NCBI GenBank assembly: GCA_017625695.1
Contig: JAGAKI010000021.1
Span: forward strand, 1 to 51,500
DNA length: 51,500 bases
From: Clostridia bacterium
Lineage (GTDB): Bacteria; Bacillota; Clostridia; UMGS1840
Direction of reading: 5' to 3'
Shown here one piece after another: positions 1 to 51,500 of the stretch (position 1 is its first letter; each line of letters begins with the position of its first letter). The position numbers were made by a program, and so were the translations under genes. Below the pieces are notes generated by a model. It ran no database searches. It was not told the DNA's origin and saw nothing but the letters and a program-made list of their open reading frames with translations.

Positions 1-410
1 GAAGATATAGTAATAAACTTATCGTGAACTATGTTATTACTGTCTGCCATTTTATCGCTGAATATCTCTGCAAGTTCCTCTGCATACACCTTGTAATTTT
101 CTTCTCCGTTTGGTGTCGCAAGACTTGAAAGAACTTCTTTGCTTAACTGTCTGTTAAACACACTTATCTTTGCCATTGCATCAGTAGGCAGACCGTTTAT
201 GAGTGCAGAGTGAGCAAGAAACATAGAGAGTTGGTCATCATCCGAAGCTACGGCATAATTCACATCAGAAAATCTCCATGTTTTAGAATAAGTGTGTCCG
301 CATTTGAAGATTCCGTCCTTATACAATCTGTCAATCGGTATTGATTGCTGAACTGTTTTCGGGATTCTTCTTTTTTCCTTTTTTGGTTTTTTCTTTCCGA
401 ACAGAAACAT
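1..410 (-). CDS. VirB4/TraE-like conjugation ATPase, N-terminal part (cut by window edge)
   Basis: The minus strand is open from an ATG at 410 to the window edge, about 136 codons, behind a good ribosome site (AAGGAGG a few bases upstream). The visible part begins MFLFGKKKPKKEKRRIPKTV and continues with an acidic, helical stretch; the Walker motifs would lie outside the window. Family assignment rests on position: in Tn1549/CTn-type elements the gene directly after the PrgI-family gene encodes the VirB4-like ATPase that energises the mating channel, and the lysine-rich start fits. It overlaps the end of the PrgI gene by 80 bases in another frame, which suggests translational coupling. The family call is inference, because the catalytic domain cannot be seen. 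Confidence 0.75.
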   Translation of the reverse strand, partial: MFLFGKKKPKKEKRRIPKTVQQSIPIDRLYKDGIFKCGHTYSKTWRFSDVNYAVASDDDQLSMFLAHSALINGLPTDAMAKISVFNRQLSKEVLSSLATPNGEENYKVYAEELAEIFSDKMADSNNIVHDKFITIS

Positions 411-741
411 CTTTTAATACCTCCTTGTAAGCTTCATAAATATAGTTTTCAGATTGATATGTGCGAACTCCCGAACAGAGAAATTCGCTATAAATATATG
501 CCACTACAAACTGTTCAAAGTTCATTCCGTTGTAGTTGAAGAACCCTGCTGCAGCAAGAGGTGCCGCACATACAATACAAAGCCAAGACACGGTTTCCTT
601 ATCTAAAACATTTGAAAGTCCAAAATAGATACCAACTGCTGCTCCTACTGCTCCGAGAGAGCACATAAACTGTCGCATTGAAAGTCCCATAAACAGACTT
701 TCGTGGTAATCTTTAATTTCTTTGTTTATACGAATTTCCAA
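331..741 (-). CDS. PrgI-family conjugal transfer membrane protein
   Basis: 136 residues starting at TTG behind AAGGAGG with a 9-nt gap. It opens MEIRINKEIKDYHESLFMGL, followed by two hydrophobic segments (about residues 25-45 and 53-70), then a short soluble part and a lysine-rich tail. This layout matches the PrgI family, small inner-membrane proteins of Gram-positive conjugation machines usually encoded just before the VirB4-like ATPase, as here. Its role is presumably as a VirB3-like partner anchoring the ATPase to the membrane channel. The last 27 codons overlap the start of the ATPase gene in another frame. Confidence 0.85.
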   Translation of the reverse strand: MEIRINKEIKDYHESLFMGLSMRQFMCSLGAVGAAVGIYFGLSNVLDKETVSWLCIVCAAPLAAAGFFNYNGMNFEQFVVAYIYSEFLCSGVRTYQSENYIYEAYKEVLKDVSVRKEKTKKGKKKNPENSSAINTD

Positions 742-755
742 AGTTCGTTACCTCC

Positions 756-1328
756 TTATCTTTCAGGCTCGTTTTTTTGCGGAGCTTTCGGCTGAATATC
801 CGTAGGCTTTCTACCGTCCTTTGGCTTAATAAAATCAATCTTGTCGCATACCGACATTGTTTGATGTGTAAGAGGTCTTTGCCAAGATTTATGAGTCGGT
901 GCCCACTTAAATCCGTTCTTTTTGAGAACTTCAATCTGTTCGTCCGAAGGCTTTTCAGGGAAGTTGAGCTGAAGTCTGTTGTTTGCAAGGTTGACTACCG
1001 CTTCGCCCCCGTCAAACTCCCAACTCTTAAAAACAGTTTCAGGTTTTGTCTGTATTCTTTCAATAACTGCTTTAAGTCTGTCGATCTCCTTGCGGTTTTC
1101 CGTAAAGAACTGACCGGGATATGGTGTAGCCTGACCGTCTTTTACTCTTTTATCAAGCTCCATAGCTGTTTCATTCGGCACTTCAGGATGACCGAGAGTT
1201 GTATTGTTTTCTTTGTAATAATCATTTACCGACTGCATATAGGTAAGTCTGCTTTCAAGCATTTCAATATTCTCCTGAAGCTTTATTACCGTATCAAATT
1301 CATTACTTTTAATTACATTGTTAAACAT
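756..1328 (-). CDS. mobile-element accessory protein with a KWAPTHKSWQRPLT-type domain
   Basis: 190 residues from an ATG behind AAGGAGG. The N-terminal half (about 1-90) is predicted helical and charged. The C-terminal half (about 100-160) carries a compact motif with VVNLANNRLQLNFPEKP followed by NGFKWAPTHKSWQRPLT. I know this domain type from proteins of ICEs and phage-like elements of Firmicutes, where it is attached to helicases or antirestriction-type polyproteins; its biochemical role is not established as far as I know. There is no signal peptide or membrane segment. It sits inside the transfer operon between the TrbL-like and PrgI genes, so it is probably a cytosolic element-encoded accessory protein. 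Confidence 0.7.
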   Translation of the reverse strand: MFNNVIKSNEFDTVIKLQENIEMLESRLTYMQSVNDYYKENNTTLGHPEVPNETAMELDKRVKDGQATPYPGQFFTENRKEIDRLKAVIERIQTKPETVFKSWEFDGGEAVVNLANNRLQLNFPEKPSDEQIEVLKKNGFKWAPTHKSWQRPLTHQTMSVCDKIDFIKPKDGRKPTDIQPKAPQKNEPER

Positions 1329-1342
1329 AGATTTTATCCTCC

Positions 1343-2182
1343 TTATGTTCCAAGCATTTCTTTAATAATTCTGTCTGAACCCTTAATAAGTCCGACTAAT
1401 ACAAGCATATTGAAAATTACTTCACCGATATATTTCCATATCATAGTTACAGTAGTTATGCTCGTATCAAGTGTCGGTGTACTTGAACTTGAAAAGGCAG
1501 AAAATATTATACACGCAAGTACAATTACTGCACCTTCCAAACATACACCCACATAAGATTTTACAAAGTGTTTTCCCATTTCTGCCGTTGTTTCTCCGGC
1601 GAATGTTGCAAGTGGTACGGGAGCAAGCGCCGTGTACATATATAGTCTGAAAAATCTTCCGTAAACCGACATTATCATAATAAATGACATTATGGTTATA
1701 AAAAGACTTCCCAAAATTGTAACAAGCCACAGAGGAATACTTGCCCAAAAGCCTGCATCTTCTACCGCAGTTTCAATAGCTGCCGGTAGTGATACAGATG
1801 CACCGCCAACACCACCTAAAGAACCTGCTATCTGAGAAACAACACCACCGCAGATAGTGTATAAAGCTACCATTAAATCCATTGCATAGGTAATGGCAAC
1901 TTTGGCCGCTACAAAACGGATAAAGTGCCTGAGTGCATATTCCGGTCTTTGAAAATCTCGGAAGGATGCCGTACTTTTGAATATAGACATAGCAAAAAAG
2001 AGAACAAGCAAGCCAAGACCGATAGCTTGAAGTCCTCCGTTAATGCCTTGAACAACCGACCAAACTGTTCCACCCTTAAAGTGTTCAGGTGAGGTTGTTA
2101 CCAAAGTCCATATTTCAGCCATTTTATCGTTCCAAGTAGCAAAAGCATTTTCCAAGTTGGCAACAATCCAATTATCGCTCAA
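1343..2182 (-). CDS. VirB6/TrbL-like conjugal transfer membrane protein
   Basis: 279 residues from a TTG start 8-9 nt behind AAGGAGG. It has about six hydrophobic segments (around residues 48-68, 90-112, 150-185, 190-205, 215-240 and 250-270) with short polar loops, and a soluble N-terminus rich in Trp and acidic residues. Length and layout match the VirB6/TrbL-type pore protein of Tn1549-like elements (CD1112 type). In that family it forms part of the inner-membrane channel of the type IV secretion apparatus. It follows the pilin-like gene by about 60 bases and precedes the accessory gene at 1328 by 14 bases, so it is part of one operon. Confidence 0.85.
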   Translation of the reverse strand: MSDNWIVANLENAFATWNDKMAEIWTLVTTSPEHFKGGTVWSVVQGINGGLQAIGLGLLVLFFAMSIFKSTASFRDFQRPEYALRHFIRFVAAKVAITYAMDLMVALYTICGGVVSQIAGSLGGVGGASVSLPAAIETAVEDAGFWASIPLWLVTILGSLFITIMSFIMIMSVYGRFFRLYMYTALAPVPLATFAGETTAEMGKHFVKSYVGVCLEGAVIVLACIIFSAFSSSSTPTLDTSITTVTMIWKYIGEVIFNMLVLVGLIKGSDRIIKEMLGT

Positions 2183-2242
2183 AAGTATTCACCTCCTTAA
2201 AGGATACTGCCACCCATAAGGGCGGCAGTATAGCAGAACCTA

Positions 2243-2563
2243 TTACATAATCATATCAAGTATATCTTTTGCAAATGCGATAATTACACCGCCGAAGAAT
2301 GTAAGGAAGCCGTTAGCTCTCTGCGAAGCATCGTGAGATTTCAGGGATAGACCAATCTGCACAATACCGAAGCCGAGCAAAATAAGACCGATTGCTTTGA
2401 TTGCAGAGAAGATAAAGTCAGACAAGCTATTGATTGTATCAAGCGGACTTGCGGCGAACACGGTATTCGTCATAAGACACATTACCACCGCTATAATCAT
2501 AAGCATCATTTTTGACTTCTTCAAAACCATAGTAGCCTTTTCGATTTTGTTATTCTTTTTCAT
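2243..2563 (-). CDS. VirB2/TrbC (Maff2)-like small membrane protein
   Basis: 106 residues from an ATG behind GGAGG. The N-terminus is lysine-rich and followed by a hydrophobic segment ending in VFAAS, which looks like a signal peptide (cleavage near residue 38). The mature part has two hydrophobic helices (about 48-68 and 85-100) separated by a short polar loop with SHDASQRANG. Two helices around a short polar loop after a long leader is the VirB2/TrbC pilin layout, and the spacing resembles Maff2-type proteins encoded before the TrbL-like gene in CTn elements. Probable role: pilin-like subunit of the transfer channel. Confidence 0.78.
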   Translation of the reverse strand: MKKNNKIEKATMVLKKSKMMLMIIAVVMCLMTNTVFAASPLDTINSLSDFIFSAIKAIGLILLGFGIVQIGLSLKSHDASQRANGFLTFFGGVIIAFAKDILDMIM

Positions 2564-2570
2564 AGTAAAG

Positions 2571-3221
2571 TTACCTCCATAATTTAGATTTGATTTTTTT
2601 GATTATTTGAAGCAAATTGTTATTTGTCTGCTTCTCTTGTGGTTGTTCTGTTTCTTTGGGTTCTTCTGTTGGAACTGAATCAGTTTTTTTGACTTCTGTG
2701 ATAAAACGAACCTTTATGTTTTGAACATACTGACTGAGTTCATTGTCAAATACAGAAATCTGTGTTTTACCGCCTTTGGGAATAGAAACAACATCATCAA
2801 TCGTTACTCTGATTTCTTGCTCAGTTACAATATTTCCATCCTTATCAAGAACCTCCGGAATGTAGCTTACAAGCAGATTTTTTATTGGAACTGTTTCTTT
2901 CAATGTGTTTGTAACTGTTACCACATATCTGCTTACTTCAGCTTTTCCTTCTTCGTCTGTGCGATTTTCTAATTCAGTATAGAATACCGCAACACCCTTT
3001 AAGTTCGTTTGTGCTTTCATCACCTCATTCCGTTTATTGCTCACAAAATCTCCCTCCTTTAAATCAACTACGATTTCTGATACATCTACAAATTCATCAA
3101 CCTCAAATGACAAACTCTCTCTGAAATATTTTCCTTGCTTGTTATGCGTATATGGAACTGCACCGCCATCTGAAGTAAATTTGATGTTAGGATGTGAAAG
3201 AATATCGAACTTCTTATCCAT
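2571..3221 (-). CDS. unrecognised element protein, beta-rich with Pro/Glu-rich C-terminal linker
   Basis: 216 residues if read from the ATG at 3221. I do not recognise the family. Residues about 1-165 look beta-rich and soluble (VVTVTNTLKETVPIKNLL, ISVFDNELSQYVQNIKV), reminiscent of an Ig-like or adhesion fold. They are followed by a Glu/Pro/Thr-rich linker (about 178-198) and a basic tail. There is no signal peptide. The start is doubtful: no good Shine-Dalgarno site precedes the ATG, and the first 136 bases overlap the end of the upstream reading frame. The gene may be translated by coupling, or it may be the second part of a larger gene broken by a frameshift. It ends 8 bases before the pilin-like gene starts. 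Confidence 0.6.
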   Translation of the reverse strand: MDKKFDILSHPNIKFTSDGGAVPYTHNKQGKYFRESLSFEVDEFVDVSEIVVDLKEGDFVSNKRNEVMKAQTNLKGVAVFYTELENRTDEEGKAEVSRYVVTVTNTLKETVPIKNLLVSYIPEVLDKDGNIVTEQEIRVTIDDVVSIPKGGKTQISVFDNELSQYVQNIKVRFITEVKKTDSVPTEEPKETEQPQEKQTNNNLLQIIKKIKSKLWR

Positions 3222-4201
3222 AATTGGCTTTTCACCACGAATAAAAATAAGTGCGTTACTATAAATTTAATTAAATCGTATAATGCACTTCCAAATGCAC
3301 CGCAAAAGAAAACAACTAAAAGATAGATCATCATACTTAATTTACTGATTTTCTTGTGTTCCATAGTAAAATAAAAATTATAATGAGCTTTCATATTTGA
3401 ATCACGTTCTTCAACCCATTGGTATGTAATTGAATTTGCGCAATCGTAATCTTTGGGCGAGTAGTTTTTGTTAAGCTCTTCTTCGAGGCGTCTTATACGA
3501 TAGCATGTTGAATCATTCATTTCGTATTCGTCGCCAAGAGAGATTGTAACGAGAGCTTTTCTTATTCGCTGTTCATGCAAAACTTCAATTTCATTAATTT
3601 CAGATGGCAGGAGTCGTGCCTCATTTATTCTTATTGAATATCCGTATTTTTCAGAGATAATAGGACTTTGAATCAACGAATTTATTTTATCAAATATACT
3701 ACCTACATCTATTGTCGAAGCAAAAATCTCATCCAATGTTTTATGCGGTATTCTGAATATCAGGTATGCTTCATCGGATGTTATAAAGTCCTTGATAAAT
3801 TCAAGATCCACAGTAATAACCGTTCCGTATGAAACTTTTTTTACTTCTGTAAATTCATTTGTAAGATTGATAAGGCTTACAGTTCTATTGTCATAGCGAA
3901 GCTCTGAAGTGTATTTGTTTTTTTCGGAATCAACCTTGCCGTTGGTATTAAACAGTGCTCTTAAAGCAGAACTATCCGAGAGCATATATGACAAATCGGT
4001 GATGTCGCTTTTCTCTATTTCAAAGGGAACAAAAAAGTTAACCGATTTTGCTTCTTTTGCTCCATACACACGCACGCTTATATCAACATAGCTTCTGCCT
4101 CTTGGGTTTATCCACTCATTTAAGTAGATTGTGCTTCTGTCATCGCCGTCAATCCATAATGCCCAGCCATCATCAGCAAATCTTCTTTTTTTATTTCCCA
4201 C
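3086..4201 (-). CDS. unrecognised protein with C-terminal membrane segment
   Basis: 371 residues read from a GTG at 4201 behind AAGGGG, 3 bases after the GGDEF gene stops. Family not recognised. About 290 soluble residues of mixed alpha/beta character (RGRSYVDISVRVYGAKEAK, SYGTVITVDLEFIKDF) precede one or two hydrophobic helices (about residues 290-325). The last 45 residues after the membrane part have odd composition (Ile/Phe/Leu/Arg/His) and lie in the region overlapping the next gene, whose frame looks far more natural there. The true protein therefore probably ended near residue 325, and the tail may reflect a lost stop or an indel. Expected location is cytosolic with a membrane anchor. 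Confidence 0.6.
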   Translation of the reverse strand: MGNKKRRFADDGWALWIDGDDRSTIYLNEWINPRGRSYVDISVRVYGAKEAKSVNFFVPFEIEKSDITDLSYMLSDSSALRALFNTNGKVDSEKNKYTSELRYDNRTVSLINLTNEFTEVKKVSYGTVITVDLEFIKDFITSDEAYLIFRIPHKTLDEIFASTIDVGSIFDKINSLIQSPIISEKYGYSIRINEARLLPSEINEIEVLHEQRIRKALVTISLGDEYEMNDSTCYRIRRLEEELNKNYSPKDYDCANSITYQWVEERDSNMKAHYNFYFTMEHKKISKLSMMIYLLVVFFCGAFGSALYDLIKFIVTHLFLFVVKSQLWIRSSIFFHILTSNLLQMAVQFHIRITSKENISERVCHLRLMNL

Positions 4202-4204
4202 GCT

Positions 4205-4891
4205 TTATTTCAACCCCTTAATTTTTCGTTTGTTCTCATACATAGCATCGTCTGCTCTGTTAAATACATCCATAAAGTTTGTGTCCTTTCCCGAATCATA
4301 TCTTGCAAAGCCTTTCGCAATGCTTACAGGAGTGGACTCTTTATCTATATCCACCGACTTACAAAGACACTCTTCATCGAAAATTTTAAGAAGCTCTTTC
4401 ACATCATCAAGGTCACGGTTTTTAAGGATAACTAAAAATTCATCGCCGCCGATTCTGAAAACAGGACTTCTTTTAAATGTGTCTGATATAACCCGTGCCG
4501 CGCTTACAATAAGCTTGTTGCCCACATCGTGACCGTATCTGTCATTCGTTTCTTTAAGATAGTTGATATCAAAAACCAAAACACCAAAATCGATTTCTCC
4601 CGTTTCAATTTCTTTATCAAAATCATTAATCCATGCCCAGTAGGAATTTGTGTTCCTAAGCCCTGTAAGTGAATCGCGATAGGCTAAAAGATGCTGCAGT
4701 TTTTCATGTTCTTTAAGATGAAGTGCCATATTCTCAAATGCAGTACTTAAGAGTTTTATTTCATATGTGTTACTGTTTACTATCTCAACATCATAATCTC
4801 CGTTTGAAAGTTTTACAGATGCCTCTGTCAATTTTTTCAAAGGATATACAATTCTTCTAACAACAAGAATTGCTACGAGAGAAAACAGCAC
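4205..4891 (-). CDS. HAMP-GGDEF diguanylate cyclase, N-terminally truncated
   Basis: 228 residues from a GTG at 4891. It opens with the end of a membrane helix (LFSLVAILVVRRIVYPLKKL), then a HAMP linker (about 13-65) and a GGDEF domain (about 66-228) with RDSLTGLRN, DINYLKETND and an intact GGDEF motif at 148-152, so c-di-GMP synthesis is possible. No RxxD inhibitory site is seen just before it. Family members normally have two membrane helices flanking an extracellular sensor, which is missing here. A short frame starting at 4955 encodes the first helix out of frame with this one (see 4857-4955), so the gene looks internally deleted and shifted. It lies 30 bases behind the 790-residue secreted protein gene and may be cotranscribed with it. 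Confidence 0.8.
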   Translation of the reverse strand: MLFSLVAILVVRRIVYPLKKLTEASVKLSNGDYDVEIVNSNTYEIKLLSTAFENMALHLKEHEKLQHLLAYRDSLTGLRNTNSYWAWINDFDKEIETGEIDFGVLVFDINYLKETNDRYGHDVGNKLIVSAARVISDTFKRSPVFRIGGDEFLVILKNRDLDDVKELLKIFDEECLCKSVDIDKESTPVSIAKGFARYDSGKDTNFMDVFNRADDAMYENKRKIKGLK

Positions 4892-4955
4892 AGCAACTTA
4901 CAGTTATACTCAAAGATAATACAACTGAAAAAACAGCGATAAGTATTTTTTTCAT
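4857..4955 (-). pseudogene. 5' fragment of the GGDEF gene (first membrane helix)
   Basis: An ATG at 4955 behind a GGAG-type ribosome site opens a 32-codon frame encoding MKKILIAVFSVVLSLSITV and then a non-sensical Cys/Ser-rich end. The first 19 residues look like the N-terminal helix of a membrane-bound diguanylate cyclase. The frame overlaps the truncated HAMP-GGDEF frame with a one-base offset. Restoring the offset would give one continuous hydrophobic run straight into the HAMP linker, with no sensor domain between. I read it as the scar of an in-gene deletion. Confidence 0.6.
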
Positions 4956-4984
4956 TTATAATATGTCACTCCTTAATCATTTAA

Positions 4985-7357
4985 TTATTTACTTGATAAA
5001 TACATAGCATCATCTTCGGTAATCAGTGACAGCATATGATTTTCATCAACATATAAATCTGCCTTTTTGATTTGAATTGCAGTTTCCAAACCTTTACCCT
5101 TTTCTACATGTGCCATAACTAAACTTGCATTCCCCTGTTTTATGCCTTTTGCTGTGACTTGCATTAAGCCAACAGGGTAAAGTTCTGAATAAATTTTTTC
5201 AGACGGATAATCGGTAGCCTTTTCTGTAATTTCAAGCTTATCTTTTGTATAGTCAATAACCTTCCATTCGTATCCGTTGTCATATTCGCGTTCAAATAAT
5301 TGTTCAGCTTTGTAGTTATTTCTTGAATCGATATAGAAAAGTCCGGTATCAAAAGGAATTTCAACGCTGATTACACCAAGAGCATACGGTGCAAGTTCAC
5401 CCTGATTGAAATAAAGCACCATCGAATTGTGGGTGATGTAAAACTGAACGTATCCAAGAGCTTCATTCACATAATCATAAGTATATATATCAGCTGATTC
5501 AGGTGCTATCTCCTTTAACTTATCAACAAATAAATTTGTTACAAACTTAACCAAAGAAAAATCCAACTGATCTTCCATGAGTAATTCTGAAACAGAAAGT
5601 TCCACATTATTGTTTATGTGATATGTTCTTGACTCCATTGTTTTTGTAGGATGAACGCCGCCCACATTTACATATTTGTGGCTAACAAATGAAAGGTATC
5701 CCCAAATACTGTAAGTTTGTTCGTAAGTAAGTTCATAAACAAAAGGCACAAAAGCATCGCCCATTTGTTTTCGCAAAGCAAGTGCATCTTCCTTCTTTTC
5801 TCTTGCTTCTTCCAAAAGCCTGTCAACATCCCATTTATAATCGCTGTTAATTGTATCGAATGTTGGATTTTCATTGGGATTTTCTATGGCAGGATAATAT
5901 GCAACCACTTCAATTAACACATTTCCCTCATCGTCGGTTATGGTTTCTTCATATTTTTTTGCATGTATGGTATATGCTGATGCAGGTGAATAAATAGATA
6001 CATTTTTTGTATCTCCTGCCCAATCCACATCGCACTCAAACGCCTCTGATATTGCTCTGAGTGGCACTAATGTTCTACCGTCTTTTATTTTTGCAGGTAC
6101 ATCAAGGTCTATTTCCTTGCCATTAAAATACATCTTGTTTTCGCCTATGGTAAGCATCAAGCTATCATCTGCTCTTCGTGCGGAAACAATCTGTTTGCCG
6201 TCCTCTTCGGAATAATAAACTGCACAGCCCATGGTTTCAAAAATAGTTCTGAACGGAACCAGAGTTCTTCCATTTTCAATAATAGGCTCAACATCAAAAG
6301 TCAGCAAATTGTTGTTGTAAATAACATCCAATTGATCTTTATTTTTTTCATTAAATGCCAAAAGACGTTTGCCTACATTTTCTTCAAGATTTCTGAAAAA
6401 GAACTGATAATCATAAAGATGATAGATACCATCATCAAAAAGTTTTCCGGGGTAATCTTCAGGCTTTACATCTGTAACCTTAAGCGTTCCTCTTTCTTCA
6501 TCTATGTAAGCACCGGTAAGATTTGGAATTTCTTCCTTGATGTTTCCTGAATAATCGGTAAAACAAGCACCTTGATTCAGAGACTTATCGGCAACTTCTG
6601 ATGTTGTTTTCCAGTTAAGCGGATTTATAGAGTATGTTTTTTCATTTTCACCAACTATTAATGAAGAAGTAATATCCTTATCTTCACTGTTGAATGTAAC
6701 AATCACACCTGTATCTGTTTCTCCTTTTGCAGGCATAAGATGCGGATATTCTTTCACCTCATCTTCGGTAAGCTTCCAACCAATAGGGTATGCCGCAACA
6801 AGTCTTCTCTGATACTGTGGTTCATCAAACAAATCTTTCATCAAACGGATTATCATATCCGCACCCTGCGAAAATCCCGCAAGTATCAATGGTCTTGTGG
6901 CGTCTGTCTGATCAGCAAAGTAAAGAAATGCTTTTTTAACGTCTTCGTAAGCCGCACTAAGATATTTTTCCTGTTCTTCTTGGCTAAGGCTGTAAACAGG
7001 GAAGGTTGCCTGTCTGTAATATGGTGCGTAAACTCGGGTGGCATCCTCATAAATTCCAAGCTCCATGTTTGTAGCACCGTCAAAACTCTCGCGGTATTTT
7101 TCATCTGTTATGTATGCATTATAATTTCCTTCTTTGCCCATATCAACTGTTGGACATACAAAGAAAAGATCTGCAGGTTTGTCCTCCCCGTGATTCCAGC
7201 GTGACCAGAAATACATATTGGAATAGTCAACATATTCATCAAAAGGTGAATACTCTACAATAAATTCTTCTGAAAGTCCATCTTCAGCAAATGCTGTAAA
7301 CGATGACAAGCAAAGCACAACTGCGATAAATAAGCTTAAAAATCTTTTGGTTTTCAT
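4985..7357 (-). CDS. secreted multidomain protein: alpha/beta hydrolase, stalk domain, DUF4163/3298-like, chagasin-like
   Basis: 790 residues with a clear signal peptide (1-24, ending TAFA). Residues about 25-340 look like an alpha/beta hydrolase of the DUF3089 type with a nucleophile elbow GFSQGAD (161-167, Ser163). Residues about 343-455 form a copper-amine-oxidase-N-like stalk domain (paired ENGRTLVPFR and KDGRTLVPLR motifs). Residues about 460-665 resemble the DUF4163/DUF3298 (RsiV/PdaC-like) module, with NVGGVHPTK. The last ~110 residues carry NGYEWKVID and a late G-rich strand pair, which suggests a chagasin/I42 protease-inhibitor-like fold. Likely exported and cell-wall associated. The combination is unusual; the individual domain calls are from memory of motifs, the last being the weakest. 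Confidence 0.75.
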   Translation of the reverse strand: MKTKRFLSLFIAVVLCLSSFTAFAEDGLSEEFIVEYSPFDEYVDYSNMYFWSRWNHGEDKPADLFFVCPTVDMGKEGNYNAYITDEKYRESFDGATNMELGIYEDATRVYAPYYRQATFPVYSLSQEEQEKYLSAAYEDVKKAFLYFADQTDATRPLILAGFSQGADMIIRLMKDLFDEPQYQRRLVAAYPIGWKLTEDEVKEYPHLMPAKGETDTGVIVTFNSEDKDITSSLIVGENEKTYSINPLNWKTTSEVADKSLNQGACFTDYSGNIKEEIPNLTGAYIDEERGTLKVTDVKPEDYPGKLFDDGIYHLYDYQFFFRNLEENVGKRLLAFNEKNKDQLDVIYNNNLLTFDVEPIIENGRTLVPFRTIFETMGCAVYYSEEDGKQIVSARRADDSLMLTIGENKMYFNGKEIDLDVPAKIKDGRTLVPLRAISEAFECDVDWAGDTKNVSIYSPASAYTIHAKKYEETITDDEGNVLIEVVAYYPAIENPNENPTFDTINSDYKWDVDRLLEEAREKKEDALALRKQMGDAFVPFVYELTYEQTYSIWGYLSFVSHKYVNVGGVHPTKTMESRTYHINNNVELSVSELLMEDQLDFSLVKFVTNLFVDKLKEIAPESADIYTYDYVNEALGYVQFYITHNSMVLYFNQGELAPYALGVISVEIPFDTGLFYIDSRNNYKAEQLFEREYDNGYEWKVIDYTKDKLEITEKATDYPSEKIYSELYPVGLMQVTAKGIKQGNASLVMAHVEKGKGLETAIQIKKADLYVDENHMLSLITEDDAMYLSSK

Positions 7358-7452
7358 CTTTTTTCCTCCTGAATCATTTCATTACCCTGAATCTATTTTT
7401 CTTTGATTTCTCCACACATATCAGGTGATAAACAGATGCTTTCTTCAATTCT

Positions 7453-7560
7453 TTAACTTTGATTAAACTCCAAAGGATGGGGCAGGCTACTGTCAACAAG
7501 TATGAATGCATCCAATTCATATCCATCTTCAAAGTTTCTAAGTTTTATGATATCAGCATC
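7453..7560 (-). pseudogene. C-terminal gene remnant
   Basis: An in-frame stretch of 35 codons ending in TAA reads DADIIKLRNFEDGYELDAF and then ILVDSSLPHPLEFNQS. The composition is natural for a protein, but no start codon is available: a stop lies just upstream in frame. It sits directly behind a promoter-like sequence, as if the 5' part of a gene had been removed. I do not recognise the family. It could be a chance open frame. Confidence 0.35.
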
Positions 7561-7565
7561 TTTTT

Positions 7566-7606
7566 ATTTTATATTATAAAATCCGGTATGACAAACCTAT
7601 GACAAA
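7566..7606 (-). promoter_or_regulatory. promoter with tandem direct-repeat operator
   Basis: On the minus strand TTGTCA (7594-7589) and TAAAAT (7571-7566) are 17 bases apart. The 9-mer TATGACAAA (plus-strand reading) occurs at 7587-7595 and again at 7598-7606, an 11-bp period, with the inner copy covering the -35 box. Direct repeats one helical turn apart over a -35 box are typical of OmpR/PhoB-type response-regulator sites. The transcript would run into the gene remnant and then the secreted-protein gene. Confidence 0.45.
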
Positions 7607-7990
7607 GTAAAAAAATGTTAACAAGAAAAAACTATCCTACCCTCTTTCAAATCAAGAGATTACAACGATTGCCTTAATTTCGGTAAAATTCCAAACCAAA
7701 TTCAAGAGTAGTGCATGTGAATCGAAAAAGTTTATATAAACCACTGAAAATGCGGTAATAGTATAACGTGATAATTGCTCCCAAAATTCTCGGTGGGGGG
7801 CTTTTTGTTACCTTAATAAGTGAAAATAAGTATTCCGGTGTCACGGAGATAGCCTGGGGCATCTTCCTCCTTTTTCTTACAAAAAAACACATTTCCCCTC
7901 TGTTACTTTTGATTACTTTAACCATATCATTTCCGTCATTCACGAACCATTTTTTGGAACCATACACGTATCGCATGGTTCTTGTTATAG
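7607..7990. other. intergenic stretch without a convincing gene
   Basis: Both strands hold short open frames of up to about 100 codons, but none has a ribosome site, natural composition or a family I recognise. The stretch lies between the element-side genes and the carbohydrate operon, so it may contain the edge of the integrated DNA. I cannot see a clear attachment-site repeat within the window. Confidence 0.4.
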
Positions 7991-7991
7991 C

Positions 7992-8033
7992 AAAAAGCTG
8001 ACTTCACAATTTCTATGAAGTCAGCTTTTTTTG
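7992..8033 (-). terminator. rho-independent terminator of the carbohydrate operon
   Basis: A perfect 11-bp stem (7996-8006 with 8016-8026, arm AGCTGACTTCA) with a 9-nt loop is flanked by A-runs and T-runs, so it can work in both directions. It lies 24 bases after the last gene of the minus-strand operon. Confidence 0.9.
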
Positions 8034-8056
8034 AAAAACTGCAATATCTTGACAAA

Positions 8057-8889
8057 TCATCCTCTTACATCTGTACCGGACAGGTATTCATAATACTGCA
8101 CAATAGCACTGTGATCCAACATATCTTTACCGGTAGCTCTCATCCACTGCATCATTTCCATTACGGTATTGGTCAACGGAAGAGGTGCACCAACACTATG
8201 GCCTGCTTCCAGAACATTGTTTAAATCCTTAATGTGCAATGCAATTTTAAATCCGGGATTAAAGTTGCCCTGATTCATCATCGGGAATTTTGCATCCATA
8301 ACGGTACTTCCGGCTAATCCGCCGCGGATTGCTGCATAAATTGCCTGAGGTTCCACACCTGCTTTCTTACCCAGAACCAAGGCTTCACTCAATGCTGCAA
8401 TATTTACCGCAACAATAATCTGATTTGCTAATTTGGTGGTGTTACCCGCACCAATATCACCACATAAGGTTACAGAGGAACCCATTATTGCTTAGAATAT
8501 CTTTTACCTGATTAAAAATTTCCTGACGTCCGCCACACATAAATGCAAAGGTACCGTCAACTGCTTTCGGTTCACCGCCGGAAACAGGTGCATCAATCAT
8601 ATAACAGCCGTTTTTTTCTAATTCTGCACAGATTTCTTTCGACGCAATAGGGCTGATAGAACTGGTGTCTACTAAAATCATATCCTTACGCATACCTTCC
8701 AACACACCATTCGGTCCCAAAACAACTTCTTTTACCTGGGGAGAGTTAGGAAGCATGGTAATCAAAAAACGGATTGCTGGTGGCACCGGTAGCCCCGCTA
8801 CAAATTGCTTCTTCCAACTCGAAACTTACCAAGGAATCGTTCCAATAGATGGATTCGGTGGAACTGAGCCATTTTAAATATTTGTTCAT
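8057..8889 (-). pseudogene. transaldolase-like start fused to a broken tartronate-semialdehyde reductase (GarR-like) gene
   Basis: From an ATG at 8889 (behind AAGGAT) the frame encodes MNKYLKWLSSTESIYWNDS and then a short stretch ending NGATG-like (CSGATGATSNPF), which matches the beginning of transaldolase-family proteins. Near 8775 the sequence changes to a 3-hydroxyisobutyrate/tartronate-semialdehyde-reductase-type protein in another frame (LITMLPNSPQVKEVVLG, DAPVSGGEPKAVDGT). That part lacks its NAD-binding N-terminus. A second frame break near 8478, best explained by one extra A, separates it from its C-terminal half (GDIGAGNTTKLANQ, GLAGSTVMDAK), which holds the usual catalytic Lys region. 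The gene is therefore a deletion fusion with two frame breaks and is unlikely to make an active enzyme. It was the last gene of the carbohydrate operon. Confidence 0.85.
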
Positions 8890-8909
8890 ATCACTATCCT
8901 TTTATATAC

Positions 8910-8925
8910 CGTAAGCAAGCTTACG
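8910..8925. repeat. short palindrome between operon genes
   Basis: CGTAAGCAAGCTTACG is a 7-bp stem with a 2-base centre, located between the DeoC gene and the broken last gene. It could be an mRNA processing or stability hairpin or an operator; nothing further shows which. Confidence 0.4.
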
Positions 8926-8975
8926 ATACATCGTTTCAAATAAGAATACTGTCGACAATATGTGTGATTGGATGA

Positions 8976-9704
8976 TTAGAATTTCGGGGGCTGATTTTTC
9001 TTGGAGGCAGACACAATCGAAGTATCGTCTTCCACAATCTGAGGAACTTTGCTTACACCCAAACGGCTTGCGCCTGCATGTAACATAGTGTAAGCAGTTG
9101 CTCTGTCGTCAACACCGCCGGAAGCTTTTACTAAGATTCTTCCGTTTGCGGTTTTAGAGAGGAGTTTTACATCTGCTTCGGTTGCACCGCCGGTACCCAT
9201 ACCGGTAGAAGTTTTGACAAAGTCTGCACCTGCTTTTACGCACAGTTCGCAAGCGGTAACTTTTTCTTCATCGGTTAAATAGCAGGTTTCGATGATAACT
9301 TTTACTTTTGCATCCCCTGATGCATCTACAACAGCTTTGATGTCATTGTATACAAATTCGGTGTCTCCTTCTCTTAATGCACCGATATTGATCACCATAT
9401 CCACTTCGTCTACACCATCTTTTACTGCTTCAGAAGCTTCAAACGCTTTTACACAAGTTTTGTTTGCCCCTAAAGGGAATCCAATTACGGTTGCAGTTTT
9501 CACGCCGGTACCTTCCAGGCAGGAATGAACCAAAGCAACGTGAACAGGATTTACACAAACTGCTGCTGCACCGTATTTTACTGCTTCTTCGCAGAATTCA
9601 CGTACTACAGAAGAGGGAGTATATGCTCGTAACACCGTATGGTCACAGTATAATGCATAGCCTTCGTCAACACCACTTTTTAATAATTCTTCTACTTTTT
9701 TCAT
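8976..9704 (-). CDS. deoC: deoxyribose-phosphate aldolase family protein
   Basis: 242 residues from an ATG behind AAAGGAG. Class I aldolase features of the DeoC family are visible: CDHTVLRAYT near the start, DMVINIGALREGD (about residues 101-113), the Schiff-base lysine region DFVKTSTGMG (about 161-170) and VKASGGV (about 192-198). DeoC cleaves 2-deoxyribose-5-phosphate to acetaldehyde and glyceraldehyde-3-phosphate. Here the gene sits in a polyol/sugar operon rather than with deoA/deoB, so the substrate may be a different phosphorylated sugar. The family is clear; the substrate is not. Confidence 0.9.
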   Translation of the reverse strand: MKKVEELLKSGVDEGYALYCDHTVLRAYTPSSVVREFCEEAVKYGAAAVCVNPVHVALVHSCLEGTGVKTATVIGFPLGANKTCVKAFEASEAVKDGVDEVDMVINIGALREGDTEFVYNDIKAVVDASGDAKVKVIIETCYLTDEEKVTACELCVKAGADFVKTSTGMGTGGATEADVKLLSKTANGRILVKASGGVDDRATAYTMLHAGASRLGVSKVPQIVEDDTSIVSASKKNQPPKF

Positions 9705-9724
9705 TGTTTTTTCTCCTTTATTAC

Positions 9725-10666
9725 TTATATGGTTTTAAACCCATCCCGGGCATACATAGCCGCACCGATTAACACCGCCATATCCATAGTTTCGCACAGA
9801 ACAATCTCGTATCTGCCTTCCATAGAAATAAAAATCAAATCTGCCACGTGTTTTTTGATGGCATCTAAAACAGTATCCCCCAAGTTGGCAATCCCGCCAC
9901 CGATCGCGATTTTTTCGGGTGCCAGAACGGTAATTAATGTCGATAACGCGATGGCATAGGTTCTTGCCCATTTGTCGATGTCAGAAAGTGCAAATTCGTC
10001 TCCTGCTTTAGCAGCAGCACCCCATTCACGACAAGTTAATTTAGAAACATCGCCGCCGCACATTTCAAACAGCATAGAACTTTCGGGGACGTAACCGGGA
10101 GTTCTGAGACGGGCTTCAATAGAGGGCCCGCAACAGATTTTTTCCATACGAATGGGGGTGTTCGCATTGGTCCAGTCAGGAACGTAAATCTGACCGTGAT
10201 ATGCACCGCCGGTACCGATACCGTCATAGTTCACGCCATTTCGAAACATTCCGCCACCGCATCCGGTACCAATATTGGTATAAAAGAAAGAACCAACACC
10301 CTTTCCTGTCCCTTGTACAATCTCTGCATAACCGCCGCAAACAGTATCATTCACAACAACGGTAGGCAGATGAAAAGTTTCTTCAAACCATTTTTTGATG
10401 GGAAATTTGTCCCAACCCGGAACATGCACAGAACAAGCTGAACTTCCGTCGGAAGTATCTACAATACCACCAAATCCAACACCGATTTTCACGGTATTTT
10501 CGGTCGTAAGATTGGGAATTTTCTCTTTCATCCAATCTAAAATATCTTCTGCCCCACGGACTAAAGGAATCCGTTCGGAAAAGAGTTTCAGCATTTTCCC
10601 CGTCTCATCGAAAGAGGCTACCTGCTGTTTGGTACCACCGATTTCAACACCAATATATTCTTTCAT
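9725..10666 (-). CDS. ROK-family sugar kinase
   Basis: 313 residues from an ATG behind GAGGAG. It has the N-terminal phosphate-binding motif GVEIGGTKQQ, a second glycine-rich loop (FFYTNIGTGCGGGMF), the conserved ROK HG pair (GAYHGQ) and a C-terminal PEKIAIGGGIAN nucleotide-binding motif. The canonical CxCGxxGC zinc cluster of NagC/Mlc-type ROK members is not present, and there is no N-terminal HTH, so it is an enzyme rather than a repressor. Likely to phosphorylate a hexose or related sugar using ATP in the cytosol. It sits 6 bases after the cupin gene stops and 20 bases before deoC. Confidence 0.88.
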   Translation of the reverse strand: MKEYIGVEIGGTKQQVASFDETGKMLKLFSERIPLVRGAEDILDWMKEKIPNLTTENTVKIGVGFGGIVDTSDGSSACSVHVPGWDKFPIKKWFEETFHLPTVVVNDTVCGGYAEIVQGTGKGVGSFFYTNIGTGCGGGMFRNGVNYDGIGTGGAYHGQIYVPDWTNANTPIRMEKICCGPSIEARLRTPGYVPESSMLFEMCGGDVSKLTCREWGAAAKAGDEFALSDIDKWARTYAIALSTLITVLAPEKIAIGGGIANLGDTVLDAIKKHVADLIFISMEGRYEIVLCETMDMAVLIGAAMYARDGFKTI

Positions 10667-10672
10667 GTTGTG

Positions 10673-11092
10673 TTACTCCTCGTCAATTGTTTTAAAGGAT
10701 TTTCCCCACTGTTTCACGCGTTCTTCGTATGCTTCATTGAATCGGTAATCCCGCCAGAAGGTAAGGATTTTCATTTCTTCATCAGATTCGCTGTTGTCCA
10801 ATGCATGAAAACATCCGGCGGGAATAAAAATAATCTGGTCAGGATATACATCAATAATTTCGTCATCCAACTGAAGTTTACCTTTTCCGCTTAAAATGTA
10901 GTAAATTTCGTCTTCTTCGTGAACGCCGCCACCCAATGCAAATCCGGGTTTTACGGTGCCGTGGTTAATCTGGATTACGTTATCACGACCGGTGATTTCG
11001 TGGTCCAGAATCATTCTGGAATCATAGGATTCTCCAAAGGATAAAGGTTTCACTTTATTAACATCCACTGCGAGAGGGGGTAATTTTTTCAT
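10673..11092 (-). CDS. cupin-domain protein
   Basis: 139 residues from an ATG behind AAGGAGG. A single cupin barrel shows both motifs: GGGVHEEDEIYYILSG (first metal-ligand His and Glu) and PAGCFHALDN (last His). Small cupins of this type serve as sugar isomerases, lyases or binding proteins. Lying between a dehydrogenase and a sugar kinase in one operon, it is plausibly a sugar isomerase or epimerase-like step, but nothing in the sequence fixes the reaction. Confidence 0.85.
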   Translation of the reverse strand: MKKLPPLAVDVNKVKPLSFGESYDSRMILDHEITGRDNVIQINHGTVKPGFALGGGVHEEDEIYYILSGKGKLQLDDEIIDVYPDQIIFIPAGCFHALDNSESDEEMKILTFWRDYRFNEAYEERVKQWGKSFKTIDEE

Positions 11093-11118
11093 CGTTTTTT
11101 CCTCCTTATTTTGAAAAA

Positions 11119-12171
11119 TTATTCAAATTCTACCATAACTTTAATTTTGGTATTATGATATTCTTTTTCATTTTCAAATGCATCCAGACATTCATGGAAA
11201 GGTAATCTGTGAGTAATAATCGGTGTCAGCTTAACGGGATTTTTACCCATAATTTCACAAACGCGTCCGGGATTCTGATACTGTCCTGCCGCACCTCTTA
11301 TGGTAATTTTACGGTGAACCACATCATCCATAGGGATCGTGATATCTTTTTCATAGAAACTGACAATGGAGATTCTTCCGGTATGGATGGTCATTTTAAA
11401 TGCCTGAACCAACGCAGATTCATAACCGGTGGTTTCAATTACCAAATCAGCACCTTTTCCGCCGGTGGCTTTTAACACAGCTTCTACCGGATCAACTTCT
11501 CTGCTGTTTACTACATTATCTGCGCCGATTTGCTTTGCAATTTCCAGTTTTGCATCGCGAAGTCCGATTGCAATCACCTTGTCTGCACCGAAATATTTAG
11601 CAAGCCAAATAGCACTCATTCCGATCGCACCTACGCCAATTACAGCGACAGTCATTCCGGGTTTCATTTCAAAATTGGTAAATGCATCCAGAGAAACAGC
11701 AGTAGGTTCCACCAATGCCCCTTCGTCATAGCTTACGTTATCGGGAAGCTTATAGGCATGATATTCCGGAACCAGCATATATTCTGCAAATGAACCTGGC
11801 CACGCATTGACGGTGCCGACGGAACGGTCATTTCTGCAGGCAGCATAGTCCCCTGCTTTACATACTTCACATTCGCCGCAGGCAAAGCCGCTGTCGGAAA
11901 CAATTCTGTCTCCCACTTTAAAATCTTTTACGTCTTCCCCCACTGCTTCTACAATCCCCGACCATTCATGACCGAAACGTACGGGATATTTTATCTGACC
12001 GCTTTTCACAAAGCTGCTTTCCCCGGTATAAATGGAAAAGTCAGTTGCACAGATGCCCGTTCTTTTCACTTTAACCAGCATCATTCTGCCGGTAGCTTTC
12101 GGTTTTTCTTCCTGCAGAAACTCTGCTCTGCCCGGCTCCATTACGGTTAATGATTTCATAGTCATAGTCAT
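11119..12171 (-). CDS. zinc-dependent alcohol/polyol dehydrogenase
   Basis: 350 residues of the medium-chain dehydrogenase family. Catalytic zinc ligands lie in RTGICATDF and RFGHEWSG. The structural zinc cluster is present (CGECEVCKAGDYAAC). The Rossmann motif is VIGVGAIGMSA (about 180-190). Such enzymes (sorbitol, threonine or related dehydrogenases) oxidise a secondary alcohol to a ketone with NAD(P)+. The start is uncertain among three in-frame ATGs (MTMTMK); the third has the better distance to GGAG. In this operon it is probably the step turning a polyol or sugar acid into a keto sugar. Confidence 0.9.
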   Translation of the reverse strand: MTMTMKSLTVMEPGRAEFLQEEKPKATGRMMLVKVKRTGICATDFSIYTGESSFVKSGQIKYPVRFGHEWSGIVEAVGEDVKDFKVGDRIVSDSGFACGECEVCKAGDYAACRNDRSVGTVNAWPGSFAEYMLVPEYHAYKLPDNVSYDEGALVEPTAVSLDAFTNFEMKPGMTVAVIGVGAIGMSAIWLAKYFGADKVIAIGLRDAKLEIAKQIGADNVVNSREVDPVEAVLKATGGKGADLVIETTGYESALVQAFKMTIHTGRISIVSFYEKDITIPMDDVVHRKITIRGAAGQYQNPGRVCEIMGKNPVKLTPIITHRLPFHECLDAFENEKEYHNTKIKVMVEFE

Positions 12172-12187
12172 TATCTCCTAAATCAAA

Positions 12188-12940
12188 CTAAACAAGAATT
12201 CCTTCGCCCATACGAAGTAATTTGTGGTTCAGACCTTTTTCGGTCATCACTTTATGGAAAGAATCAGGGTTTCCGCCATGTTCAGCAAAATTCCAAAAAT
12301 GACAAGGAATGGTCAGCTTTGGGTTTAAAATTTCTGCCGCTTCTGCTGCTTCCTTAGAATTTAAGTTCCCGAACATCCCGTTAATAGGAGCAATCAGAAG
12401 GTCGGCACCCTGAACATCTTCATGTTCAAATAAATCTTTTCTGAAAGCGGTATCACCCATATAGTAGATGGTTTTGTCACCCACAGTAATCCAAAGGCCT
12501 ACTGCATCAGGAGTTTCCGCTCCGTGGTCACAAGGAACTGCTTTGATGGTTACACCATCTACAATCACTTCATCACCGCATTTTAAGAATGTGGTGTTAT
12601 CTTTGATAGAAAGTCTGTCACACTCCACTTTTGTGTCAACAGCACCGACAAATTGGGTATTCTCTCCCAACATCGCAGGAATAGAATCTACATCAAAATG
12701 GTCATAATGAGCATGGGATGCAATCACCACGTCAAAGTTTAATTCGTGCGCCTCCAACAAATACGGCATAATGCGTTTAAAGCCGAAATATCTTCTGCAG
12801 CAATCGGATAAGTAGATGTCCAAAGCTATCAGTTGATTTTGGGGAGTCTTTAAAATATAACCTGCCTGTCCTACCCAGAAAACAGCTACCTTTCCTTCGG
12901 GGACATAGATTCCTAATATATCAGTTGCAAGTTTACCCAT
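12188..12940 (-). CDS. metallo-beta-lactamase-fold hydrolase, UlaG-like
   Basis: 250 residues from an ATG behind AAGGAGG. It carries the metal-binding motif SHAHYDHFD (about 75-83), a further His in CDHGAETP, an Asp in YYMGDTAF and a late His in IPCHFWNFAEHG. The arrangement fits the UlaG branch, whose founding member is L-ascorbate-6-phosphate lactonase. A lactone or phosphodiester substrate from the same carbohydrate route is plausible. It is not linked to a PTS system here, so true ascorbate use is not supported. It follows the SDR gene by 14 bases. Confidence 0.85.
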   Translation of the reverse strand: MGKLATDILGIYVPEGKVAVFWVGQAGYILKTPQNQLIALDIYLSDCCRRYFGFKRIMPYLLEAHELNFDVVIASHAHYDHFDVDSIPAMLGENTQFVGAVDTKVECDRLSIKDNTTFLKCGDEVIVDGVTIKAVPCDHGAETPDAVGLWITVGDKTIYYMGDTAFRKDLFEHEDVQGADLLIAPINGMFGNLNSKEAAEAAEILNPKLTIPCHFWNFAEHGGNPDSFHKVMTEKGLNHKLLRMGEGILV

Positions 12941-12954
12941 ACGAGTCGCCCTCC

Positions 12955-13728
12955 TTAGAAATTACGTGCATATCCACCGGCAGTCCAACCGCCATCTACC
13001 GGGAGAACAGCACCGGTAATGTACGATGCATAATCCGAACAGAAAAACAGTACCGCGTTGGCAATATCCTGAGGGGTTCCTTGTCTGCCCTGCGGAATAT
13101 GTGCCAAAAGTGTCTTCATGGCATCATCGTTTTTCCAGAGTTCATTGGTCACTGCAATACCAATGGTTCCGGGTGCAATCGCATTGACACGGATGTTTTT
13201 ACCCGCCAGTTCAATTGCCATTGCTTTGGTTAAATTACAAACTGCTGCTTTTGCCGCTGCAAAAGAACACTGATTACGTAAAGGAACCAAACCAACTACA
13301 GAACTGATGTTCAAAATAACGCCTCCGTTTTCACCCATATTGCGGATAGCATGTTTGCTGCAGTAATACACACCGTCGGTATCCACATTCTGAATATTGT
13401 GCCACCACTGATCGTCAAAATTTTCGATGGTTTTTCTCTGGTCGGGACCAACATTAATGCCTGCATTATTCACTAAAACATCAATAGGTCCAAGTTCGGT
13501 TGCAATTTTATCCATTGCAGCGGAAACAGACTGTACATTGGAAACGTCACAGTCATAGCAGTGAATATTACCTTTGTCCATCAGGTCAGTGAGTTTTTCT
13601 TTGGTATCCCTTAAATCACACGCTGCCACAACAGCTCCGCATGCTGCAAAATTTTCTACCATAGCACGACCTAAGCCACCTGCGGCACCTGTGATAACGA
13701 CTACTTTATTGTCAAATCTGATATTCAT
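12955..13728 (-). CDS. SDR-family oxidoreductase with Phe at the catalytic Tyr position
   Basis: 257 residues from an ATG behind AAAGGAG; first gene of the operon. Classical short-chain dehydrogenase features are present: TGAAGGLG (cofactor loop, 13-20), NNAG (87-90), the catalytic Ser in NISSVVG (142-143), Lys160 and a PVDGGW tail. The residue 13 after Ser143 and four before Lys160 is Phe156 (TTT codon), where the family has the proton-donating Tyr. One base change (TTT to TAT) would restore it. As read, activity would be strongly reduced or of a different kind. Closest functional types are gluconate- or 3-ketoacyl-reductase-like enzymes. Confidence 0.9.
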   Translation of the reverse strand: MNIRFDNKVVVITGAAGGLGRAMVENFAACGAVVAACDLRDTKEKLTDLMDKGNIHCYDCDVSNVQSVSAAMDKIATELGPIDVLVNNAGINVGPDQRKTIENFDDQWWHNIQNVDTDGVYYCSKHAIRNMGENGGVILNISSVVGLVPLRNQCSFAAAKAAVCNLTKAMAIELAGKNIRVNAIAPGTIGIAVTNELWKNDDAMKTLLAHIPQGRQGTPQDIANAVLFFCSDYASYITGAVLPVDGGWTAGGYARNF

Positions 13729-13768
13729 AGTTACTCTCCTTTTCTGATTGAATAATCATTCTTTCTCT

Positions 13769-13777
13769 ATTATAGCA
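13769..13777 (-). promoter_or_regulatory. extended -10 promoter of the carbohydrate operon
   Basis: The minus strand reads TGCTATAAT (TATAAT at 13774-13769 preceded by TG at the right distance), with no clear -35 box. It lies 41 bases upstream of the SDR start codon. An activator-dependent promoter fits the divergent AraC-family gene. Confidence 0.6.
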
Positions 13778-13870
13778 ATTACCAACAAAAATAGATAGAT
13801 AATATTCGTCAAAAAATAGGTAATTTGATGCATCTTCATTCGATCTGTTTACTAAAATTACAAATTATTA

Positions 13871-13899
13871 TTGACATTTTTAAAAAAATATGCTATTTT
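13871..13899 (+). promoter_or_regulatory. promoter of the AraC-family gene
   Basis: TTGACA at 13871-13876 and TATTTT at 13894-13899 are 17 bases apart, 42 bases before the start codon. The 213-base gap shared with the operon promoter is where the regulator would be expected to bind. Confidence 0.7.
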
Positions 13900-13941
13900 G
13901 ATTAAACAGTTTGCACAATCAGAAGGATGTGAAACCACGAT

Positions 13942-14769
13942 ATGTCTGCCATCAAAAAAAAATTGCAATTTCCCTCCGCCCCTTCGTTTGAATTTACAAT
14001 AGAATATGTCAATATTCCCTATTTCTCGGAACGTGATGAGTTTCCGTTGCACATTCATAACACATTGGAAATCTACTTAAATTTAAGCGGAAAAGTATCT
14101 TTTATGGTGGAAAACCAAACTTATCCAATTTCCAGAGGAAGCGTGATAATCACAAAACCGTTTGAATATCATCATTGCATCTATCACAATCACCTGCAGC
14201 ACGAACATTATTGTATCCGTATTTCCAATTGTGAAGAACTTGAGCTGTTAAGTCAGTTTATCAATCGGGAAAAAGGCAAACATAATCACATCGGTCTGAC
14301 AGAGGAACAAACTCTTTCCTTAAAAAAACATCTGGATATCCTCATCAGTATGGAAAAACGTTCCTATATCGATCAATATTATCATTTTATACGGGTTCTT
14401 CAGATTATCGGAAACAATTCTGCTACAATGGAATCAGATTATGCCGACAATATCCCGCAGAACTTAAAAAAAGTGCTCAATATCATTTCCACTCAGTATG
14501 CCTCTCGTCTCACCGTGGCATCTCTGGCGGCAGAGATATTTGTCAGCGTAGGAACTTTGGAACGGCAATTCAAAAAATATTTAAATACTTCCCCGACCGA
14601 ATATATCAAACGAAAACGATTGGCCGAAGCAATGCGGTTATTAATTCAAGGAATTTCTGTTTCTCAGGTGGCATATCAATGCGGATTCCCCGATGCTTCC
14701 AACTTTATTAAAGTATTCAAAAAAAACTTCGGACATCCCCCCTATCAATATATGAAGTTAATGAAATAA
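13942..14769 (+). CDS. AraC-family transcriptional regulator
   Basis: 275 residues, the only plus-strand gene in this part. The N-terminal half (about 20-120) looks like a cupin sensing domain (FPLHIHNTLEIYLNLSGKV, RGSVIITKP). The C-terminal 100 residues hold two helix-turn-helix motifs: LTVASLAAEIFVSVGTLERQF and VSQVAYQCGFPDASNFIKVF followed by the signature FGHPPYQY. Divergently placed 213 bases from the carbohydrate operon, it is the likely sugar-responsive activator of that operon. Ribosome site AAGGATG lies about 12 bases before the ATG. Confidence 0.93.
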   Translation: MSAIKKKLQFPSAPSFEFTIEYVNIPYFSERDEFPLHIHNTLEIYLNLSGKVSFMVENQTYPISRGSVIITKPFEYHHCIYHNHLQHEHYCIRISNCEELELLSQFINREKGKHNHIGLTEEQTLSLKKHLDILISMEKRSYIDQYYHFIRVLQIIGNNSATMESDYADNIPQNLKKVLNIISTQYASRLTVASLAAEIFVSVGTLERQFKKYLNTSPTEYIKRKRLAEAMRLLIQGISVSQVAYQCGFPDASNFIKVFKKNFGHPPYQYMKLMK

Positions 14770-14841
14770 GCACCAAAGACAAAAGCTCTAAACATCCTAC
14801 TTTTGCAATTTCAGACAATCAAACGATTCATATGAACTCAT

Positions 14842-14882
14842 AAAAACCGCAAGGCAAACTTGATGTTTTCCTTGCGGTTTCT
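14842..14882. terminator. bidirectional terminator between AraC and AEC genes
   Basis: An 11-bp perfect stem (14844-14854 with 14870-14880, arm AAACCGCAAGG) sits between two converging genes, with A-rich and T-rich flanks serving both directions. Confidence 0.8.
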
Positions 14883-14897
14883 TACTTGTTTTTTCAA

Positions 14898-15833
14898 TCA
14901 GGCAATCATTTTTGCCAACGCTACAATCACAGGCATAGTCACCATAGAGAACAAAGTGGACAAGGAAACCAGTTGCACCGACAACACGGTATCCGAACCA
15001 AATTTTTCTGAGAACATAGTTGTCATCGCACCCACAGGAGCACTCATCGCAATTGCCATAGATATCAGCATTGCATCTCTGACTCCGCATAAATACATAA
15101 TCGCCAACGCCAGTAACGGAAACGCAATCAGACGGATTCCTATGCACAGGTAATTCCCTTTATCTTTTAACGCATGTAACAGGTTGGTTTCTGCCAGATA
15201 ATACCCCACCACAATCATAGGCAACGGAGTATTAAGATTGGAAATATGAGTTAAAGTAGTCGCAATCACATTGGGAAGTTTCACAGAAGTCACAAACAGA
15301 ATCATCCCAATGACAACACCAATAATCCCGGGAGAAAACAGAATCTTTTTCACCGTGATTTTGGATTGATCCCCGGTCATAAGACAAATGCCCCAACTCC
15401 AAGCAAAGATGTTAAACATCACCACATAGGCAGCACCAAAGAAGACACCGTCGGTTCCTAACAGGGCTTCCTGCAACGGAAGTGCAATAAATCCTGCATT
15501 GGAAAAAATGGAACCGAACTGAAGCACTCTTTTTCTCTGTTCATTTTTATCCCGAATCAAAAGATAGGACAATAAAAACATCACAACGTGAGAGACTGCT
15601 GCAATCAGTAATGCCAATAGCAACAGTTTTAACATATCGGGATTAAATTCCCGCAAAAAAGATTTGATAATCACGCAGGGTGCCACCACAATGACCACGA
15701 GGTCTGAAATTCGTTTGTTTGCCTCTTTGCTTAACAGTTTTCCCTTATTACATAAAAAACCAATCGCAATCAGCAAGAAAAGAACCAACACCTGCTCCCC
15801 TACTGTGAGAAAATTCAATAAAAAATCGTTCAT
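14898..15833 (-). CDS. AEC-family (auxin-efflux-carrier-like) membrane transporter
   Basis: 311 residues with about ten hydrophobic helices in two sets of five separated by a hydrophilic stretch (RDKNEQRKR region and later SKITVKK). The N-terminus FLTVGEQVLVLFLLIAIGFL, the early DLVVIVVAPCVII and the late SAPVGAMTTMF motif fit the AEC family, which exports or imports carboxylates such as malonate or malate. It starts at an ATG with a strong AGGAGG site and overlaps a short upstream frame by 4 bases. It has its own consensus promoter and converges with the AraC gene. Substrate unknown; an organic acid product of the neighbouring operon is possible. Confidence 0.9.
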   Translation of the reverse strand: MNDFLLNFLTVGEQVLVLFLLIAIGFLCNKGKLLSKEANKRISDLVVIVVAPCVIIKSFLREFNPDMLKLLLLALLIAAVSHVVMFLLSYLLIRDKNEQRKRVLQFGSIFSNAGFIALPLQEALLGTDGVFFGAAYVVMFNIFAWSWGICLMTGDQSKITVKKILFSPGIIGVVIGMILFVTSVKLPNVIATTLTHISNLNTPLPMIVVGYYLAETNLLHALKDKGNYLCIGIRLIAFPLLALAIMYLCGVRDAMLISMAIAMSAPVGAMTTMFSEKFGSDTVLSVQLVSLSTLFSMVTMPVIVALAKMIA

Positions 15834-15940
15834 TTTACTCCTCCTGTGACCAATTCACATTCTTTATTCTTCGCATTCACCGATGAATCATAGAGTACTA
15901 TTTCCACATTGTATATTCCTCTGAATTTGCCGTTATTCAT
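15830..15940 (-). CDS. short upstream reading frame overlapping the transporter start
   Basis: 36 codons from an ATG at 15940 preceded by AGGAATTCGG, ending in a TGA that shares ATGA with the transporter start codon. The sequence (MNNGKFRGIYNVEIVLYDSS and on to TGGVK) has natural composition and no membrane segment. The frame stays open further upstream, to a stop near 16010, so it might also be the tail of a lost gene. Either a leader peptide coupled to transporter translation or a gene remnant. Confidence 0.4.
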   Translation of the reverse strand: MNNGKFRGIYNVEIVLYDSSVNAKNKECELVTGGVK

Positions 15941-15970
15941 CCGAATTCCTAAGTATGGCACAGCTTTATT

Positions 15971-15999
15971 ATTATAAGACAACAGTACATTTTTGTCAA
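15971..15999 (-). promoter_or_regulatory. consensus promoter upstream of the AEC transporter
   Basis: The minus strand has perfect TTGACA (15999-15994) and TATAAT (15976-15971) boxes 17 bases apart. The transcript would carry a leader of about 130 bases containing the short frame at 15940. Confidence 0.85.
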
Positions 16000-16086
16000 G
16001 AACCGAATTTTAATATCCGCATTGATTGGTCGTTTTTGTCCCGTAAATTCAGCTAAGCGTAAGCAACACTCCCGACGTATAAAAAC

Positions 16087-16122
16087 CTCTTACCGCAACA
16101 ATACTGCGGTAAGAGTTTTTTT
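16087..16122 (-). terminator. terminator of the glycan operon
   Basis: An 11-bp perfect stem (16087-16097 with 16105-16115, arm CTCTTACCGCA), a 7-base loop, A-run on the left and seven Ts on the right. Placed 18 bases beyond the stop of the fucokinase-like gene. Confidence 0.88.
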
Positions 16123-16139
16123 AACAGTTCTGTATTTTT

Positions 16140-19136
16140 TTATATAATGGTGCAATCCCAAACGTCAATGCCACTGTCTCCAAAAACAGCTTTTAAGCGG
16201 GTTCTCACCTGTTCACGAGTGATACCTTCTTTTAATATCACCTGTAAAAATCCACCGCCCCCGGCACCGCAAACCAGTTTGGCATCAATCAAATCATCCA
16301 CAGATAAAAAAATCTGATCAATCAAAATATTGGTGATTCCCCTATCGATTTGTTTGGACAACTCCCAATGCTCATTCATAAGTCCGGCAAAACCGTCAAT
16401 ATCGCCAAGCAACAGCCTTTCTTTCATTTTTTTGGATACAGTTTGAATGTCGTACAAAGCAGATACCACATCCCGGTTGTTGCCAATATACCGTCCGACA
16501 ACCTCCCGCAACAGATTCCGGGCAAGTCGACGCTGACCGGTATAAATAAGAGCAAATCTGCGGTTTAATTGTTCTAAAATTTTGGGGTTTAATGGAACAT
16601 ATTCCACCTTAATTTCCTGAAGTAAGCCGGGGGTGGTAGTGATGTATTTCAATCCATTGGTCACACCGCCCACCTGATCCTGCCAACCGCCTCCGGTAGA
16701 CATAATCTGTTCTACGCAAAGTACACTCTGGTACAGCTTGGCATCATCGTATTCGATCCCAAAAAACTCGTAGATTGCTTTGACACAAGCTGCCGATAAA
16801 ATAGAACTGGTTCCCAGTCCGCTGCCTTTTGGAACACCTGTTACTTCGGAATCCATAACAAAACCGCCGCCGGCACGTTTTAAAATTTCCGTAAGATTGC
16901 CACCTGTTTGCGGAAGAATGCCACAAGAAACCAATGCCGCTTTTTGCAAGGCAAAGGGGTCATAGGGATTACCGGTATCCAATAACGGTTCAATGGTGTC
17001 AAATTCTCCATGGACATCCATATCACGGCTTTCCAACACGATTTTATATTCGGGAATCCGTGTCAGAGTAACCTCCACGGGTTTTTCTCCATTTAACAGA
17101 ATCGCCGCATTTAAAACAGTTCCTCCCTGTTCAATGCAGTACGGCGGAGTATCGCTCCAACCGCCGCCGAAATTGACACGCAGCGGCAAAGAAACCGTAT
17201 GGGTATCCATTTCGATTCTGCAATCCTCGTGATAGGTCATTGTATTCATGCTGTTTTGTAAAATAGTATCACGAATACAGCCGAAGCATTTGGAATAATA
17301 CTCATCTCCGTAGGTTTCCCCCAGAATTTTGCCAATATAATAATACAGACGGATTTTCGTACCAAAGTCTGCTGTTTTTAAATGATTTTCCAACCACTCC
17401 TGCTGAATTTTGGTAAGAGCGGTGAACTGATACGTCGCGCAAACTTCCTCTGCACTGACACCTTCCCCGATGGCTTTGGAAATCCCCTCCATCACCATCA
17501 ATTCTTTCATTCGATTGTTCCATGCGATCATGGCATCTGCATCCGCATCAAAGAAACCGGCAGAAAGACTTTTTCTCTCGGCATTTTTCCAAAGAGACAA
17601 ATCTCCTGCTCCGTGACAGAGTTGATATAAATTCAGTGTTTGTGCTACCGCTTCTTCCATGGTATCACAAACGGGATATAATTTCGCATTCCATAAAGTT
17701 CGGTCTTCTCCGTCCCATAAATCGGCATCTGAAAGGCTGTATTTTGCCAAAAAATCCGACAACAAAACACCGCAGAACGGACAGTTGTCCGCTAAGGATA
17801 ATTTTGGATTGTCTCCAACCCCGTAAATCCGTGCCACAAATTTTTTGTCCCGTTGTTTCAACCCGTGAAGCACTACATCAGAAGGAATATTCCCCTCTTT
17901 CACTTCCAGATAAGACAGCAAGCTGTTTTCCCCAATACTCACTCCGGAATGAACATAGCTTACTTCAAAGTAACAGTTTTCGCCCACATTTGCACCATCC
18001 GATACAATGCTTGAGTATCCCGCACTGTGTTTTGGAACACTGCTGTTTACCTGACGTCTCCAGCCAAGATTGTAATATTTTTCAATTTCGGAAGACATTA
18101 AACGAAGAATTTCGGAAGTGGTACCAAAATGAATAAATTTGGCAGGTGCAAACCGAAGAAGCTTCATACGGTAGGGTCTTAACACATTCCACACTTGTTC
18201 TCTTGCCCAAAGAAGTTCATCAGAAAACTCTCCCTCCGGCTTTTCTTGGTAAAAAGCTTCCAGAGTAGAGGTTTCTGCTAAGGGATATAAGAAATCGCCA
18301 TATAAGGAAAGGCGAACTTTTTCATTCACATATTGATTGAATTTTTCTTCCTCCAATACACCGTTGGTACACACCAGACTGTATAAAGAAGAAAGCATTT
18401 GTGGAGCAAATACCACAGCACCGGTATCAATATCCACGTAACCGTTTTCATTCACCGCATTTTTTTTAGTTAACTGTTCTACACTTTGTTTATGTAAAAA
18501 AGCGGAAACATTACCGTTATCTCCTTGCACAAAAACACCGTGATTTTTCCCTGTTTCTACGGGTTCTTTAAAGGAAATGGCAGCTGCCCCTACGCCGGAA
18601 TAGTCAATCTGCAAGGGATTAAACAGCAAAAGAACATCCCCCGATGCCAACAGCATCCCTTCCCGGATTCTGCCGGGAACCGAGGACATTACCATCATAA
18701 ATTCATCAAATAAGGTAGATGCCATTTTGTTGGGCAACTGATTGGGAACCGGAGAAAACAATTTTCCCAAAGCAGAATACTGCGGTACCCGTTTACTATC
18801 CCCGCCGGAATGAATCACCAAAATCCGAAGTCCCGAAAAATCCGAACTTCCCCGATGCTCGGCAATATAGCGAATCACACTTAAGGTAGCACCGCCGCTG
18901 CCCACACGTTTTCCATCTGGGTCAGGAATCACTGCAAAATGGGTATGCTTGGGTAAAAAGCCGCACTCCTCACGGGATTTCAACTGAGAACGGTAGCCCT
19001 CTGCCTGCAGCTCATTGGACGCAGTTAAAATCACATAATCCCAATACACAGAATTGGAAGATTTTAAACTGCTCCGGTAAGTTTCCCAGGCATCACTATA
19101 AGATTGTGCAAGAAAAAGAGAGGTTAAATGCTCCAT
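16140..19136 (-). CDS. bifunctional fucokinase / fucose-1-phosphate guanylyltransferase-like protein
   Basis: About 998 residues. The N-terminal half (about 1-560) is a sugar-nucleotide pyrophosphorylase domain of the L-fucokinase family, with VGSGGATLSVIRYI near residue 80 and a left-handed-helix-like region (about 370-430). The C-terminal part (about 640-999) is a GHMP kinase with FGGGWSDTPPY, PKGSGLGTSSILSAA near 768 and CGAGGGGFLQV. In Bacteroides Fkp and plant FKGP this pair converts L-fucose to GDP-L-fucose through fucose-1-phosphate. The ATG at 19136 is preferred over the GTG one codon earlier because AAGGAG lies 7 bases before it. Cotranscribed with an acyltransferase and a glycosyltransferase, so it likely supplies an activated sugar for a surface glycan. 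A related sugar, for example a heptose, cannot be excluded. Confidence 0.85.
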   Translation of the reverse strand: MEHLTSLFLAQSYSDAWETYRSSLKSSNSVYWDYVILTASNELQAEGYRSQLKSREECGFLPKHTHFAVIPDPDGKRVGSGGATLSVIRYIAEHRGSSDFSGLRILVIHSGGDSKRVPQYSALGKLFSPVPNQLPNKMASTLFDEFMMVMSSVPGRIREGMLLASGDVLLLFNPLQIDYSGVGAAAISFKEPVETGKNHGVFVQGDNGNVSAFLHKQSVEQLTKKNAVNENGYVDIDTGAVVFAPQMLSSLYSLVCTNGVLEEEKFNQYVNEKVRLSLYGDFLYPLAETSTLEAFYQEKPEGEFSDELLWAREQVWNVLRPYRMKLLRFAPAKFIHFGTTSEILRLMSSEIEKYYNLGWRRQVNSSVPKHSAGYSSIVSDGANVGENCYFEVSYVHSGVSIGENSLLSYLEVKEGNIPSDVVLHGLKQRDKKFVARIYGVGDNPKLSLADNCPFCGVLLSDFLAKYSLSDADLWDGEDRTLWNAKLYPVCDTMEEAVAQTLNLYQLCHGAGDLSLWKNAERKSLSAGFFDADADAMIAWNNRMKELMVMEGISKAIGEGVSAEEVCATYQFTALTKIQQEWLENHLKTADFGTKIRLYYYIGKILGETYGDEYYSKCFGCIRDTILQNSMNTMTYHEDCRIEMDTHTVSLPLRVNFGGGWSDTPPYCIEQGGTVLNAAILLNGEKPVEVTLTRIPEYKIVLESRDMDVHGEFDTIEPLLDTGNPYDPFALQKAALVSCGILPQTGGNLTEILKRAGGGFVMDSEVTGVPKGSGLGTSSILSAACVKAIYEFFGIEYDDAKLYQSVLCVEQIMSTGGGWQDQVGGVTNGLKYITTTPGLLQEIKVEYVPLNPKILEQLNRRFALIYTGQRRLARNLLREVVGRYIGNNRDVVSALYDIQTVSKKMKERLLLGDIDGFAGLMNEHWELSKQIDRGITNILIDQIFLSVDDLIDAKLVCGAGGGGFLQVILKEGITREQVRTRLKAVFGDSGIDVWDCTII

Positions 19137-19148
19137 CACTTGACTCCT

Positions 19149-19742
19149 TTATTTTTCTAACGGTACAATTCCGATTTTTTTAGCAGGATTTCCGCCCCAT
19201 ATTTCCCCTTGGGGAATATCTTTTGTTACAACAGAGCCTGCTCCAACTATGCTGTATTTTCCAACCGTTACACCTTTTAAAATGTAACTTCCTGCACCAA
19301 GAAAGGCATAATCTTCTATCACAACCGGTTTGGTACAAACATTTGCAATTTCCGGTTTCGCTGTCCGTTCAAAGGGATTTAAGGAATGAAAATCTGTATC
19401 GTAGATTTTAACCCCTGCACCGATTCTGACAAAATTACCGATGGTAACTGAATTTGCCGCAGTAATGGCACAATTCGACATTCCAACATCGTTTCCGATG
19501 GTGAGTGTTGCTCCGGAAAGCACCTGAAAATAAGTTTTTTCATCACCGCCAATCGGATTTGCACTTCCTTTGGAATTCATACGGACACGATCTCCAATGG
19601 TAATTGTGCCTTTATTTTTAATACATAATCTGCCTTTGGTTTCGTGAGCCTTTCCAACCCGTACCCCTTTCGCACTGTATTGGAGGCGATTGACAAGATT
19701 GGAGGGCAGATAATAACAAAATCGAAGAATACGTTTTATCAT
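19149..19742 (-). CDS. hexapeptide-repeat acyltransferase
   Basis: 197 residues beginning with a short hydrophobic, basic segment. The rest is a left-handed parallel beta-helix with hexapeptide repeats (ITIGDRVRM, LTIGNDVGMSN, VTIGNFVRIGAGVKI, VTVGKYSIVGAGSVV) and a WGGNPAKKIG end typical of CatB/LacA-type O-acetyltransferases. The catalytic His is probably in YDTDFHSLN. It overlaps the glycosyltransferase stop by ATGA, so translation is coupled. Likely acetylates a sugar of the glycan built by this operon. Confidence 0.9.
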   Translation of the reverse strand: MIKRILRFCYYLPSNLVNRLQYSAKGVRVGKAHETKGRLCIKNKGTITIGDRVRMNSKGSANPIGGDEKTYFQVLSGATLTIGNDVGMSNCAITAANSVTIGNFVRIGAGVKIYDTDFHSLNPFERTAKPEIANVCTKPVVIEDYAFLGAGSYILKGVTVGKYSIVGAGSVVTKDIPQGEIWGGNPAKKIGIVPLEK

Positions 19743-20914
19743 ATGAGATTCTCCACAAATTCATTTAGTTTTTGATCCCATTTGCGATAATCAAACTTTT
19801 CGCAAACAGTGGTTCTGGCATTCTGACATAATTGATTTCGTTCTTCTTTTGTCATGGAAAGCACCCGTCGGATGGCATCTCTGCAATCTTCGGGAGTATT
19901 CTGGTTAAATAAAACAGAATCCACGCCATCGGTCAGATATTCATAATAGTCTCCTACCCGATTGCCGACAGGTGCCACCGCATATGCCATTAACTCCGGC
20001 AATTTACTGGGAAAATTGGCACGGGTTACCAGATTGTCAGGACGGGACATATATAAGAAATCTACCGACTGATACAAGGCAATCAGATCCTCGTATTCCA
20101 TCCAACCGTGGAAACAAACAGTTTCACCCAACCGGTCAAATACAGTTTGTCCCTCCCCTAAAAATGCACGTAATTTTTCTTCTTTCACCCCGGTCAGATG
20201 CATCACGATCTTGCTTTGTTCTTCTTGGGATAACAAAGCCAACCCTTCCAGCATCACCCCGATATCATCTTTATACATGGGATTTCCGGGATAAATCAGA
20301 TGTATTTTATCATCCTGCGATTTTTTCGCCATATCAAACGGAATATTTTTGGCATCAATGATAACCGGAAATACTTTGGTATAGCATCCCTGTTTGGTAT
20401 AATAATCACAAATACATTCCGAAATGGAAACAATTCCGTTAGTTTTGGGAGATAACTTGGTAAAAGTTTTATTGGAAGAACGGTACCGAATATCCTGTTC
20501 CCCTTTGGGATACTGGAACGGCTGATGCCATTCCACCACATCGATTACGGTTTTGATTTTTTTTCTTCTGCAAAAGGACAGAATCGGGGAAATATATAAG
20601 CTGTTGGAACCGTAAAGATACACTATGTCGTTTTGGGTGACACCGCATTTTTTCAAAAGAGATACCATCAGATAACCGCTCAACAGCTTTTCTTTTTTTG
20701 CATTTGCAAGTTCCAGATTACGGTACGGTAAGCCGGCATAGGAAAACCATCCATCCTTTGCTACCGCAGTTTTTGGAGTCTGTCCTGTGGACAGCACAAA
20801 AACATCGTAGGAAGCTAATTGCAACCCTTGTGCAATGTATTGAATTCGGTTTGCCCCCGCATCCCCGTGAGGGAAATGCGCACTGGCACAAATATATATC
20901 TTTTTCTTTGCCAT
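19739..20914 (-). CDS. GT4-family glycosyltransferase
   Basis: 391 residues of the GT-B fold. The N-terminus has the glycine-containing acceptor-side motif HGDAGANRIQYIAQGL. The C-terminal half has the donor-side run PSKLPELMAYAVAPV with the conserved Glu of the EX7E-type motif, followed by DGVDSVLFNQNTPEDC. There is no signal or membrane segment; it acts at the cytosolic membrane face. First gene of the glycan operon, behind a consensus promoter. Acceptor and donor sugars cannot be read from sequence. Confidence 0.9.
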   Translation of the reverse strand: MAKKKIYICASAHFPHGDAGANRIQYIAQGLQLASYDVFVLSTGQTPKTAVAKDGWFSYAGLPYRNLELANAKKEKLLSGYLMVSLLKKCGVTQNDIVYLYGSNSLYISPILSFCRRKKIKTVIDVVEWHQPFQYPKGEQDIRYRSSNKTFTKLSPKTNGIVSISECICDYYTKQGCYTKVFPVIIDAKNIPFDMAKKSQDDKIHLIYPGNPMYKDDIGVMLEGLALLSQEEQSKIVMHLTGVKEEKLRAFLGEGQTVFDRLGETVCFHGWMEYEDLIALYQSVDFLYMSRPDNLVTRANFPSKLPELMAYAVAPVGNRVGDYYEYLTDGVDSVLFNQNTPEDCRDAIRRVLSMTKEERNQLCQNARTTVCEKFDYRKWDQKLNEFVENLI

Positions 20915-20972
20915 AACAAAACTCCCTTGTCCATCAAAAAATCAGGAATCTTCGCAAAATTTCTCTAAATAA

Positions 20973-21001
20973 AGTATAACACAACGCACCTGATTTGTCA
21001 A
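20973..21001 (-). promoter_or_regulatory. promoter of the glycan operon
   Basis: Minus-strand TTGACA (21001-20996) and TATACT (20978-20973) with a 17-base spacer, about 60 bases before the glycosyltransferase ATG. Confidence 0.85.
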
Positions 21002-21053
21002 CAATTACAAATCACCTATACGGGTTATACTTCGTCTGTTATAACAATACAAC

Positions 21054-21087
21054 AAAAAGTTGCAGCTAAAATTAGCTACAACTTTTT
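21054..21087 (-). terminator. terminator of the ECF transporter operon
   Basis: Inverted repeat AAAAAGTTG...CAACTTTTT with AGCTAA/TTAGCT inside. The single mismatch becomes a G-U pair only in the minus-strand RNA, which fits its use by the gene ending at 21088. Confidence 0.8.
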
Positions 21088-23772
21088 TCACCGTTCTACC
21101 AGTCCGTATTTTATTTTGATTCGCTCTAACTTATCAATCATAGGTTCCGAAATAAACCAAAGAAAAACTACGGTTCCTGCTGCATGAACCAAATCGAAAG
21201 AAAAGCCTGTCACATAGGAAGCAAGAATCATATCCCATTGAATGTGATTCTGAATGACGATAACAGAAGCAGGGTTCATAATACCGCCGTAAATGAGAAA
21301 AGCCGCAAGGAATCCAAAAATACAAAGCGAAATTCTTGTTTTCCTTAAAAAACCTTTTTTAAAGCAGATTCCCGCCAAAAAACCGATGATACCAAAGGCA
21401 AACATCTGCCAGGGAGTCAAAGGTCCCTGTCCAAAGAAAAAGTTGGAAACAAAGCCTGCAACTGCACCGACCAAAAAACCGGTTTCTCCGCCAAAGCAAA
21501 CCCCGGAAATAATCACCAGTGCAACCACGGGTTTAAACTGCGGAACCATAGCAAACGCACCTCTTCCGGCAACTGCAATGGCACACAGCACACTAATGAT
21601 GATCAGTTCTCTCGCCTTGGGTTTTCTGGATTCAAACACCATACCAAACGGAATCATCGTTTCCAATATCATCAATAAACTGATAAAATAATACTTTCTA
21701 TCACCAAAAAAGAAAGCTCCGATGTAAATAGTAAGCGGAATCATAAGCAGAATCAGAAACGCTGCCGCAATGGTTCGTTTGGTCAGTTTTCTATCCGACT
21801 TTGGAATCTGGATTACTTCGATTCCCACTTCCCTTTGCGGGAAGAAACAAAAACAAGCTGCCACAGCTTCAAAAATTGCAATCATTTGCCAGGTATCAAA
21901 TTCAAAAAAATGAAGATTTCCAAATCCCAATACATCAATATCAGCATAATAAAACAACGTAGTTAACACAAATAGGACTGAAAAAATACTGCCAAAAACA
22001 ATTCGTACAGGAGTCAGTTTTTTTCTTTTCTTCCCGATTTCTTTTGACGGATTTTTTTCATCTTCTCTTTGTGAGAACGTAACCGTTCTTGGGGTTCGTT
22101 CTCTTGGCTTGAGCTTGCTTCCGCATGCCGCAATCACATCTTCTGCCAAAACCGCATCCGAAAGACAAGTTCTCGCCATACGATTGGCAGCAGTTGTATA
22201 GAAATTCTTACCTTTGAAAAATTCACGGGGAGTGCCAACAGACGTGATGCTTCCATCAAACATCAAGGCACATCGGTCGGCATATTCTGCACAGAATTCG
22301 ATATCGTGAGAAACCATAAATACGGTAACTCCACCGGCTTTTAAATCCGCAAGAATCTCTGCAAACTCTTCTTTAAAATGAGCATCCATTCCCTTGGTAG
22401 GTTCGTCCAGCAACAGGATTTCCGGCTCCATCAGCAGAATTTTCGCCAATGCAGCTCTTTGCTGTTCTCCCCCGGATAAATCATACGGGTGACTTTGCAG
22501 CAACGTTTCCACTCTGCAAAGCCCTGAAATATTCTGCACTTTCTTCTCTTTTTCTTCTTTGGTGAGTTTTTGAGAAGCTAACATCTCCATCAAATCAAGA
22601 TATACAGTTTTCTTCACAAACACACTCTGGGGATTCTGCGGAAGAACTCCCAAAAGTCCGTGATACAAATTCTTAATTTCAGAGCTGTTCTGCCCTTTTA
22701 TCAGTACAGTTCCTCTGTAGGGCATGTGAAGTCCTGATAATAAAGAAAGTGCGGTAGTTTTCCCGGTGCCGTTACCGCCAACCAGGCAAAACAACTCTCC
22801 TTTTTTAACGCTTACGTTCAGACCTTTCACCACATCAGGCAAATTCTTTTCATAACGGAACCAGGCATCTTTCAGTTCCAGGACGGTTTCTCCGTTTTCA
22901 TAAATGGTATCTTTCGGAATCAGCTCGGAATGTAAGGAGTTTTCTTTTGCATATGTTTCCAGCCAATTTCTGCCCTCTCTGACCGTTAAAGGACACGGAA
23001 GACGATTCGGTACCTGAGCGTGTATTCGCAAAGGTGTGGGAAGTGCACGAGACATCTCATGATGATTGGCTGTGAGAATGGAACCAACCTCCCGGGGTGT
23101 TGCATCGGCAATGATTTTACCTTCATCCAACACAATCACTCTGTCAGCCAACGGGAATGCATCTTCCAAACGATGCTCGCTTAAAATCACGGTAGTGCCG
23201 AGCTCCCGATTGATTTTTTCCAGTGTTTTCAAAAATTCGCCTGCAGCAATGGGATCAAGCTGACTGGTCGGCTCGTCTAAAATCAAAACCGAGGGTTGCA
23301 TCGCCATCACAGAAGCAAGGTTTAAAAGCTGTTTCTGACCACCGGAAAGCTCAGTTACATTCTGATAAAACCAGGATTGAATCCCAAAAAAGGAAGCCAT
23401 TTCGGAAACACGGGTTCTGATTTCGTTCTGCTGGTAGCCAAGACTTTCCAATCCGAAGGCAAGTTCGTGCCATACTTTATCGGTTACGATCTGATTGTCA
23501 GGATTCTGCAAGACAAATCCAATCTCTGCCGCTTGTTGTTTCGTGTCATAATCCGACAGAGGGTTTCCGTTAAAAAAGATAGTTCCGCTCAGTTCTCCAA
23601 AGGGAGCCAATGAAGATTTTAACAGTCGTAACAACGTGGTTTTTCCGCAGCCCGATTTCCCACAAATAAGAACAAATTCCCCTTGATTTACTGTGAAATT
23701 GATATCGTCGAGAACTTTAGCACCTTTGTTAGGATAGGTAAAGCTTACCTGTTTGACCTGAAATTTTTCCAT
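21088..23772 (-). CDS. ECF transporter: EcfA-EcfA ATPases fused to an S-component-like membrane domain
   Basis: 894 residues. Domain 1 (about 1-235): ABC ATPase with Walker A GKSGCGKTT (38-46), signature LSGGQKQ and Walker B VLILDEPTSQLD. Domain 2 (about 300-540): second ATPase with GGNGTGKTT (near 330), LSGGEQQRAALAK and ILLLDEPTKGMD. A charged linker follows, then from about 587 to the end eight or so membrane helices. The last six (FKPVVALVIISGVCFGGETG, GPLTPWQMFAFGIIGFLAG) resemble an ECF substrate-binding S component. The upstream cobalamin riboswitch predicts vitamin B12 or a precursor as cargo (CbrT-like). It overlaps the end of the EcfT gene by 28 bases. Fusion of all three parts in one chain is uncommon but reads cleanly without a frame break. 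Confidence 0.92.
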   Translation of the reverse strand: MEKFQVKQVSFTYPNKGAKVLDDINFTVNQGEFVLICGKSGCGKTTLLRLLKSSLAPFGELSGTIFFNGNPLSDYDTKQQAAEIGFVLQNPDNQIVTDKVWHELAFGLESLGYQQNEIRTRVSEMASFFGIQSWFYQNVTELSGGQKQLLNLASVMAMQPSVLILDEPTSQLDPIAAGEFLKTLEKINRELGTTVILSEHRLEDAFPLADRVIVLDEGKIIADATPREVGSILTANHHEMSRALPTPLRIHAQVPNRLPCPLTVREGRNWLETYAKENSLHSELIPKDTIYENGETVLELKDAWFRYEKNLPDVVKGLNVSVKKGELFCLVGGNGTGKTTALSLLSGLHMPYRGTVLIKGQNSSEIKNLYHGLLGVLPQNPQSVFVKKTVYLDLMEMLASQKLTKEEKEKKVQNISGLCRVETLLQSHPYDLSGGEQQRAALAKILLMEPEILLLDEPTKGMDAHFKEEFAEILADLKAGGVTVFMVSHDIEFCAEYADRCALMFDGSITSVGTPREFFKGKNFYTTAANRMARTCLSDAVLAEDVIAACGSKLKPRERTPRTVTFSQREDEKNPSKEIGKKRKKLTPVRIVFGSIFSVLFVLTTLFYYADIDVLGFGNLHFFEFDTWQMIAIFEAVAACFCFFPQREVGIEVIQIPKSDRKLTKRTIAAAFLILLMIPLTIYIGAFFFGDRKYYFISLLMILETMIPFGMVFESRKPKARELIIISVLCAIAVAGRGAFAMVPQFKPVVALVIISGVCFGGETGFLVGAVAGFVSNFFFGQGPLTPWQMFAFGIIGFLAGICFKKGFLRKTRISLCIFGFLAAFLIYGGIMNPASVIVIQNHIQWDMILASYVTGFSFDLVHAAGTVVFLWFISEPMIDKLERIKIKYGLVER

Positions 23773-24632
23773 CTTCTCACCTCCCGGATTTCAATGATAA
23801 CAGGACTGATACAAAGCAGTAAATACGCCACAAATACACTAATGCCATATGCTGTGATATTGGCCGCCTCCATAGAAGGAAAAAATCTGAAATTCATCTC
23901 CCCCGTCAGACTTCCTGCTACGGTATAAATTCCTAATAGTAAAATACAAATCAATGCTTTTTGATCCCGCTTGTCAAAGGTATAAATCGAAAATGCCGTT
24001 CTGCCGGGAATACCGTATCCGCGGGATTTCATACTATCTGCCGTATCAATCGCATTTTCCAACGACCAGGTTGTCATAATCGATAAAATATTCAGACCAT
24101 GTCTGGCACGCTGCAGGATACTGCCGTTTGATACATCACGTCCCATCGTGCGCTGAGCGTTTGACACCACCTTCAGTTGCGCTTTGAATCTTGGTACAAA
24201 CCGAAGAGTCATGGAAAGAATCAAAGACATAGATGGAATGAGCTTTCCAAATAAATAGATAAACTTGTCGCTGGTCATCACCTCATGATAGCAGGAAAAA
24301 TGACAAATCACACTTACCAGCATCATTGCCGCACCAATTCCGTACACAATGGATTCTAAGGTAAGCGGATTGTTATCAGGAAGATATGTCAGAACCGTGA
24401 TACCCTCGTGATTGAACATCGGGTTCAAAAGTGCTGTAACAAAAATGATCGGGAGCATATAAAGCAAGTTTGTGCGAATTGCTTTCTTTCCTTTTAGCAT
24501 TACAGAATAGCTAAATCCAGCGATGAGAGAAGTGCATAAACATACCGGATGCATCAAAAAACAGGATAACCCGATGACAAACACAAAATACACAAAATTC
24601 ACAATCGGATGATACGTTTTAAATTCGTTCAT
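23745..24632 (-). CDS. ECF transporter transmembrane component EcfT
   Basis: 295 residues with about six to eight membrane helices and the EcfT coupling-helix signatures, including SMTLRFVPRFKAQL and the Ala-Arg-Gly-type pair in QRARHGLN and DSMKSRGYGIPGR. It anchors the two ATPases to the membrane and the S component. It is the first gene after the cobalamin riboswitch, and its end overlaps the ATPase fusion gene, so the two form one complete transporter operon. Confidence 0.93.
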   Translation of the reverse strand: MNEFKTYHPIVNFVYFVFVIGLSCFLMHPVCLCTSLIAGFSYSVMLKGKKAIRTNLLYMLPIIFVTALLNPMFNHEGITVLTYLPDNNPLTLESIVYGIGAAMMLVSVICHFSCYHEVMTSDKFIYLFGKLIPSMSLILSMTLRFVPRFKAQLKVVSNAQRTMGRDVSNGSILQRARHGLNILSIMTTWSLENAIDTADSMKSRGYGIPGRTAFSIYTFDKRDQKALICILLLGIYTVAGSLTGEMNFRFFPSMEAANITAYGISVFVAYLLLCISPVIIEIREVRRWKNFRSNR

Positions 24633-24669
24633 ATGGCTCCCCTCCTCTCATTGGTGACAGATAATTTCT

Positions 24670-24725
24670 TTAAAAAATAAAAAAGCTGCAGTAATTCTTC
24701 CAATTGGAAAAATTACCACAGCTGC
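24670..24725 (-). terminator. riboswitch expression-platform terminator
   Basis: Minus-strand stem of about 17 bp (GCAGCTGTGGTAATTTTTCC pairing with a GGAAGAATTACTGCAGC arm), followed by TTTTTTATTTTTT, located between the riboswitch and ecfT. Its position indicates control by transcription termination when B12 is bound. Confidence 0.88.
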
Positions 24726-24767
24726 GTTTTTCTGTGATGAATCACACTTTGATATTTTTTAACACCA

Positions 24768-24992
24768 AAAACAGTATCACAATGCCGGACTGACATCCGG
24801 TTGATACTATCAAAGCAGGTCTTGTGACTCGCATCATATAGATAAAAAATCCGCATCTTTGTATCCTGCCTTCTCAGTTTCCCAATGACCGGCTTTCGCC
24901 AACGAATACAAAAATTTTAATGCACACACCGACAGTTTAACCGCAGGGGATTCTCACCCCATTCCCTTTTTCATTGATGACACCTTGCCCAA
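24768..24992 (-). ncRNA. cobalamin (B12) riboswitch
   Basis: Minus-strand RNA shows the family's conserved blocks in order: AAGGTGTCATCA, then AAAAAGGGAATGGGGTGAG, AATCCCC, TGCGG, AACTGT, a CATTGGGAAACTGAGAAGG core, GCAGGATAC, and a matching ACCTGC arm. A GC-rich hairpin (CCGGATGTCAGTCCGG) follows in the place of the pseudoknot arm. It precedes a terminator and the ECF transporter genes, so high B12 should switch off uptake. Confidence 0.93.
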
Positions 24993-25046
24993 AAGCTTTT
25001 ACAGCATCATCAAAACTTTGTGTGAAAATATTCAATTTTCATCGGT

Positions 25047-25075
25047 ATTCTACCACATTTTTTATCAAAAGTCAA
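25047..25075 (-). promoter_or_regulatory. promoter driving the B12 riboswitch and ECF operon
   Basis: Minus-strand TTGACT (25075-25070) and TAGAAT (25052-25047), 17-base spacer, about 55 bases before the riboswitch core. Confidence 0.8.
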
Positions 25076-25100
25076 GGGATACCAAAAAGTTTTATAGAAC

Positions 25101-25137
25101 AAAAAAATTGCTTACCCGAATGGGTAAGCAATTTTTT
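25101..25137 (-). terminator. terminator of secDF
   Basis: Perfect stem of about 15 bp (AAAAATTGCTTACCC with GGGTAAGCAATTTTT) around a GAAT loop, one base after the secF stop. It also separates secDF from the ECF promoter. Confidence 0.92.
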
Positions 25138-25138
25138 G

Positions 25139-26032
25139 TTATTTCTGTTCTGCTTTTTTTCTGCTGTTGTAACCGGCAGTTTTCATAGATGCCCACAAAG
25201 GAGACACGATGAATACAGAAGAATATGCACCGCCAATTAAACCAACCATTAATGGGAATGCAAATTCTTTAATAGAATCCACACCCAACACATACAATAC
25301 TGCAACCATTACAAAAGTAGTAATGGTGGTGTTGATGGAACGACCCAAGGTCTGAGTGATACTCTTATCGGTAATTTCTGCAAAGGTTTCTTTCTTCGCC
25401 AGTTTCTGGTTTTCTCTTACTCTGTCAAATACAACGATGGTGTTGTTGATAGAGTAACCTAAAATAGTTAAGATAACTGCGATGAAGGAGGAGTTCATAG
25501 GAACTCTGAAGATGGTATAAACAGAAATCATAATGAGTACGTCGTGAATTAATGCACAAATTGCACTTAAACCGGACAAGAATTCAAAACGAATGGTAAT
25601 ATAAACCAACATTAAGATAACTGCAATCAGAACCGCCCACAGAGCTTCCCCTGCTAACTGTTTGCCGTATGCCGGGTCGAAAGAATTTACAGAATAATCG
25701 CTGTAATCTTCTGCCAGACCGTATCTGGTAATGAAAGTTAAGAGCAATTTATCCGCAGTTGCACTGTCGATTGCTTTGGTTTTAATGGTGAATTCAGCAG
25801 GATTATCTATGCTTACCTGAACGGTAGAAACCGGAAATCCCAATGCATTGTTGGCAAGTTCGGTCACTTCTGCTTTATCAACTGCCTGACCTGCATCAAA
25901 GGTGATGCTGGTACCGCCGGCAAAGTCGATATCAACATTGAAGCCGCTTACCAAAAAGAATACTAAACCTACTAAAATGATGGCAACCGAAATGCCCATA
26001 TATATCCATCTGTTTTTGTAAATGTTAAGCAT
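25139..26032 (-). CDS. secF: protein translocase subunit SecF
   Basis: 297 residues: N-terminal helix, an extracytoplasmic domain (about 35-120, starting VDFAGGTSITF) and five C-terminal helices with the SecF signatures TVVFDRVREN and SVYTIFRVPMNSSFIAVILTI. With SecD it forms the proton-driven accessory complex that pulls exported proteins through SecYEG. The secD stop and secF start share one base (TAATG), showing coupled translation. Confidence 0.95.
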   Translation of the reverse strand: MLNIYKNRWIYMGISVAIILVGLVFFLVSGFNVDIDFAGGTSITFDAGQAVDKAEVTELANNALGFPVSTVQVSIDNPAEFTIKTKAIDSATADKLLLTFITRYGLAEDYSDYSVNSFDPAYGKQLAGEALWAVLIAVILMLVYITIRFEFLSGLSAICALIHDVLIMISVYTIFRVPMNSSFIAVILTILGYSINNTIVVFDRVRENQKLAKKETFAEITDKSITQTLGRSINTTITTFVMVAVLYVLGVDSIKEFAFPLMVGLIGGAYSSVFIVSPLWASMKTAGYNSRKKAEQK

Positions 26033-27342
26033 TATTTGTTACCTCCTTTTAAAGGTGCTCCGTATAAGAATCTGTTTTTGATGTTCATATCAATCGCTGC
26101 TTTCATTAAGAATTTAGTAACAACGATTGCAGTAAACATGGAAATGATGATACCGATTCCCAAGGTAATTGCGAATCCTTTGATCGGACCGGAACCTAAG
26201 AAATACAGAACAACAGCTGCAATAATGGTGGTAACGTTGGAGTCGATAATGGAAATCAAAGCTCTGTTAAAGCCTGCATCCAGAGATGCTTTTAAGGTTT
26301 TACCCAGTTTGAATTCTTCTTTCATTCTTTCAAAAATGATAACGTTAGCGTCTACTGCCATACCGATCGACAGAATAACACCTGCAATACCGGGTAAGGA
26401 CAGGTTAATTCTCATAGCAGCATATACCAGACAGCAGAGTGCTACGTAGAATACCAATGAGATAGAAGCCACCAAGCCGGGTAATCTGTACATAAAGAGC
26501 ATAAACACGAAAATGATAATTAAGCCGATTAAGCCTGCCAGTAAGCTGGTCTGTAATGCAGAATCACCCAGGGTAGGACCTGCTGTTCTCTGCTGAACAA
26601 CAGACAGATTGAAAGGCAGCTGACCGTCATTGATTAACGCTGCAAGTTCTGCAGCAGATTCTTTGGTGAAATCACCCTGAATGAAGAAATCTTTGCTTTC
26701 GATTCTTTCGTTAACACCGGGAGCAGAGATGATTTCTTCGTCTAACATAATTGCAATTGCCTGACCGGTATACTGAGAAGTTGCATCTGCAAAGCGAGTT
26801 ACAGCATCGTCAGTAATCTGAATTGCAACGATATGTTCCATCGTACCAACTTCGGAAGTCTGGGTGTATTCCCCTTTTGCAGAGGTAATATCATCACCGG
26901 AAATAATTTCTTCGCCTAAGATTTCACCGGTGGTTCTGTCAAAACCGTAAAATGCCAGTTTTGCAGTCTGTCCGATTTCCTGGATTGCAACTGCAGTGTC
27001 CTGAACTGCAGGCAATTCTACTTCCAACTGGTTACCTTTTACAGTAACGGTACCTTCGGTGTAACCTTTTCTGTCCAGACGGGATGAGATGATCTGTCTT
27101 GCGACATTCATCTGTTCTTCGGTGGGTTCAATCGCAACAGAAGTTCCGTCTTCTGCGGTCTGGGATGCCTGATAAACGATAACAGAACCACCTGCCAGGT
27201 CAAATCCTTTTCTGATGCCGTTTTCGTCATCAAAAACAGGATACATCTTAAATGTGCCGATTGTCAATCCGTATGCTGCAGTGTAACACAATGTAGCAAT
27301 AACCAGAAGGGCAATCAAAAGTTTGCCAATTCCTTTAGCCAT
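26032..27342 (-). CDS. secD: protein translocase subunit SecD
   Basis: 436 residues: signal-anchor helix, a large external domain (about 35-250, with FDLAGGSVIVYQ and SAPGVNERI), then five membrane helices with GIILS-type VILSIGMAVDANVIIFERMKEE and a late GIGIIISMF segment. It partners SecF. Length is on the short side for SecD but the family is clear. It is preceded by its own promoter. Confidence 0.95.
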   Translation of the reverse strand: MAKGIGKLLIALLVIATLCYTAAYGLTIGTFKMYPVFDDENGIRKGFDLAGGSVIVYQASQTAEDGTSVAIEPTEEQMNVARQIISSRLDRKGYTEGTVTVKGNQLEVELPAVQDTAVAIQEIGQTAKLAFYGFDRTTGEILGEEIISGDDITSAKGEYTQTSEVGTMEHIVAIQITDDAVTRFADATSQYTGQAIAIMLDEEIISAPGVNERIESKDFFIQGDFTKESAAELAALINDGQLPFNLSVVQQRTAGPTLGDSALQTSLLAGLIGLIIIFVFMLFMYRLPGLVASISLVFYVALCCLVYAAMRINLSLPGIAGVILSIGMAVDANVIIFERMKEEFKLGKTLKASLDAGFNRALISIIDSNVTTIIAAVVLYFLGSGPIKGFAITLGIGIIISMFTAIVVTKFLMKAAIDMNIKNRFLYGAPLKGGNK

Positions 27343-27403
27343 GTTTTCCTCCTGCGTACCCCTTTCGGATACTTATTTTGATAAATTTTTAAAAACTCCG
27401 TTT

Positions 27404-27432
27404 ATTATACTATTTTTTCAAAAAATAGTCAA
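27404..27432 (-). promoter_or_regulatory. promoter of secDF
   Basis: Minus-strand TTGACT (27432-27427) and perfect TATAAT (27409-27404), 17-base spacer, about 62 bases before the secD start. Confidence 0.85.
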
Positions 27433-27495
27433 GCAGAAAGTGAAAAATATCAAAAAAATTGTTTGTTTTAGTTGTTTTTTCACCTTTCTTAACGA

Positions 27496-27846
27496 TTAAC
27501 CTGCAGGCCAGGTTAATTCTCTGCCGCCCAGCAAATGGAAATGAATGTGGAATACCGTCTGCCCTGCTGCCTGATTACAGTTGGAGACAACGCGATATCC
27601 ATCTTCCGAAATACCGTTTTCTTGGGCGATTTTAGGAATCGCTTCATAGATTTTCGCAATCACATCCGAATTTTCACCGGTTACCTCATTCAAAGTTGCA
27701 ATATGCCGTTTGGGAATCACTAAGATATGTACGGGTGCGGTGGGAGCGATATCCCAAAACGCATAGACATACTCATCTTCATACGCTTTTTTGGAGGGAA
27801 TTTCCCCTTTGATGATTTTACAGAATAAACAGTCTTCCATAAACAA
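27496..27846 (-). CDS. HIT-family (Hint-like) purine phosphoramidase
   Basis: 116 residues. It begins with the metal-binding CLFCKIIKGEIPS segment and ends with the histidine triad HIHFHLLGGREL. Hint proteins hydrolyse AMP-linked phosphoramidates such as aminoacyl-adenylates bound to lysine. Being 6 bases behind alaS, which forms aminoacyl-adenylates, it may act on leftovers of that enzyme; this link is inference. Confidence 0.92.
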   Translation of the reverse strand: MFMEDCLFCKIIKGEIPSKKAYEDEYVYAFWDIAPTAPVHILVIPKRHIATLNEVTGENSDVIAKIYEAIPKIAQENGISEDGYRVVSNCNQAAGQTVFHIHFHLLGGRELTWPAG

Positions 27847-27852
27847 TCCTCC

Positions 27853-30498
27853 TTACAGCTGGCCTTTCAGCACTTCTTCTGCTATTGCAAGTGCATCTGC
27901 AATTTTGGAAGCATCTTTACCGCCACCCTGGGCCATATCAGGTTTACCGCCACCGGAACCGCCGGCTGCTTTGGTTACTTCACGGATGATATTTCCTGCG
28001 TGCGCCCCCTTTGCAACCGCTGCTTTGTTAGCACTTGCCAGGAAGGTGATTTTATCATCTGCTAAGTTAGAAAGAACAATCACAACAGGATTTTCGCCGT
28101 ATTTATTTTTCAGTTCATCACACAGGTTGCGAAGCATATCAACAGTTGCACCTTCTTTTTGTGCGGTGATTAATGCAACTCCTGCAACATCTTTTGCGGA
28201 ATTTAAGATTTCGTCTGCTTCTCCTTTGGAAAGCTTTGCACGAAGCTCGTCCATCTCGTGTTTCTGTGCTTTCATATCATCATTCAGCTGAATCGCACGG
28301 GCAGGTAAATCAAAAAGATTGTTCACTTTCAATACTTTTGCAGTTTCTTTCAACAGTTCTTCCCGTCTCGCCATAAATTCCAGATAATTGGTACCGGTTA
28401 CCGCTTCGATTCTTCTCACGCCTGCCGCCACACCGCTTTCAGAAACGATTTTGAACAGCCCTGCCTGAGCAGTATTGGTTAAGTGCGTACCGCCACAGAA
28501 TTCCATGGAGTAATCCCCCATCGTAACAACACGTACATTGTCTCCGTATTTTTCGCCAAACAATGCCATCGCACCTAATTTTTTTGCTTCGTCAATGGGC
28601 ATTACTCTGCAATTGATTTCCATTGCGGATAAGATTGCATCGTTTACCAGGCTTTCTGTTTTTTCGATTTCTTCAGGAGTCATTGCTTCAAAATGAGCAA
28701 AGTCAAAACGCAACCGTTCGGGAGTTACATAAGAACCCGCCTGATGAACGTGATCTCCTAAAACAGTCTGCAAAGCTTTCTGCAACAAGTGAGTGGTGGA
28801 ATGGTTTCTTGCGGTTGCAAGACGTTTCGCCTTGTCCACTTCCATAGAAATTGTTGCACCTTTTTCTAAAACGCCGGTTTCTACGGTTACCATATGACCG
28901 AATTTACCGTCAGTATATTTGGTGGTATCAGTCACAACTGCTTTTACACCGTTTGCACCTAACAAACCGGTATCCCCTGCCTGACCGCCGCTTTCACCGT
29001 AGAATACGGTGGTATTGGTCAGAACAGTACCGCTTTCGCCTGCATCTAAAGTTTCTACCAGTTCCCCGTCTTTTAAGATTGCGGTAACGGTTGCATCACA
29101 AGTTAAGTTATCATAGCCGATGAATTCGCAGAAGGGCAAATCTTTAATCAGTTTTGCAACTTCATTTTCCCAACCTAAGGTAGAAGTATCACCACGGGCA
29201 TTACGGGCTTTTTCTCTTTGTTCATTCATGCAAACCTGATACTTGTCTTCATCTAAAGTGAAGCCGTTTTCTTCAACTACTTCCTTGGTTAAATCCAGAG
29301 GGAAGCCATAAGTATCATACAGTTTAAATGCAACTTCACCATCAAATACGGTTTCGTTTTTCGCTTTCATCTCAGTAATGAAGTCGCTGAGCATCAATAA
29401 ACCTGCATCGATGGTTTTATAGAATTTTTCTTCTTCGGTAGAGATAATTTTCTTAATGTAATCCTGTTTTTCTTCCAGTTCCGGATATGCATCTTTAGAC
29501 TGGGAAATTACCACGTCGGCAAGTTCTGTTAAGAACATTTTGTCGATACCCAACAGTTTTCCGTGACGTGCTGCACGACGGAGTAATCTACGCAGAACAT
29601 AACCTCTGCCTTCGTTGGAAGGAATAACGCCGTCTGATACCAAAAATACAGTGGAACGGATATGGTCAGTTACCACACGGATGGAAACATCGGTTTCATG
29701 AGCGGCACCATAAGTTTTGCCGGACATCTGACAAACAGTATCCAGTACTCTCTTTACAGTGTCAACTTCAAACAAAGAACCTACCCCCTGCATAATTGCA
29801 GCAATACGTTCCAACCCCATACCGGTATCAATATTGGGATGTGCCAGACGGTTGTAGTTGCCGTCTTTATCTTTGTCGAACTGGGTAAATACCAGGTTCC
29901 AGAATTCTACAAAACGGTCACAGTCACAGCCAACTGCACAGTCGGGGCTTCCGCATCCGTTTTCTACGCCACGGTCAAAATAAATTTCGGAACAAGGACC
30001 GCAGGGACCGGTACCGATTTCCCAGAAGTTATCTTCTTTGCCCAAACGAACCATACGGTCGGGAGAAACACCAACCTTTTTGGTCCAGATATCGTATGCT
30101 TCATCATCGTCCTGATATACGCTGACCCAAAGTCTGTCCACCGGTAATTTCATACGTTCGGTAATGAATTCCCATGCCCAGCCGGTTACTTCGTTTTTAA
30201 AGTAATCGCCAAAGGAGAAGTTTCCCAGCATTTCAAAGAATGTACCGTGACGTGCAGTTTTACCAACACGTTCAATATCAGGAGTTCTGATGCATTTCTG
30301 ACAGGTGGTTACTCGTTTGGACGGAGGAGTTTCTTCTCCGGTAAAATATTTTTTCAAAGGTGCCATCCCTGCATTGATTAACAAAAGAGAATTGTCGTTA
30401 ATCGGCACCAAAGGAAATGACTGCATTCTTAAATGCGCTTTTTCCTGGAAGAAAGATAAGAACTCTTCCCGGATTTGATTCAGTCCCATTTTTTCCAT
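27853..30498 (-). CDS. alaS: alanyl-tRNA synthetase
   Basis: 881 residues, the usual length. Class II catalytic domain at the N-terminus (PPSKRVTTCQKCIRTPD, RHGTFFEMLGNFSFGDYF). The editing domain holds the zinc-site motif HSTTH (about 565) and CGGTH (about 667), and the C-terminal DHHA1-type domain ends in a Gly-rich KAAGGSGGGKPDMAQGGG stretch. The ATG with AAAGGA 11 bases upstream was chosen. No T-box leader is visible; it lies 45 bases after the membrane-protein gene and is probably cotranscribed with it and with the HIT gene. Confidence 0.97.
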   Translation of the reverse strand: MEKMGLNQIREEFLSFFQEKAHLRMQSFPLVPINDNSLLLINAGMAPLKKYFTGEETPPSKRVTTCQKCIRTPDIERVGKTARHGTFFEMLGNFSFGDYFKNEVTGWAWEFITERMKLPVDRLWVSVYQDDDEAYDIWTKKVGVSPDRMVRLGKEDNFWEIGTGPCGPCSEIYFDRGVENGCGSPDCAVGCDCDRFVEFWNLVFTQFDKDKDGNYNRLAHPNIDTGMGLERIAAIMQGVGSLFEVDTVKRVLDTVCQMSGKTYGAAHETDVSIRVVTDHIRSTVFLVSDGVIPSNEGRGYVLRRLLRRAARHGKLLGIDKMFLTELADVVISQSKDAYPELEEKQDYIKKIISTEEEKFYKTIDAGLLMLSDFITEMKAKNETVFDGEVAFKLYDTYGFPLDLTKEVVEENGFTLDEDKYQVCMNEQREKARNARGDTSTLGWENEVAKLIKDLPFCEFIGYDNLTCDATVTAILKDGELVETLDAGESGTVLTNTTVFYGESGGQAGDTGLLGANGVKAVVTDTTKYTDGKFGHMVTVETGVLEKGATISMEVDKAKRLATARNHSTTHLLQKALQTVLGDHVHQAGSYVTPERLRFDFAHFEAMTPEEIEKTESLVNDAILSAMEINCRVMPIDEAKKLGAMALFGEKYGDNVRVVTMGDYSMEFCGGTHLTNTAQAGLFKIVSESGVAAGVRRIEAVTGTNYLEFMARREELLKETAKVLKVNNLFDLPARAIQLNDDMKAQKHEMDELRAKLSKGEADEILNSAKDVAGVALITAQKEGATVDMLRNLCDELKNKYGENPVVIVLSNLADDKITFLASANKAAVAKGAHAGNIIREVTKAAGGSGGGKPDMAQGGGKDASKIADALAIAEEVLKGQL

Positions 30499-30543
30499 AA
30501 TGTTATATATCCTTTCATTTTAATTCAAATTATTATCATCTAT

Positions 30544-31905
30544 TTACTGCTGTACGCCGTATTTTTTCTGAATGTTTTCCCGACGTTTCAGTAAAATGAT
30601 GGTTCCGCCAACGATAATGTGGCAAAATACAATATCAAACAATAGATTATACAAAAACAGTTCCGCACTCAATGCGGCTTCCCCGCTGATGACAACCGGT
30701 GCCATAAAGGCTGCTAAGGTTGTAATACAAAGAAGAATTAAAAAGAGATGATACGCTTTTTTACTGTCGCTGATTTCTTTTTTTAGCTGCAATGCACAGA
30801 ATACGATAACTGCTCCCAAAACTGCCAGTACAAACCAAAAATCAGGCTGTAAAAACCGACGTTTGATGGCACTGTAGCCATTGAAACCATATTTTATCTT
30901 CTGATATTCCGGATAGTTAGAAACATACTGCTGACGAATTTCATATCCATTATCGGCACTGCGTTCCATTTTTGCCCAAAGAGCGGCAGGATGGCTGAGA
31001 TAATAAGAAATAATATCCGGATATCCCACATGGTATGTAGCATCATCTACCACAGAACTATCCACTTCATACACGGTTTTTCCAACATAGGAAGTTGCAT
31101 CCTGAGGCAACCCAAGAGCCGTAATTGCTGAAGGGTCAGAATTATCTTTTAACACACCGTAATACACCGAATGAAAGTGATTCTGCTGATCTTTCTGGAA
31201 GTATACTCCATCTGCAAAACAAGCAACACAACCCACCGATACCACAAGTGTTAACACCACAGTAACGATACGATACCACAGCTCTTTTCTTACAAGGAGT
31301 GTAGGTAACAAGCACAGAGAAAGCAAAATTCCAATCCAATAATATCCGGTTTTGATTCCAGCCACAAAAAATGCCAGTGCCAAATACAAAATGTTACGAA
31401 TCATTCCCGGTTTCCCGGACAACTGTGATAATAGTACACAAATCATCACCAGAATCAGGCAATAAAAAGCACCTTCCGGATTCATAGAATTCAAATGGAG
31501 CAGATAGGCAAAATCGAAAAAGAGAAAGGTTGCCACGCCTCCGATTAAAAACTTATGCCACAGCTTTTCCACCGGCATTTTCCATAACAACAAGGAAAAG
31601 GCGGTTGCCACAGCAATAAAATACAACACAGCTAAAATTCTTACATCAATGCCGGAAACCAACAGAGACAGCGGTCGTAAAATCCAGTTCATGGTTCCGG
31701 TATAGCTGTTTTCAAAAGGGATGGCGGAAAACCAGGTCTGACAACCGTTCCCGCTGTTTAAAAAGAATCCGCCGGATGCAATCTGAAAATAATCTCCGCC
31801 GCCCATTCCGGCAACCGGACCCATCAGATTACACCAGGTAAACAGCACCGCCATAATTCCGAGAAAACCAAGAGCGATTTTCCCGGACGTCCATTCTTTT
31901 TTCAA
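30544..31905 (-). CDS. polytopic membrane protein, glycosyltransferase-C-like, function unknown
   Basis: 453 residues with about ten hydrophobic helices and one large external loop between about residues 225 and 330 (containing TALGLPQDATSYVGKTVYEV and YHVGYPDIISYYLSHP). The arrangement resembles GT-C-type membrane glycosyltransferases or O-antigen polymerase-like proteins, but no catalytic motif can be named. It starts at an ATG near 31905 without a strong ribosome site and precedes alaS. The neighbour does not explain its role. Confidence 0.6.
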   Translation of the reverse strand: MKKEWTSGKIALGFLGIMAVLFTWCNLMGPVAGMGGGDYFQIASGGFFLNSGNGCQTWFSAIPFENSYTGTMNWILRPLSLLVSGIDVRILAVLYFIAVATAFSLLLWKMPVEKLWHKFLIGGVATFLFFDFAYLLHLNSMNPEGAFYCLILVMICVLLSQLSGKPGMIRNILYLALAFFVAGIKTGYYWIGILLSLCLLPTLLVRKELWYRIVTVVLTLVVSVGCVACFADGVYFQKDQQNHFHSVYYGVLKDNSDPSAITALGLPQDATSYVGKTVYEVDSSVVDDATYHVGYPDIISYYLSHPAALWAKMERSADNGYEIRQQYVSNYPEYQKIKYGFNGYSAIKRRFLQPDFWFVLAVLGAVIVFCALQLKKEISDSKKAYHLFLILLCITTLAAFMAPVVISGEAALSAELFLYNLLFDIVFCHIIVGGTIILLKRRENIQKKYGVQQ

Positions 31906-31947
31906 ATTGTTACACCTCCGGTGTTCTCAATCAAAATGTAGCAATAC

Positions 31948-32001
31948 AAAAAAATGGACGACAAAGCATCCGCATCGGATGTTCTGCCGAGCATTTTTTT
32001 A
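31948..32001 (-). terminator. terminator of the zinc-ribbon gene
   Basis: Imperfect 14-bp stem (31959-31972 with 31976-31989, including GU pairs in the minus RNA) flanked by AAAAAAA and TTTTTTT runs, just behind the stop at 32002. Confidence 0.75.
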
Positions 32002-32361
32002 TTATTTCAGTTTCTTTCCGCAAGACAAGCAGAAATTTGCATCATTGGGATTGGTTTTTCCACATTCGGGACACAGAGAAACATTTTTAATCTGATTAAT
32101 CTGTTCTTTGATGCCGGAAATTTCTTCATATTTTGCATCAATATCACGAAGCAGCATATCAATATCTTCCGAAAATTCGCCCCCGTTTTCAAAATCACGG
32201 TAAGCAAGCATCCCAATGTTTTTAAATAATTTATCAATTTTGGTTTCCAAATCATTGATCGCAAAGGATAAACGGGTAATTTCGTAAAGTTCACCGGATT
32301 TTTCCTTTGTTAATTTTGCAGTTTTGGAAACGGTAGTTTTCACCTTTTCAAACCATTCCAT
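32002..32361 (-). CDS. small coiled-coil protein with C-terminal zinc ribbon
   Basis: 119 residues from the ATG at 32361, chosen because GAGGAGG lies 9 bases upstream. Residues about 5-85 are helical and charged (coiled coil). The last 25 form a zinc ribbon with two CxxC knuckles (CPECGKTNPNDANFCLSCGKK). Soluble, no signal. Proteins of this layout are common in Firmicutes and mostly uncharacterised. It has its own promoter. Confidence 0.8.
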   Translation of the reverse strand: MEWFEKVKTTVSKTAKLTKEKSGELYEITRLSFAINDLETKIDKLFKNIGMLAYRDFENGGEFSEDIDMLLRDIDAKYEEISGIKEQINQIKNVSLCPECGKTNPNDANFCLSCGKKLK

Positions 32362-32420
32362 AAAAAGTACCCTCCTCAATATATATTATAGTATACAAAC
32401 TGTACTTTTGTGACTGATTT

Positions 32421-32449
32421 ATTATATCATAAATTCATGCTTTTTTCAA
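32421..32449 (-). promoter_or_regulatory. promoter of the zinc-ribbon gene
   Basis: Minus-strand TTGAAA (32449-32444) and perfect TATAAT (32426-32421) with a 17-base spacer, just after the stop of the upstream methyltransferase gene. Confidence 0.75.
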
Positions 32450-32456
32450 TAGTTTT

Positions 32457-33215
32457 TTATCTTTTTTTCTTGGCAGTGATTTCATACATACTAATCCCTG
32501 CAGCAACCGCTACATTTAAAGATTCAATTTCCGAATCCATAGGAATAATATACAGCTTATCCGCCATTTGCAATAAAGCTTCTTCAATTCCGTTGGATTC
32601 CGAACCAAACAGCAATGCAATTTTGCCGGAAAAATCGGTGTCGTAGATAGATTTTGCCAGGGGGGTCAGAGCCGCTCCGCAAACAGAATATCCCATCTGT
32701 TTTAAATCAGAAATCTGCTCTTTTAGAGATTTTACCCGCAAAATATTTAAAGAAAACACTGCTGACATCGCAGAACGGATTACCTTGGGAGAATACACAT
32801 CTGCACACTTTTCATCCACAATAACATCCCGAAAACCTGCCGCTAGTGCAGTACGAAGAATGGTACCCATATTACCCGGATCAGAAACTCCGTTTAACAA
32901 CAAGACTTCGGAAGAGGTAATCTCCCGTTCTTTTGGAATTTTAAATACTGCCACAATCCCCTGGGGAGTATCGGTATCGGACAATTCCTTCATAACTTCC
33001 TTCGTCACAAGATACCTATTGTTCCCTTCCGGAACCGGATGTTCAAAATTTGCTGTCACAAACACCATTTCAGGAACCGCTTTGTGGATACTGTCACACA
33101 CATTACGGTAACCTTCCGCTAAAAAGGTACCGGTTTCTTCCCGATGCTTTTTCTGTTTCAGCTTTTTTACATCGGAAACTGTTTTATTTTTGATGCTGGT
33201 AATTTCTTTTATCAT
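32457..33215 (-). CDS. SpoU/TrmH-family RNA 2'-O-methyltransferase
   Basis: 252 residues from the ATG at 33215 behind GGAG. An N-terminal L30e-like substrate domain (about 15-95) is followed by the SPOUT domain with all three motifs: GVSDPGNMGTILRTA, ALLFGSESNGI and IPMDSEIESLNVAVAAGI. These bind S-adenosylmethionine in the family's deep knot. The target is 23S rRNA (RlmB-like) or tRNA; sequence alone does not decide. It is last in an apparent recJ-rel-rlmB-like operon. Confidence 0.92.
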   Translation of the reverse strand: MIKEITSIKNKTVSDVKKLKQKKHREETGTFLAEGYRNVCDSIHKAVPEMVFVTANFEHPVPEGNNRYLVTKEVMKELSDTDTPQGIVAVFKIPKEREITSSEVLLLNGVSDPGNMGTILRTALAAGFRDVIVDEKCADVYSPKVIRSAMSAVFSLNILRVKSLKEQISDLKQMGYSVCGAALTPLAKSIYDTDFSGKIALLFGSESNGIEEALLQMADKLYIIPMDSEIESLNVAVAAGISMYEITAKKKR

Positions 33216-33277
33216 AGATGGAATCTCCAAAAGAAGATGTTCAGGTTTTATAACGTGCTATAGCGGATGTTTCAGAC

Positions 33278-35455
33278 TTATACTCTGGTAACGCTGATAA
33301 CACTTTTAACATTGTTAAGACGTGATAACACTTTTGAAAGTTGTTCCTGACCGGTGACTTCAATGGTCAGCTGAATCAGCCCGGTGCCATCTTTTAATAC
33401 TTTTGCCGTCATTGCGTTGACGGGAACTTTCATATCATTCAATGCCAACGTTAAATCAACCAACAGACCGGAACGATCGGCAGAAGTAACTGCCAGATCC
33501 ACGCTATGGGTACTGCCGTCTTCTGCTTCCCAGGTAGCTTCCACCAGACGGCTTCTGTCGCCGTCGGAACGTTCAATATCCCGAAGAGCGATACAATCGG
33601 CACGATGAATGGTAACCCCACGGCCACGGGTAATGTATCCGACCACCTGATCTCCGGGTACAGGAGAACAGCATTTTGCAGTCCTGACCAGGCAATTATC
33701 CTGCCCTTTCACCACAATTCCCTTCTTGATATGCTTACCGGAGGTTTTTTCACGTCCGGCATTCTGGATTCCGTCTAAGATGGTCTGATCATCCGGCACT
33801 TTGGTACGTTCCAGATAGTCTTCAATTCTGAGACCGATTTTTTCCGCAGTAATACCGCCGTTTCCCACAATGGCATAAAAATCCTCTACCCGGGCAACGC
33901 TGTATTTTTTGGAAATATAACCAAACAGGTCTTCATTTTCTACCAAATCCTTCAGGGTCATATCAAACTTTTTGATTTCTTTTTCCAGTTTTTCTTTCCC
34001 CTTCTGGATATTCTCTTCTCGTTTTTCTTTTTTGAACCACTGATTGATTTTACTTCGTGCCTGACTGGTACGGGCAATCTTCAACCAGTCGGTATGAGGA
34101 CCAACCGAATTAGCGGAAGTGATAATTTCAACAATATCACCATTTTCCAACTTTTGGTCAATGGGGACAATTCGGTTATTAACTTTAGCCCCTACCATAC
34201 GCCAACCAACGGCACTATGCACCATAAATGCAAAGTCGATGGGAGTAGACCCGCTGGGGAGACTATATACATCCCCTTTGGGAGAAAATACAAATACCTC
34301 ATCCGCAAATAAGTCAATCTTAATGTGACTGATATATTCCGACGGATTGGAAAAGTCCTTTTCCGTTTCCAGAAGTTGACGCACCCATTGGAATTTGTCT
34401 CCGGAACCATTCTGATTCTGAGAACCTTCTTTGTACTTCCAATGTGCGGCGATTCCGTATTCCGCCGTCCTGTGCATATCCCAGGTACGAATCTGAATTT
34501 CAAACGGAGTTCCCGCGTGGCTGACCAATGTCGTATGCAAAGACTGATACATATTCTGCTTTGGCATACTGATATAATCTTTAAACCGACCGGGAATGGG
34601 TTTATACAATTCATGAACACAGCCAAGAACGGTATAACACTCGGTAATGTTTCCTACGATAATACGCAAGGCAAACAAATCATAAATTTCATCCAGCGTG
34701 ATGTTTTTGGAATACATTTTTTTATAAATACTGTAAAAATGCTTTGCTCTGCCCTCGATGTGTGCCTGAACACCTATCTGAGACAGTTTTTCCATCAGCT
34801 GTTCTTTGATTTCATCAATAATCTGGAGTCTTTGCGTCCGTTTTTTTGCAATCCCGGTGGAAATTTCTTTATATCCTACCGGGTCTAAATACATCAGAGA
34901 CAAATCCTCTAATTCCCATTTTAAATTATAAATCCCCAAACGGTGTGCAATCGGAGCATAAATCTCCATAGTTTCCAGTGCTTTTTCCAGACGTTTCGCT
35001 TCAGGCATACTCTTCATAGTACGCATATTATGCAGCCGGTCTGCCAGTTTAATGAGAATGACACGGATATCCTTTGCCATTGCCATAAACATTTTGCGCA
35101 GATTTTCAATCTGTTCTTCCTCTTTGGAGCTGAATGTAATCTGTCCCAGTTTGGTAACGCCATCAACAATGTTGGCAATATCTTCCCCAAATTCTTTCTT
35201 TACATACTCATAGCCGTAGGGAGTATCTTCAATGGTATCGTGAAGCAGCGCTGCACAGATAGATTCATCGTCAAGATTCAACTCGGCAATAATTTCTGCC
35301 ACGGAAAACGGATGATTGTAATAAGGCTCACCGCTGCGGCGAAATTGCCCTTCGTGAGCCTGTTTACAAAATGTATACGTTTTTTCCAGTAACCCTACGT
35401 TACATTTGGGATTATATTTTTTTACCTTTTCTAGAAGCAAAGAAAACTGTTCCAT
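33278..35455 (-). CDS. rel: bifunctional (p)ppGpp synthetase/hydrolase
   Basis: 725 residues with the full RSH layout. The HD hydrolase domain (about 25-180) has HDTIEDT at 72-78. The synthetase domain (about 210-340) has RFKDYISMPKQNMYQSLHTT and the EIQIRTWDMHRTAEYG segment. The TGS domain lies at about 385-450 (SLPSGSTPIDFAF), and the ACT domain at about 650-725. Both active sites look intact, so the protein can make and break the alarmone. It links amino-acid starvation to growth control on the ribosome. Confidence 0.96.
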   Translation of the reverse strand: MEQFSLLLEKVKKYNPKCNVGLLEKTYTFCKQAHEGQFRRSGEPYYNHPFSVAEIIAELNLDDESICAALLHDTIEDTPYGYEYVKKEFGEDIANIVDGVTKLGQITFSSKEEEQIENLRKMFMAMAKDIRVILIKLADRLHNMRTMKSMPEAKRLEKALETMEIYAPIAHRLGIYNLKWELEDLSLMYLDPVGYKEISTGIAKKRTQRLQIIDEIKEQLMEKLSQIGVQAHIEGRAKHFYSIYKKMYSKNITLDEIYDLFALRIIVGNITECYTVLGCVHELYKPIPGRFKDYISMPKQNMYQSLHTTLVSHAGTPFEIQIRTWDMHRTAEYGIAAHWKYKEGSQNQNGSGDKFQWVRQLLETEKDFSNPSEYISHIKIDLFADEVFVFSPKGDVYSLPSGSTPIDFAFMVHSAVGWRMVGAKVNNRIVPIDQKLENGDIVEIITSANSVGPHTDWLKIARTSQARSKINQWFKKEKREENIQKGKEKLEKEIKKFDMTLKDLVENEDLFGYISKKYSVARVEDFYAIVGNGGITAEKIGLRIEDYLERTKVPDDQTILDGIQNAGREKTSGKHIKKGIVVKGQDNCLVRTAKCCSPVPGDQVVGYITRGRGVTIHRADCIALRDIERSDGDRSRLVEATWEAEDGSTHSVDLAVTSADRSGLLVDLTLALNDMKVPVNAMTAKVLKDGTGLIQLTIEVTGQEQLSKVLSRLNNVKSVISVTRV

Positions 35456-35503
35456 AAAGAATTCTCAAAAAAACCTTTCTGCCCATAATCGGGGAATCAC
35501 TGA

Positions 35504-37210
35504 TTATACCAGTTTAATATCCTTCAGTTTCAACGCGGGATATTTTTTGTTTCTGTATTCGTTGGTATAAGGAGACACAATCGCATTCACAATATCTCCG
35601 TCACGAAGCATGCGGAAACTTTCGTTGGTTCCCAATCCAAAACCGATTACCATGATGGAAAAACTCTTTTTGGAAAATCTCAGACGGATATGTTTTTCAT
35701 CGCCGAAATAGGTGAGATTTTCGATTTTTACTTTTTCAATCAGGAACTGAGGCATAGGATTGCCCATACCGCAAGGCTGAATGCTTTCCAGCATATCGGT
35801 AAGTTCCAGATTGATATCTTTATCGGTAATTTTGCCTTCGTAAGTAATTTCTTCCACATACACCTTGGTATTGAAGTTTTCTTTTGCATAATTGTTGATT
35901 TTTTCACGGAAGGCATCAATATTATCTTTTGATACAGTCAGACCTGCAGCCAACTCATGTCCGCCAAATTTCAGCAGTAAATCGTCACAGTAGGACAGTG
36001 CTTCAAACATATTGAAACCCTGCAGTCCACGACAGGAGCCTTTTGCTTCATCACCGTCAATTGCCATTAACACACAGGGTTTTCCGTACTTTTCAGTAAT
36101 TCGGGAGGCTACGATTCCGATGACACCATGATGCCAGGATTCTGACGCTAACACAATAACACGGTCGGTGGTGTGAAGTTTATCTTTATCAATAATCTGG
36201 CAGGCTTCCAGAAGAATTTCCTGCTCAATCGTCTGACGGCGAACATTTTCGGCACAAAGCATTTTGGCTAAGGTTTCTGCCTCTTTCTGGTCAGAAGTGG
36301 TAAACAGTTTTACTGCATCTACTGCATTCCCCAGTCTGCCAACTGCGTTGATTCTGGGAGCGATGATAAATCCAACATGGGAAGAAGTCATCACCTTGCC
36401 GGAGAGTCCGGCTTCCTGAATCAGGGATTTCAGTCCAAGATTCTGAGGATCTTCCAGTAATTTCAGTCCCAAAGATACAAACACACGGTTTTCTTCGGTT
36501 AAAGTAACAATGTCTGCAATGGTGCCAAGGCACAGCAAATCTCCATACTGCTCCAACAGTTCTTTGGATTTTCCGCCACCTTCCAACGCTTCAATCAGCT
36601 TGAAGGCAACGCCTACTCCGGAAAGCTCCTTAAAGGGATAAGGACAGTCGGGTCGTTTGGGATTGATAATAGCATATGCCGGAGGCAACTGTTCCTTGCA
36701 TTTATGATGGTCGGTAATCACAACAGAAATACCGAGAGAAGTTGCATAACTGATGTCGTCAAATGCAGTAATACCGCAATCTGCCGTAATAATCAGTTCT
36801 ACGCCTTCGTTTTTAAAGGAAAGCACTGCATCCTTATTCAGACCGTACCCTTCATCGGAACGGGATGGAATATAGTAAGACACATTTGCTCCTTTGGATT
36901 TTAAGTACAAATAAATAATGGAAACCGCGGTGATACCATCTACATCGTAATCACCGTACACTACAATTTTCTGATTGTGGGCGATAGTATCCTGGATTTT
37001 GTTCACGCCCTTTTCCATATCCTTTAGCATAAACGGATCTAATAATGCACTTACGCTGGGGTTTAAAAAACGTTCTGCTTGTTCAGTGGTTTCAATTCCG
37101 CGATTACAAAGTACATTGGCACAAAGAGGATGAAGCTTCAACTCGTCTCCGATTTTTTTTGCGGTTTCGGGGTTCGGCTGTTTTAACACCCATTTACTTT
37201 TCTTTGTCAT
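35504..37210 (-). CDS. recJ: single-stranded-DNA exonuclease RecJ
   Basis: 568 residues. DHH-family motifs are present: VVYGDYDVDGITAV, ADCGITAFD, VITDHHKC (the DHH motif) and GVGVAFKLIEAL. A DHHA1 domain with GGHELAAGLTV and a C-terminal OB-like domain follow. It degrades single-stranded DNA 5' to 3' in repair and recombination. It is the first gene of the minus-strand group recJ-rel-methyltransferase, with a promoter at 37243-37272 facing the divergent rsmD promoter. Confidence 0.95.
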   Translation of the reverse strand: MTKKSKWVLKQPNPETAKKIGDELKLHPLCANVLCNRGIETTEQAERFLNPSVSALLDPFMLKDMEKGVNKIQDTIAHNQKIVVYGDYDVDGITAVSIIYLYLKSKGANVSYYIPSRSDEGYGLNKDAVLSFKNEGVELIITADCGITAFDDISYATSLGISVVITDHHKCKEQLPPAYAIINPKRPDCPYPFKELSGVGVAFKLIEALEGGGKSKELLEQYGDLLCLGTIADIVTLTEENRVFVSLGLKLLEDPQNLGLKSLIQEAGLSGKVMTSSHVGFIIAPRINAVGRLGNAVDAVKLFTTSDQKEAETLAKMLCAENVRRQTIEQEILLEACQIIDKDKLHTTDRVIVLASESWHHGVIGIVASRITEKYGKPCVLMAIDGDEAKGSCRGLQGFNMFEALSYCDDLLLKFGGHELAAGLTVSKDNIDAFREKINNYAKENFNTKVYVEEITYEGKITDKDINLELTDMLESIQPCGMGNPMPQFLIEKVKIENLTYFGDEKHIRLRFSKKSFSIMVIGFGLGTNESFRMLRDGDIVNAIVSPYTNEYRNKKYPALKLKDIKLV

Positions 37211-37242
37211 GATTCAGGTCCTGCTTTCTTATATTTTTTTAC

Positions 37243-37272
37243 ATTATATCACTAACAGAAAAAATTTTCAAG
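37243..37272 (-). promoter_or_regulatory. promoter of the recJ operon
   Basis: Minus-strand TTGAAA (37272-37267) and TATAAT (37248-37243) with an 18-base spacer, about 33 bases before the recJ start. Confidence 0.75.
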
Positions 37273-37291
37273 ATATATTTGAAAAAAATCT

Positions 37292-37320
37292 TTACAAATT
37301 TATAAATATATGTTAAAATG
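37292..37320 (+). promoter_or_regulatory. promoter of rsmD-coaD
   Basis: TTTACA at 37292-37297 and TAAAAT at 37315-37320 with a 17-base spacer, about 105 bases before the rsmD start. Confidence 0.65.
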
Positions 37321-37424
37321 AAAGCTGATATTTTGTATTTTCTTATAAGAAAGCAATTTGTTATTGATAGAAATCTGCTTTTTGAAAGAGAAATCATTGT
37401 TTTTTTGTCGGAGTTGAATAAAAT

Positions 37425-37955
37425 TTGAAAGTTACCAGCGGAATCCGAAAAGGTGCCTTACTGCAAACTGCAGAGGACCTTTCCGTACGCCCTACCACCG
37501 ATAAGGTCAAGCAGGCAATTTTTAATATGATTCAGTTTGAAATTCCCGGAAGAACGGCTCTGGATTTATTTGCCGGAAGCGGTGCTTTGGGAATAGAAGC
37601 ATTAAGTCGTGGTGCCAGACATTGCACTTTTGTAGACATTCAACCGGGAATCGTAAAGAAAAACATTGAAAAATTGCGGTTTGCTGAACTGTCCCGTATT
37701 GTCCGGACAGACTACCTTTCGTTTTTGGAACAATGTGATACTGCGTTTGACCTGGTGTTTTTGGACCCGCCCTACCAGAAAGGTATGCTCTCCAAAGCAT
37801 TGGAAGCTCTGGTACAGCGAAATCTTTTGCTGCCGGGCAGCCTGATTGTTTGGGAATATGACACCGGGGAAGAAATTTCAGTCCCCGAAGAAATCCGCAT
37901 CATCAAAGAACGAAACTTTGGCAGAGTACAAATAAGAATTGGAGCGTTTGAATGA
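37425..37955 (+). CDS. rsmD: 16S rRNA (guanine-966-N2)-methyltransferase
   Basis: 176 residues from a TTG start with CGGAG about 11 bases upstream. It has the SAM-binding motif [18 protein letters not shown] and the catalytic DPPY motif ([11 protein letters not shown]). The N-terminal [32 protein letters not shown] fits RsmD closely. It overlaps coaD by four bases, the common rsmD-coaD pairing of Firmicutes. Confidence 0.94.
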
Positions 37956-38425
37956 GAACAGCAGTTTATCCCGGAAGCTTTGACCCGCTGACCAACGGGC
38001 ATCTGGATATTATCAAAAGATCCTCAAAGCTGTTTGATAAGGTCATTGTCACAGTATTGACAAACAGTGCAAAAACACCACTATTTTCCACCGAAGAACG
38101 TTTGGAATTAATCCGTCGCACCACAAAGCATCTACCCAATGTGGAGGTAGCTGCATTTTCCGGTTTGTTGGTGGATTTTGCAAAACAGAACCAATGCAAT
38201 GTGCTGATTAAAGGACTTCGTGTAGTATCTGATTTTGAATATGAATTTCAGATGGCGCTTGCCAACAAAAATCAGATGCCGGAAGTGGAGACCATGTTTT
38301 TACCGACCGCTCAGGAATATATGTTCCTGTCCTCCAGCATTGTCAAGGAGCTGGCACGGTATCATGGAGATTTAACCGGACTGGTTCCCAAAGAAATTGA
38401 ACAGGATATTTTAAATAAATTTTAG
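37952..38425 (+). CDS. coaD: phosphopantetheine adenylyltransferase
   Basis: 157 residues, typical length. Nucleotidyltransferase motifs: [16 protein letters not shown] (contains the TxGH-like site) and [20 protein letters not shown] near the C-terminus. It adenylates 4'-phosphopantetheine to dephospho-CoA in the cytosol. Its start overlaps the rsmD stop (ATGA). Confidence 0.97.
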
Positions 38426-38453
38426 TTTTCAAGATACAGAAAGGAGTATCATT

Positions 38454-39032
38454 ATGGACCTGCAAGCTTTAATAGAAGAATTGGAAGAAATCGTGGAAAG
38501 TGCTGCTAAAGTACCGCTTTCCAGCAAATGTATGATTGACCGTGAGGAAGTGTGGAATGTCATCGAACAGATGAGACTGCACTACCCCGAAGAATTAAAA
38601 CAGGCTCAATGGGTAAAAAAAGAAAGAGACCGTATCATCAACGAAGCAAAACAGGAAGCTTCCTCCATCATTGAAACTGCAAATCAGCAGGTAGTTCAGA
38701 TGGTGAACGAAACCGAAATCATCAAAATTGCAAAACTGAAATCGGAAGAGATTTTAAAAGAAGCTGACATGGAAGCTGTAGAAATCAAACACAAAGCAGA
38801 AGTAAGTGCAAAAGCACATTATGACGAAACAAAAGAACGTGCAGACCAGTATAAACTGAGTGCTCAGAACTATGCTGACAGCTTACTTGCTACTGCTGAA
38901 AACGCTGTAAACACCGCAAGAGACACTCTGTTCACCGCATATTCTCAGATTAATGGTTCCTATCAGGAAACCGAAACTCTTCTGGACAAAATTTCTTCCT
39001 CCAGACAAGTCATCAACAGTTCTAAAGAGTAA
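38454..39032 (+). CDS. coiled-coil protein, DivIVA/ATPase-subunit-like
   Basis: 192 residues from an ATG behind AAAGGAG. Almost entirely alpha-helical and charged from residue 30 on, with heptad-like runs (NEAKQEASSIIETANQQV, LKSEEILKEADMEAVEIKH). Composition resembles DivIVA-related or V-type ATPase subunit E/H-like helices. No membrane segment. It follows coaD in many Clostridia as an uncharacterised gene; the exact role is not established here. Confidence 0.75.
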   Translation: MDLQALIEELEEIVESAAKVPLSSKCMIDREEVWNVIEQMRLHYPEELKQAQWVKKERDRIINEAKQEASSIIETANQQVVQMVNETEIIKIAKLKSEEILKEADMEAVEIKHKAEVSAKAHYDETKERADQYKLSAQNYADSLLATAENAVNTARDTLFTAYSQINGSYQETETLLDKISSSRQVINSSKE

Positions 39033-39188
39033 TCCGGCACAAAAATAAATACTGAGAATGTGAAAACCTATGGAACACCAAACAATGCATTGTGCCCATC
39101 GGATATTTTTGAGTTGCACTTTTCAACCTTTACATACATTGATTGGTTTTTCGTGTTTTTTCAATTCTCAAAAAAAAACAGACGAACA

Positions 39189-39230
39189 GGACTGTAAAAC
39201 AACTTTTTTGTTTTCACAGTCCTTTTCTTG
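39189..39230 (+). terminator. terminator of the rsmD-coaD-coiled-coil operon
   Basis: GGACTGTAAAAC pairs with GTTTTcACAGTCC (one bulge) around an AACTTTTTT loop, then TTTTC. It lies 157 bases after the stop of the coiled-coil gene and just before uvrC. Confidence 0.75.
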
Positions 39231-39273
39231 TAAAGAATGATAAGAGATACCATCAGGACAGGAGGGATCACTC

Positions 39274-41136
39274 ATGCTGGTCACAGGAAATCCAAAATTA
39301 CAGGAGCATCGGGAAAAACTTAAATTAGTTCCCAAAAAACCCGGCGTATATCTGATGAAAAATGAAGCAGACCGCGTGATCTATGTAGGTAAGGCAAAAT
39401 CTCTCCAAAACCGGTTATCTCAATATTTCGGCGGTTCTCCCAAGGATTTAAAAACCATGCAGATGGTGCTTCATGTGGATCATTTTGATTATATTATTAC
39501 GGATTCCGAAAAAGATGCACTCCTTTTGGAAAATAATCTGATTAAAAAATACAAACCTAAATACAACATTCTTTTAAAGGATGATAAAACCTATCCTTTT
39601 ATCAAAATTGAAAAAAAGACAGATTTCCCCTATCTTTCTTTGGTAAGAAAGACCGAAAAAGATGCCAACAAATACTATGGTCCCTATCTGAATGCTCAGG
39701 TAGTAAACGGAGCCATTGATTTGCTGTCCAAAGAATACAAGCTAAGAACCTGTCACGGAGATTTATCAAAACCCAAAAAACGCCCCTGCCTCAACTATGA
39801 TATGGGATACTGCTCTGCTCCCTGTACAAGAAAAGTGTCATCACAAGACTATGACAAGCAGGTAAAAGAAGCCATCCACGCTTTAGATTCGGGACTGAAA
39901 AGCTTAATCCCCGTACTGACAGAAAAGATGGAACAATGTGCCATAAAACTGGATTTTGAAGGTGCAGCAAAGCTTCGGGACAGCATCCGTCTGGCAGAAA
40001 AGCTCTCCGAAAAACATCAGGTAGTCACCGTAAAAAAAGTGACACTGGATATTTTATATTGTTATCGTGACGGAGATATTTCCGCCATTTCGGTACTGAC
40101 AGTAAAAAACGGTATTATCCATGGAAAGAAAAGCTATACCTTTTCCGATTCCCGGGATGTATCTGACGAAGATATGGTTTCTTCCTTTTTAAAACAATAC
40201 TATCTGGTAAAAGAAGAACTTACCAAACGAATTGTAGTCTCAATCAATACCGATTATCAAATCCCCTATGAGGAACTCTCCAATCAGATGAGTGAATCCT
40301 TTGAACAAAAGATTGCAATCTCCTCCGGACGGGGAAAATTCACAAAAAATCTGATTGAAATGGCAAAAGTCAATGCCATTGAAGCCATCAAGCTTCGACT
40401 GGAAACCAAAATCGATGACCAACTGTTCCGTTTAAAAGAATGTCTCGGATTGGAACAGGCACCCATGCGAATTGAAAGCTTTGACAACTCCAATACTGCC
40501 GGTGCCAATCCGGTAGGCGTTATGACCGTATTTGAAAACGGGCTTCTGTCTCAAAAGGAAAAGCGTACTTTCTCCATTAAAAACCCCAATGGTTCCGACG
40601 ATTATGCCGCGATGTATGAAATGTTGGACCGTCGGTTTTTTCACCTGATACAAGGGGATAAAGGATTTGACTGTGCACCGGATTTAATTTTGGTAGACGG
40701 CGGAAAAGGTCAGGTAAAAATGGCAAAGCAGGTGCTTTTAAAATACGAACTGACCATTCCTGTATTCGGAATGGTGAAAGATGATAAACACCGATTCCGT
40801 GACCTGACAGACGGCTATCGGATGCTGGATGTAAAATCCAATCGGAATGCTTTTGTTTTCGTGGCAAAAATCAATGAAGAAACTCATAAAAATGCGATTT
40901 CTTACCACAAAAAGAAAACCACACTGACTGCCACTCAATCGGAACTTCTGTCCATCCCGGGTGTGGGAATGGCAACCCTGAAAAAGCTCTACGGACATTT
41001 TAAAACCGTAAAACAAATGAAAGAAGCGACAGAAGAACAACTGAAAAAAGCTGTTTCTCAATCTGTCGCTCATCAGATTTACCGATATTTTCATCCCGAA
41101 GTTCCGAGTCATTTCAGCTCAGAAAATCAACAATAG
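39274..41136 (+). CDS. uvrC: UvrABC excinuclease subunit C
   Basis: 620 residues. It has an N-terminal GIY-YIG nuclease (PGVYLMKNEADRVIYVGKAK), a UVR helix pair (about 215-235, LDFEGAAKLRDSIR), the RNase-H-like C-terminal nuclease with ESFDNSN and LILVDGGKGQV, and a helix-hairpin-helix end (LLSIPGVGMATLKKLYGHF). It makes the two incisions in nucleotide-excision repair with UvrA and UvrB, which are not in this window. The start ATG follows GGAGGGATC. Confidence 0.97.
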   Translation: MLVTGNPKLQEHREKLKLVPKKPGVYLMKNEADRVIYVGKAKSLQNRLSQYFGGSPKDLKTMQMVLHVDHFDYIITDSEKDALLLENNLIKKYKPKYNILLKDDKTYPFIKIEKKTDFPYLSLVRKTEKDANKYYGPYLNAQVVNGAIDLLSKEYKLRTCHGDLSKPKKRPCLNYDMGYCSAPCTRKVSSQDYDKQVKEAIHALDSGLKSLIPVLTEKMEQCAIKLDFEGAAKLRDSIRLAEKLSEKHQVVTVKKVTLDILYCYRDGDISAISVLTVKNGIIHGKKSYTFSDSRDVSDEDMVSSFLKQYYLVKEELTKRIVVSINTDYQIPYEELSNQMSESFEQKIAISSGRGKFTKNLIEMAKVNAIEAIKLRLETKIDDQLFRLKECLGLEQAPMRIESFDNSNTAGANPVGVMTVFENGLLSQKEKRTFSIKNPNGSDDYAAMYEMLDRRFFHLIQGDKGFDCAPDLILVDGGKGQVKMAKQVLLKYELTIPVFGMVKDDKHRFRDLTDGYRMLDVKSNRNAFVFVAKINEETHKNAISYHKKKTTLTATQSELLSIPGVGMATLKKLYGHFKTVKQMKEATEEQLKKAVSQSVAHQIYRYFHPEVPSHFSSENQQ

Positions 41137-41289
41137 CACAACAACCCATAATAAAACCGATAATCCGGCTCCAAGCAAAAGAAAAATTCCCGGCCGAATT
41201 TTTCTTTTGCTTTTTATTTGAAATTTTCGGGAAAATTCCATTTGTTTTTTTATATAGTTTTCAATGATTTCTTCCGCTTCCTGAATCAC
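41119..41289 (-). CDS. small membrane protein antisense to the uvrC end
   Basis: A 56-codon frame on the minus strand: N-terminal acidic/basic helix (MIQEAEEIIENYIKKQM), a basic stretch and one hydrophobic helix (GIFLLLGAGLSVLLWVVVLL) to the stop. Start taken at GTG 41289; the frame is open 8 codons further to a stop, without ATG. An SD-like AGGAAGGGAG lies too far upstream for the GTG but well placed for a non-standard ATC. Composition is protein-like. Its last 18 bases overlap the end of uvrC. Unproven. Confidence 0.4.
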   Translation of the reverse strand: MIQEAEEIIENYIKKQMEFSRKFQIKSKRKIRPGIFLLLGAGLSVLLWVVVLLLIF

Positions 41290-41334
41290 TTGCCGCTTCT
41301 GACTGATAAACTCTCACTCCCTTCCTGATGCTAC

Positions 41335-41372
41335 TTTTAGTATGAATCTGCAAATTTTGTTTTATACTAAAA
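41335..41372. repeat. 9-bp inverted repeat upstream of spoIIP
   Basis: TTTTAGTAT (41335-41343) and ATACTAAAA (41364-41372) form perfect arms around 20 bases. The right arm includes TATACTA, similar to a sporulation sigma -10 box. It could be an operator or a weak terminator; undecided. Confidence 0.4.
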
Positions 41373-41443
41373 AACAAATTCCAATCGGTTCTTGCTGACC
41401 TCTTGTTTACATAAAATAATATCAAAAACGAGAGGAAACAACC

Positions 41444-42478
41444 ATGAAAAAAAGTTTTATCATTTCTTTTCAAACAATTTTACAACGATTTTTCTTATTT
41501 TTGCTCATCGGAACCATCGGATTCGGCTGTGTATATTATGAAGTTCCAACCCGTCTTTTCACCAAAATGGCAGCCGAATCTCTTACGTCCGATAAAAAAA
41601 CAATCCAAAAACAACTGAAAACTCTTTTTTCATTTGGCTTTTCCCAAACGGTATTGGCGGCAATGCCGGTAACCCCCGCCGTGTCACAGCCGGTTGTTAC
41701 ACAACCGATTCCCAAAAACACGCCTGCTCCGACTGCCGGTCCCACACCTGCACCCAGGGATGTGTCCCAACAAGCAAACACTTCACAAATCATCCAGGTT
41801 AAAAACCACGCCCAAAAAACATTTTCTGTGGAAGAACTACTGGCAAAACCACTCCCCTATCAGCCAAACACAGGTGGCTATAAAGTATTGGTAGTCCACA
41901 CCCATACCACCGAAAGTTATTTCCCTGATGACCGTTCCAATGACGAAACCAAAAATATGATACAGGTCGGAAAAGAATTTACTGCGGTATTAGAAGCAAA
42001 TGGGATTCAAACTCTTCATATCACTAAAGTACACGATGTTCCTTACACCACGTCTTATAAAAAAAGTCTGGAAAGCATCACCAATGCCTTACAAGAACAT
42101 CCCACCATTGAAGTGGTGATTGATTTGCATCGGGATGCCCTCTATAACGAAAACAACGAAAAAATAAAGCCCTTAGCCACGGTCAACCAGATTTCGGCAG
42201 CACAAGTAATGATTGTAACCGGAACCGAAAAAGGAGGGCTTCCTCACCCCAATTGGGAAGAAAACCTCTCCTTTGCCGTAAAAATTCAAAACAACCTTTT
42301 AAAAAACTATCCCGGATTAAGCCGTCCTGTGGATTTGCGTGAGGAACGGTTCAACACTCACACCACCAAAAACTCGGTGATTTTAGAAATCGGTTCCAAC
42401 GGAAACACCATAGAAGAAGCAATCAGCGGTGCAAAATTTGCAGCACAGTCGGTTGCCAATGTACTGTTGGGAAAATAA
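41444..42478 (+). CDS. spoIIP: stage II sporulation protein P
   Basis: 344 residues: N-terminal membrane anchor (about 12-32), a Pro/Thr-rich linker (about 75-105) and a C-terminal amidase/endopeptidase-like domain with VVHTHTTESY near residue 155, DLHRDA near 227 and VILEIGSNGN near the end. SpoIIP cuts peptidoglycan during engulfment of the forespore, together with SpoIID and SpoIIM. It converges with gpr two bases away, a common spore-gene pairing. This marks the host as a spore former. Confidence 0.94.
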   Translation: MKKSFIISFQTILQRFFLFLLIGTIGFGCVYYEVPTRLFTKMAAESLTSDKKTIQKQLKTLFSFGFSQTVLAAMPVTPAVSQPVVTQPIPKNTPAPTAGPTPAPRDVSQQANTSQIIQVKNHAQKTFSVEELLAKPLPYQPNTGGYKVLVVHTHTTESYFPDDRSNDETKNMIQVGKEFTAVLEANGIQTLHITKVHDVPYTTSYKKSLESITNALQEHPTIEVVIDLHRDALYNENNEKIKPLATVNQISAAQVMIVTGTEKGGLPHPNWEENLSFAVKIQNNLLKNYPGLSRPVDLREERFNTHTTKNSVILEIGSNGNTIEEAISGAKFAAQSVANVLLGK

Positions 42479-42480
42479 AG

Positions 42481-43383
42481 CTAAGAAACAAAATTTTCAG
42501 AAAACGTCAGATCAATATTTTGATGCAGTGCAAGATTGATGCCACCGGCAATCACTCTTGCACTTTTTGCTATCAGACTGTCGATTTCCTTGGGACTGAC
42601 AAACATTTCCCCTTGCGTATACTGCATCATATCCCCAATCATCCGCTCTGCTTCCGCCAAGCTGTCATTCGCCTCAAAAAAACGGGTTAAGGCGGTATAA
42701 ACAATGGCATCTGAATCTACTACCGTAGGAATCCCGATAGAGATGACGGGGACACCCAGACTCTCCTTATTCAGTCCATCCCTACGGTTTCCCACTCCGG
42801 AACCGGGGTGAATCCCCGTATCCGTCAGCTGCACGGTACGAAACATCCGATGAGGACTTCCGGCACAAAGAGCATCCACCGCAATCACCACCGAAGGTCG
42901 GTACTGCTCTACCACTCCTTTGACAATATCTACGGTTTCGATTCCTGTAATCCCCAAAACACCGGGACAAATGGCACTGACTGCCGAAAAATCGTGAGAA
43001 TCTCCCTGATTCAGATAAGAAAGAACATGTCCGGTTACCATGACACGCTCCATTACATCCGGACCTAAAGCATCGGGAGTAATATTACGGTTTCCCAAAC
43101 CAACTACCAGAATTTTTTCATAGTTTCGGGGCAACAGCTTTTTAATTTCTTCTGCCAGGACTTTGGCAATACCCTCAATTTCAACCGTTTCATTTTGGGG
43201 GAGGTTTTCCAGCTCCAAAGTTACAAAGTTCCCCATAGGTTTCCCCACCAGACGGGAAGCATAAGATGTGGTAATCTGAATGTTTGTTACCTTACAAACC
43301 CCGGTTTGCCTCTCCTGTTTTATGATTCCCTCATCCTGGTGGGTATAGATACTTTCCAATGCCAAATCTGTTCTGAGAGTCAT
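42481..43383 (-). CDS. gpr: spore germination protease
   Basis: 300 residues. It starts with the zymogen-type RTDLALES segment and includes PMGNFVTLELENL, VVGLGNRNITPDALGPDV and VIAVDALCAGSPHRMFRTVQLTDTG motifs (each under family-typical spacing). The N-terminal segment is removed on activation. GPR degrades small acid-soluble DNA-binding proteins early in germination. The start ATG has AAAGGAGG upstream. It converges with spoIIP. Confidence 0.95.
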   Translation of the reverse strand: MTLRTDLALESIYTHQDEGIIKQERQTGVCKVTNIQITTSYASRLVGKPMGNFVTLELENLPQNETVEIEGIAKVLAEEIKKLLPRNYEKILVVGLGNRNITPDALGPDVMERVMVTGHVLSYLNQGDSHDFSAVSAICPGVLGITGIETVDIVKGVVEQYRPSVVIAVDALCAGSPHRMFRTVQLTDTGIHPGSGVGNRRDGLNKESLGVPVISIGIPTVVDSDAIVYTALTRFFEANDSLAEAERMIGDMMQYTQGEMFVSPKEIDSLIAKSARVIAGGINLALHQNIDLTFSENFVS

Positions 43384-43423
43384 TCGGAAGTTCCTCCTTT
43401 GATTTTTTATTTCCTGATACCTT

Positions 43424-43430
43424 CAGTATG
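43424..43430 (-). promoter_or_regulatory. possible forespore sigma-factor -10 element of gpr
   Basis: Minus strand reads CATACTG about 40 bases before the gpr start, close to the sigma-F/G -10 consensus CATACTA. A matching -35 box is not clear, so this is tentative. Confidence 0.3.
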
Positions 43431-43455
43431 AACAGATTTTCATAAAATTAACATA

Positions 43456-43493
43456 AAAAATGCAGAATGTTTCCAAAAACACTCTGCATTTTT
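43456..43493 (-). terminator. terminator of the amidase/ruv transcript
   Basis: Stem AAAAATGCAGA...TCTGCATTTTT with an inner TGTTT/AAACA helix; one mismatch becomes G-U only in the minus-strand RNA. It is 14 bases past the amidase stop. Confidence 0.85.
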
Positions 43494-43506
43494 CTGTTAA
43501 ACTGCT

Positions 43507-45315
43507 TTATTTTAAGCACGTTTCATAAATATTTTCAATTCCTTGGGCAATATGGATAGCAATCTTTTCGATTCTTTCTTCATCCAAAAGCTCCCGTAAG
43601 TCCTCTTCGTTGGACATAAAAAGACATTCTACCAAAACGGCAGGCATCTGGGTTTTCCGAAGCACTACAATCTGCGGATTTTCCATCAGTCCACGGTCTC
43701 TTCCTCCGGTTCCTTTCACCAGTTCTTTCTGCATAATACTTGCTGCAGTCTTGCCGGAGAAAGAAGCTCCCTCTTTGGCTTCATCATAAGCATACATGGT
43801 AAGCGTTCCTTGGGGTTCCGAGGTTTCATAGGAATTGTTGTGAATGGACACAAACAAAGCTGCTTCCGCAGAATTGGCAATCTCTGCTCTGGTAGTCAAT
43901 CCCACATAAGTATCTGTTGTTCGGGTCGCAATCACGTTGTAGTCTTTTTCCAGAAGAATCTCCAATACCCGGTTTGAAATTGCCAGGTTCAGTTCTTTTT
44001 CCTGAACCACGACTTCCCCGTCAATTTTCCCCAAAGCCCCCACTTCAGTACCACCGTGACCGGGGTCTAAAACAATCAGCTTTCTGGGATTTTCGGTATC
44101 CACCGTATTGGTTGGGGCATCGGTTACGGTAATGGTAAAGGTATTCCCGTCAGCTTCATATTGATAGCGGGCGTTTTCTTTGGCAGTAACCGTAATTCTG
44201 GTTTTATCGGAATGTTCATAAAACTGAATCTTTTTCACATAATTTCCGGAAAATGTGAATGTATCTGCCGTACAGGTAGTGTGATAAAAATCAAACACAA
44301 TCCGATAAGGATTATATAGTACAAAACAATCAGGCGTAAGCACTGTATTGGAAGACACTGTGATACGGTCTGTGTCAGTTTGTTTCTTGGCAGAAATTCT
44401 ACTGATTTCCGATGGCTCGTCAACCATAGAGATCGTGAACAAACCGTCCTCATAGCCGTAGGTAATTTCGGTATCTTTGTTTAAATCTACTACAATCCGC
44501 ACAGTATTGGGAGAAACCGTATACTGAGAAAAACGAATTTTGGAGATATATTCTGAGACTACATTCAATTCATTGGTATCCATCCTTAACACCGCATCCG
44601 GGATATCCAGAACAAAACGTTTTGGGTTTTCCAGTGTCATGGTTTCGGGAGATTCTATCCGTCCGCTTACTGTCTGAATTTTCACTGACAGCTGATGCAA
44701 GGTACGTTCGGTAAAAATTTTATTGATGATACTATCATCCTTTTCTTCCTGTTTACCGCTAGAATCCTGATTTCCCGGCGTAGGAGAAGGAGTTGCAGTC
44801 GGTTTCTTCGTAGGTTTTGGTGTAGCAGTTGGTTTCGGAGTTGCTGTGGGTCTTGGAGTTGCAGTCGGTTTGGGTGTAGCCGTAGGCTTCGGACTCCGAA
44901 TGAAAACACTGCGGTTGGTATCATCCCAGTCCACCTGATACCCAAAATTTTCCGATACAAAACGGATGGGAACAAAGGTTCTGTCCTGTCGGATAACAGC
45001 AGGCACGTCCATCGTAACGGTTTGACTGCCAACACGGACCTTTTTGCTGCCAATGGTCATAACAATCTGCTTTTTGGTGGACACAATGGTTACTGTCTGT
45101 TTTTCCTGATTCCACAAAACATCGTAACCCATTTTTTCACTAATCATACGGACGGGAACCATCGTGCGGTCATTTTCTATGTAGGGTTCCACATCTGCAA
45201 CGATTTCCCGGTTTTCAAAATAGATTTTGATTGGCTTTTCAGCAGAAACAATCATCGTGCAAAATAAAAGCAACAAAACCATTCCTGCAATTACAATTTT
45301 TTTTATTGGTTCCAT
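43507..45315 (-). CDS. N-acetylmuramoyl-L-alanine amidase with stalk and AMIN domains
   Basis: 602 residues from the ATG at 45315, preferred to an upstream in-frame start because GGAAAGGAGG lies directly before it. Layout: signal/anchor helix (about 5-25); copper-amine-oxidase-N-like stalk domain (about 28-140); a Pro-Thr-Ala-Thr repeat linker (about 142-180); two AMIN-like beta domains (about 205-395); Amidase_3 domain from about 405 with zinc ligands in DPGHGG, EKELNL and SIHNNSY and the catalytic Glu in VECLFMSN. It cleaves the bond between muramic acid and the stem peptide in cell-wall turnover. Located behind ruvB. Confidence 0.93.
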   Translation of the reverse strand: MEPIKKIVIAGMVLLLLFCTMIVSAEKPIKIYFENREIVADVEPYIENDRTMVPVRMISEKMGYDVLWNQEKQTVTIVSTKKQIVMTIGSKKVRVGSQTVTMDVPAVIRQDRTFVPIRFVSENFGYQVDWDDTNRSVFIRSPKPTATPKPTATPRPTATPKPTATPKPTKKPTATPSPTPGNQDSSGKQEEKDDSIINKIFTERTLHQLSVKIQTVSGRIESPETMTLENPKRFVLDIPDAVLRMDTNELNVVSEYISKIRFSQYTVSPNTVRIVVDLNKDTEITYGYEDGLFTISMVDEPSEISRISAKKQTDTDRITVSSNTVLTPDCFVLYNPYRIVFDFYHTTCTADTFTFSGNYVKKIQFYEHSDKTRITVTAKENARYQYEADGNTFTITVTDAPTNTVDTENPRKLIVLDPGHGGTEVGALGKIDGEVVVQEKELNLAISNRVLEILLEKDYNVIATRTTDTYVGLTTRAEIANSAEAALFVSIHNNSYETSEPQGTLTMYAYDEAKEGASFSGKTAASIMQKELVKGTGGRDRGLMENPQIVVLRKTQMPAVLVECLFMSNEEDLRELLDEERIEKIAIHIAQGIENIYETCLK

Positions 45316-45354
45316 ACAGCCCTCCTTTCCCAAATTCTCTGGGGTCTGGTGTTT

Positions 45355-46383
45355 CTATTCAATGGTCATTTGCTCCATGGCATCCTCTTTGGAATCTTCA
45401 TAAGGCACTCCGAAATGTGCATAAGCAAGACGGGTCACCATACGTCCACGGGGAGTTCTTTGCAAAAATCCCAACTGCATCAGGTAAGGTTCGTATACAT
45501 CCTCGATGGTGTTGGAATCTTCGCCGGTGGTTGCAGCTAAGGTTTCTAAGCCTACCGGACCGCCACCAAAAGCTTCAATCATAGTCAGAATCATATTTTT
45601 ATCGGTTTTATCCAACCCGATCCGGTCAATTTCCAACATAGAAAGTGCATAGTCCGCAGTTTGGGCATCGATAATTCCGTTGGATTTGATTTCTGCATAA
45701 TCACGTACACGGCGTAACAGCCGATTGGCAATTCGGGGAGTTCCACGGGAACGGCTTGCAATCTCTCGGGCACCCGAAATTTCGATATTCACCCCTAAAA
45801 TCTGGGCAGAACGAAGAACGATTTCGGTCAATTCTTCCGGAGTATACAATTCCAGTCGTTGCAATACACCAAAACGGTCACGAAGGGGTGCAGTCAGACT
45901 TCCTGCCTTGGTGGTAGCTCCGATTAACGTGAATTTGGGTAAATCCAGCCGGATGCTTCTTGCAGCCGGTCCTTTTCCGATAATAATATCCAATGCAAAA
46001 TCTTCCATAGCGGGATATAACACTTCTTCCACGCTTTTGGAAAGACGATGAATTTCATCAATGAATAACACATCGTGTTCCGCCAGATTGGTTAGAATTG
46101 CCGCTAAGTCTCCCGGCTTTTCAATCGCAGGACCGGAGGTAATCCGAAGATTTACATTCATCTCATTGGCAATGATGTTGGCAAGGGTGGTTTTACCAAG
46201 TCCCGGAGGACCGTAAAACAGACAATGGTCCAACGATTCATTTCGTTTTTTGGCAGCCTCAATAAAAATTTCCATATTTTCTTTTACTTTCTTCTGCCCG
46301 ATATAATCTCCAAAGGTTTTGGGACGCAGACTCAGTTCTGAGTCGTTACCCATGATTTCGGGTGAAACAATTCTTTCTTCCAT
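45355..46383 (-). CDS. ruvB: Holliday junction DNA helicase RuvB
   Basis: 342 residues. AAA+ motifs: Walker [10 protein letters not shown] (58-66), Walker [10 protein letters not shown] (DE at 109-110), sensor [18 protein letters not shown], and the C-terminal winged helix [17 protein letters not shown]. It drives branch migration with RuvA. Unusually it is separated from ruvA by a 463-base stretch filled with tandem repeats. Confidence 0.97.
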
Positions 46384-46446
46384 AGAACCGTTGATTCCTT
46401 TCCATAGGATTTCTTAATTTATCCTTGATAAGATGTAGCAAAAAAT

Positions 46447-46795
46447 AAGTTACAGAAAAACTGCTTAAATTGTGCTTTTCAGCGAATGCCGCGTACTTTT
46501 CAAGATCGGTACGCTCTGACAGTTTCTGCCGAATTCCTTACACAACAAGTTGCAGAAAAATTGCTTAGATTGTGCTTTTCAGCGAATGCCGCGTACTTTC
46601 AAAGATCGGTACGCTTTGATAGTTTCTGCCGAATTCCTTACACAACAAGTTGCAGAAAAACTGCTTAGATTGTGCATTTCTGCGAATACCGCGTACTTTC
46701 AAAGATCGGTACGCTTTGATAGTTTCTGCCGAATTCCTTACACAACAAGTTGCAGAAAAATTGCTTAGATTGTGCTTTTCAGCGAATGCCGCGTA
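46447..46795. repeat. 100-bp-period tandem repeat between ruvA and ruvB
   Basis: Three full units begin at 46447, 46547 and 46647 and a half unit at 46747 (each with AAGTTrCAGAAAAAyTGCTT). The period is exactly 100 bases, so frame is not kept and the repeat is not a coding repeat. Each unit contains inverted pairs: GCGTAC with GTACGC across 12 bases, CAAAG with CTTTG, and TTTCTGC with GCAGAAA across the unit junction. The final half unit ends in a compact GCGTAC-CTGGT-GTACGC hairpin. Confidence 0.92.
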
Positions 46796-46846
46796 CCTGG
46801 TGTACGCAAGTGAGCGTAAAAGTGCAAGATAAGTGATTTTTCAAAA

Positions 46847-47437
46847 CTACATCAGCTCTTTTAATGCAAGTTTAATAATTTCTTCTAATTGGTTAGACTT
46901 TGACGAAACAAACTTCACTGCCTGACGTGCTTCATAAGCTGAATAGCCAAGCACCATCAGTGCATTGACTGCTTCTTGCAATACATCGTTGGAAACGCTG
47001 ACCGTCTGCGGTACGTCACCAGCAATTTCACGAAGGTCTACACCTTTTAGCTTGTCCTTTAATTCAACAATGATTTTTTCTGCCATCTTTTTGCCTACCC
47101 CTTGTGCTCTCGTAATAGACTGAGCATCCTGTGTGGCAACACTCATGGCAAATTCGGTAGGTGTCAGAGCGGAAAGAACCGCCAATGCGGCTTTTGGACC
47201 AACCCCCGATACAGACAACAGCATTTTAAAGGTAGAAAGCTCTTCTTCGGTGGAAAATCCGTATAAATCCAACGCATCCTCTTTGACATTGAGATACGTA
47301 TAAACGGTAGTTTCCTGATGATTGGAAACCCGTGCCAAAGTGGTATTGGATGTATAAATTTTGTAGCCGATACCGCCGTTATGTATCACAAGGAAGCCTT
47401 CTTTTGCCTCCGCAATGCCTGAAATACTGTAGTACAT
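46847..47437 (-). CDS. ruvA: Holliday junction DNA helicase RuvA
   Basis: 196 residues: OB fold (about 1-62, MYYSISGIAEAKEGFLVI), two helix-hairpin-helix motifs (FKMLLSVSGVGPKAALAVLS and ITRAQGVGKKMAEKIIVELKDK) and the C-terminal domain III (ALMVLGYSAYEARQAVKFV) that contacts RuvB. It recognises the four-way junction. It lies 37 bases after ruvC. Confidence 0.96.
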   Translation of the reverse strand: MYYSISGIAEAKEGFLVIHNGGIGYKIYTSNTTLARVSNHQETTVYTYLNVKEDALDLYGFSTEEELSTFKMLLSVSGVGPKAALAVLSALTPTEFAMSVATQDAQSITRAQGVGKKMAEKIIVELKDKLKGVDLREIAGDVPQTVSVSNDVLQEAVNALMVLGYSAYEARQAVKFVSSKSNQLEEIIKLALKELM

Positions 47438-47473
47438 AAAAATTACCGTCTCTTTCTCTTATAATCAGCCTGA

Positions 47474-47971
47474 TTATCGTAATTTATCAAAATAGCTGTG
47501 ATAGCCGGAATAGTTGGTATGACAAACGGCAACTGCCAGGGCATCCGCCACGTCATCCGGCTTAGGAACTTTTTCCAGATTCAGAATGGTTTTCACCATT
47601 TTCTGCACCTGTAGTTTTTCCGCCTTGCCGTAACCAACTACTGCTTGTTTGACCTGTAGGGGGGTATATTCATAAACAGGAACACCCTGCAATTGACAGG
47701 AGAGAAGAATGACTCCCCTTGCCTGGGCAACTGCAATCGCTGTCGTAGTGTTGGTGTTAAAGAACAATTGTTCAATTGCCACTACATCCGGCTTGGTTTC
47801 TGTAAGCCACACGTTCATTTCACGAAATATCGTTTCCAAACGTTTAGACATATCTTCTTTTGGAAAAGTTTCAATTTTTCCGTATTTTACAGCTGTATAT
47901 TTATTCCCGATGTATTCAATCGCCCCCACTCCAACCAAGGCATAACCGGGGTCAATTCCTAAAATTCTCAT
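47474..47971 (-). CDS. ruvC: Holliday junction resolvase RuvC
   Basis: 165 residues from the ATG at 47971 (MRILGIDPGYALVG), the start that matches the family; an in-frame ATG lies seven codons upstream. Catalytic acidic residues are visible in GIDPG, AIEQLFF and KPDDVADALA. The enzyme cuts Holliday junctions made by recombination. No clear Shine-Dalgarno site precedes either start, and the region around the start carries a 12-base direct repeat shared with the argG upstream region. Confidence 0.95.
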   Translation of the reverse strand: MRILGIDPGYALVGVGAIEYIGNKYTAVKYGKIETFPKEDMSKRLETIFREMNVWLTETKPDVVAIEQLFFNTNTTTAIAVAQARGVILLSCQLQGVPVYEYTPLQVKQAVVGYGKAEKLQVQKMVKTILNLEKVPKPDDVADALAVAVCHTNYSGYHSYFDKLR

Positions 47972-47995
47972 AAATTTGCAAAAAATCATCATATT

Positions 47996-48013
47996 TATGC
48001 ATAAATTTGCAGA
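47996..48013. promoter_or_regulatory. candidate ArgR/AhrC operator (ARG box)
   Basis: TATGCATAAATTTGCAGA matches 15 of 18 positions of the ARG-box consensus WNTGAATWWWWATTCANW by my count. It lies between ruvC and argG, about 85 bases before the argG -35 box. A 12-base half (CATAAATTTGCA) is repeated at 47969-47980, 31 bases away, about three helical turns. Confidence 0.45.
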
Positions 48014-48093
48014 TGACTTTTCTCCTTTTCTTTCATCATTTCTGAAAAATCAATATTTTTTTTATATTTTTAAAAATATTTTTCAAAAAACTA

Positions 48094-48122
48094 TTGCATT
48101 TTTATAAATAATGTAGTATAAT
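48094..48122 (+). promoter_or_regulatory. promoter of argGH
   Basis: TTGCAT at 48094-48099 and TATAAT at 48117-48122, 17-base spacer. It gives a leader of about 90 bases with a small GCCG/CGGT hairpin before the argG ribosome site AAAGGAG. Confidence 0.8.
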
Positions 48123-48219
48123 CTTTGGGACGAGTTTGTGAAAGCCGTTTTTCAATCGGTTTTTCGACAAAATCATACCCGTTTATTATATTATAGCATA
48201 CATAAAGGAGAAATGCAAG

Positions 48220-49428
48220 ATGAAAGAAAAAGTTATTTTAGCTTATTCAGGAGGACTTGATACCTCTATCATCATTCCGTGGTTAAAAGAAAACTATGAC
48301 TATGAAGTAATCGCTGTTTGCGGTGATGTTGGTCAGGGAAAAGAAACCGACGGTCTGGAAGAAAAAGCCATTAAAACCGGTGCTTCCAAATGTTACATTG
48401 AAGACTTAAGAGAAGAATATGTAAAAGACTTCATTTATCCCACCGTAAGAGCCGGTGCGGTTTACGAAGGAAAATACTTACTGGGGACTTCCCATGCAAG
48501 ACCCTGTATCGCAAAAAGACTGGTTGAAATTGCAAGAGCAGAAGGTGCAACCGCAATCTGTCACGGTGCAACCGGGAAAGGTAACGACCAGGTTCGTTTT
48601 GAATTAACCATCAAAGCATTAGCTCCCGACTTAAAAATCATTGCTCCCTGGAGAATTTGGGATATTAAATCCAGAGACGAAGAAATCGAATACGCAGAAG
48701 CAAGAAATATTCCGATTCCTGTTACCAAAGAAGATAACTACTCTATGGACAGAAACATCTGGCATTTATCTCACGAAGGTCAGGACTTGGAAGATCCCTG
48801 GAACGAACCTCAGTATGACAAGCTGTTAAAACTGATGGTAACTCCCGAAGCTGCTCCCGACAAAGCAGAATATGTGGAAATTGAATTTGAAAAAGGTGAT
48901 GCAGTTGCAGTCAACGGTGAAAAGCTGTCTCCCTTAGGCGTTGTTACCAAATTAAACGAAATCGCTGCAAGAAACGGCGTTGGTATTGACGATATCGTGG
49001 AAAACCGTCTGGTTGGTATGAAATCCAGAGGTGTTTACGAAACTCCCGGCGGAAAAGTTCTCTACTTTGCACACAAAGATTTGGAATATCTGTGCTTAGA
49101 TAAATACACCATGCACTACAAAGAACAGGTAGCGGTTCGTTTCGCAGAACTGGTTTACGACGGTCTGTGGTTCTCTCCCTTAAGAGAAGCCTTGTCCGCT
49201 TTCGTTGACAAAACTCAGGAAAACGTAACCGGTACCGTAAGACTGAAGCTGTATAAAGGTAACATTATGTCTGCAGGTTCCAAGTCTGAACATTCTCTGT
49301 ATATTGAAGAATATGCAACCTTTGCAGAAGACGAAGTATACAATCAGAAGGATGCAGAAGGCTTTATCAACCTGTTTGGTTTACAGACCAAAATGAAAGC
49401 ACTGGTTGACTTAAAGAACAAAAAATAA
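48220..49428 (+). CDS. argG: argininosuccinate synthase
   Basis: 402 residues. It begins with the PP-loop AYSGGLDTS (8-16) and has the family blocks [15 protein letters not shown] and [10 protein letters not shown]. It joins citrulline and aspartate with ATP in the arginine pathway. It is followed after 57 bases by argH. Upstream lie a promoter and a candidate ARG box. Confidence 0.97.
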
Positions 49429-49438
49429 GAAACCCGAA

Positions 49439-49463
49439 AAAAGGAGGCATTGCCTCCTTTTTT
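49439..49463 (+). terminator. terminator-like hairpin between argG and argH
   Basis: GGAGGC-ATT-GCCTCC flanked by AAAAAA and TTTTTT, placed between the argG stop and the argH ribosome site. It could lower argH expression relative to argG or stabilise the upstream message. Confidence 0.75.
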
Positions 49464-49485
49464 GGAGAATTAGGAGAGAAAATCT

Positions 49486-50862
49486 ATGAAGCTTTGGGGC
49501 GGAAGATTCAATAAGGAAACAGATAAAGCGGTGGACGATTTCAACAGTTCCATTTCCTTTGACTGCAAAATGTACAAAGAAGATATCGAAGGCAGCATTG
49601 CCCATGTTACCATGTTGGGAAAACAAGGCATTATCCCAGCGGAAAATGCAGAAACCATCAAGGCAGAGCTTGGTAACATCTTAAAAGATATCGAAGATGA
49701 TAAAATTGAATTTTCATTAGAAGCGGAAGATATTCATATGAATATTGAATCCATTTTAATTGAACGTTTAGAAGGCATCGGTAAGCAGTTGCATACCGGC
49801 AGAAGCCGTAATGACCAAGTAGCTTTGGATGTGAAAATGTATACCCGAAATGCTATTAACGATATTAAGGGCGAAGTGAAGAATTTACTTTCCACCATTG
49901 CAAGTTTAGCAGAGCAGGAAAAACTGACCGTTATGCCTGGCTACACCCACTTGCAGAAAGCGCAACCCATTACTTTGGGGCACCATTTGATGGCGTATTT
50001 TCAAATGTTCAAACGTGATTATGAACGTCTGTGTGACTGCTTGGGCAGAATGTCCCTCTGTCCGCTTGGAAGCGGTGCATTGGCAACCACCACCTATCCG
50101 TTAGACCGTCATCTGACTGCAAAACTGCTTGGTTTTGAAGGGCCAACCGAAAACAGCTTGGATGGTGTTTCTGACCGTGACCACGTGGCAGAATTCATTT
50201 TTGATTTATCTATGATTATGATGCATCTGTCCCGTTTCTCGGAAGAAATTATTTTATGGTGCAGTGATGAATTTTCCTTCATTCGATTAGATGATGCGTA
50301 TTCCACCGGCTCCAGCATTATGCCGCAGAAGAAAAATCCTGATATTGCAGAGTTAACCCGTGGAAAAACCGGTCGTGTGTACGGCTCTTTAATCACCATT
50401 TTAACCATTTTAAAAGGAATCCCCTTAGCCTATAACAAGGATATGCAGGAAGATAAAGAAACGCTGTTTGACGCTTACGAAACGGTAAAAATGTGCTTAC
50501 CCATTTTCGCAAAAATGATTGAAACTATGACTGTAAACACCGAAAAAATGAGAAACGGTGCCAAAGGCGGTTTCACCAATGCTACCGATGCGGCAGACTA
50601 TTTAGTAAAAAAAGGAATGCCTTTTAGAGATGCTCACAGAGTCATTGGTGAAATGGTTTCCTATTCCATCGGCGAAAAGATTTCATTAGAAGAAATCCCT
50701 CTTTCCAAATTAAAAGAATTCTCCGAATTAATTGAAGAAGACTACTATCAGGCAATTGCATTGGAAACCTGCGTCAACGAACGTAATGTATACGGCGGTC
50801 CCTCCCCCGATGCTTTGGGCACTGCTATCGACAATGCAAAAAGATTTTTAGAAAGCTTATAA
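49486..50862 (+). CDS. argH: argininosuccinate lyase
   Basis: 458 residues. It starts with KLWGGRFNKETDKAVDDFN and has the fumarase/aspartase signature GSSIMPQKKNPD (about 275-286), with the catalytic Ser in the flexible loop, and the TGRSRNDQ block. It splits argininosuccinate into arginine and fumarate. Ribosome site AGGAGAG before the ATG. Second gene of the argGH operon. Confidence 0.97.
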   Translation: MKLWGGRFNKETDKAVDDFNSSISFDCKMYKEDIEGSIAHVTMLGKQGIIPAENAETIKAELGNILKDIEDDKIEFSLEAEDIHMNIESILIERLEGIGKQLHTGRSRNDQVALDVKMYTRNAINDIKGEVKNLLSTIASLAEQEKLTVMPGYTHLQKAQPITLGHHLMAYFQMFKRDYERLCDCLGRMSLCPLGSGALATTTYPLDRHLTAKLLGFEGPTENSLDGVSDRDHVAEFIFDLSMIMMHLSRFSEEIILWCSDEFSFIRLDDAYSTGSSIMPQKKNPDIAELTRGKTGRVYGSLITILTILKGIPLAYNKDMQEDKETLFDAYETVKMCLPIFAKMIETMTVNTEKMRNGAKGGFTNATDAADYLVKKGMPFRDAHRVIGEMVSYSIGEKISLEEIPLSKLKEFSELIEEDYYQAIALETCVNERNVYGGPSPDALGTAIDNAKRFLESL

Positions 50863-50882
50863 AACAACTATTTCAGGGATTG

Positions 50883-51013
50883 AAAAAAGGATACAGAATG
50901 GGTAAACCGAACCAAAACACAGTTTTGGGTTATCCGAAGGCGTACCGAGTGTACGCCGAGTGATGAGGTTTCCCCATAGTAAAAATCCTGTTTTTACGGT
51001 CTGTGCCTTTTTT
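50883..51013 (+). ncRNA. candidate structured RNA between argH and tRNA-Arg
   Basis: About 130 bases fold into a closed four-helix plan by eye. The outer stem AAAAAAGGaTACAGA (50883-50897) pairs with TCTGTGCCTTTTTT (51000-51013), including one G-U and one bulge. An inner stem GGGTAAACC (50900-50908) pairs with GGTTTCCCC (50967-50975), one mismatch. Inside it are two hairpins: AACCAAAAC/GTTTTGGGTT (one bulged G) and GGCGTAC-CGAGT-GTACGCC. A fourth hairpin GTAAAAA/TTTTTAC (50979-50997) precedes the closing strand. The T-run makes the 3' end terminator-like. I do not recognise it as a known family. It starts about 20 bases after the argH stop, so it may instead be an elaborate 3' UTR. Confidence 0.55.
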
Positions 51014-51028
51014 ACATCCCTGCGGTAC

Positions 51029-51103
51029 GCCCCTGTAGTTAAGTGGATATAACGAGTCCCTCCTAAGGACTAGTCATCGGTTCGATTCCGGTCAGGGGTG
51101 CCA
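51029..51103 (+). tRNA. tRNA-Arg (CCT anticodon)
   Basis: 75 bases including an encoded CCA. Acceptor stem GCCCCTG pairs with CAGGGGT (one G-U). D arm GTTA/TAAC. Anticodon stem AGTCC/GGACT with loop CTCCTAA, anticodon CCT at 51062-51064. T arm ATCGG-TTCGATT-CCGGT. Reads AGG codons. Confidence 0.96.
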
Positions 51104-51104
51104 G

Positions 51105-51142
51105 AAAAAAGACATTTTACGACAAGAAAAATGTCTTTTTTT
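51105..51142 (+). terminator. terminator after tRNA-Arg
   Basis: AAAAAAGACATTTT (51105-51118) pairs with AAAATGTCTTTTTT (51128-51141) around a short loop; starts two bases after the tRNA CCA. Confidence 0.88.
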
Positions 51143-51143
51143 C

Positions 51144-51309
51144 AGCTAAATTCGCTAACGCGAGCTAAATGTGCTATGCACGCTAAATTACTTCGTAGCT
51201 AAATTGACCTTCGGTCAGCTTTGGCGAATTTAATTTAGCTGTTTTGAAAAAACAATTTAGCTATTGCAAAGCAATAATTTCGATTTGCACGAAAGTGCAA
51301 AATTTAGCT
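51144..51309. repeat. micro-hairpin array with a conserved AGCTAAATT spacer that inverts midway
   Basis: Seven tiny hairpins with different stems alternate with a constant spacer. Left part, spacer (A)GCTAAAT(T): TCGC-TAAC-GCGA, GTGC-TAT-GCAC, TAC-TTC-GTA, GACC-TTC-GGTC. Right part, spacer reversed as AATTTAGCT (51232, 51254, variant AATTTCGAT at 51276, 51301): GTTTT-GAA-AAAAC, ATTGC-AAA-GCAAT, TTGCAC-GAAA-GTGCAA. The first block AGCTAAATTCGC has a reverse complement with a 3-base insertion at 51225-51240. No open frame or T-tract explains it. Confidence 0.9.
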
Positions 51310-51374
51310 AAAATCTGTTGCATCTATTATGAACGCGAAAGCCAGAAAACTATGTAAGGTAATGATTTGTCAAA

Positions 51375-51500
51375 CTAAGTGCAACATTTTTTGAGTTCAA
51401 GCTCAAATAAATCTGCTGGTTTTTGATAATTTAAAATTTTTTTGGGCCTGGCGTTAATTAACGCCAGGTTCTTTTTTAGTGTTGTAGGACTAACCCTTGA
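51375..51500 (-). CDS. IS30-family-like transposase, C-terminal end (cut by window edge)
   Basis: From the window edge the minus strand reads 41 codons to a TAG at 51377-51375. The motif NARPKKILNYQKPADLFE resembles the NNRPRKxLxYxTPxE end common to IS30-family transposases, where the last helix carries this block. The stop lies next to TGTTGCACTTAGTTTGACAA, which looks like an IS30-type terminal inverted repeat (about 51366-51385), so the IS end is probably near 51360. The catalytic DDE residues lie outside the window. Confidence 0.7.
   Translation of the reverse strand, partial: SRVSPTTLKKNLALINARPKKILNYQKPADLFELELKKCCT
51447..51476 (+). terminator. terminator-like palindrome inside the transposase gene
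   Basis: A perfect 22-base palindrome (arm CCTGGCGTTAA, 51447-51468) is followed on the plus strand by TTCTTTTTT. It lies in the transposase coding frame (residues NLALINARP) but would terminate transcription entering from the tRNA side, opposite to the transposase. Confidence 0.6.

What the first reader, a model, noticed from the sequence alone, without database searches (positions are those of the whole stretch)
51144..51309. Array of micro-hairpins joined by a fixed 9-nt spacer that flips orientation
Seven adjacent hairpins of 3-6 bp have unrelated stem sequences but keep pairing, while the linker AGCTAAATT stays constant and reverses to AATTTAGCT in the second half. Constant linkers with stems that vary but stay paired imply selection or a copying process acting on folding. 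The whole block is quasi-palindromic and sits between a tRNA terminator and an IS30-like end. It is not a CRISPR, a coding repeat or a terminator. It could be a recombination or replication site, a protein-binding RNA, or a self-extending repeat made by template switching. Seen directly; function is inference. I know of no named family for it.
Basis: seen in the sequence. Interest (0 to 1): 0.82.

Follow-up and report, generated by a model that had tools for sequence, protein, structure and literature searches.

The report
Mobile hairpin array with four-helix protein
The row of tiny hairpins next to this tRNA gene is one of about 14 copies in this genome of a previously unnamed family of movable DNA found across gut and rumen Clostridia, whose full-length copies also carry a gene for a small four-helix-bundle protein of unknown function, so it offers a concrete way to ask what that old orphan protein family does.

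Summary
The window array (51144-51309) is one of about 14 arrays in this genome, and the family is widespread in gut and rumen Clostridia. Constant AGCTAAATT linkers run forward, then reversed, around a conserved core (AGCTAAATTAAATTCGC). Stem sequences change but stay paired: 98% of cells paired over 31 arrays, against 31-44% when partners are slid. At four sites examined, related genomes of the genus lack an intact array (one keeps a decayed copy). At the window tRNA-Arg three relatives lack it, and the repeat GCCAGAAAA brackets the insertion. Longer copies carry a PF05635 gene (four-helix bundle, '23S rRNA-intervening sequence protein', relative of DGR Avd) right after the array. Other PF05635 clades have the same kind of array with other linkers (ATGATGTT, AATGAAG, ATGAAATA and more), and linker type follows the protein tree without conflict. 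Best reading: a gene-less, MITE-like copy of a mobile element inserted after the CCA of a tRNA gene together with its own terminator hairpin; the array is the element's folded leader, probably recognised as RNA or single-stranded DNA by the cognate protein. How it moves is not shown; neither reverse transcriptase nor Y1 transposase is universal in carriers.

The parts
51029..51103 (+). host tRNA-Arg (CCT); the unit begins right after its CCA
   Evidence: ARAGORN; genus mates G003, G004 and G001 keep this tRNA but have no array after it
51100..51108 (+). left copy of direct repeat GCCAGAAAA (tRNA 3' end), target-duplication-like
   Evidence: sequence; CCA recurs in the A-side flank of most tRNA-type copies
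51104..51143 (+). B-end hairpin and intrinsic terminator (GAAAAAAGACATTTT..AAAAATGTCTTTTTTTC), probably carried by the element
   Evidence: fold; near-identical hairpin before arrays at tRNA-Pro, -Met and -Lys (L032, L035, L039) and in L106
51144..51216 (+). B-arm: forward linkers with hairpins hp1 51153-51162, hp2 51171-51181, hp3 51190-51196, hp4 51206-51216
51217..51240 (+). core AGCT-TTGGCGAATTT-AATTTAGCT, conserved in all two-armed arrays aligned
   Evidence: (invariant columns)
51241..51309 (+). A-arm: reversed linkers with hairpins hpA 51241-51253, hpB 51263-51275, hpC 51284-51301
51310..51340 (+). right-end tail AAAATCTGTTGCATCTATTATGAACGCGAAA, shared with other tRNA-type copies; longer elements carry genes between array and tail
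   Evidence: tail after the gene(s) in L041, L303, L308
51341..51349 (+). right copy of direct repeat GCCAGAAAA; native sequence resumes
   Evidence: compare native GTGCCAGAACAAG in G004

Best explanation
The window array is a gene-less (MITE-like) copy, about 237 bp, of a mobile element. In the reading direction the element is: a hairpin (here a terminator), a forward arm of linker+hairpin units, the core, a reversed arm, optional genes (PF05635 four-helix protein with or without cargo such as DUF4288; one copy has a NUDIX gene in its place), and a right tail. Shown here: dispersed copies, conserved architecture with covarying stems, sites without the array in related genomes, direct repeats at the ends, sense orientation to host transcription, the PF05635 gene directly after the array in longer copies, and linker types that follow the protein tree. 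Inferred: the array folds as RNA (or ssDNA) into a branched tree in which forward linkers pair with reversed ones; the cognate four-helix protein binds it; the complex mediates or assists insertion next to hairpins or melted DNA at transcription start and stop sites (promoter -10 boxes, tRNA 3' ends); gene-less copies are moved in trans. The catalytic step is unknown.
For: Copies: about 14 arrays in this genome, family in several families of the class and in many rumen/gut Clostridia MAGs. Pairing: 25 stem pairs over 31 arrays, 98% paired, covariation 0.542 vs 0.207 shuffled, slid controls 0.04-0.12. Sites without the array: genus mate G003 lacks the core genome-wide; window tRNA-Arg has none in G003, G004, G001; C61:57538, C61:41198 and tRNA-Pro sites have no intact array in relatives, with insertion next to TAGAAT/TATAAT, which recurs at the right end. 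Orientation: between co-directional neighbours 27 sense vs 2 antisense, p = 8e-7; tRNAs 12 on the B side, 0 on the A side. A perfect hairpin of 6 bp or more abuts the B end in 37 of 57. Protein: PF05635 E 1e-28 10-40 bp after the array in L041, L300, L303, L120, L405, L408, L410, L414 and others. In the 60-genome draw, 8/9 array-positive genomes carry PF05635 vs 17/51 negative, p = 0.003. Other linkers before other PF05635 clades: array score of 3 or more in 19/64 upstreams, 0 in 1,920 shuffles; linker types fit the protein tree with the minimum 10 changes, 0/200 shuffles.
Against: No transposase, integrase or reverse transcriptase was seen within the elements read, so autonomy is unproven. 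Sites without the array come from related species, not strains of one species, so old loss or other rearrangement at some sites is not excluded; at C61:41198 one relative has a decayed array and another different DNA. End repeats are short (CCA to 9 bp; TANAAT) and imperfect in some copies (L032, L118). Terminal inverted repeats were not evident. RT is absent from 19/28 and Y1 transposase from 11/28 carriers. No expression or binding data. G015 carries arrays without a detected PF05635 gene. Linker labels were assigned by eye.
Confidence: 0.72

Rival explanations
1. The array is a regulatory or structural leader RNA of the four-helix gene (autoregulation or a two-part RNA-protein module such as a toxin-antitoxin-like pair); gene-less copies are decoys or decayed remnants, and spread is by ordinary horizontal transfer and recombination.
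For: The array sits directly upstream of the gene, in the same direction and next to a promoter or tRNA; linker and protein co-diverge.
Against: About 13 of 14 copies in this genome lack the gene; copies recur with the same ends at unrelated loci with sites lacking them in relatives; tandem copies abut end to end (L302).
Confidence: 0.15
2. A REP/REPIN-like or IS200/IS605-like single-strand DNA element moved by a Y1 (RAYT-type) transposase, with the four-helix gene as passenger.
For: Short hairpins, many dispersed copies, hairpin next to the insertion end; 17 of 28 carriers have a Y1 match.
Against: No Y1 gene was seen in the elements read; G006 (98% complete), G266, G270, G279 and others have none. 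Linkers follow the four-helix tree.
Confidence: 0.06
3. A retroelement moved by a reverse transcriptase in trans (group II intron or DGR type); the four-helix protein is an Avd-like cofactor.
For: PF05635 resembles DGR Avd (PMC10053308); sense orientation to transcription suggests an RNA step; this genome has an RT beside a weak PF05635 match on C7.
Against: 19 of 28 carriers have no PF00078 match, including array-rich G007 (93% complete), G006 (98%) and G017 (100%).
Confidence: 0.05
4. Ordinary terminator-associated palindromes or chance AT-rich repeats expanded by slippage.
For: Many copies abut terminators.
Against: Conserved slot order and core across genomes, compensatory stem changes, PF05635 linkage and sites without the array.
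Confidence: 0.02

Closest known systems
23S rRNA intervening sequences (IVS) encoding S23p/IVP four-helix proteins (e.g. Coxiella IVS, PMC4990558)
   Same: Same protein family (PF05635/TIGR02436); thought to be a selfish or mobile element; complementary ends; sits at an RNA hairpin; two PF05635 loci seen here do lie in 23S rRNA sequence by eye (L331, L343).
   Different: These copies lie at promoters and tRNA 3' ends, not in 23S rRNA; they carry hairpin arrays with fixed linkers; most copies have no gene.
REP sequences / REPINs with RAYT transposases (PMC3116915)
   Same: Short palindromes, dispersed, many gene-less copies, linked to a rarer protein gene.
   Different: Partner is a four-helix bundle protein, not a Y1 transposase; stem sequences vary while linkers stay constant (the reverse of REPs, from general knowledge).
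MITEs
   Same: Short gene-less copies sharing ends with longer gene-bearing copies; flanking direct repeats.
   Different: No terminal inverted repeats evident; no transposase found.
Type III toxin-antitoxin loci (ToxIN; from memory, a lead)
   Same: RNA repeat array upstream of one protein gene.
   Different: Protein is not a ToxN-type RNase; arrays occur alone in many copies with mobile-element ends.
DGR Avd proteins (PMC10053308)
   Same: Homologous four-helix bundle protein, nucleic-acid related.
   Different: No RT, TR or VR with these elements; most carriers lack any RT.

Membership tests
23S rRNA IVS | inserted in 23S rRNA helices 9, 25 or 45 | tested here: not met
   arrays read lie next to tRNA terminators, promoters and in intergenic regions
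23S rRNA IVS | encodes PF05635/S23p | tested here: met
   longer copies only: L041, L300, L303; the window copy has no gene
23S rRNA IVS | excised from the transcript by RNase III | not testable with these tools
   needs RNA data
REPIN/RAYT | partner Y1 (RAYT) transposase | tested here: not met
   11 of 28 carriers lack PF01797; the linked gene is PF05635
REPIN/RAYT | conserved palindrome sequence | tested here: not met
   stems vary between slots and copies; linkers are constant
MITE | terminal inverted repeats | tested here: inconclusive
   none evident by eye between the B-end hairpin and the tail; no systematic search
MITE | target site duplication | tested here: inconclusive
   GCCAGAAAA, CCA or TANAAT repeats at both ends in many copies, imperfect in some
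MITE | gene-less copy sharing ends with a gene-bearing element | tested here: met
   array and tail shared with L041, L303, L308
CRISPR array | unique spacers between repeats, cas genes | tested here: not met
   segments between linkers are hairpins conserved by slot across genomes
Diversity-generating retroelement | adjacent RT and template/variable repeats | tested here: not met
   no RT in 19 of 28 carriers; no RT in the elements read
Known RNA family (Rfam 15) | covariance model match | tested here: not met
   only the tRNA reached its gathering score in 50000-51500

The most novel reading that the evidence does not exclude
A general class of mobile elements in which a four-helix-bundle (IVP/S23/Avd-like) protein is the mobility or recognition factor, and inverted arrays of short repeats, separated by hairpins in Clostridia and flanking the gene without hairpins in other phyla, are its cognate RNA/ssDNA ends. 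23S rRNA IVSs would be one subclass, and some short tandem repeats of cyanobacteria, spirochaetes and others would be their footprints.
Probability: 0.4. Interest if true: 0.92.

Novelty: new variant of a known kind. Interest (0 to 1): 0.8.

Why it matters
PF05635/S23 proteins have been known for decades from broken 23S rRNA genes, with solved structures but no function. Finding that many of them sit behind arrays of hairpins whose linker word changes in step with the protein gives a concrete candidate ligand, a natural swap experiment (cognate against non-cognate linker) and a reason for the scattered spread of these genes. It also describes an abundant repeat family in rumen and gut Clostridia that targets promoters and tRNA 3' ends and so could rewire expression and termination.

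Tried and rejected
Chance or AT-richness: rejected by genome counts, shuffles and covariation. CRISPR, coding repeat and simple terminator: rejected. Y1 transposase or reverse transcriptase as the required mover: weakened by genomes lacking them. Rfam: no family. Viral contigs with the linker pattern gave nearly all single matches, taken as chance. Literature: no paper was found that names the linker in this role or describes IVP genes with hairpin arrays; PMC10910872 lists a '23S rRNA IVP' protein in a figure on CRISPR associations, with no more detail in the text. The first batches of cargo scans failed on wrong coordinates and were redone. No structure prediction was made, since the protein has a solved homologue (2rld).

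Full report
CHECK. Linkers AGCTAAATT run forward (51144, 51163, 51182, 51197), then reversed (51232, 51254, 51301), with seven hairpins between them. Folding beats all 200 shuffles as RNA (z -5.3) and as DNA (z -6.7). The genome (G000, 1.97 Mb in 84 contigs) has 81 exact linkers against 7 of the reversed control word. Most of them fall in about 14 clusters of the same plan: forward arm, core, reversed arm.

FAMILY. The same pattern occurs in 9 of 60 genomes drawn from relatives, in several families of the class, and in many rumen/gut Clostridia MAGs. Slot order and the core AGCTAAATTAAATTCGC are conserved. On an alignment of 31 arrays (A1), 25 stem pairs are 98% paired; 15 pairs show changes on both sides; the covariation score is 0.542 against 0.207 for shuffles, and slid controls pair only 31-44%. 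Part of this reflects alternative whole hairpins in a slot, but compensatory changes also occur within a hairpin type (TGAAC/GTTCA, TGAGC/GCTCA, TGAGT/ACTCA).

SITES WITHOUT THE ARRAY. Genus mate G003 (argH 90% identical) has no core motif in its genome. After the window's tRNA-Arg, G003, G004 and G001 run straight into other sequence with neither terminator nor array. At C61:57538, G003 has TTGTCATTTTTTTATTGTTGTGTTAGAATAAACAG where G000 has the array, the four-helix gene and a DUF4288 gene inserted next to TAGAAT, with TAGAAT again at the right end. At C61:41198, G003 is empty, G001 has a decayed array (L390) and G004 has different DNA (L391). At tRNA-Pro, G003 has its own terminator and no array. 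In tRNA-type copies the CCA of the tRNA recurs about 30 nt after the array (window: GCCAGAAAA at 51100-51108 and 51341-51349), and a native terminator often follows, so the terminator on the tRNA side belongs to the unit. These comparisons are between species, so they support insertion but do not show movement.

ORIENTATION AND TARGET. Of 59 distinct arrays, those between co-directional neighbours lie 27 sense to 2 antisense (p = 8e-7). tRNAs lie on the B side 12 times and on the A side never. A perfect hairpin of at least 6 bp abuts the B end in 37 of 57. Tandem copies join right end to B hairpin (L302).

PARTNER GENE. Longer copies carry PF05635 (23S rRNA-intervening sequence protein, E about 1e-28; TIGR02436; solved homologue 2rld) 10-40 bp after the array, sometimes followed by DUF4288; in L308 a NUDIX gene takes its place behind a truncated start. 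After the genes comes the same tail (GGCATCTAAATCGTTC..) that directly follows the array in short copies. Of 34 array-bearing genomes, 32 have PF05635, against 17 of 51 array-negative genomes of the same draw. The 34 include a likely duplicate (G272 gives the same hits as G007), and most were chosen through array hits; the fairer comparison within the one draw is 8/9 against 17/51, p = 0.003.

GENERALITY. Other PF05635 clades have the same array plan with other linkers: ATGATGTT (L412), AATGATG (L416), AATGAAG (L419, L420), GTGAAG (L317, L318), ATGAAATA (L421), ATGAATTG (L423), TGAAATC (L425), TGATATA (L443), GTGATATT (L430, in G003). An unbiased detector scored 3 or more in 19 of 64 upstream regions and in none of 1,920 shuffles. 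On a tree of 63 proteins the 11 labels need 10 changes, the minimum possible, 0 of 200 shuffles; AGCTAAATT needs one (support 70/95). The tree has few columns, labels were assigned by eye, and 36 rows have no hairpin array, so this is strong but not final. Outside the hairpin type, 47 of 64 PF05635 genes have excess inverted repeats, either all upstream or flanking the gene (plasmid examples in a spirochaete and cyanobacteria); that count includes the hairpin-type loci.

MECHANISM. Shown: dispersed copies, structure, sites without the array, oriented placement, protein linkage, co-divergence. Inferred: the array folds as RNA or ssDNA, the cognate protein binds it, and gene-less copies move in trans. 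Not known: the cutting and joining step. RT is absent in 19 of 28 carriers and Y1 transposase in 11 of 28, with G006 lacking both, so neither seems required.

COMPARISON. It shares its protein with 23S IVSs (PMC4990558) and DGR Avd (PMC10053308), but fails the defining location of the first and the RT of the second. It works somewhat like REPIN/RAYT pairs, with a different protein and with constancy in linkers rather than stems. I rate it a new variant of the IVS-type selfish element, with a 0.4 chance that it defines a general class.

Noticed in passing
window 50870-50985: Another dispersed repeat of about 90-115 bp (GGGTAAACCGAACCAAAACACAGTTTTGGGTTATCCGAAGG...) with many partial copies across the genus (query 571-686).
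   Followed up: no
window 46447-46796: 100-bp tandem repeat, 3.5 copies, 94% matches, between the genes that look like ruvB and ruvA.
   Followed up: no
Not tested.
   Followed up: no
G000 C7:4283-4615 and C7:5154-5765; G004 C19:19023 and 19894: Weak PF05635 match close to a reverse transcriptase in both genomes, probably a diversity-generating retroelement with its Avd gene.
   Followed up: no
L116 3589-3918; L090 several places: Long one-direction arrays (up to 13 linkers) with near-identical hairpins, as if units were added by duplication.
   Followed up: no
hairpin slot hpB, e.g. L308:4122-4297: Long hpB form ATCGAnnGAAnnGAGAT has tandem G-A mismatches flanked by pairs, a possible protein-binding motif.
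   Followed up: no
L447, L448, L450: Four-helix genes on Treponema, Euhalothece and Nostoc plasmids flanked by inverted short tandem repeats; may explain some cyanobacterial short tandem repeats.
   Followed up: partly
G000 C15 (L317, L318): 4.6-kb contig with two four-helix genes and GTGAAG arrays; could be a contaminant contig of the MAG.
   Followed up: no
L391 (G004 C1:2200-2900): At the site matching C61:41198 this relative has different DNA ending in a tail-like GGCATCGGAAGCGTTCACTGATTTT.
   Followed up: no
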